A stretch of 33,460 bases of DNA. Origin: an uncultured Pirellulaceae bacterium. GTDB taxonomy: Bacteria > Planctomycetota > Planctomycetia > Pirellulales > Pirellulaceae. The stretch's first letter is position 1. Every line of letters starts with the position of its first letter. Where the stretch lies: the NCBI GenBank assembly GCA_937941455.1, contig CALDHM010000031.1, forward strand, positions 1-33,460. Reading direction: 5' to 3'. Shown here piece by piece: positions 1-33,460 of this stretch. The translations under genes were made by a program, and so were the position numbers. Below the pieces are notes generated by a model. That model had not been told where the DNA came from. It was given only the letters and a program-made list of their open reading frames with translations, and did not search any database.

Positions 1-61
1 AAAACCGCTCCAACCGCTCACGCCAAGCCTGAAAGCGTTGCGTTGGTAAAATCCTAGACAT
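1..61 (-). CDS. 5' end of a gene cut by the window edge, product unknown
   Basis: An ATG at 61 on the minus strand is preceded by a textbook Shine-Dalgarno sequence (GGAGGTCC, complement of 67-74) at normal spacing, and the frame stays open for 20 codons to base 1. The N-terminus contains the string QAWRERLERF. Openings of the WRERLERF type occur in IS66-type accessory proteins (TnpA-like), which would make this a transposon gene, but 20 residues are too few to decide. It lies on the same strand as panD, 261 bases downstream of it. That the start is real rests on the strong ribosome-binding site; the family is a guess. Confidence 0.5.
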   Translation of the reverse strand, partial: MSRILPTQRFQAWRERLERF

Positions 62-322
62 CGACTGGACCTCCAAAAAGAAACCTCGGAAATCCACCAG
101 CCTAACCCACGCGTCTACAATGGTTGTGGCGTACGCTTACAGAGGTCAATCAGCTTGCCCGCATCACCGTCGCGCGACCGTCTCGGGCTTGGCTCGAATC
201 CATACCAGCCGAGCGTTGCAAGTCGGCTCGCGCCCGGCTGCTTCGATGTCGGATGATGATCCGTCGTGGGTCAAACCTCCGCTCCACCGAGATAAACTCG
301 GCAGTGGCGGTGCATCTTGGCT

Positions 323-715
323 TCATCGCACTGGCGATTTTTCTGGAAATACCGGACGGGAGCTGGTAGAGGTGACCTGGTTGCATTCGTCGACAAGGAC
401 GATGGTGGCTCGATGTTGTTCGATTTCTTCATCGGCGAGTTGACAATAGCAGCAGATAATGATCATGTCGCCCGGCTGAGCCAGTCTTGCCGCTGCACCG
501 TTGAGGCAAATTTGTCCTGTGCCCCGCTCGCCGGTGATTACGTAGGTCTCTAGCCGGTGTCCATTGTTAATGTTGTAGATTTCGACTTTTTCGAACGCCA
601 ACAGTTCGGCGGCCTCCATCAGAACCGGATCAATCGCGATGCTTCCCTCGTAGTGCAAGTCGGCTTGCGTCAAGCGGGCACGGTGGATTTTCGATCGCAA
701 GAAGGTTCGCTGCAT
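323..715 (-). CDS. panD: Aspartate 1-decarboxylase
   Basis: Pyruvoyl-dependent enzyme that decarboxylates L-aspartate to beta-alanine for pantothenate and coenzyme A synthesis in the cytoplasm. The 130-residue product has the family's usual length. It carries the self-processing site HYEGS, with cleavage expected between Gly24 and Ser25, so that Ser25 becomes the pyruvoyl group. Lys9, the T-x-A-D-L-H-Y stretch, and the INGAAA-like segment (here LNGAAARLAQPGD) followed by an IIICCYC strand are also family features. The open frame begins 16 codons upstream, but the ATG at 715 (MQRTFLRSKIHR) matches the family start exactly. It follows the WecG-type gene on the same strand after 184 bases and may have its own promoter. 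The rest of the pantothenate pathway is not in the window. Confidence 0.95.
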   Translation of the reverse strand: MQRTFLRSKIHRARLTQADLHYEGSIAIDPVLMEAAELLAFEKVEIYNINNGHRLETYVITGERGTGQICLNGAAARLAQPGDMIIICCYCQLADEEIEQHRATIVLVDECNQVTSTSSRPVFPEKSPVR

Positions 716-899
716 TGGTTGTCGCAATTCCTGAAAGTTACGGGAGTCAGATCGATGTCGCACGCGGAAATATCTGGCTTTCGCTGCAGATAATTTTCTC
801 GAAAACTATTAAAAACGCAACGTCAACTCATCGATTCCACAAATTTCTCACGCTGGACACATTTGCAAACGATTGTGCCGATCGCCTCGTTTCCATGTC

Positions 900-1706
900 T
901 TACCCGTAGCGGAGTTCCTCGCTGGGTGGCAGGCTGTCATGTGGATCGAAGTTTCGCAGCCTCGTCCACTGGCAGGCCAGCAAAAAAAGGTAATACGGAT
1001 TCAGGAGCAAATACCGTTGCCACAATCGAACGGGCTCTTGCACAAAGCGGTAAAACCACTCCAGTCCATTGCGCTGCATCCAGGCGGGGGCTTGTTTGAG
1101 TAGTCCTGCGTGGAAGTTAAACGCGGCTCCCACTGCCAGAATCGGCATGGACAGGGCGTCCTTGAATTCGAAGGCCCACACCTCCTGGCGTGGACACCCA
1201 AGACCGCAAAACGTGATCTTCGCACCGCTGTTTTTGATGGCGTCGATGAGATCGTCTTTTTCGCTGGGAGTCAACCGGCGAAATTTTGATGGAATCGCGG
1301 CGGCGATTTTCAATTCTGGAAACTTAATGCGGAGCCGTTGGGTAAGTATTTCCAGCAACTCGGAAGTGCCGCCGAACAGGCAGATCGGCACTTCTTCCGC
1401 GGCCGCCGCACGACAAACCTCCAACATCAGTTGCGGGCCGTAGACCCGCTCGGCCAACTGCGTGCGATGCAAGAGATTCAACCCCACGCGCACTGGTTGC
1501 CCATCGGGCACGATCATCTCCAAGTGATTCAGCCGATAGCGATGGTGCGGGTCCATCACTCCGGTCATCACGCCATGCACCGCAAGGGCAGACACCCCGA
1601 GAGGTTGCCCGGCGCGGGCCGCGGCGAGGATTGCTTGAACCGCGGCGGCGTAATCCATTGCGGAGATGCGGATACCTAACAGGTTATGCTTGCCGCGATC
1701 GATCAC
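900..1706 (-). CDS. WecG/TagA/CpsF-family glycosyltransferase
   Basis: Family members transfer N-acetylmannosamine or its uronic acid from UDP to a lipid-linked acceptor in surface polysaccharide or teichoic acid synthesis, on the cytoplasmic face of the membrane. Visible family features are [10 protein letters not shown] near the N-terminal third, the Rossmann-like ICLFGGT segment, and [11 protein letters not shown], the conserved G-x-P-x-Q-E region. I chose a GTG start at 1706, giving 268 residues: it overlaps the stop of the epimerase gene in the arrangement ACGTGA and begins [14 protein letters not shown], where the family's N-terminal strand lies. A longer frame to 1796 would run deep into the upstream gene. 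The overlap implies translational coupling with the epimerase, so both probably act in one glycan pathway. The sugar substrate cannot be deduced. Confidence 0.85.
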
Positions 1707-2788
1707 GTGCTGGCAACTCCAGGCGAAGTCCAGCGTTCCACGTTGGCTTCGTAAATTTCCTGCAGGATCGCGTGCACATTTTTGGTGAGCCTCCACCCGG
1801 GGTAATGCCGTTCGAATTTGGAGACGTCGCTGACGTACCAGATATGGTCGCCGATGCGATTATCCTCGACATAGCTATGCGATAGCGGTCGGCCGACGAT
1901 GGACTCGCAGATCGAAATGGCCTCGAGCATCGAGCAATGGCTGAAGCGGGCTCCGCCAATGTTGTAGACCTCGCCGCATCGAGGTTGCCGGAAGAAGTGT
2001 TCGAAGCATTGAATCAAATCAAAGCTGTGAATGTTGTCGCGGACTTGTTTGCCGCGATAGCCGAAGACCTTGTACGGTGTCCCCGTCACCGTGCACTTCA
2101 TCAGATAAGCGAGAAAACCATGGAGTTGCGTGCCGCTGTGGTTGGGGCCCGTCAAGCAGCCTCCGCGAAAAATACCTGTCTTCATCCCAAAATAGCGGCC
2201 ATACTCCTGTGCCAAAACGTCGGCGGCCACCTTGCTGGCCCCAAACAGGCTGTGCAGGCACTGATCGATCGACATATCCTCGCGAATTCCATGGTGGTAG
2301 GTATGCGATGGATCAATTTCCCAACGGGTTTCCTGTTCGATCAACGGCAGACGGTTTGGTGTGTCCCCGTAAACCTTGTTGGTTGAGGTGAAGATGAATA
2401 CGGCATCGGGGCAGTGTTGGCGGGTCGCCTCCAGCAAGTTCAACGTGCCATTGGCGTTGACCGAAAAGTCCACTTGCGGGGCTCGTGCGGCCCAGTCGTG
2501 CGAAGGTTGGGCCGCGGTGTGCACGATCAAGACGATATCGCGACCAAATTTGCCGAACAGCGATTTCAAAAAATCTTCGTCGCGGATATCGCCGTCGAAG
2601 TGTTGATAGCGGGCCCCCAAATCCTTCACCAATTGTTCTCGCTGCCAGAGAGTCGATGCCTCGGCTCCAAAAAACTGTTGCCGCATGTTGTTATCGATGC
2701 CGACGACATCCAAACCGAGGGACGCGAAATGGCGGGCGGCTTCGGAACCGATTAATCCGGCGGAGCCTGTGACGATGACGACTGACAT
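1703..2788 (-). CDS. NAD-dependent epimerase, CDP-paratose 2-epimerase-like
   Basis: Extended SDR nucleotide-sugar enzyme of about 361 residues. The N-terminus has the NAD-binding GSAGLIG motif (residues 8-14) and IDNNMR after the second beta strand, as in CDP-paratose 2-epimerases that make CDP-tyvelose-type sugars. [13 protein letters not shown] and [10 protein letters not shown] are also typical of that subgroup. The canonical Tyr-x-x-x-Lys is replaced by F182-G-A-S-K186 ([10 protein letters not shown]); I recall the same Phe in related sequences, so it may be a subgroup feature. The ATG at 2788 ([11 protein letters not shown]) is chosen over an upstream extension because it places the Rossmann strand at residue 3, with AAGG upstream as a weak ribosome-binding site. 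Its stop overlaps the glycosyltransferase start, so the two are co-transcribed. Exact substrate unknown. Confidence 0.85.
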
Positions 2789-3383
2789 GGCGAAAACCTT
2801 CGAAATGCTAAAAGGGCTAGAGGTCCGAATGCACCGGAGATCAACACGCAATTGAGGCGAGGAACTTTGCAGCGCGGACGCAACCTAATGGATTTATTGA
2901 ATCTCGAAATCCGTGATGCGTCAATCTCAAAGGCGGTTTTGACACAGGGCTGACTTTTTAGGCTTTGTATCAAAACCGGTCAGCCGCAGGACAACCAGCC
3001 CGCAGTTCTCACAAACCCCGGAAGATAACAGGTTCCAGATCGAGCCTATCCTCAAACAATCCCTCGTTTACGCGTCGGGCTACGGGGGACTGGCTGTTTC
3101 GGAATAGCCTCTAACCGTTGGGGAAAAAGCCTAGCTCAAAATCCAACCCGTTAAGCGCTGGTTCCGGTACAGAATCGCGAATGGAGTGATTTCATCCCTT
3201 TACCCTCGGTTTGCGGGGAAGCAGTGTAGAACGGAACGTGCTGGTTCGCCTTTACCACTGTCCGGATTTTCGCAAGAATAGGAAAGGTGCGTCGAGCGAG
3301 GAAAGTCGAGCGAGGAAATTAGCCAGTTTCTTGCCCATTCATGAAATTCCGATTAAGCAAAAGCAGAGGGACGAAGTAGCCAA
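2789..3383. other. Non-coding divergent region before the epimerase and aceE genes
   Basis: No convincing gene lies in these 595 bases. The region separates divergently transcribed genes and must hold promoters for both. A perfect TTGACA occurs at 2939-2944 but has no good -10 box at 16-18 bases. A perfect 14-bp tandem duplication lies at 3291-3318. An AGAGGG at 3365-3370 is the best candidate ribosome-binding site for aceE, with somewhat long spacing. Confidence 0.6.
3291..3318. repeat. Perfect 14-bp tandem duplication upstream of aceE
   Basis: GTCGAGCGAGGAAA occurs twice back to back (3291-3304 and 3305-3318), ending 65 bases before the aceE start codon. It could be a pair of protein-binding sites in the aceE leader or a simple replication-slippage duplication; nothing else in the sequence decides between these. 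Confidence 0.85.
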
Positions 3384-6104
3384 ATGTCAGACGTCGCGAA
3401 ACACCAGAAGCAGGAAATGTCGAACCCCGCAAATCCCCCACAAGCGTCTGACATTGATCCCATCGAAACCCAGGAATGGATCGATTCGCTCAGCTATGTG
3501 ATCAATAGCAAGGGCCGCGACCGAGCCCAATATCTGTTGACCCTGCTGGAGGCCAAAGCCAAAGCCGTCGGGGTCGACATCCCGATCCGCTCGAACACCC
3601 CCTACATCAACACCATTCCCGCTTCGGAACAGCCCCCCTATCCGGGGAACCGAGAAATCGAGCGGCGGATCAAAAGCATCATTCGCTGGAACGCGATGGC
3701 GATGGTAGCCAAGGCGAACAAGAACTACGAAGGTATCGGTGGGCACATCTCGACGTTCGCCTCCAGCGCGACTCTGTACGAGGTGGCCTTCAATCATTTT
3801 TTTCGTGGGCGCGGCGAGTCGGGTTACGATGGCGATTTGATCTTCTTCCAAGGTCACGGTTCCCCCGGAATCTACGCCCGTGCCTTTGTCGAGGGGCGAA
3901 TCGACGAGGACATGCTCGAACGTTTCCGCCGCGAACTGCAGGACGAACCGGGCCTTTCGTCGTACCCCCACCCCTGGTTGATGCCCGAATTTTGGGAGTA
4001 CCCCACCGTGTCGATGGGCTTGGGACCGATCATGGCTATCTATCAAGCCCGCTTCAACCACTACTTGCGGGATCGCGGCATCAAGGACACGTCCAAGCAA
4101 CGCGTGTGGGCTTTCTTGGGTGACGGTGAATGCGACGAGCCCGAAGCCCTCGGAGCCATTTCCCTCGCCGCTCGCGAAAACCTTGACAACTTGACCTTTG
4201 TCATTAATTGCAATCTGCAACGACTCGATGGTCCGGTCCGCGGTAACGGAAAAATCATCCAAGAACTCGAGGCCATCTTCCGCGGTGCCGGTTGGAATGT
4301 GATCAAGGTCATCTGGGGTGACGACTGGGATCCCCTTCTTGAAAACGATCCGACGGGCCTGCTGGTTAAACGGATGGGCGAGGTCGTCGACGGCCAGTAC
4401 CAAAAATATGTGGCGATGCCGGGAGCCTACATCCGCGAGCACTTCTTCGGCAAATATCCGGAATTGCTTGAACTGGTTAAGAAGTACTCGGACGAGCGCC
4501 TCGAAAAACTTCGCCGCGGCGGTCACGATCCGGCCAAGGTCTATGCGGCGTTCAAGGCCGCAATCGAAACCAAGGGCAAGCCGACGGTGATCCTCGCCAA
4601 AACGATCAAGGGCTACGGCCTGGGTATGACGGGTGAAGGCCGAAATGTCGCCCACAACATGAAGAAGCAGACGGAACAAGATTTGATCGAGTTCCGCAAT
4701 CGCTTTGCGGTGCCACTTTCCGATGAAGACGCTTTGGCCATAAAGTTCTATCGGTTCCCCGAGGGGAGCACCGAACACCAATATCTGATGGAACGCCGCA
4801 AGGCCCTGGGCGGATCCGTTCCCCGGCGGGTTCACCAACCGATCACCATGCCGGTTCCCCGCTACGCCGAGTATGCCAATATCGTCGAGCGGGATTACGG
4901 CAAAGAAATTTCGACGACGATGGGCTTCGTCCGCTTGCTCGGTCGCTTGTGCAAAGACAAAAAAATCGGCAAGCATATCGTGCCGATCGTCCCCGACGAA
5001 TCGCGAACTTTCGGCATGGAAGGCCTTTTCCGCGAGATTGGCATTTATTCCCACGCGGGACAACTCTACGAACCGGTCGATTCGGATCAATTGGCCTTCT
5101 ATAAGGAAGCCCGTGATGGGCAACTCCTCGAGGAGGGCATCACCGAATGCGGCTCGATGTCGTCATTCTGCGCTGCGGGTACCGCTTACTCGGCGCACGG
5201 CGTCAACACGATTCCGTTCTACATTTACTATTCAATGTTTGGCTTCCAACGAATCGGTGATTCGATCTGGGCCGCTGCCGACATGCGGGCCAAAGGATTC
5301 TTGCTAGGTGCCACCGCTGGTCGCACGACGCTCAACGGCGAGGGTCTGCAACATCAGGACGGTCACAGCCTTCTCAACGCGATGGCCTTCCCCACCGTGC
5401 GGTCGTATGACCCTGCGTTCCATTACGAAACGGCACAAATCATCTTCGATGGTCTGAAGCGGTTGTACGAAGATAACGAAACAGCCATCTACTACATCAT
5501 GCTGGGCAATGAAAACTACACGATGCCCGAAATGCCGGCAGGCTGTGAAAAAGGGATCATTAAGGGGCTGTACCGCTTCCGCACCCGCGATGTAGCTGGT
5601 TCGAAATTGCGGGTGCAGTTGCTGGGAAGTGGCGCGATCATGAACTGCGTACTGCGAGCCCAAGAAATTCTCGCCGAGCAATTTAAGGTAGCCAGCGACG
5701 TATGGAGCGCGACCAGCTACACGCAACTTCGCCGAGACGCCCAAGAAGTCGAACGTCACCGGCTCCTCAATCCCACCGCGGCGGCACAACCCAAGAGCTA
5801 CCTCGAGACGGTGCTCGCCGATGCGCAAGGGCCATTCGTGGCGGCCAGCGATTACGTCCGCGCTCATTCCGAGCAAATCGCCCGCTATCTCCCTGGCCCG
5901 TTCATGGCGCTAGGAACCGACGGCATGGGCCGCAGCGAGACACGCCCCGCCTTGCGTCGGCACTTCGAGATCGATGCCGAATTCATCACCCTGGCAGCAC
6001 TGTACCAACTGGCCAAATTGAAACAACTCGATTACGAAACGGTGGGCAAGGCGATCAAGGACCTGGGTATCAACCCAGCCAAGGCAAGCCCGCTGTACGC
6101 TTGA
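3384..6104 (+). CDS. aceE: Pyruvate dehydrogenase E1 component, homodimeric type
   Basis: Thiamine-diphosphate enzyme that decarboxylates pyruvate and transfers the acetyl group to the lipoyl domain of E2, linking glycolysis to the citric acid cycle. The 906-residue length fits the homodimeric AceE type (about 890), not the split alpha/beta type. The start of the mature fold reads ETQEWIDSL, then GGHISTFASSATLYEVAFNH. The ThDP-binding motif GDGECDEPE begins at residue 246 and is followed by INCNLQRLDGPVRGN. Further family strings are KTIKGYGLGMTGEG, VPDESRTFGMEGLFR and GRTTLNGEGLQHQDGHS. The ATG at 3384 gives a slightly longer N-terminus than an internal ATG at residue 12, which is the alternative start. 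aceF follows after 78 bases on the same strand. No gene for E3 (lipoamide dehydrogenase) is in the window. Confidence 0.97.
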   Translation: MSDVAKHQKQEMSNPANPPQASDIDPIETQEWIDSLSYVINSKGRDRAQYLLTLLEAKAKAVGVDIPIRSNTPYINTIPASEQPPYPGNREIERRIKSIIRWNAMAMVAKANKNYEGIGGHISTFASSATLYEVAFNHFFRGRGESGYDGDLIFFQGHGSPGIYARAFVEGRIDEDMLERFRRELQDEPGLSSYPHPWLMPEFWEYPTVSMGLGPIMAIYQARFNHYLRDRGIKDTSKQRVWAFLGDGECDEPEALGAISLAARENLDNLTFVINCNLQRLDGPVRGNGKIIQELEAIFRGAGWNVIKVIWGDDWDPLLENDPTGLLVKRMGEVVDGQYQKYVAMPGAYIREHFFGKYPELLELVKKYSDERLEKLRRGGHDPAKVYAAFKAAIETKGKPTVILAKTIKGYGLGMTGEGRNVAHNMKKQTEQDLIEFRNRFAVPLSDEDALAIKFYRFPEGSTEHQYLMERRKALGGSVPRRVHQPITMPVPRYAEYANIVERDYGKEISTTMGFVRLLGRLCKDKKIGKHIVPIVPDESRTFGMEGLFREIGIYSHAGQLYEPVDSDQLAFYKEARDGQLLEEGITECGSMSSFCAAGTAYSAHGVNTIPFYIYYSMFGFQRIGDSIWAAADMRAKGFLLGATAGRTTLNGEGLQHQDGHSLLNAMAFPTVRSYDPAFHYETAQIIFDGLKRLYEDNETAIYYIMLGNENYTMPEMPAGCEKGIIKGLYRFRTRDVAGSKLRVQLLGSGAIMNCVLRAQEILAEQFKVASDVWSATSYTQLRRDAQEVERHRLLNPTAAAQPKSYLETVLADAQGPFVAASDYVRAHSEQIARYLPGPFMALGTDGMGRSETRPALRRHFEIDAEFITLAALYQLAKLKQLDYETVGKAIKDLGINPAKASPLYA

Positions 6105-6182
6105 CACGCGTCTTGACTTTTGGACGCCGAACGTCGCACTGCACATCCGATCCACTCATTGGCTTTCAACGAAGCGAACAAA

Positions 6183-7634
6183 ATGACAATCGAAATCAAA
6201 GTCCCGGCGCTAGGCGATGGCATCGAATCTGGCGATGTATTGGATGTGTTGGTCAGCGAGGGTGACTCGGTCGCCATTGATACCGGCTTGATCGAATTGG
6301 AAACGGATAAGGCGACCGTGACCGTCCCCAGCACGGCGGCCGGAAAGGTGGTCAAGGTGCATGTGAAGGCTGGCCAAACAGTTCCTGTCGGCTCCGTCAT
6401 CGTCACGCTCGAACCAGTCGGATCCGAAGCCGCCACGCCAACCTCTGATCCACCTGGCCTGGCCAAGGTACCGCCTCCGCAGGCCGCCAGCGCCAACGAG
6501 CCCGTCAAGGCCCCCGTTGCGCCAACTCCTGCCATCACTCCAACTCCTGCCATCACTCCGACTCCTGCGATGACTCCGACTCCTGCGGTTCCCGCGGTGA
6601 CACCCGTCGCGCCGGCGCCCATCGTCGAACCCGTTCCGGCCAAAGTCGCTGCTCCCGCTCAGACGGCGGCTGTAGTTGCCGCGACCGATCTTGCCTCAGT
6701 TCCAGCCGGACCGGCGATGCGCCGTTTTGCTCGTGAGGTAGGCGTCGATATTCGCATGGTCCGCGGATCGGGAAGCCATGGGCGCATCACTCGCGAGGAT
6801 ATCCTGGCCGTCGTGCGCAGTGAAACGTCGCGATTGGCCGGCTTGGAAAGCCGCCCTGCCATGATTCCGTTCGCTTCGCCAGCCACTACGCCCAGCGATG
6901 CCGCTCCGCTCGGCCGGGGTAACAACCAGTATGGTTCGTTTCGCGTGGAAAAAATGTCGAAGATCCGAGCGACGATCGCCCAGAAGATGCACGATTCGTG
7001 GATCACAGTACCACGTGTCACCAATTTCGACGATGCGGACGTCACCGATCTCGACTACATTCGTCAAAACAACAAGAAAGACTACGAGGCTCGCGGCATC
7101 AAGCTGACGACGCTCCCGTTTTTGATCAAGGCCGTCGCGATGTCGCTCAAGGCCCATCCGATCATCAATGCGACGATCGACATGCAAAACAATCAAATCA
7201 TTTACAAAGACTATATTAATGTCGGCGTTGCTGTCGACACCGAGCGAGGTTTGGTTGTGCCCAATATTTGCAATGCGGACAAACTGGCGATTCCGGATAT
7301 TGCCCGAAAACTGCATGAACTCGCCGAGAACGTACGGGCCGGAAAATTCACAGTCGATGATTTGCGCGGTGGCACCTTCACCATCAGCAACCTCGGTGCC
7401 ATCGGAGGCACCTACTCGACGCCGATCATTAATGTGCCCGAAACCGCGATTTTACTCGCTGGCCGCGCTCGCCGGATGCCAGTCGTGGTGGGGGATCAGG
7501 TCGTGATCCGCCTGATGATGCCGTTGAGCCTTTCGTACGATCATCGCCTGATCGACGGCGCGGCCGCCGCTCGTTTTCTGAACGATGTGATCGGCTATCT
7601 CGAGGCGCCAAGCCGATTACTCTTAGCACTTTAG
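6183..7634 (+). CDS. aceF: Dihydrolipoamide acetyltransferase, E2 of pyruvate dehydrogenase
   Basis: Accepts the acetyl group from E1 and passes it to coenzyme A; it forms the core of the complex. Domains in order: one lipoyl domain (residues 1 to about 80) with lipoyl-lysine K43 in ETDKATV; an Ala/Pro-rich hinge with a short tandem repeat of (A/P)ITPTP-type units around residues 115-135; a peripheral subunit-binding domain at about 174-212 ([13 protein letters not shown] to HGRITREDI); and the catalytic domain from about 250, ending with the active-site pair H454 and D458 in SYDHRLIDG. At 483 residues with a single lipoyl domain it is shorter than the three-lipoyl E. coli protein. The ATG at 6183 starts exactly at the lipoyl fold ([14 protein letters not shown]); the longer frame begins with a TTG at 6120 and has no support. 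Confidence 0.96.
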
Positions 7635-7832
7635 TTCGCGACCAACCTGCAATCTCAGGTAGTCAACCGCGGCCTTCTCTCGACGGATTTCTTGGCGGCG
7701 ATCGCTCCCGCCCTGGTCGGTCTTCCCACGAATTGGGACCGCCGCGCCCAACTAAAATAGCAAAACCAACAACAACGCCCATCGCGCTTATCCTTGACTC
7801 GAATCCCTGCATCGAAAGGTGAGAATTAACGA

Positions 7833-8696
7833 ATGCCTAAATCATGCGCCTTTCTCAGCATGCAAGACATGACCGGCTTCGTCGCCTACGATCATTTGGC
7901 GATCGAACCGCTGCAGCAATTGGGTTGGCAGGTTCAATTCACGCCTTGGGATCGACCAGAGACGGATTGGAACGAATTCGACGCCGTCGTCATTCGCTCG
8001 ACCTGGGACTATCAGCATCGAGTCGGCGAGTTTATTCAGGTGCTGAGGCAGATCGAGGCTAGCCGGGCCCGATTGTTCAACCCGCTGCAGGTCTGCTTGT
8101 GGAATATGAATAAGGTCTATCTTCGGGAACTCAGCGACAAAGGTTGTGCTGTCTTGCCGACCGTTTGGTTTGACCGCTTGGCTGCCGAGGACCTGGACGG
8201 CATTTGGCAGCGCTGGGATGCCGAACGCCTGGTCGTCAAGCCTGCGGTCGGTGCTAACGCCGACCACGCCTACGTGTTGGCGCGCGGGAGCCGGGCTGGA
8301 ACGACAGAAGCCATGGAGACCTATCGGATGCGGCCGGGGCTCGTGCAGCCTTTTGTCGACGCAATCGAATTCGAGGGTGAGTATTCCTTGTTTTTTTTCG
8401 GTGGCGAATATAGCCATACTATTCGCAAACGACCGAAGCCGGGTGATTTTCGCGTGCAGGAAGAGCATGGCGGGATCATCGAGAGTTGCCCAGCGAGCGG
8501 CGATCTGCGGCACGCCGCGGCCGCGGTGCTGCAGCATATCGACGGACCCCTTCTGTACGCTCGCGTTGATTTGGTCCGTTATCTTGATCGTTGGTGCGTG
8601 ATGGAGATCGAGCTTATCGAGCCGTCCCTCTACTTTTCCTATGCCGACTCCGCGCCACGCGCGTTTGCAGCGGCACTCGACCGTTTTTGTCGTTGA
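7833..8696 (+). CDS. ATP-grasp domain protein (DcsG/RimK-like ligase)
   Basis: 287 residues with the layout of a small ATP-grasp ligase, which couples a carboxylate to an amine or similar nucleophile through an acyl phosphate. The N-terminal third has a pre-ATP-grasp fold with DAVVIRSTWDY. The ATP-binding lysines lie in NMNKVYLREL and RLVVKPAVGANADH. The Mg-binding end is in LYARVDLV and VMEIELIEPSLYF, with E and N/E at the usual metal positions. Similar stand-alone proteins are often annotated after DcsG of the D-cycloserine pathway or as glutathione-synthetase-like; neither substrate is implied here. An AAAGGTGAG ribosome-binding site precedes the ATG. It is convergent with the 800-residue protein and 198 bases after aceF, and no biosynthetic partner gene is adjacent. 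Family is fairly sure, substrate unknown. Confidence 0.8.
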   Translation: MPKSCAFLSMQDMTGFVAYDHLAIEPLQQLGWQVQFTPWDRPETDWNEFDAVVIRSTWDYQHRVGEFIQVLRQIEASRARLFNPLQVCLWNMNKVYLRELSDKGCAVLPTVWFDRLAAEDLDGIWQRWDAERLVVKPAVGANADHAYVLARGSRAGTTEAMETYRMRPGLVQPFVDAIEFEGEYSLFFFGGEYSHTIRKRPKPGDFRVQEEHGGIIESCPASGDLRHAAAAVLQHIDGPLLYARVDLVRYLDRWCVMEIELIEPSLYFSYADSAPRAFAAALDRFCR

Positions 8697-8769
8697 CGGA
8701 TCAAAGGAACTTCAGCATCACGAATACGGTCGTAGCAGATAGCGGAATTGAAGCGGTGGTTGCATCGGA

Positions 8770-11172
8770 TCAAGGCGATTCACCGTTTCCGGTTCGCGTG
8801 CCATTATCGTCAGGCATGGGCGGTTCGGGATTCTTGATCGGTCGTAGCTGATCCAGAGAGTCGATCTTGGAAATCGCCGACAATTCGGTCGTTAGCACCT
8901 GGCCCCCGCTCAGCCTTTTCCAACTCAGATACATCCAACCGTCCTTGATTCGCAATTCGACCAATTTAAGCTGACGAGCGATTTCGGCAACTTTAGGCAA
9001 CTCGATCATATTCACCGGAATTAAATTTTCCGGCAGGGGAAATCCACCAACTTCGGCAGCCACGATTTTATTTTGCAATTCGTCGGTCTTGCCGGGCACC
9101 TCCTCTTGCGGCTCGAGATTGAGCGGGTCTTTGCCCTCGGCAGGCTGATTGCGTTGATTCAGCCGCTTTTCCAAAAACGTTTTGAAAGCGACTCCTCGGG
9201 CATCCAGTTTGTTCTTGTCCAACGCCTCAACGGTCACGTGCCCATCGCGGGCCAAATAAAATCCGCCCTTGTAGCGAATGAAGCGAAACGCAAACTTTAT
9301 CAGCAATTGAGCCCGAATGGTCCGGTCGCCCTGCGTGAATTCGTCGCCGATGACACCGACTTGGATACGGTCATTTTCCAGCTCGAATTGAAACGGCTGG
9401 ATTTCGGGAAAGGTGATACTCCAGTTTTCTTCTGGGTCGTCCGATGCCACCAAGCTCTCGAGTCGCACTCCTGTGGCCTGCTCGATCGATTCGGCGATCT
9501 CACCGTTGCTAAGTGTCCGTCCCACGATTAGAGGATCGACGAAGTTGACCACCATCGACTCGTGCAATTTTACTCGAACGTCGGCCGGCAAATGGATGGG
9601 CTGAGGCGGTCGCGATGCTCCCATGTGAATCGAGTCGTACTTTTGGGCCACCGCGACAATCCGCTTGCCTTGAGAATACGCGTAAACGTTCGGGATCAAA
9701 CCGCGAATTTGGTTGACCTTCGGGGCTTCGCTACTGAGTCGCTTCCGTCCATCGACGAGCGCCGTATCCAATTGGTCCTTGAACTCGCGCTGGACCCTAA
9801 TCTCGGCACGCGCGGCAGCGATCCCCTCGCTCAGAGGTTTATCGCGAAGGTATTGCTTGTAGGCGACTTTCTGCACCAGCCGCAAGCGGCAGTCGACGCT
9901 TTTGAAATACGAACTCAGGTTTACCGCGACATACGGATCCGTAGCATAGAACCCACCGACGTTCGCAAAAAGATTCCGGCGGCCGTCGAAGACACCATTG
10001 GAGCCAGCGTAAGCCGTAATCCGGCCTTGTGTGGTGTACGTATCGGAATGGATATTTCCCAGCAAATGAATGCTGGCGGCGATTTGCGTCGGATCATCCA
10101 ACAATTCCAGGCGCGGTCGCGTCGTCACAAAAGATTGTCCGTAAATCTGCCGTCCCAAGATCACCTCATCCACTGGCTGCAGTCGCGATTGAGCCTCACC
10201 CAACTGTCCATCCAATAAGGACTGATGAATCTCGATCTCGGCATTCGGCAGCGAATGCTGGCGACGAATCGCGGCGATCAAGTCCCGGTGCTGAAGGGTA
10301 GTTTCCAAAGCCCCGAGCACGGCCGCTACCCGCGCCGTGGTCATCCGTTGGGAACCACTCGCGAGTTTGGGATATTCCTCGCGCAGCGTGGCGATTTGTC
10401 GATCGACGAAGTGGTTCAAATCCCGATCCGTTGCGTTGATCAACACCCGCACAAAGGTATCCAGCGAGAATTGAGCCGAGCTGAAAAAGACGTCTTGCAG
10501 GTTGATGACTTTGCGATTGAACGTTTCGCTGGTGGCGACCAGCGGGCGAATCGCGCGGCGACGCGCCGACAATCGTTGTTGCTCCTCCGCCTCCGACAGC
10601 CCGTCGCGCGGCAAGAGGTCGGCAAGTTCCAGGTTCCGAATTCGTTCGATAATTTCATCGAGTTCGAGCTCTTCGAACAGGAATTCGATTTCGTCCCTGT
10701 CCGCCTCTGGACGATCTCCGTACTGATCTTTGAAGAGCTGCAAAAAGTACAACGCCTCGTTCCGATACCAATCGACTTGTTCGACTGTGATCGGGGCGAA
10801 TCGGCCTTCCGCGTTCGCCAGATAGTCAAGGATGCCGAGTCGTTCGGCTCGCGATAACAGCTCGATGTGACGTTCCAGCTTCAGCCGAACATCGCTGAAA
10901 ACCGGATGCTGGAGGCCAGGCAAGTTCGAGGCAAACCGCGAATGGACTAAACGCAGGTTGGTGAGGTTGGCCCGATCCCCTTTGGCGGCCTCGCTATCGA
11001 GTTGGTTGAGGTACAACAACTGCCGCCAACGCGAGGCGTTTTCATCGTAGCCAATCCAGGCATTCAACCGCTTGACGGCAATTTGCAACTGCTGCGCCGA
11101 GTCCCCACCGCTGGCAAACGAGGCTCCGAGCCCGACGATCAACGCCGTGAAAAACGACACGATTTGTTTCAT
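8770..11172 (-). CDS. Large secreted protein of unknown function
   Basis: 800 residues, no family recognised. The first 20 residues (MKQIVSFFTALIVGLGASFA) form a signal peptide with a likely cleavage after Ala-Ser-Ala-type residues, so the protein is exported. Residues about 25-330 are rich in charged alpha helix, with a very acidic stretch (DEIEFLFEELELDEIIERI) suggesting coiled coil. The middle has alternating hydrophobic strands and a SNGVFDGRRNLFANVGGFYAT segment. The C-terminus (from about 700) is Pro/Asn/Gly-rich and disordered, ending PPMPDDNGTRTGNGESP. There are few cysteines. It lies downstream of aroA on the same strand after 264 non-coding bases, so it probably has its own promoter. 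The long uninterrupted frame, signal peptide and codon use support a real gene, probably specific to planctomycetes. Confidence 0.85.
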   Translation of the reverse strand: MKQIVSFFTALIVGLGASFASGGDSAQQLQIAVKRLNAWIGYDENASRWRQLLYLNQLDSEAAKGDRANLTNLRLVHSRFASNLPGLQHPVFSDVRLKLERHIELLSRAERLGILDYLANAEGRFAPITVEQVDWYRNEALYFLQLFKDQYGDRPEADRDEIEFLFEELELDEIIERIRNLELADLLPRDGLSEAEEQQRLSARRRAIRPLVATSETFNRKVINLQDVFFSSAQFSLDTFVRVLINATDRDLNHFVDRQIATLREEYPKLASGSQRMTTARVAAVLGALETTLQHRDLIAAIRRQHSLPNAEIEIHQSLLDGQLGEAQSRLQPVDEVILGRQIYGQSFVTTRPRLELLDDPTQIAASIHLLGNIHSDTYTTQGRITAYAGSNGVFDGRRNLFANVGGFYATDPYVAVNLSSYFKSVDCRLRLVQKVAYKQYLRDKPLSEGIAAARAEIRVQREFKDQLDTALVDGRKRLSSEAPKVNQIRGLIPNVYAYSQGKRIVAVAQKYDSIHMGASRPPQPIHLPADVRVKLHESMVVNFVDPLIVGRTLSNGEIAESIEQATGVRLESLVASDDPEENWSITFPEIQPFQFELENDRIQVGVIGDEFTQGDRTIRAQLLIKFAFRFIRYKGGFYLARDGHVTVEALDKNKLDARGVAFKTFLEKRLNQRNQPAEGKDPLNLEPQEEVPGKTDELQNKIVAAEVGGFPLPENLIPVNMIELPKVAEIARQLKLVELRIKDGWMYLSWKRLSGGQVLTTELSAISKIDSLDQLRPIKNPEPPMPDDNGTRTGNGESP

Positions 11173-11436
11173 AAAAACCTGGCAATATGTTAATCTAGGC
11201 GACTTGCAAGCGACTTAACAGTTTAGGTCGCCTTTCAGGATAACTTTGCCATTAGGACCGTTACAAGTGGCAAAAGTGAGAATTTTTAACGCTCTGAGCC
11301 CGGTCTTCACGGTTAGACGTGACGGTTGTCGCCTAATCTAAGCCAACTGGATGTCTTTGGAGCGGCCCCGCCTCTTGACAAGGATTTCCTACCCGATGCC
11401 GATTGCTTTGAATCGCCGCAGAGATGAAGAGAGCAT

Positions 11437-12726
11437 TTATTGCGGACGGAGAGACTCGAGATCTTCAAAAAATCGCGGATACGTTTTGGCGACGCAGCCC
11501 GGATTCTCGATCTCCACTCCAGGGGCGCGCAATCCGACCAGGGCCATGCTCATGGCCATGCGATGGTCGTCGTAGGTTTGAATTCTTGCCGGTCGGATTG
11601 ACTCGGGGGGTTCGATGATCAAGCCTTCTGCAAGCTCCGTGACGCTCGCTCCCATGTTCCTCAGTTCGATGGCAAGGTTGCCGACGCGATCAGTCTCCTT
11701 GATACGGTTGTGAGCAATGCCTCGAATCGTCGTTGGCCCCTTGACCGTCATAGCGACAGCCGCGAGTGTCTGTGCGGTATCGCTGCAGTCCCCCATGTTG
11801 GCAACGATTCCCTTTTTGGCCGGGCCGCTAACGGTAATGCTGGTCAGTCCCCGATCGACCGAACATCCCATTTGCTCTAACAACTCGGTGAACCGCACAT
11901 CGCCTTGAAGGGAATCTCTCCCCAGCCCCTCGACCGTCACGCTCCCGCCGCAGATGGCCGCGGCGGCAAAAAAATAACTGGCAGCCGAGGCATCGGGCTC
12001 GATCGTCAGCTGAGTCGCGACGTACTTGTGCGGGCACACTCGGTAGGACTGTCCGGCGGCCGTTATCTCGACCGATACACCAAATTTTTCCATCAAGTCC
12101 AGGGTCAACGCCACGTAGGGCTGAGACACCAGGTCCCCTGCCACACGAATTTCAATCGAGCCGCGTGCCAAGGGTGCAGCCATCAGAAGACCGCTGAGAA
12201 ATTGGCTCGAGCGGTTCCCTGCTATCGAGATCGCGCCGCCGTCGAGCCCTTGCGAGTCGATACGAACCGGAGGAAACTCATCTTCAGCAGATGCTGAAAT
12301 TCCGCCACCGAGAACTTGAAGGGCTCGGACTAACTCTCCGATCGGTCGCTGATGCATCCTGGGAACTCCGAACAATTCGTAGCTTCCCCCGCAGGCTGTT
12401 AGCATCGCGGCCAGAAATCGGATCGTGGTCCCGCTGTTTTTTACATCGATCGACTGATGCTCGTGAACCGGCAGCATCCCTCCGCAGCCCCTGACGACGG
12501 CACGGCACGTTGCCCAGTCAACCGTCAGCGGAATACCGACTTTCCGCAGAGCCGCGAGCATGACGCGAGAGTCGTCGCAGTCGAGGATGCCTTCCAGGTT
12601 CGTTTCGCCTCGCGCGACCGCAGCCAACAACAAGGCTCGGTTCGTCAAGCTTTTCGAGCCCGGCGGACGGATCGATGCGTTGAGCGGGCCGGCAATGGGA
12701 ATGATCTTCTTGAGCTTGCTCGACAT
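11437..12726 (-). CDS. aroA: 3-phosphoshikimate 1-carboxyvinyltransferase (EPSP synthase)
   Basis: Condenses shikimate-3-phosphate with phosphoenolpyruvate in the sixth step of the shikimate pathway to aromatic amino acids. At 429 residues it has normal length. Signatures seen are PGSKSLTNRALLLAA near the N-terminus (phosphate-binding Lys), NSGTTIRFLAAML at the PEP-binding loop, RPIGELVRAL, NRSSQFLSGLLMAAP, the second signature RIKETDRVGNLA, and a C-terminal KTYPRFFEDL. The loop reads Gly-Thr-Thr-Ile-Arg, so the Gly of sensitive-type enzymes is kept. The ATG at 12726 is chosen because it starts just before the fold; the open frame continues upstream only because it overlaps the preceding gene. 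Five bases separate it from the stop of the ketoacyl synthase gene, so the two form an operon. Confidence 0.96.
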   Translation of the reverse strand: MSSKLKKIIPIAGPLNASIRPPGSKSLTNRALLLAAVARGETNLEGILDCDDSRVMLAALRKVGIPLTVDWATCRAVVRGCGGMLPVHEHQSIDVKNSGTTIRFLAAMLTACGGSYELFGVPRMHQRPIGELVRALQVLGGGISASAEDEFPPVRIDSQGLDGGAISIAGNRSSQFLSGLLMAAPLARGSIEIRVAGDLVSQPYVALTLDLMEKFGVSVEITAAGQSYRVCPHKYVATQLTIEPDASAASYFFAAAAICGGSVTVEGLGRDSLQGDVRFTELLEQMGCSVDRGLTSITVSGPAKKGIVANMGDCSDTAQTLAAVAMTVKGPTTIRGIAHNRIKETDRVGNLAIELRNMGASVTELAEGLIIEPPESIRPARIQTYDDHRMAMSMALVGLRAPGVEIENPGCVAKTYPRFFEDLESLRPQ

Positions 12727-12731
12727 GGCGC

Positions 12732-13763
12732 TCAGGTTCGCTGGAATGGGCCTAAGACATCTTGCCAGACGCATCCTGCCCACGACCAACCCACTCCGAA
12801 GCCGACCAGCATCGACAACTGGTCGGGGCGAAGTTCGCCGGACTGCCGCAGTTGATCGATCAGCACGGGAATCGTACAACTCACGGTATTGCCGACTTGC
12901 TCCAGGCGAATCGGCAATTTTTCGGCAGGAATATTCAGCAACGCTCTCATCTGATCAAGCATCTTGAAGGTCGCTTGGTGGAAAAGAAACCAATCGAACT
13001 CATGGAGACCGCGGCCTGCGTAGCGGCAGACACCTTCAACCAATTCGGGAATCTTCCCGATCGAAAAATTGATCAGACTCGGACCGTCCATGTACAAATC
13101 GCTGGGCCAGCGTTTGCGATGCCGTGGCTTGATCATTTGGCTTGGGTCTCGAAATCCTCCGCGCGTCGCCAACAGTGTGTCGGCACCATTGCCATCGGTT
13201 CCGAACTGGAATGCCCCGAGTGTCGGCACTGGATGGGCTTCGATCAATGTGGCCGCAGCCGCGTCACCGAAAATGGTACGCAAACTGCGATCGGTCGGAT
13301 GAATCAGCTTGGTGTACGTTTCCGCAGTGACCAGCAGCACCCGCCGAGCCATCTCCCCGCGGATCAAACCATCGGCTAGCGATAGCCCATAAACGAACCC
13401 GCTACAGCCCAAGTTGAAATCGAGGGCTCCGATCGACTCCTTCAGCCCCAACCGTTGTTGCAACAGGCAGGCCGTCGTGGGGAGTGAGTAATCTGGCGTC
13501 TGCGTGCAAAACAACAGATAGTCGATCGAATCTCGCTCGATGCCATACTCTGCGAACAGTCTTTCAACCGCAGCCACGGCCAAATCCGACGAACATTCCT
13601 CAGGAGCGGCGATATGACGAGCGTAGATGCCCGTTTTTTCTCCGATCGAATCCATGTCCCAATCGGGAAATTGGGCTTTGAGCTCCGCGTTTGTCTCGAC
13701 ACGAGCGGGGAAATGGACGGCAATAGGGCCAATAGCTGCGTAGTTCACATGTCTCCCGAGCAT
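12732..13763 (-). CDS. Beta-ketoacyl-ACP synthase III-like (FabH-like) protein
   Basis: Thiolase-fold condensing enzyme of 343 residues. The complete FabH triad is visible: C120 in LDFNLGCSGFVYGLSLA, H262 in FLFHQATFKM and N292 in EQVGNTVSCTIP, followed by a GFGVGWSWAG glycine loop near the C-terminus. FabH enzymes start fatty-acid synthesis by condensing acetyl-CoA with malonyl-ACP, but the insertions here (for example around PRHRKRWPSDLYMDG) resemble the broader class that primes other acyl chains, so I do not name it fabH. The frame starts with ATG at 13763, which has no visible ribosome-binding site; a GTG at 13748 preceded by GGGAG is a good alternative. It is directly upstream of aroA with a 5-base gap. 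No acpP, fabD or fabF is nearby. Confidence 0.88.
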   Translation of the reverse strand: MLGRHVNYAAIGPIAVHFPARVETNAELKAQFPDWDMDSIGEKTGIYARHIAAPEECSSDLAVAAVERLFAEYGIERDSIDYLLFCTQTPDYSLPTTACLLQQRLGLKESIGALDFNLGCSGFVYGLSLADGLIRGEMARRVLLVTAETYTKLIHPTDRSLRTIFGDAAAATLIEAHPVPTLGAFQFGTDGNGADTLLATRGGFRDPSQMIKPRHRKRWPSDLYMDGPSLINFSIGKIPELVEGVCRYAGRGLHEFDWFLFHQATFKMLDQMRALLNIPAEKLPIRLEQVGNTVSCTIPVLIDQLRQSGELRPDQLSMLVGFGVGWSWAGCVWQDVLGPFQRT

Positions 13764-14321
13764 TGGGGTTCACATTGGTTGAGCCGTTCGTTCGGCCGGT
13801 GCGATGAAGGGTGTATCTTAACAATTTCGCCGTCATTTGGCTAATCGATCTGGACAAATTGTTTTGAACGAACGGCAATTGACGTCGGCCATCGATTTAC
13901 CGACGATGATACGGCAAACGGAGAGTTACTCATGACGGATGTCGCTTGACTCGACTGCCATCGCAAACCCCAAGAGCCTATCCGAAGACACTCCCGCATT
14001 CACGCGGCGGATTACGGCTCCTGACATTTTCGGGAGAGAAGCTCAACTTGGACGGAACGTTATCAAGGTACGGTCACGTCAGTTGATTTCGCGGTCGACA
14101 TCAGGAGACCGGATACCGCTGTTGCTGCCCAAAGACACAGGTAGATATTTGGTTGATCGAGTGTCTCGACACCGAACGGGGTCGACTCACTTTGTTGGAG
14201 TTCGTTTTCGATGAAGGTGACCGCGGCGGGTCGGTGTCAGACCACTGCGGTAACGCGTCGGAACGGCAGGAAGTAATTTCGATTCGGGAATCCCCGCGCT
14301 AGATGTGCCGTAGAGCTCGTG

Positions 14322-14379
14322 CCAAAACCGACAGCCTCCTTAACCCGAAGCGTAAGCGAAGGCTGACTATGGGATAGGC
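14322..14379 (+). repeat. Dispersed 58-bp repeat, copy 1
   Basis: Aligns without gaps to 23587-23644. By hand count about 45 of 58 positions agree, with identical ends (CCAAAACCGACAGC at the left, GATAGGC at the right) and an identical core CCGAAGCGTAAG. The core is the ACCCGAAGCGT(C/A)AGCGAGG-type motif that is scattered in planctomycete genomes. Both copies lie in intergenic DNA. Confidence 0.75.
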
Positions 14380-14479
14380 ACCTAGCCGGAAATTAACGTC
14401 CGCTCCGTAGACTTCTCCGTCAATCCCCCCATCACTAACGGAGGAAATGTCGCAGTGGCTGCTCAGGGAGACGAAATCG

Positions 14480-14509
14480 TTAGCCGTACAGCCTCCGCTG
14501 CGATATGAT
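14480..14509 (+). promoter_or_regulatory. Candidate promoter for the propeller-SDR-esterase unit
   Basis: TTAGCC (14480-14485) and TATGAT (14504-14509) are separated by 18 bases, with the -10 box 36 bases before the start codon of the propeller gene. The -10 box is good and the -35 box weak. Confidence 0.3.
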
Positions 14510-14545
14510 TGCTAGCGAAACCATTCATTTAGAAGAACGCATCGT

Positions 14546-16249
14546 ATGGCAACCAACTATGACACGACCTCGAGAACGGCCCTGTTCCGGCAACCCAAAC
14601 GGCTCATCGGGTTGAGCATATTTGTTGTGGCTGTCTATTTTCTGGTGCACTGGCTGGGGCCGATAGTCAGCCTAGCCACTGGTATTCCGACCGACGTGTT
14701 GAACGTCATCTCGCTGGTATTGTTGGCCGTTACTTGGGTGGCTTGGTTGGTGTGGAGCTTATTTCTCAGCGGTGGGAGTTGGTCGGGACGCCTGGGGTGG
14801 TTGGTCTTGTTCGCTGCACCCGTGTTGGCTTTCTTGACCGTCTTTGAACTGGAAACTACGGGCGATTTAAAAATCTCCGGCATAAAACTCCGGCGTTTTA
14901 CAGCCTTGCAACTCGATCAACCAGCGCAAACCGACGCCGTTGTCGATCTCACCCCGATCGCCGCGGACAGCTTCCCAGGCTTTCTCGGACCCCAGCGCGA
15001 TGGGCGAGTAACTGGCGTGCGGCTTGATCCGAATTGGGCCGTCAACCCTCCGCAAGAAATGTGGAAAATCAAGGTCGGGGACGGTTGGTCGGGCGTGGCA
15101 ATCACCAATGGGTTCGCCGTGACGATGGAACAGCGTGGTCCGCAGGAATGCGTCGTCTGTTATCGCCTCGCGGACGGAGCCCAAATGTGGATCCATCGCA
15201 ATCCGCAGCGGCACGATGACCGCGGCAACATGGGGTATGCCGGTCCGCGAAGCACGCCGACGATCCATGGCGGCAAAGTATATTGTCAGGGAGCGACCGG
15301 AACGCTGATGTGCCTGGAGGGAACCACCGGATCTCTGTTATGGAAGCAAGAAATCGATCAACTATTGAAGATCGAATACGCCCCGTCGACCGCGTTGCTG
15401 ACGGGAGAACAATTCCGTCAGGAACCGGGACTCGCCTGGGGGCGGTCGATCTCGCCTCTGATTGTCGACGACCTGGTGATCACTGGCGGCGGCGCCAATC
15501 ATCGGGGCGATGCTGCAGGTGCGAAGAAGTTCGTCACGTTAATCGCCTTTAGACAAGACAACGGCGAGGTCGTCTGGGAGGGGGGGGATGAAATGATCGC
15601 CTACGGCTCTCCCAACCTCGTCACCTTGGGAGGCCAGCAGCACATCGTGCTGACTGCCGAAAACCACTCGCTGGGAATCGATCCGACCAATGGGGAGATC
15701 CTCTGGAAAATCCCGTTTCCGGGCAATTCGTCGGGAGACGCGAACACCTCGCAAACAACCTTCGTCGACGATCAACATGTCTTGCTGAGCAAGGGTTACG
15801 GTCGCGGCGGCAAACTGGTCCGCATCTCGTCCTCGCCGAGCGGTTGGCAAACCGCCGAGGTCTGGAGCAACAGCCGCATCTTGAGGACGAAGTTGACCAA
15901 CCCGGTATTGCTCGGGGGATTCGCCTACTCGCTGTCTGATGGCTTTATCGAGTGTGCCGAAGTGGCGACGGGGGAACTCAAATGGAAAGAGCGGGCCCAT
16001 TTGGGGAACGGGCAATTGTTGATCGTCGATGATCACCTGTTGATTCACTCCGAGCATGGAAAATTGCTGCTGGCTCCGGCAACGCCGGACAAATTTGAAC
16101 CGCTAGGTGAAGTGAAAACGGTAAGCGGGATCTGCTGGAATACGTTCGCCGTATCGGGCCAGTTCATCGTCGTGCGAAGTAACACCGAAATGGCCTGTTA
16201 TCGGGCGAAAACCATTGACCATTCAACCGCGATCGGGCTACCACAATGA
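14546..16249 (+). CDS. Membrane-anchored PQQ-type beta-propeller protein
   Basis: 567 residues. Three membrane helices come first (about 21-44, 50-74 and 82-102), followed by a large C-terminal beta-propeller of PQQ/BamB-like repeats (about 140-560). Repeat strings include PGFLGPQRDGRV, GGKVYCQGATGTLMCLEGTTGSLLWKQEI, LGIDPTNGEILWKIPF and AEVATGELKWKERA, the typical 'W-x-hydrophobic' blade closings. Such propellers may be non-enzymatic scaffolds; no PQQ-binding quinoprotein residues can be assigned with confidence. In planctomycetes related proteins are common and mostly uncharacterised. The propeller would face the periplasm or paryphoplasm. Its stop overlaps the SDR start (ATGA), so translation is coupled. 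The start has a weak AGAAGAA ribosome-binding site. Confidence 0.85.
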   Translation: MATNYDTTSRTALFRQPKRLIGLSIFVVAVYFLVHWLGPIVSLATGIPTDVLNVISLVLLAVTWVAWLVWSLFLSGGSWSGRLGWLVLFAAPVLAFLTVFELETTGDLKISGIKLRRFTALQLDQPAQTDAVVDLTPIAADSFPGFLGPQRDGRVTGVRLDPNWAVNPPQEMWKIKVGDGWSGVAITNGFAVTMEQRGPQECVVCYRLADGAQMWIHRNPQRHDDRGNMGYAGPRSTPTIHGGKVYCQGATGTLMCLEGTTGSLLWKQEIDQLLKIEYAPSTALLTGEQFRQEPGLAWGRSISPLIVDDLVITGGGANHRGDAAGAKKFVTLIAFRQDNGEVVWEGGDEMIAYGSPNLVTLGGQQHIVLTAENHSLGIDPTNGEILWKIPFPGNSSGDANTSQTTFVDDQHVLLSKGYGRGGKLVRISSSPSGWQTAEVWSNSRILRTKLTNPVLLGGFAYSLSDGFIECAEVATGELKWKERAHLGNGQLLIVDDHLLIHSEHGKLLLAPATPDKFEPLGEVKTVSGICWNTFAVSGQFIVVRSNTEMACYRAKTIDHSTAIGLPQ

Positions 16250-17052
16250 CACAACCGGCCCATTCATCCGACGAGCAATCATGGCGCGGACGTGTCGTCG
16301 TGGTCACCGGGAGCAGTTCGGGAATCGGCCGGGCGATCGCGGTGGAACTTGCCCGCCGCGGCGCAGCGGTGATCGTCCACGGCCGCACTGTGACCGACCA
16401 ACTGCAGCAGACAGCGCGGGAAATCGAGAAATCCGGAGCGATCGTGACGATGATCGCCCAAGACCTCACGCGGCATGACGAATTACCGGACTTCGTCGAA
16501 AACTGCTGGAACTGGCAGGGAATCGTCTCGGCCTGGATCAATAACGCAGGAGCCGATATTTTGACGGGCGACGCCGCAGGGATCGGCTTCTTCGAGAAAT
16601 TCCATCGCTTGTGGGCGGTCGATTTGCTCGGCACGATTCATTTGTCTCGCCTGATCGGCCAGCGAATGCAGGAAGCCTATCGACACAAGCCCGCAGATTT
16701 TGCAATCGTCAATATGGGCTGGGATCAAGCGGAACAGGGGATGGAAGGGGACAGCGGTCAGCTATTCGGCACGGTTAAGGGAGCCATCGCGACGTTCAGC
16801 AAAAGCCTTGCGCAAGATTTGGCTCCTGCGGTCAGGGTCAATGTCGTGGCCCCCGGGTGGATCAAAACCGCTTGGGGTGAAACGGCCTCAACGGCTTGGC
16901 AACAGCGTGCCACCAAAGAATCCATGTCCGGCCGCTGGGGCCAGCCCGAGGACGTCGCTCGGGTCGTGGCAATGTTGGTCGATCCAAGGTCATCGTTCGT
17001 GAATGGCCAAGTCTGGCAGGTTAACGGCGGTTTTCGCTATCGTCAAACGTGA
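16246..17052 (+). CDS. Short-chain dehydrogenase/reductase lacking the catalytic Tyr
   Basis: 268-residue classical SDR by fold. The cofactor-binding motif TGSSSGIG is at residues 21-28 and HGRTVTD follows the second strand, so NADP is likely from the Arg. NNAG is at 99-102, and the C-terminus has RVNVVAPGWIKTAWG and FVNGQVWQVNGG. The active site is degenerate: the Tyr-x-x-x-Lys motif reads F174-G-T-V-K178, and where the catalytic Ser is expected the sequence is NMGWDQAEQG, without Ser. Lys and Asn of the tetrad remain. It may therefore be a non-classical reductase or a cofactor-binding regulator. The ATG overlaps the stop of the propeller gene by four bases (ATGA), and the esterase gene follows after 52 bases, so all three probably act together. 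Confidence 0.88.
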   Translation: MTQPAHSSDEQSWRGRVVVVTGSSSGIGRAIAVELARRGAAVIVHGRTVTDQLQQTAREIEKSGAIVTMIAQDLTRHDELPDFVENCWNWQGIVSAWINNAGADILTGDAAGIGFFEKFHRLWAVDLLGTIHLSRLIGQRMQEAYRHKPADFAIVNMGWDQAEQGMEGDSGQLFGTVKGAIATFSKSLAQDLAPAVRVNVVAPGWIKTAWGETASTAWQQRATKESMSGRWGQPEDVARVVAMLVDPRSSFVNGQVWQVNGGFRYRQT

Positions 17053-17092
17053 TATAAGCAAGCGGGGTTGGCGTGCCCCCCAACAATCATCG

Positions 17093-17098
17093 AGGAGG
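17093..17098 (+). promoter_or_regulatory. Shine-Dalgarno site that fixes the TTG start of the esterase
   Basis: AGGAGG ends six bases before the TTG at 17105, at ideal spacing; no comparable site precedes the upstream ATG at 17003. Confidence 0.8.
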
Positions 17099-17104
17099 AG
17101 AAAT

Positions 17105-17833
17105 TTGGAGTACGAACGCAGAAGGGTAGGGGAGTTGGATTGTATCGTAGCGCGGGTCGAAGGGGCAGCGCCGCAAAGGTTGGCGGTCTTGTGCCATGGC
17201 TTCGGCGCTCCGGGAACCGACCTCGTCGATTTGGGCGAGGCTTTGGTGGCCAGCGAGCCGAATTTGGCGGATACCGTTTTCGTATTTCCTGCAGCTCTTA
17301 TCGAGCTTGAGATGGGCTTCGACGCTCGCGCATGGTGGCCTATCAACTTCGCCGCTCTCGAAGAAATGACCCGCAAAAACCAGTTCGGTGATCTCGAAGA
17401 CTCAGTGCCGCCCGGCATCGAAACGCAACGCGGTCACATCGAACGGGTAATCACGGAGTTGAGCGGCGCGTTTTCGATCGGGACGCACGAGGTTTTTGTC
17501 GGTGGGTTTTCTCAAGGCGCTATGCTGGCCACCGATGTGTTTTTGAACCACGCAGAGCCATTGGGCGGGTTGATCATCTGGTCGGGAACATTGATCAATC
17601 GGCAAAACTGGCGTGAGCGCATGAAATTACGCAGCGGTTTACGCGTCGTACAGTCTCATGGCCGACTCGATCCAATCCTGCCGTTTCAGGGAGCAATTCA
17701 TCTCCGCGATCTGTTTGTTGAGCATGCCCATCAGGTCGATTTCCATCCGTTCCAGGGCTATCATTCCATTCCCCAGAGCGCTGTCAGCGCCGCCGCCCGC
17801 TTCATCGCCGCGTCCCGTGGCGAGAATTGTTAG
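17105..17833 (+). CDS. Phospholipase/carboxylesterase-family alpha/beta hydrolase
   Basis: 242 residues from a TTG start. The start is set by a strong Shine-Dalgarno (AGGAGG, 17093-17098) six bases upstream; the longer ATG frame at 17003 would overlap the SDR gene by 50 bases and adds only basic, unstructured residues. The hydrolase fold is clear: CHGFGAPGTDLVDL (oxyanion loop), nucleophile S136 in GGFSQGAML, D189 in SHGRLDPILPF and H220 in FQGYHSIP, the classical triad of the YpfH/EstB-type esterases. No signal peptide, so cytoplasmic. It likely hydrolyses short acyl esters; the substrate is unknown. It is the last gene of the three-gene unit, which ends at the terminator at 17926-17948. Confidence 0.87.
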   Translation: MEYERRRVGELDCIVARVEGAAPQRLAVLCHGFGAPGTDLVDLGEALVASEPNLADTVFVFPAALIELEMGFDARAWWPINFAALEEMTRKNQFGDLEDSVPPGIETQRGHIERVITELSGAFSIGTHEVFVGGFSQGAMLATDVFLNHAEPLGGLIIWSGTLINRQNWRERMKLRSGLRVVQSHGRLDPILPFQGAIHLRDLFVEHAHQVDFHPFQGYHSIPQSAVSAAARFIAASRGENC

Positions 17834-17925
17834 GCGTTGTGCCAGAACTCGTCAGCCGCGGAACGCCAGCGCGCGGCTCTCGCGAAAACCGGACGCTCGT
17901 GAGTTGCGGCGGATCCTTTGGGGAC

Positions 17926-17948
17926 AAAGCCTAGCTGGGTGGCTTTTT
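17926..17948 (+). terminator. Rho-independent terminator of the propeller-SDR-esterase unit
   Basis: AAAGCC (17926-17931) pairs with GGCTTT (17941-17946) around a 9-base loop and runs into a T tract, 93 bases after the esterase stop. Confidence 0.65.
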
Positions 17949-17987
17949 CGCGGCGATAAACTTTCGTAGTCCCATCGCAATGCCAAC

Positions 17988-18014
17988 AAAAAAGCGGCCC
18001 GTTGTCGGACCGCT
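17988..18014 (-). terminator. Rho-independent terminator of the BBP7 gene
   Basis: Read on the minus strand, AGCGGTCCG and CGGGCCGCT (18014-18006 and 18001-17993) form a 9-bp stem with one G-T pair around a 4-base loop, followed by six T. It lies 33 bases after the BBP7 stop codon. Confidence 0.85.
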
Positions 18015-18046
18015 GTGGGTGGGTATTGCTGGAAACGTTTTTGTGT

Positions 18047-19078
18047 TCACCGTCGCCATTCCAAGCCGAAGGAGAACCCGGCGGCAGTCGAATCCTCGTC
18101 ATAAACTCCCACGCGACCACCACCCAAGCCGAAGATCGAGTTCGGGTTGAGGGCTGTGGTAAGGTTGTCCGTGCGAGCCATTCCGTCCCACATATGGATA
18201 ATGTGGGCTCCGAGGCGAATCCCGATATCCCGAGTGATCAGGTAGGACAGTTCGAAGCTACCATCGACCACCGGCACGAAGGACTGGTCGGTGTAGTAGG
18301 ATTCGGCCACCGTGATCACCGTATCGAAAATGATGTCGGAGGCGAAGTAACGTTGCTGGTTGTACATTGCGGACAACGAACCATCGAACGTGTAGCGGAA
18401 CCGTCCGCGTTGCGCGAAGTATCGTGCACCAACCTGACCACCGATGGCGTCGTTGGAGGCGCGTTGCTTGAAGCGGTTGATGATGTTCGTATCCTCTGTC
18501 GTATTGTCCGACAAATTCAAATAACGAGCACCGAAGTACGGCTCGAGATAACCACCGTGGCTCAATTGCTGGCGGAACGTCCGATTCAAGTCGACGCTCG
18601 TGTATTGAGTCGTCAACAAGAAGGGGGTGGCGATTGCGTAGTCTTGGCCCCACAAGTAAGCCGCAGAGCGAACGTTTTCGTAGTTGATTCCCCAACCGCT
18701 CCCCGATTCGCCCATCCAGCCAACTTGGAAGCGATTTCCCCAGCCGTAATCATTGCCGACTGGAATATCGCTTTGGATCACGCCGATCGGCAGAACATCG
18801 CGCGGACCGCCCCGGGAAATGCTGAAGTAAGCCCGCTCGGCCACCGCGTAGAAGCCAGTGTTCGGGGCGAGCTCTGTGAAGTTCGAGAATTCCACCGGTG
18901 CAAATAACTGGCTGTCATAATCGAAAATACCCGGCTCCGCGAACGGGCGCGTATTGTTCGCTTCCTGAGGAGGATGGGGTGAAAATCTTGGGCTCGGAAT
19001 ACTCGTCTGGCCCAAGCTCGTCGCGACCAATCCCAGCGAGATCGCGATAGTCGCTATTGTCCATTTCATCAGAGACAT
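18047..19078 (-). CDS. BBP7-type outer-membrane beta-barrel protein
   Basis: About 343 residues with a signal peptide (MSLMKWTIATIAISLGLVATSLGQ) and then a repetitive pattern of alternating aromatic/hydrophobic strands, such as GGYLEPYFGARYLNLSD, GGQVGARYFAQRGRFRYTFDGS and GIRLGAHIIHMWDG, ending GFSFGLEWRR. This matches the BBP7 barrel family described from Rhodopirellula baltica; the barrel would sit in the outer membrane. Function is unknown, possibly a porin or adhesin. I start at ATG 19078, which has GGAAAA upstream; an ATG three codons further in is equally possible, and the longer frame to 19123 would hide the signal peptide. A strong terminator follows. The divergent neighbour is the PEP-CTERM protein. 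Confidence 0.85.
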   Translation of the reverse strand: MSLMKWTIATIAISLGLVATSLGQTSIPSPRFSPHPPQEANNTRPFAEPGIFDYDSQLFAPVEFSNFTELAPNTGFYAVAERAYFSISRGGPRDVLPIGVIQSDIPVGNDYGWGNRFQVGWMGESGSGWGINYENVRSAAYLWGQDYAIATPFLLTTQYTSVDLNRTFRQQLSHGGYLEPYFGARYLNLSDNTTEDTNIINRFKQRASNDAIGGQVGARYFAQRGRFRYTFDGSLSAMYNQQRYFASDIIFDTVITVAESYYTDQSFVPVVDGSFELSYLITRDIGIRLGAHIIHMWDGMARTDNLTTALNPNSIFGLGGGRVGVYDEDSTAAGFSFGLEWRR

Positions 19079-19387
19079 TGCAATTTTCCAGCAAAATTGG
19101 TGATGCACCTGTACCCGGAACACCCTTTCCGGTTTTCTCTCGAAGGTTAATATCGGATGTACAGAATGTAGGGGTTGAGTAAGAAAGTCTTTTTTTGCTG
19201 GACTTAAGGCCGATTTCCTGTATATTTAAATGGTTTCTCGATAGCACCCTTAGCCAAGCAGGGGGTTTGGGTCGAAAAAGCAACATGGGTAAACCTGGAT
19301 TGAGACAATCGCTTGGCGTTGCGCAATGCAACAGCCAAGAAAAGAAAATGCGTCGGTGACCACTGAATTAAGTTTAAGGATAATGAG
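19079..19387. other. Divergent non-coding region between the BBP7 and PEP-CTERM genes
   Basis: 309 bases without a gene. It contains a 6-bp inverted repeat CCGGAA/TTCCGG (19115-19132) in the probable leader of the BBP7 gene, and AAGGA just before the PEP-CTERM start. I see no clear promoter pair. Confidence 0.5.
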
Positions 19388-20305
19388 ATGAAATGCAGGC
19401 TCCTAATGTTAATCGCCTTCGGCTTGGCAATTATCTTTGGCGGAAGTTCGCGGTCCAAGGCGGACATCATGGATGTCGACGTCTCGGGTGTCGACTTGCA
19501 GTACCGTCCGTTTTTCCGCCTTGCTGAACGGATCTGGGAACAGCGCATCGTCGGCTACAATGGCAATCTGCCCACCGCCGTGAAACGGCAGCTGGGAAAG
19601 TTGCAAATCACGGCCTCAACGGTGGCCATCGATGGTGCGGGGGGCGTGCTCGGTCAGGCGGCTCCGACACAGATCCTTCGTTACGGCGGGAACGTTGCCA
19701 ACGGTCGCCGCCAACCGAACATTGCCATCGCTCAGCGAGGGATCATGCAGTTTGATACCGCAGACCTTGACGCTTTGTTGCTTGATGGCACATTGCAATC
19801 GGTTATTCTCCACGAGATGGGCCACGTGTTGGGCATCGGCTCCTTGTGGAACGACAACGATTTGCTGAACAACACCACACGACGGGATTACATTGGACGA
19901 CAGGGGTTGGCTGCCTACCGCAAAGAGTCGGGGAATCGTTTTGCCCAGGCGGTGCCCGTCGAGCAATTCGGCGGTCCTGGTACTGCCGGCAGTCACTGGG
20001 ACAGCCTCGACCCGTTTTTCAATCCACCGGGGGCCAACAGCAGTGAATTGATGATCGGATTCATCGCTCCGGGAGAGCAGAAATTCATATCCGAAACCAC
20101 CTGGAACTCATTGCGTGATTTGCACTTCGCGTTGCGAGGGGACGCAAACATCCATTACGTTCGCTCGGGCAGTGGCTTGCCCAACTTCCCCTTCAAGCGA
20201 ACTCAAAACCCCTTTGCGCTCACAGCGATTCCCGAGCCCGCTTCGGCCGGAATCATCCTGTTCGGCACGCTGGTTGGCGGCCTGCTCTTCCGACGACGCC
20301 GCTAG
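19388..20305 (+). CDS. PEP-CTERM anchored, leishmanolysin-like metzincin protein
   Basis: 305 residues: a signal peptide (1-25, ending RSKA), a metallopeptidase-like domain, and a C-terminal PEP-CTERM sorting tail (I281-P-E-P, a hydrophobic stretch, then FRRRR). The zinc motif is H142-E-M-G-H146 in SVILHEMGHVLGIGSLW. A third ligand candidate is H203 in GSHWDS, with a Met-turn candidate M222 in SSELMIGF. This spacing and order match leishmanolysin-type (M8) metzincins. Sorting would need an exosortase, which is not in the window. The protein is presumably processed and released or attached to the cell surface or extracellular matrix. AAGGA precedes the ATG. The terminator at 20335-20366 shows a single-gene transcript. 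Peptidase activity is inferred from the motif only. Confidence 0.88.
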   Translation: MKCRLLMLIAFGLAIIFGGSSRSKADIMDVDVSGVDLQYRPFFRLAERIWEQRIVGYNGNLPTAVKRQLGKLQITASTVAIDGAGGVLGQAAPTQILRYGGNVANGRRQPNIAIAQRGIMQFDTADLDALLLDGTLQSVILHEMGHVLGIGSLWNDNDLLNNTTRRDYIGRQGLAAYRKESGNRFAQAVPVEQFGGPGTAGSHWDSLDPFFNPPGANSSELMIGFIAPGEQKFISETTWNSLRDLHFALRGDANIHYVRSGSGLPNFPFKRTQNPFALTAIPEPASAGIILFGTLVGGLLFRRRR

Positions 20306-20334
20306 ATTGGCCGCGATTAACGTCAACATCGATG

Positions 20335-20366
20335 AATGCGACTCCGCACGGGCTCGCATTTTTTTT
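20335..20366 (+). terminator. Rho-independent terminator of the PEP-CTERM gene
   Basis: AATGCGA (20335-20341) pairs with TCGCATT (20354-20360) around a 12-base loop; a run of eight T (20359-20366) closes it, 30 bases after the stop codon. Confidence 0.85.
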
Positions 20367-20370
20367 GCAA

Positions 20371-20404
20371 CCTGAAGGCCGTCGCTACCTGAAGGCCGTC
20401 GCTA
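20371..20404. repeat. 17-bp tandem repeat abutting the lysC stop codon
   Basis: CCTGAAGGCCGTCGCTA occurs twice without spacer (20371-20387, 20388-20404), and a third partial unit (CCTGAG) continues into lysC. The complement of each unit ends in TAG, and the copy nearest lysC supplies the lysC stop codon. Confidence 0.85.
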
Positions 20405-22189
20405 CCTGAGAGCCTTCGCGAAGGCGGTGCGCAAGGCGTCTAGGCCAGCGCGGCCGACCGACCCATCCACCACGACATTCACCCGCACCTCGCTGGTACT
20501 GATCATCTCGAGGCTGATCCCACACTCGGCCAAGGCCCGAAACATCGTAATCGCCATGCCGGTATGGCTGCGCAGACCGATCCCCGCAACGACAAGTTTG
20601 GCGATCTCCTCCTTACCGACGACCGTGGCACCCGGCAACGAACCGCCGACAGTGTTGGCCACCGCGAGCGCCTCGCGGAATTGGTTCCGCGGCACCGTAA
20701 TCGAAAGATCGGAGCGATTCTGGTCGTCCGTGTTTTGTACGATCATGTCGACGAAGATTCTCCCCTGTGAAAACGCCGAAAAGATTTGTGCGGCGACGCC
20801 CGGTTGGCATGGCAAATTCCCGAACGTAATGCGAGACTGTTGATCGTCGAGCAAAACGTCGTCGATCGTCAGTCCTTCCATATCGACCCCCTGCAGGCGG
20901 CTAATCACCTCGACCGGCGCGACCCGCGAGCGTCGTTTGGCCAGCGTGGTGAAGGGGTCCGTGACGGCATTCTCTGGCAGTTGATGAAGCTTGAACTCCT
21001 CGTGCACCGTCCGCAAGGCCCGCAGCGATTCGTTTCGATCGACCAGCACCGAGATTTTGATTTCGCTGGTCGTAATCATCTGGATGTTGATGCCCGCTAT
21101 CGACAAAGCGCGAAACATTCGCTCGGCTACGCCGTATTGCTCGGCCATCCCCAGACCGACCACCGAGACCTTCGACACCTGATCGCTACATTCGCCGATT
21201 TCACCACCCAATTGTTCCACGACGGGACGGACCGTTTTCAAGGTCAATGCCAATTCATTCCGCGGCACAGTAAAGGCTAAGGTGGTGCGTCCCTTGCTGG
21301 GAGTCCCTTGCACGATCATATCTACGGAGATTTTTTTGTTGGCGATCGGCTCGAATATTCGCAGCATCGTTTCCGGCTGATTGTCGATGCCGCGGAGCGT
21401 GACACGAGCTTCGTCCTTCGTCATCGCCGCACCGCTGACGACGGCCCCCACGACCTCCGGTTCATTGACAATGACCGAACCGGGAACGTCGGACAAACTG
21501 CTCCGCACATGAATCGGCACATCGAACTTTTTGCCGAATTCGATGGAGCGACTGTGCATTACCCCAGCGCCGAGACTCGCCAATTCGAGCATCTCGTCAT
21601 AGCTGACCTTCCGCGCCAACCGAGCTTCCGGTAGAATCCGCGGATCGGTCGTGTAAACGCCGTCGACGTCGGTGTAAATCTCGCATGTTTCCGCATCAAG
21701 AACTGCCGCTAACGCGACGGCTGTCGTATCGCTTCCCCCACGCCCCAAGGTCGTGATGTCGAAATTCTCGTCGATTCCCTGAAAACCGGCGGCGATGACG
21801 ATATTCCCTTCGTCCAGCAGCTTTTTGACCCGCTCGGTGGAGATCGATTTGATTCGGGCCTTCGTGTGGGAACTGTCGGTGCGAATACCGATCTGTCCAC
21901 CGGTGAGACTCACCGCTTTGTAGCCAAGACTATCGATCGCCATCGCCATCAACGCCACGCTCACTTGCTCGCCCGTGGACAGCAGCATATCCATTTCGCG
22001 GGTCGGCGGGTTTTCATTTACTTCGTGAGCCAACTCGATCAAATGGTCTGTGTTCTTTCCCATCGCGCTGACGACCACGACGACTTGCTGGCCTTCTTGA
22101 TGGGCACGAATGGCCTTGCGCGCCGCCGATAGGATCAACTGACTGTTGGCGACACTGGTTCCGCCGAACTTCTGGACGACAATCCCCAT
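20402..22189 (-). CDS. lysC: Aspartate kinase with duplicated regulatory region
   Basis: Phosphorylates aspartate in the first step to lysine, threonine, methionine and diaminopimelate. The kinase domain covers residues 1 to about 250, with KFGGTSV at 7-13, MDMLLSTGEQVS, TTLGRGGSDTTAVALA and EIYTDVDGVYTTDPRI. Instead of the usual two ACT domains (total about 405 residues) the protein has 595 residues and what reads as four: about 265-335 (ETMLRIFEPIANKKISVDMIVQ), 340-410 (VSVVGLGMAEQYGVAERMFRAL), 455-525 (ITFGNLPCQPGVAAQIFSAF) and 530-595 (LVVAGIGLRSHTGMAITMFRAL). A four-ACT architecture is also known from cyanobacterial aspartokinases. It suggests concerted or altered feedback control. The start has AGGTTACCAAC before ATG. 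It stands alone, with no lysine or threonine gene adjacent. Confidence 0.95.
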   Translation of the reverse strand: MGIVVQKFGGTSVANSQLILSAARKAIRAHQEGQQVVVVVSAMGKNTDHLIELAHEVNENPPTREMDMLLSTGEQVSVALMAMAIDSLGYKAVSLTGGQIGIRTDSSHTKARIKSISTERVKKLLDEGNIVIAAGFQGIDENFDITTLGRGGSDTTAVALAAVLDAETCEIYTDVDGVYTTDPRILPEARLARKVSYDEMLELASLGAGVMHSRSIEFGKKFDVPIHVRSSLSDVPGSVIVNEPEVVGAVVSGAAMTKDEARVTLRGIDNQPETMLRIFEPIANKKISVDMIVQGTPSKGRTTLAFTVPRNELALTLKTVRPVVEQLGGEIGECSDQVSKVSVVGLGMAEQYGVAERMFRALSIAGINIQMITTSEIKISVLVDRNESLRALRTVHEEFKLHQLPENAVTDPFTTLAKRRSRVAPVEVISRLQGVDMEGLTIDDVLLDDQQSRITFGNLPCQPGVAAQIFSAFSQGRIFVDMIVQNTDDQNRSDLSITVPRNQFREALAVANTVGGSLPGATVVGKEEIAKLVVAGIGLRSHTGMAITMFRALAECGISLEMISTSEVRVNVVVDGSVGRAGLDALRTAFAKALR

Positions 22190-22526
22190 GTTGGTAACCT
22201 AATTTTGCTTCCACGAGTCGTTCGAGCCCTGTTTGTGGATTTGAGTGTTGCATTTTTTCGCAACTCGCAGCGGCAGCAGTCACGCCTTCCGACCTGCTGC
22301 CGTCGTTTGCCTCCCTCGCTGACGCTTCGGGTTACGATATTCCGCGTGAATGTTGCAACAGCGAAACGTCTCAACTCCGGCATGGCTCATGCCACAAATG
22401 TAGGTGTTTTTCGGAAAAGAGAAAGTGAGGTCGAGCCAATTTCGCTCCGTTGCGCCTTGCAGCGATTTGCGGACTCCGTTAAGGTGTGTTTCCTGGTCAA
22501 TAATGTTCGGTTTAGGGGAGCGTCCC
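22190..22526. other. Divergent non-coding region with a planctomycete-type repeat
   Basis: 337 bases between lysC and the CxxC protein gene. Short frames here translate to the NPKRQRG and VTRSVSEGG peptides typical of planctomycete intergenic repeats and are not genes. A 6-bp hairpin GGCATG-GCT-CATGCC lies at 22379-22393. Confidence 0.65.
22313..22336 (-). repeat. Planctomycete-type intergenic repeat motif
   Basis: The minus strand reads CGTAACCCGAAGCGTCAGCG followed by AGGG, which matches the core of the two 58-bp repeats (CCGAAGCGTAAG plus GCGA/GTGA). It is in the opposite orientation to those copies. Confidence 0.75.
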
Positions 22527-22883
22527 ATGCAAATTCATTGGGCTTATTTTCGCCCGGGTTGTCAAAGTTGCATCAAAGCCCAAGCCATTCTCGCGAAACA
22601 CGGCCTCGAGCCGACCACGATCCAGAACGCGAAGAAGGAAGTCATCGGCGCCGACGAAGCTGTGGCGCTGGCTCGTAAAGCGAAAAAAGTAATCGTGAGC
22701 AAGGGAATGAAGGTAATCACCGTGGACTTGGCCAAGGACAAACCCGACGACGAAACCCTTCGCAGTCTCGTTGTTGGCCCGTCAGGCAACCTGAGAGCCC
22801 CTACACTCAAAATCGGCCGCGACTTGATCATAGGTTTTAGCGATGGGCTTTACGCTCGGGTCTATGACGACGCAGCGAGTTAG
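22527..22883 (+). CDS. Small thioredoxin-fold protein with a CxxC motif (ArsC/glutaredoxin-like)
   Basis: 118 residues. It begins MQIHWAYFRPGCQSCIKAQA with a redox pair C12-Q-S-C15 at the start of the first helix, and has a cis-Pro loop R90-A-P92-T-L followed by IGRDLIIGF: the two marks of a thioredoxin-type fold. The middle (EPTTIQNAKKEVIGADEAVALARKAKKVIVSKG) resembles the helical insertion of the ArsC/YffB group. Probably a cytoplasmic thiol oxidoreductase; the partner is unknown. The ATG at 22527 is chosen because GGGGAG lies six bases upstream and the fold starts at residue 2; the frame extends 41 codons further upstream without similarity. It is divergent from lysC and convergent with the small secreted protein. 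Confidence 0.78.
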   Translation: MQIHWAYFRPGCQSCIKAQAILAKHGLEPTTIQNAKKEVIGADEAVALARKAKKVIVSKGMKVITVDLAKDKPDDETLRSLVVGPSGNLRAPTLKIGRDLIIGFSDGLYARVYDDAAS

Positions 22884-23002
22884 CCGTCGTCAATTGCCGA
22901 CGAAACGAATCTTTGATTGACCGCGCAACGGCAGGAGCATCGCAGGTTGATGCACCTTGCTTTTACGATTGATCGTTTCGATCGACCTATCGAATTCCCT
23001 CG

Positions 23003-23048
23003 ATCAGTCGGGAACGTTAGATCCAATCAGTCGGGAACGTCAGAACCG
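23003..23048. repeat. 23-bp imperfect tandem repeat over the end of a gene
   Basis: Units 23003-23025 and 23026-23048 agree at 20 of 23 positions (both begin ATCAGTCGGGAACGT). The second copy contains the stop codon and last codons of the small secreted protein on the minus strand. Confidence 0.75.
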
Positions 23049-23534
23049 ATTGACTTGATGTCGTCGGTCTCGATTCGCCGAATTCGTACGACGATTTTCG
23101 GGAGATGCCGAGGAATCGTGGGGAGTCTCCTCGAACAGCGATAAATCCATATCGAGAATCGATGGCGCCGCGGTCGGTTGTGCTGGGTGGACGTCGCGGA
23201 AAGTGCTGCCTGATTTATTCGGCGGCGAGGTGGGCGCGGCCGATTCGTCCACGGGATGGGGATTCCAACGCGAGCCCCGTTCCGGAAAGAGATGCTCATC
23301 CCCGCGAGCGATCAAATTGCTATTTTGAAATGAGTACGGGTGGTAGTAACGACTATCGGGGCCAGGGGTTTTCTGGTGGTAGCCCCGCGAGTAGCCAAAG
23401 CCAAGAAACCGAGCCGTTCCTTGGATCGGTCGCAGAACACTCGTCCATCGATCACCCACAGGCTGGGCCCACGCCGACGACGACCCAATGGACAGGATGA
23501 CTCCCAGGATCAACCATTGGCACACACGCCGCAT
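23040..23534 (-). CDS. Small secreted protein of unknown function
   Basis: 164 residues, no family recognised. The N-terminus MRRVCQWLILGVILSIGSSSAWAQ is a clear signal peptide with an AWA-type cleavage site. The mature part has a Gly/Tyr/Ser-rich segment (LGFGYSRGYHQKTPGPDSRYYHPYSFQ) resembling small secreted planctomycete proteins, then a Pro/Ser/Asn-rich hydrophilic tail ending in NRRTNSANRDRRHQVNRF. The ATG at 23534 is preferred to a TTG six codons upstream. A 14-bp perfect palindrome lies 31 bases before the start. Its 3' end lies within a 23-bp tandem repeat, which suggests that the terminal residues arose by duplication. The signal peptide supports a real gene. Confidence 0.7.
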   Translation of the reverse strand: MRRVCQWLILGVILSIGSSSAWAQPVGDRWTSVLRPIQGTARFLGFGYSRGYHQKTPGPDSRYYHPYSFQNSNLIARGDEHLFPERGSRWNPHPVDESAAPTSPPNKSGSTFRDVHPAQPTAAPSILDMDLSLFEETPHDSSASPENRRTNSANRDRRHQVNRF

Positions 23535-23564
23535 ACTCAACTCACTTTTCAAAAAATTTGCCGA

Positions 23565-23578
23565 CTAGGTCGACCTAG
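23565..23578. promoter_or_regulatory. 14-bp perfect palindrome upstream of the small secreted protein
   Basis: CTAGGTCGACCTAG is a perfect inverted repeat, centred 37 bases before the ATG of the minus-strand gene and just outside the second 58-bp repeat. It could be an operator for a dimeric regulator; no regulator gene is adjacent. Confidence 0.35.
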
Positions 23579-23586
23579 AACCTTTT

Positions 23587-23644
23587 CCAAAACCGACAGC
23601 ACCCGTAGGCCGAAGCGTAAGTGAGGACTGGTCTTGAGATAGGC
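23587..23644 (+). repeat. Dispersed 58-bp repeat, copy 2
   Basis: Same length and orientation as 14322-14379, with identical ends and core; see that entry. It lies in the 381-base non-coding stretch 23535-23915, which otherwise holds only the palindrome at 23565 and a stem-loop at 23855. Confidence 0.75.
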
Positions 23645-23854
23645 TGCTATGCGATCAGCCATCTGCACCGACCTCGGATCCGAAATGCAGATCAAGCCGG
23701 GGTTGCTTCAGATGTTTTTCTAATCGCCTGCGGCACCATCGCTTCAATCAAGAAAACGATGCCATGCGTCAAATCCCGAACAATGAGGTAAGGGTTGTTC
23801 GGCGTGTAGCGAACTTGTCGTGCTTGGGCGAAATATCAGCCGGATAAACATTGC

Positions 23855-23883
23855 GGGCCGTAACGCTTTTGGCGTCACGGCCC
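23855..23883. terminator. Strong stem-loop downstream of the DUF4190-like gene
   Basis: GGGCCGT pairs with ACGGCCC (7 bp). After one mismatch ACGC pairs with GCGT around a 5-base loop. It begins 32 bases after the stop of the minus-strand gene. No good T tract follows on either strand, so it may end or stabilise the transcript without being a classical terminator. Confidence 0.4.
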
Positions 23884-23915
23884 ATGTAGCATCGCTAAAT
23901 ATTGAGACCGAAGAG

Positions 23916-24575
23916 TTATTCGGAATCGTCAGGCGGGTTGGGAACGCCCTTGGTCGATACTTCGATGGATGCTCGCCCGACCTCAACAATTTTTCCCTCG
24001 ATACTTTGAATCAAGTCATCCCTGGTATCGAACTTACCATCCGCTCCGGCGCTTCGGACCAGTCCCTGGTTCCCCTCGGTCTCGAAGCGAAGTGCTTGCC
24101 CCCAACCGTCTTCGAACTTGATCGTGAGCATGTTCGCAGTGATTAGGTCTGGGAAATAGCCGTCGTGGCTGTCGCGCCATTGCTTGAGTTCCGCCAGAGA
24201 TTCGCTCATGATTTTCATCGTGCTGGCTTCCTTCTCGCGATTCAATTTGGCCACTCGTTTTTGGTGCATTCGCTCGCGATGCCGGGCGTCGGCAATCGAT
24301 CCGCCAACGATGGCCGAGCCGATGATCGATGTCCCCAAGAGACTGATAACGAGTCCCGCGATCGCCAGGCCTCTCGGGCGTTTCTTTAGCCCAAACAGGC
24401 AGACGATCAGAGCCAACGGGGACAAAACTCCCAGGGTGAAAATGGAAAAAATACTGAACAGGAATCCCAGTAACGCCGTTCGGTTCCGCTGGCGGACGCG
24501 CGGCGGAGGAGTGTCAAAGCCTATGTAAATTGGGGGTGGTTTGCGGCGATATTCGAACGGCACATGGAACGTCAT
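23916..24575 (-). CDS. Membrane protein: DUF4190-like helices with a GspG-like tail
   Basis: 219 residues. After a proline-rich N-terminus come two membrane helices: about 34-61 (ALLGFLFSIFSIFTLGVLSPLALIVCLFG) and 70-93 (GLAIAGLVISLLGTSIIGSAIVGG). They are separated by KKRPRG, the layout of DUF4190 proteins. A charged linker (RHRERMHQKRVAKLNREKEAS) follows. The C-terminal 80 residues read LKQWRDSHDGYFPD, then FEDGWGQALRFE, then VRSAGADGKFDTRDDL, which is the pattern of the C-terminal domain of type II secretion pseudopilins (GspG: D-W-G-x-P-Y, then SAGPDG, then T-x-DD). It is probably an inner-membrane protein with the tail outside; function unknown. An AGGAGGT ribosome-binding site eight bases before ATG fixes the start. 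Confidence 0.8.
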   Translation of the reverse strand: MTFHVPFEYRRKPPPIYIGFDTPPPRVRQRNRTALLGFLFSIFSIFTLGVLSPLALIVCLFGLKKRPRGLAIAGLVISLLGTSIIGSAIVGGSIADARHRERMHQKRVAKLNREKEASTMKIMSESLAELKQWRDSHDGYFPDLITANMLTIKFEDGWGQALRFETEGNQGLVRSAGADGKFDTRDDLIQSIEGKIVEVGRASIEVSTKGVPNPPDDSE

Positions 24576-25752
24576 GGCTGGAAACCTCCTGTCTTTATTG
24601 AGGAAACATCATCGGTTATTCGCCGTAAGACTGGAAAGCTTGCTCACTTTTTTTAAAAATCAGTCTCCCGAGGGCCTTGGTCTCCATTGGGGGCAGCCCG
24701 TCGGTGCCCCTCGATTTGGGAAGTTTGCCGATCATTTAAGATCAATATGATGTAAATTTGGGCGTTTTAGAACACCTGCCTTACTTGGGTCCGCAGATTC
24801 AAACGCCAGGTGTAACCGTCAAGCAAAGCAAAAAAAGAGAAAGCTGCTTCGCGGCGGTTCAGACCGATTGCCCGAAATTTGGCATGCTTTCATGGATGCA
24901 GAAACGTTTTTTCCCTTCCGATCATCAACTGCCATGACAAATCGGTCAGTGACGCGAACCCGCTCAAACCGTTGTTTGTCAGGACAGTCGTACTCGTACT
25001 CGAAGGGATCGTGATGGCAGATCCAACCTTCGACCACGAACGGCTCGGAGTGGATCGTCTCTCGATCGATTAAGTTGCGCGCTGCGGGTTTGCGATGCGA
25101 TTGGTGATGAATCCAACGTATGTGACAAATCGGCCTTGAAACGAATCGTACCGATGCTGACTCGTTTGTTCCAACGAATCCAGGTCGTTTTGGAGGATCG
25201 AATCGAGTAGTACGAGTACGAACCCGACGCCGAAACCTGACGAACCAAGCGGAGCACCGGAGCGGACCTGGCGTTCTAGTTTTTACCTGATGTTGATGTC
25301 ACTCAAGCCATTTCCGCCCGGTGACCTTGGTCGTTCGGAATAGAACATACCTTCCGAGAAAGAAGACAAAAACTGCCGACTTTGAAAATCGAGCTTTCCT
25401 GACTCCTGACAAAGTACGCATTTCATCGCCATCGCCCCAGGGTTCTCTCGACGAATTTTCGATCAACCAAGCTCATGATTCCGACGGTGGTGATTCCCGA
25501 TGTGAGATCGCTTCTGGAGTCATAAACACTCAACGGTTGCTGTAGAACCAACAGAGCGGTGGACAGCAATCAGTCTGCCTCGAAATCAACCAACTAACTA
25601 TTTAGGGTGATCCCGTAAGCATGCGTCATCACCACAGTCCGCTGGTTGATAACTGTAACCTTCGGCGGGTCGAGAGTACCTCTCAAACTTGCGCTTGCTA
25701 CGAGGTGCTTCCATCGCGGAAACTCTTGCGACTTCCCACCCGCGCACCCAAC
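24576..25752. other. 1.2-kb stretch without a convincing gene
   Basis: Several short frames exist but none has a good start, domain or signal peptide. The best is on the minus strand at about 24819-25072, containing VVEGWICHHDPFEYEYDCPD, which reads like protein but lacks a credible start (ATG at 25037 falls inside the plausible part). Related short sequences recur nearby (CAAATCGG at 24939 and 25129; GTACTCGTACTC-like at 24988 and its complement at 25208), hinting at a decayed or internally duplicated gene. No RNA gene, terminator or mobile element was recognised. Confidence 0.5.
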
Positions 25753-26385
25753 CTACATTCGCGGGGTTGAGGGCGGCGGAGGAGGTGGCACTACCGGCCC
25801 CGGAGGTGGAGGAGGATCAGGTGTCGGAGAAGGTGCCGGAGGAGGAGGGGGAGAGTCCGCCGGAGGAGGCGGAGGAGGTGGCGGAGGGGGAGATTCCGCC
25901 GGAGGAGGCGGAGGAGGTGCCGGAGGAGGAGGGGGATCCGTTGGCGGAGGCGGAGGGGGTGGTGGTAGCACCGGCAAGGCCTTGGCTACCACAATCGGTG
26001 GTCTTTCCGTTATAAGTTCAGCCACAGTCCGAATCGTCTTCCCAGCAAAAAACCGCGGCATACCCCAACCGTTAGCCTCCATTGGGACATTGATTGATAC
26101 TTTAACCGAAGTCGTTTTGTCATCGATATTCGGCGGATCAATCGAAATCGAAGCATTGCGAATTCCTAATGGCTGCAACTTTGCGAGTGCTTTGACCATA
26201 GCTTCATTCTGATTAGCTCCTGGCACGATAACCTCTCTGGCTGCTTCGTATGCCGCGTGATTAGCCGTATGCCTAACAAGATTGATGCGAACTATTTCGA
26301 CTCCAGCCAAAAACAGGATGAACAGCAAAGAGCAGACGACAGAGAATTCCAGCGCCGCAGCACCTTTTTTGGGTTCAAATTTCAT
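25753..26385 (-). CDS. TadE-like pilus assembly protein with a polyproline tail
   Basis: 210 residues. Residues 1-130 are a TadE-type pseudopilin: KKGAAALEFSVVCSLLFILFLAGVEIVRI is the short basic leader, the conserved Glu (E13 in ALEF) and the membrane helix, followed by NHAAYEAAREVIVPGA and two beta strands. TadE proteins assist assembly of Flp/Tad pili at the inner membrane. From residue 141 to the end about 50 of 70 residues are proline, in runs of 5-10 broken by Ala, Ser, Asp, Glu or Thr. I know of no such tail as a standard TadE feature. It may form a stiff polyproline-II rod or bind a partner. The underlying DNA is a purine-rich near-tandem repeat prone to slippage. It is last in the tadE-tadG-tadE set, 110 bases after tadG. 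Confidence 0.82.
   Translation of the reverse strand: MKFEPKKGAAALEFSVVCSLLFILFLAGVEIVRINLVRHTANHAAYEAAREVIVPGANQNEAMVKALAKLQPLGIRNASISIDPPNIDDKTTSVKVSINVPMEANGWGMPRFFAGKTIRTVAELITERPPIVVAKALPVLPPPPPPPPTDPPPPPAPPPPPPAESPPPPPPPPPPADSPPPPPAPSPTPDPPPPPGPVVPPPPPPSTPRM
25756..25965. repeat. Low-complexity GGA/GGC-rich repeat encoding the polyproline tail
   Basis: The plus strand is almost all G and A with scattered C (GGAGGAGGCGGAGGAGGTG-type units). Two longer units starting TCCGCCGGAGGAGGCGGAGG (near 25857 and 25897) are about 40 bases apart, so the tail probably grew by tandem duplication. Confidence 0.75.
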
Positions 26386-26495
26386 GACGATTTCTCTCTT
26401 GGCAAAAGGGCTTGTTGTGGGTCAATTTCGGACCGTAGTGATGTAGATACGGCATTCACCAATGAAAATACTTTTTTGATGCGGTTCCTTCAGGC

Positions 26496-27656
26496 TTATC
26501 GGGTGAGCAGAGTGGGCATGATTTTCGCGACCTCGCGAAAGACGCGACGGATGTCAGCCGAGCTGTTGGCATGAAAATGCAGACCTTTGCCGATTCTGGC
26601 TACATCCCTCATAATTTCTTGGTTGGCTTCATCAGCGAAGGTGACAGTGAAAATCATGATGCCTTGATCCGCCAACGCATATGCGACCGCGCGAGGATCG
26701 GGACCGACGTTGAAAATGCCGTCGGTCATTACAACCACGACTTTGGCTGCCCAAGGTCGGGTTTTCGTACTGTTTGCAAGTCGATTCAAGGCATAGAGCA
26801 TCCCTTCTCCGATATTGGTGGCCCCCGAGTTGAATCGCTTCGTATATGGCTGTAACTTTTGAAACACCTCACTGTAATTCTCGGTTAAATCGTGATCATC
26901 TTGGGCAGTGTCGGCGTAGGTTACGAGGGCGACTTGTTCGCGATGGGGCGAAAACAACAATTCTTGGAGGAAAATCTGCACGGCATCAACGGTATCCAGC
27001 CACCGGGATTCAGGCGGCGCTGGATCGCCAAAAAACCACCCCGGACTCGCGTTGCGCGGAATCGGTGGATAGTCGGCTATTTCATCGGCCGCGTAGGCCA
27101 TTGAGCCCGATCGATCGATCACCAAAACAATATCCAATTCCAGTTGTGTCGCGACGGCACTGCGGGTCATATTCACCGTCAATGGGCCTTGCAGCATCGG
27201 AAACACGAGACGTACCGGTCCCGAGGGCGTTGCCGCGCTCTTCTCGACAGTCAACCGCAGCGAGTTTCCTGAGCCGCCCGTTGGAGAAAACAAATATCGT
27301 TGATTCTGATGACTCCGCAACGAAATCCCGACCTCGAAATCGGACATTCGCAGTTGCAAAGGAGAGCCGGAAACAAGATTTCGATCAGCAATGTTTTGAG
27401 CCTCGGCGACAGCTGCGTTTAAATTGCCAGTTTGCATATAAACTCGAGTAGCTGCCCGGACAGCTGCGTCCGTTGCCACCTGCATTTCTGTTTGAACAAG
27501 CTGCAGATAGGCCCAGTTGATCGCAAAGCCGGCGAGAATCAAGATCACTGGCATGAAGAGGACAACCAGAACCAGAACGGCGCCGCGACGATTTTGGGCC
27601 GTTTGGCCGAGTCGGCAATGGGGATTTAAAGCGCGATGATGGTAGGTAAAACTCAT
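26496..27656 (-). CDS. TadG-like protein with a von Willebrand A domain
   Basis: About 386 residues. The N-terminus has the Tad-type 'RRGAVLVLVVLFMPVILILAGFAINWAYL' leader and helix (Flp/TadE/TadG class), followed by QTEMQVATDAAVRAATR, the conserved region after the helix. From about residue 175 a vWA domain follows: the MIDAS DxSxS is in VLVIDRSGSM (D184, S186 and S188 in the longer numbering), the Thr of the second loop in SGATNIGEGM, and the Asp of the third in VVVMTDGIFN. Such proteins sit in the inner membrane with the metal-binding domain outside and are thought to help Tad pilus biogenesis or adhesion. The frame can begin at a TTG (27665), but the ATG at 27656 is preferred. It lies 34 bases after the first tadE. 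Confidence 0.87.
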   Translation of the reverse strand: MSFTYHHRALNPHCRLGQTAQNRRGAVLVLVVLFMPVILILAGFAINWAYLQLVQTEMQVATDAAVRAATRVYMQTGNLNAAVAEAQNIADRNLVSGSPLQLRMSDFEVGISLRSHQNQRYLFSPTGGSGNSLRLTVEKSAATPSGPVRLVFPMLQGPLTVNMTRSAVATQLELDIVLVIDRSGSMAYAADEIADYPPIPRNASPGWFFGDPAPPESRWLDTVDAVQIFLQELLFSPHREQVALVTYADTAQDDHDLTENYSEVFQKLQPYTKRFNSGATNIGEGMLYALNRLANSTKTRPWAAKVVVVMTDGIFNVGPDPRAVAYALADQGIMIFTVTFADEANQEIMRDVARIGKGLHFHANSSADIRRVFREVAKIMPTLLTR

Positions 27657-27690
27657 GGTTGCCAATCAAAACATTAAGTGCAATGGTTAG

Positions 27691-28116
27691 TTAAAAATCT
27701 TTGGAAAATGTCGCTTGGGCTTGCAAAGTGCTTCCCGAAAAAAAACCCATACCGAAAAAACAATTGTCGCGGGCTGGGGCGCGAACGGTAACTGTCACTT
27801 TCGTTCCCGCCGGCGAATCGGGAAAGTTGCTGGGAGTCACGTCATGCGAGACACCACGCAAGTTCCGCAACTGGGCGATTTTCATAATTTGTGCGTTGAC
27901 GTTTTCCGGAGTCGAACCTGAAACTACCGCCACCCGCGCGCCCTCGAAAGCACAGACCAATAAGGACTGTCTCGTGAAAATTGCATCACAGGCCTCGACG
28001 ACTCCGAACGTGATGATGACGAAAATGGGCAGACACACCGCCGCCTCAACGGCAGCAGCACCACGACGTCGCTTTAACCAGGTCCTGGGCAGAGGGTGAC
28101 AAGATCTAAGCTTCAT
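27691..28116 (-). CDS. TadE-like pilus assembly protein
   Basis: 141 residues. After a short basic leader, KRRRGAAAVEAAVCLPIFVIITFGVVEACDAIF gives the TadE signature (Gly before the hydrophobic helix, conserved Glu in AAVEAA, and a second Glu at the helix end). Then come SLLVCAFEGARVAVVSGST and a beta-rich C-terminus (PAGTKVTVTVRAPARDNCFFGM). It should be inserted in the inner membrane as part of a Tad/Flp pilus assembly set with the tadG-like and second tadE-like genes downstream; no pilin, ATPase or TadB/C gene is in the window. The ATG at 28116 is chosen because it directly precedes the leader, although no ribosome-binding site is visible; the longer frame to 28353 adds 79 residues without similarity. 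Confidence 0.85.
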   Translation of the reverse strand: MKLRSCHPLPRTWLKRRRGAAAVEAAVCLPIFVIITFGVVEACDAIFTRQSLLVCAFEGARVAVVSGSTPENVNAQIMKIAQLRNLRGVSHDVTPSNFPDSPAGTKVTVTVRAPARDNCFFGMGFFSGSTLQAQATFSKDF

Positions 28117-29037
28117 GGGGATCGGTAACGAGAAATGTTCCAGATTTCGGATCGGGCAAGCGGAAGGAAGACGGAGTCCTGTGTCGAAAGGGTAGTTCGA
28201 AGCGCCGCCGAAATTCGATGAAAAAGTAACGAACGGTTTCATTTCGAAAGGAGAGCCGCTGGAATTTCCCATCTCTCCGCTAAAATCGATCCGCTGTTTA
28301 CAATCCGCCCAGCAACCGGGTTGTTGCCAGCAACGAAAATTAGGGGCCACCATTCACCTTTTCAAAAAAATCTCGCTCCGGACTGCTTGCACGAGGAATC
28401 CGGAATTTTACGAACCGGCTCCCGAATGGCGCGGGCTGCTTGTCCATCGCAAACGCCATGGTCAAAAAAAATTGTTCGGCTACGGGCCAAACCGTTTGCC
28501 AAAGTTTTGATGCTCGCCTGGGTATGAAAACACGAAGATACGACCTGGCAGCCAACTCAGATGAAACTTAGTGAAGCTGCCATGTTACACGCTCCCATCG
28601 ACGATTTTGGATTCGCCCGACTTTCAGCACGGATCGGGTTGACTGTGCCGGTCTAACGTCGCTCGAAAATCGACACCCGATGTTCCTACCGGCCGAACGC
28701 GCCGTTCGAATTTGGCAGCGCGCAGTTGGCGTCATGTTCGCCAACGCGTCGGAATACCACCTCGCGTCGCGCCATGAGCCCTGGTGCTTGCCGGCCCGTT
28801 AGGACGGACTGTCGCACTTAAAAACCGCTGCGATGTCGGTTTGTCGCCAGCCCACAGGACATGATCCCAATTGTCAATGAGCTGCCGATTTGATAATCTA
28901 TTTACCGGGAGAGCTACGTTGGCGATCCACCATGTTTTTTATGAACGCCCGATCCTGGATGGCCCCTCGATTGCAAGGGCGCCTAGCCGCTGAGTCAAAT
29001 AACGACAGTTCGGCTTGGAAGAGGCAGCGGAGGAAAT
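28117..29037. other. Long non-coding region between the tad genes and rpsB
   Basis: 921 bases between divergent units without a convincing gene. Two inverted repeats stand close together: CGAACG-CGC-CGTTCG (28694-28708) and GTTGGCG-7 bases-CGCCAAC (28725-28745). They lie upstream of the rpsB promoter, so they are not in the rpsB leader from that promoter; they could belong to an upstream transcript or be protein-binding sites. I recognise no known RNA family here. Confidence 0.55.
28871..28899 (+). promoter_or_regulatory. Sigma-70-type promoter of the rpsB operon
   Basis: TTGTCA (28871-28876) and TAATCT (28894-28899) are separated by exactly 17 bases, each one or two mismatches from consensus. 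Transcription would start near 28906, giving a leader of about 130 bases before rpsB, long enough for autoregulation by S2, though I see no known S2-binding structure. Confidence 0.6.
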
Positions 29038-29787
29038 ATGTCGACAATCGTTCAAGAGCTTATCGATGCCGGGGTCCATTTCGGCCACCGCGCTAGCCGC
29101 TGGAACCCGAAAATGCGTCCCTATATCTACGGACGCAAAAATCAAATTCACATTATCGATGTCCGCGAAACCGTGCGGGGCTTGCTGCGGGCCAAGAAAT
29201 TCGTTTCCCAAGTAGCCAGCGAGGGAAGCTTAGTTCTGTTCGTGGGAACGAAGCGGCAGGCCGGTCCGATTGTCCAACGCGAGGCTGAACGCTGCGGCAT
29301 GCCGTTCGTCAGCGAACGCTGGCTGGGTGGCGCCCTCACCAACTTTCGCACCATCCGCAGCCGCATGGGACGCTTCGAAGAGTTGGAGCGGATCCGCTCG
29401 ACCGACGAAATCAACACTTATTCGAAGAAAATGCAATCTTCGCTCGCCCGCGAATACCGAAAAATGTATCGGAACCTGAACGGTATTCGCACAATGAACC
29501 GCATTCCACAATGCCTCGTGGTCATCGACCCGATGAAGGAAAAAAATGCGGTTCGCGAGGCTCGCGCGATGCGAATCCCGACGGTCGCCCTCATCGACAC
29601 CAACTGTGATCCAGACATGGTCGACCTACCAATCCCCGGAAACGACGACGGTATCCGCTCTATTGAGTTGATCCTTTCGCACCTGGCGGATGCCGTTTTG
29701 GCAGGGACAAAAACAATCGTTGCCAAAAACGAGGGCGCCGATTCGCCGGCTGCTAAACCAGCCGTGCCGGACAAGGACGCCGAGTGA
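29038..29787 (+). CDS. rpsB: 30S ribosomal protein S2
   Basis: Component of the small ribosomal subunit, bound at the junction of head and body, needed for S1 binding in many bacteria. The 249-residue product has standard signatures: [20 protein letters not shown] at the N-terminus, [39 protein letters not shown] (the S2 signature), [12 protein letters not shown] and [22 protein letters not shown] 20-residue Ala/Lys/Asp tail follows. The start is fixed by GGAGGA directly upstream. It is first in the rpsB-tsf-pyrH-frr cluster, an order conserved in many bacteria, with 200 bases to tsf. Confidence 0.98.
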
Positions 29788-29987
29788 CTCGCTCGGCCAA
29801 TTCGGTCCCAATCCTGCGGAGCGTAAGGTCGCCTTAAAACAAAACATAGACGCAAGACCGCGGCGTCCGGCGTTGCGGTTGTTCCGAACGTGACTCCGAG
29901 CCACCGTGTCTGATCTCGGACTGAAGTATCCCAACACAAACGCAAAAATTTTCAATCTTGAGAAATCAATAACGAGGAGATGGCCCT

Positions 29988-30821
29988 ATGCCAGAAGTAA
30001 CCGCCGAAGCTGTGAAGAAATTTCGTGAAAAAACCGGTCTGCCGTTGATGGATTGCAAGGCAGCGCTGGCCGAAGCCAGCGGCGACGAAGAAAAGGCGAT
30101 CGAGATCCTGCGCAAGAAAGGCCAAGCCATTTCTGCCAAACGTGGTGACCGAGAAACTGCTTTTGGTCGCTTCGGTCTCTGGTGCGGCAGCGACAAGTCC
30201 GCTGGAGCTATCGTGGAATTCAAATGCGAATCGGCTCCTGTCGCGGCCAACGAGGAATTTATTCAGCTGGCCAACGATCTTGCTCGCGCCTTGGCTGAAA
30301 ACCGTCAGGTGCAAACCGTCGAGCAATTACTGGCTCTCCCCTCGCCCAGCAAACCCGGCAAATCGCTAGGCGATGTCAAAGACGATCTGTTCAACCGAAT
30401 TCGGGAGGTCTTCAATATCGGTCGCTTCACTCGTTTCGAAGGGAGCACGGGGGGCTACAGCCACAACTCGGGCACGGTCGCCGGCGTCTTGGTGAGCGTC
30501 GAAGGGGGTACGGACGACTTGGCCAAGGATGTCTGCATGCAAATCGTGGCGATGCGTCCCGCTGCCCTTTCACGCGATGAAATTGACCCGGCGCTGGTCA
30601 GCAAGGAACGAGAGATTCTCAGCGAGGCAGCACGCAAGGAAGGCAAGCCGGAGAACATCATTGAGAAAATGGTCGAGGGCCGCCTTCGCAACTTCTTCGC
30701 AGAGCGAGTCCTTCTAGACCAGCCGTACGTGAAAGACGACAAGAAAACGGTCGGCCAATTCGCCAAAGAAAACGGCATGACCATCAAGAAGTACGTCCAC
30801 TGGGTTCTCGGTGAAAAATAG
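29988..30821 (+). CDS. tsf: Translation elongation factor Ts
   Basis: Nucleotide-exchange factor for EF-Tu. The 277-residue product has the N-terminal UBA-like domain (VKKFREKTGLPLMDCKAALAEASGD), the core with GGYSHNSGTVAGVLVSVEGG and KDVCMQIVAMRPAAL, and the C-terminal EGRLRNFFAERVLLDQPYVKD. Odd point: the TDFV motif, whose Asp and Phe (D80, F81 in E. coli) intrude into EF-Tu to release GDP, reads S82-A-P-V (FKCESAPVAANEEF), so both residues are replaced. I believe other planctomycete EF-Ts sequences share this. The frame is otherwise intact and full length. GAGGAG at ideal spacing precedes the ATG. Second gene of the cluster, 69 bases before pyrH. Confidence 0.97.
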   Translation: MPEVTAEAVKKFREKTGLPLMDCKAALAEASGDEEKAIEILRKKGQAISAKRGDRETAFGRFGLWCGSDKSAGAIVEFKCESAPVAANEEFIQLANDLARALAENRQVQTVEQLLALPSPSKPGKSLGDVKDDLFNRIREVFNIGRFTRFEGSTGGYSHNSGTVAGVLVSVEGGTDDLAKDVCMQIVAMRPAALSRDEIDPALVSKEREILSEAARKEGKPENIIEKMVEGRLRNFFAERVLLDQPYVKDDKKTVGQFAKENGMTIKKYVHWVLGEK

Positions 30822-30890
30822 AATGCAGGACCAGAACCATCCGTATGTGCCCGCTGGCAGCCAACGACCATAGCCCAGAGCCCCGCCTCC

Positions 30891-31652
30891 ATGGACCACA
30901 ATAACCAAGCCAAATTCAGGCGGATTCTCCTCAAACTCTCCGGGGAAAGTTTTACACACCCCGGAGAGCGCGGGATCAGTATGGACCAGGTTCTGCGAGC
31001 CGCTCGCCAAATCGTGCGTGCCCACAACATGGGCTGCGAGGTCGGCGTGGTCATCGGCGGCGGTAACATCCTACGAGGCAGTCAGTTCATTTCGACCGAC
31101 AACAATTCGGTCATCAACCCCGCTTCGGCCCATTACATGGGTATGTTGGCGACGGTGATCAACGGCCTGGCGCTGTCGGACGCCATCGAGTCCCTCGGGG
31201 TTACCGTGCGGCTCATGAGTGCGATCCGAATGGACGGCATCTGCGAGCCGTACATTCGACGCCGTGCCAAACGGCATCTGGAAAAAGGCCGCGTAATCAT
31301 CATGGCGGCTGGCACCGGACGTCCGTATGTCACGACGGACACGGCGGCCGCTTCCTACGCCCTGGAAATCGAGGCCGAGGTGCTGATGAAGGCCACCAAG
31401 GTTGACGGCGTGTACAGTGACGATCCCAACAAAAACCCTCACGCGGTTCTGTACTCAGAACTCGACTACACCACCGTGCTTGAACAAAATTTGCGGTTCA
31501 TGGACTCGACCGCGATTTCCCATTGCATGGAACACAAACTGCCGATCATGGTTTTCAATTACCAAAAAGAAGGGAATGTCGAGCGCGCAGTCGGTGGCGA
31601 AAAGATAGGAACATGGATCGGCAGTCGGCCCGCTGTCGTTGCTCGACCGTAA
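30891..31652 (+). CDS. pyrH: Uridylate kinase (UMP kinase)
   Basis: Phosphorylates UMP to UDP in pyrimidine nucleotide synthesis; the bacterial enzyme is a hexamer of the amino-acid-kinase fold, regulated by GTP and UTP. The 253-residue product shows [12 protein letters not shown] (phosphate-binding Lys), [68 protein letters not shown] and [20 protein letters not shown], all in the family order. The start [18 protein letters not shown] fits, although no Shine-Dalgarno is seen, so it may depend on upstream translation. It lies between tsf and frr, the usual position. Confidence 0.97.
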
Positions 31653-31725
31653 TTCATAAAATAACGATGGGCTGCCGGATACATTCCCTCGCGATGGCCC
31701 CTCACGAAAACCGATGGAGGACCCC

Positions 31726-32286
31726 ATGACTGTTGATGATCTGATCCTCGACACCGAAGATCGTATGGAAAAGGCGATCGAAATCCTCAAGAAGAATCTC
31801 TCCGGTATCCGCACAGGCCGCGCGAATCCGGGTCTGGTCGATTCCCTACGTGTCGATGTTTACGGATCGCCAACCCCGCTGAAACAAATCGCCTCGGTAG
31901 GCGTTCCTGAACCTGCACAAATCTTGATCCGTCCATACGATACCAGCACCATCAAGGACATCGAGAAGGCAATCGTGGCGAGCGATCTCGGCTTCAATCC
32001 GCAGAGCGACGGCCGAGTCATCCGCATCAATATCCCGGCACTCTCCACGGATGTCCGCAAAAAAATGGTGGCACGCATCAAAGAATTGGCTGAAGAAGCC
32101 CGCGTGTCCATCCGCAACATTCGCCGAGACGGCAACAAAGCGGTGGAGACGGCCGAGAAAAACAAGGAAATCAGCGAGGACGACCGCGACTCTCTCAAAG
32201 AGCAAATTCAGGAATTGACGAAAAAGTTCGAAGACAAAGTCAACGAAATGGCCAAATCCCGCGAAGCTGAGGTGATGCAAGACTGA
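31726..32286 (+). CDS. frr: Ribosome recycling factor
   Basis: Splits post-termination ribosomes together with EF-G. 186 residues, the family's usual 185. Signatures: MEKAIEILKKNLSGIRTGRANPGLVD near the N-terminus, VDVYGSPTPLKQIASVGVPE, LIRPYDTSTIKDIEKAI, DGRVIRINIPALSTDVRKKMV, RVSIRNIRRDGN and a C-terminal helix ending EAEVMQD. The ATG at 31726 has GGAGG five bases upstream; the ATG four codons earlier (31714) overlaps that ribosome-binding site and is less likely. Last gene of the cluster; a stem-loop follows at 32285. Confidence 0.97.
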   Translation: MTVDDLILDTEDRMEKAIEILKKNLSGIRTGRANPGLVDSLRVDVYGSPTPLKQIASVGVPEPAQILIRPYDTSTIKDIEKAIVASDLGFNPQSDGRVIRINIPALSTDVRKKMVARIKELAEEARVSIRNIRRDGNKAVETAEKNKEISEDDRDSLKEQIQELTKKFEDKVNEMAKSREAEVMQD

Positions 32287-32315
32287 GGAATACTCCCACA
32301 ATCAGGGAGTTCCTC
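32285..32315 (+). terminator. Stem-loop after frr
   Basis: GAGGA and ACTCCC (32285-32297, with a 2-base bulge) pair with GGGAGTTCCTC (32305-32315) around a 7-base loop, overlapping the frr stop codon. There is no T tract, so termination is uncertain. Confidence 0.4.
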
Positions 32316-32370
32316 CACGCAACGCTTCAGTGCGGCGGATGCTTAGGCTAAATAACATCGTACCATCGAC

Positions 32371-32376
32371 TATAAT
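32371..32376 (+). promoter_or_regulatory. -10 box of the tRNA-Ser promoter
   Basis: A perfect TATAAT lies 37 bases before the tRNA; I see no good -35 box at the usual distance. Confidence 0.45.
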
Positions 32377-32413
32377 TGTTCGTTCCGCTTGGTCCCGTCG
32401 GGGCCGGAACTTT

Positions 32414-32495
32414 GGAAGGTAAGCGAATGGCTAGCGGCTTCATTGGAAATGAAGTGCCCCGCAAGGGGTTGTGGGTTCGAATCCCATGCCTTCCG
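32414..32495 (+). tRNA. tRNA-Ser, anticodon GGA
   Basis: 82 bases, class II. The acceptor stem is GGAAGGT with GCCTTCC (one G-T pair) and discriminator G at 32495. The anticodon arm is CTTCA-TTGGAAA-TGAAG, so the anticodon is GGA. The long variable arm is CCCC-GCAA-GGGG. The T arm is GTGGG-TTCGAAT-CCCAT. The GG of the D loop is present (AATGGCTAG). CCA is not encoded. The D arm is about three bases shorter than in E. coli tRNA-Ser(GGA), and the base after the acceptor is A, not the usual U8, as if a base were missing there. Four T's and more follow the gene as a possible terminator. Reads UCC and UCU codons. Confidence 0.8.
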
Positions 32496-32520
32496 CTATT
32501 TTTTGGAGTTTAAAATCGCG

Positions 32521-32542
32521 TTTGTGCCACATTTGTGCCACA
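32521..32542. repeat. 11-bp direct tandem repeat just downstream of tRNA-Ser
   Basis: TTTGTGCCACA occurs twice back to back (32521-32531, 32532-32542), 25 bases after the tRNA end. Position and form suggest integrase or recombinase binding sites at the edge of an integrated element; no integrase gene is visible in the window. Confidence 0.6.
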
Positions 32543-32740
32543 TTTCAAATTCCGGAACCGCCATATTTCGGTCACAAAAACCCCAATCGATCCCTCGCCG
32601 AATATCACACGCACCCCCGGTTTGGCCCCATTTGAATCGCTGAAAATCAATTGATCCGCAGCGGGGACACTACCAGGCCGGGGGATTTTTTAAGCCGGGG
32701 CGGTGAAGGTGTGGGTGTAGGAGGTGATCTCTACGGTGTC

Positions 32741-33100
32741 CTAGGCCCCGATGGTTGCGGTGGTTAGAGTCAGATCGGGAGAGCCTGCGGCGACTCCGGC
32801 GGTGCCTTGGAGAACTGGATCGCCGTCCGAGGTCTTGGCGCGAAAGTGTCCGGCCGTCCCGGCGGCCCAGACGACAGCCGGGTTGGGTAGGTCGATCGTT
32901 GCGATGCCTCCGGCGAACGTGAATGCAGGGTTGAAGAGCGTGAACTCGGCAAGCAGTGTCCCTGAGTCTGGATCCTCGATTGATGCTGGGGGGGAGCCGC
33001 TGCGGATCTCGATCGTCCCGCCGTCGAGCCTGGAGTAGATCGAATCAGCGTAGGCCGTCCGAGCCTCGGTTTCGATGTCGGGATGAATTTCAACAGTCAT
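32741..33100 (-). CDS. Phage-like structural/hypothetical protein, in-frame amber near its end
   Basis: 119 residues to the first stop, no signal peptide or membrane helix. It is beta-rich and Gly/Ala/Thr-rich (LDGGTIEIRSGSPPASIEDPDSGTLLAEFTLFNPAF, then GTAGHFRAKTSDGDPVLQGTAG), the style of small structural or accessory proteins common in prophages, which usually run ...LRSG...GTLLA...ADL. The stop at 32741-32743 is TAG. The same frame then continues for 16 codons as DTVEITSYTHTFTAPA to a TAA at 32690-32692, which looks like the true end of this protein type. The TAG may be a point mutation (for example CAG or GAG to TAG), a sequencing error or a recoded codon. The start MTVEIHPDIETEARTAYAD has CGGAGC upstream. 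It lies within 700 bases of the tRNA in what looks like an integrated element. Confidence 0.65.
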   Translation of the reverse strand: MTVEIHPDIETEARTAYADSIYSRLDGGTIEIRSGSPPASIEDPDSGTLLAEFTLFNPAFTFAGGIATIDLPNPAVVWAAGTAGHFRAKTSDGDPVLQGTAGVAAGSPDLTLTTATIGA

Positions 33101-33119
33101 GGCGCTGCTCCGTGTGAGT

Positions 33120-33260
33120 CTAATCGGGGATGGCTTCAGGGGTGACGCTGGCCGAGGCCGTCAGTTCGTTCATGCCGATCTCGCCGAGCAGTGATGCAAA
33201 GGCACCGACTCCTCCGCCGGTGTTGATGCCGCCGGTGGCGGCGTGGTGTTGGGTTTCCAA
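33120..33260 (-). CDS. Short frame upstream of the phage-like gene, possibly a gene end
   Basis: 46 residues from a TTG at 33260, ending HHAATGGINTGGGVGAFASL, then LGEIGMNELTASASVTPEAIPD and TAG. Its stop is 19 bases before the start of the phage-like gene, the tight spacing typical of phage operons, and its composition fits a phage protein. No ATG or ribosome-binding site is seen at its 5' side, and a TGA lies 15 bases upstream of the TTG. It may be the remnant C-terminus of a longer gene interrupted by the A-rich tract. Confidence 0.35.
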   Translation of the reverse strand: METQHHAATGGINTGGGVGAFASLLGEIGMNELTASASVTPEAIPD

Positions 33261-33261
33261 A

Positions 33262-33460
33262 ATGAACAGAGTTCAACGAACTGTCGCAATGACGGAAGCT
33301 TCTGCGCTTCAAAACCAAACAAAACCAAAACCAAAAGCAAAACCAAAAGAAGCAAAACCCAAAATCAAAAAATCAACAAAAAATCGAAAAAATCAAAAGA
33401 AAAAAGAAAATCAAAAATCAAAAGGAGAGAAAATCAAAAGAGAAAATCAAAAGGACAGGC
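33262..33460 (+). CDS. Lysine-rich open frame running off the window edge
   Basis: From ATG 33262 (or 33289) the frame is open to the last base, 66 codons without stop. It reads MNRVQRTVAMTEASALQNQ and then KPKPKAKPKEAKPK, followed by Lys/Asn/Gln/Glu-rich sequence. Such tails occur in histone H1-like and nucleoid-binding proteins of bacteria, but the DNA is almost pure A with regular C and T, and any such tract would read as lysine-rich in this frame. No ribosome-binding site precedes it. Treat as a possible partial gene only. Confidence 0.3.
   Translation, partial: MNRVQRTVAMTEASALQNQTKPKPKAKPKEAKPKIKKSTKNRKNQKKKENQKSKGEKIKRENQKDR
33309..33460. repeat. A-rich low-complexity tract at the window end
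   Basis: Nearly all A with scattered C, T and G in AAATCAAAA and CAAAACC units, quite unlike the GC-rich DNA to its left. The change occurs at about 33300. Confidence 0.85.

Follow-up and report, generated by a model that had tools for sequence, protein, structure and literature searches.

The window analysed here, i.e. the whole stretch of 33,460 nt from an uncultured Pirellulaceae bacterium, contains the gene order rpsB-tsf-pyrH-frr on the plus strand, in which tsf (29988..30821) encodes elongation factor Ts (EF-Ts) as a protein of 277 aa in the long form, i.e. with two core subdomains. The neighbouring genes are rpsB for ribosomal protein S2 (29038..29787, TIGR01011), pyrH for UMP kinase (30891..31652, TIGR02075) and frr for ribosome recycling factor (31714..32286, TIGR00496), all on the same strand. 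The tsf product, recognised from its open reading frame, family scores and fold, exceeds the curated cut-off of TIGR00116 (209.2 versus 104.05 bits) and that of PF00889 (187.1 versus 27 bits), and its predicted structure, with a mean pLDDT of 95.1, has the EF-Ts fold (Z 24.8, rmsd 3.1 and 262 residues aligned against 1efu_B; Z 26.1 against 7vmx_A). Because of these scores and this fold we regard it as a member of the EF-Ts family, the TDFV motif being a published hallmark and not a curated definition. A first-pass annotation of the window had described the protein as otherwise intact, full length and in its usual operon, which cut-offs, fold and gene order bear out. Elsewhere in the window, on the minus strand (26496-28353), two Flp-pilus-type genes stand next to each other, one for a von Willebrand A protein that carries a Tad domain, the other for a TadE-like protein.

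The action of EF-Ts on EF-Tu is the classic model of nucleotide exchange, with the Asp-Phe wedge as its best-known step, and the second EF-Ts signature of PROSITE is based on the TDFV motif. Where C-[EQ]-T-D-F-V-A is expected, the window protein reads CESAPVA (residues 80-86, 30225..30245, plus strand), and a HMMER alignment places these letters without gaps against the EF-Ts of solved structure from E. coli (CQTDFVA) and M. tuberculosis (CETDFVA). Ala83-Pro84 (30234..30239, plus strand) align with E. coli Asp80-Phe81, and E. coli numbering is used below for alignment positions. The protein thus lacks the TDF motif, as had been claimed in the first pass, and both findings that would have spoken against this claim were looked for: the protein is free of TDF and DF over its whole length, and no second canonical tsf was found in the window's genome (96.19% complete), which gives one PF00889 match. 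That another copy lies in the missing part of this genome is unlikely. A sequencing, assembly or frame error has next to no probability and is ruled out by the same letters in dozens of separate genomes, such as CESAPVA or VESAPVA in eight named Pirellulales contigs among the best 80 matches of a public-genome scan, as well as in further planctomycete records.

The replacement reaches beyond the motif. According to the text available to us of PMC3747624, the residues of EF-Ts subdomain N that touch domain I of EF-Tu are Asp80, Phe81 and Gly126, together with residues around Ile125. At the third of these contacts the window protein has Arg139 (30402..30404, plus strand), aligned with Gly126. 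The E. coli-type EF-Ts (TIGR00116/PF00889) and that of the window are therefore alike in full-length fold, place in the operon, N-terminal docking residues and family scores, but differ in this patch, i.e. D80, F81 and G126 in the former are Ala, Pro and Arg in the latter.

Family searches recovered tsf in 142/149 genomes of a phylum sample and 142/148 of a class sample, i.e. in 276 distinct genomes, since eight tsf-bearing genomes were common to both. From these, 199 EF-Ts were read as a non-random set (the best-scoring 30 per search plus picks covering the families, with the window's order read completely). Position 81 is occupied by Phe in 104 of them, by Pro in 91 and by Ser in four. All 35 genomes with a match from the window's family and order are included, and 32 of them are without Phe81 (28 Pro, four Ser, three Phe). 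The remainder of the class showed 55 Pro and 24 Phe, with families f86 and f88 retaining CETDFVA or CNTDFVA, while the remainder of the phylum showed 77 Phe and eight Pro, the latter in families f33 (CEQ[ED]PT), f59 (CETEPV) and f67 (CETEPVA). The new letters are conserved over 14 family codes. All 95 genes without Phe81 are of the long form, with a residue present at the 126 column. Short, single-subdomain EF-Ts were also read in the phylum and occur within the class too, in families f86 and f88; these Thermus-type proteins share phylum and family with the window's long form but, unlike it, keep Asp-Phe in all 51 cases.

In the scan of public genomes of named relatives, the best 80 matches were used, comprising 21 planctomycete-side and 59 other loci. 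The former, which belong to the order Pirellulales where ranked so far and are otherwise planctomycete or unranked, are without Phe81 in 21/21 cases (19 AP, two DP). Asp-Phe and Gly126 are present in 59/59 of the remaining loci among these best 80 (49 Pseudomonadota, eight Bacillota, one Actinomycetota and one unranked), so that the three letters tend to be retained or lost as a set.

The accessible parts of PMC3747624 and PMC5770160 present TDFV as the conserved Mg2+-displacing motif of EF-Ts. The first-pass annotation had called this region the most conserved of the family; in planctomycetes, Phe81 is absent from 95 of the 199 genes read. The nearest known parallel is the TDFL of Pseudomonas EF-Ts, likewise a natural change within the motif and called unique by its authors, as far as the text of PMC3747624 available to us goes; there only Val is changed to Leu and Asp and Phe stay, whereas the window protein is without both. 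Our search of the open-access literature, with subscription journals mostly outside its range, found no report of planctomycete EF-Ts lacking TDF.

Phylogenetic analysis places the class members without Phe81 in one deep clade, with a support of 100/99 in a careful tree from which the motif columns were excluded and of 98 (SH-aLRT) for the same grouping in the first quick tree. Within this clade (n=87), position 81 is Pro in 83 and Ser in four members, and the Gly126 column holds Arg in 86/87, the remaining one being Leu (L366, motif CESDPVA); in a 57-row alignment of the clade, Arg139 is found in 57/57 and Pro84 in 55/57 rows. Our sequence comparison hence indicates that the D-F-G patch has turned mostly into A-P-R and that the new letters are held in the clade. 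Position 81 requires a minimum of four changes on both trees, and a single grouping of all rows without Phe81 was rejected (p-AU 0.0139, in a test chosen after the first tree had been seen). The trees therefore indicate that Phe81 was lost on more than one occasion in the phylum, i.e. in the main clade and in three other families. Some genes have Pro at 81 with Asp80 still there, namely CESDPVA (L250, L252, L366) and CEQDPT (L096), and therefore the loss of Phe81 can precede that of Asp80. Far from being the oddity of one protein, the change is, judged by alignment and trees, an old, inherited, clade-wide trait that has been repeated in part elsewhere; the absence of the motif stands, and a second replaced contact residue (Gly126 to Arg) and more than one origin in the phylum are to be added.

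The link between Arg126 and the loss of Phe81 is not a strict one. Among the other genes without Phe81, the column is Gly in six, all from f33 and f59, which have lost Phe yet kept Gly in 6/6 genomes, whereas the two f67 genes have Arg. Where Phe81 is present and this column is occupied, the residues are 45 Gly, five Arg and three Lys, the five Arg (of 53 long TDF forms) being found in f3, f9, f15 and f20. Raw counts of Arg126 are 88/95 without Phe81 versus 5/53 in long TDF forms, nearly all from one clade, and on the tree this coupling comes to one pair on starred branches and four in all (p = 1), i.e. too few independent events. Family f67 (CETEPVA, Arg126) adjoins f15 (CETDFVA, Arg126) with a support of 99/89, and on this branch Arg126 may have come first, before the loss of Phe81.

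Most of the other residues listed as binding EF-Tu are kept. The counterparts of R12 and K23 in E. coli, which are Arg13 and Lys24 in the window protein, are found in 57/57 rows of the clade alignment, and those of A174, M20 and M170 in 56/57, 50/57 and 49/57, respectively; for E. coli His147, the alignment of the equivalent is uncertain by one residue. In M. tuberculosis, only R13A, N82A and H149A among the reported mutants break the EF-Tu/EF-Ts complex, and breakage is not reported for D77A, the mutant at the Asp80 equivalent, in the text available of PMC9529903. The window protein keeps the Arg corresponding to R13 and, as Asn88, the residue corresponding to N82, which is variable in the clade (Asn in 20/57). 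Taken by themselves, the loss of just those residues that are tied to Mg2+ displacement and the retention of the N-terminal domain contacts would suit an EF-Ts whose main task is to bind or chaperone EF-Tu, with GDP departing from EF-Tu unaided. We consider this very improbable, as the sequences do not call for it, operon, fold and single copy being the same, and as a TDF-type tsf has been taken up in place by three relatives.

These relatives (G255, G267 and G283; tsf loci L146, L147 and L148) belong to the window's family and encode a TDF-type EF-Ts of 330-334 aa that shares 31-33% identity with the window's, compared with 84-85% between their EF-Tu and that of the window's genome. Their tsf lies downstream of rpsB, the sole rpsB of each genome and 69-74% identical to the window's, and the pyrH that follows is 59-62% identical to the window's, compared with 65-68% in the other family members read. 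Placing the swapped EF-Ts with the order's own EF-Ts was rejected (p-AU 0.0083). The simplest reading of these sequences is a transfer that replaced this one gene in place and left EF-Tu unchanged. The best matches at hand for the incoming gene are 34-37% identical, and the swapped EF-Ts joined E. coli in the first tree (84) and received no placement in the careful one; the gene may be Bacteroidota-like. Since the three genomes hold a TDF-type EF-Ts beside a native EF-Tu, the EF-Tu of this lineage seems to work with either kind.

The same pairing could also mean that the motif is of little weight in any EF-Ts and that Ala-Pro is tolerated and fixed by descent, without any new mechanism, which would agree with alanine mutants of D80 and F81 in E. 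coli that reportedly lose only part of their activity. Such tolerance is, in our opinion, unlikely, given that the new letters are conserved across the 14 family codes instead of drifting, and that Phe81 is kept by all 59 loci from outside among the best 80 and by the 104 planctomycete genes already mentioned.

Compensation on the side of EF-Tu was sought in 80 chosen genomes, which gave 77 strong matches, of which 75 were read (G201 and G244 were omitted); the EF-Tu of family f33, fragments at contig ends, is outside the counts. Five planctomycete genomes carry a second EF-Tu-like gene (L229, L231, L232, L233 and L234), with 63-68% identity to the EF-Tu of the window's genome. Phe81 inserts at an EF-Tu site formed by H19, H84, M112, Q114, H118 and L121, as given in the accessible part of PMC5770160. 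All six residues are identical in 72/72 genomes with both genes read, 27 with Phe81 and 45 without, i.e. no compensating pocket change was found around the F81 site in this set. The compensating or co-varying EF-Tu changes proposed in the first pass therefore find no support at the contact, which is the same with or without F81, and in three relatives a TDF-type EF-Ts is paired with an EF-Tu of the native type. When the three swapped genomes are compared with six native family members, EF-Tu columns 153 and 206 (E. coli numbering) show a fixed difference, to which we give no weight because Ala153 is also found once among the genomes without Phe81.

The EF-Tu of the window's genome (contig C69, 26073-27266, minus strand) does have an unusual switch I, with RDETKTVTI for EKARGITI and Thr61 kept; in the same protein, Ile at position 20 (for Val) and Val at position 60 (for Ile) occur together. 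An altered switch I of this kind (RDxTKTVTI) might loosen GDP or Mg2+ and make the Phe wedge dispensable, and besides the window's genome it is present in 45/47 genomes without Phe81. Still, it is not sufficient, being also present in 21/27 genomes with Phe81 from 10 families, and not necessary, as both exceptions without Phe81 are f67 genomes with a normal RGITI (2/2), which makes such compensation distinctly improbable. Found in 66/74 of the planctomycetes sampled, the switch I variant is, as far as these sequences tell, wider than the EF-Ts trait and uncoupled from it.

The tsf product is thus probably an ordinary exchange factor that still works, but with its contact patch rebuilt and the Asp-Phe wedge lost as an old trait of the clade. 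Nucleotide exchange may, as the first pass suggested, work differently in this lineage. EF-Ts would still dock through subdomain C as well as the N-terminal domain (Arg13, Lys24), and GDP release would still be sped up, chiefly through the retained contacts. Part of the push on EF-Tu, at helix B/C and on the Mg2+ side, may now come from Pro84 and Arg139, and no phenylalanine would be inserted beside His84 of EF-Tu. It is tempting to speculate further that the conserved Arg (E. coli 126) and a rigid Pro81 themselves bring about GDP release through helix B/C and the Mg2+ side, i.e. by a different local mechanism and as a second solution on a near-invariant EF-Tu surface, which we regard as a real but minor possibility.

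Regardless of the mode of exchange, a motif called strictly conserved in the available text of PMC3747624 is a two-state trait in planctomycetes, and the textbook route to nucleotide exchange may have alternatives. With a wedge-less clade, sister families in which the wedge is retained, three swap-backs and an EF-Tu surface that has stayed the same, the planctomycetes offer a natural experiment on what the wedge contributes.
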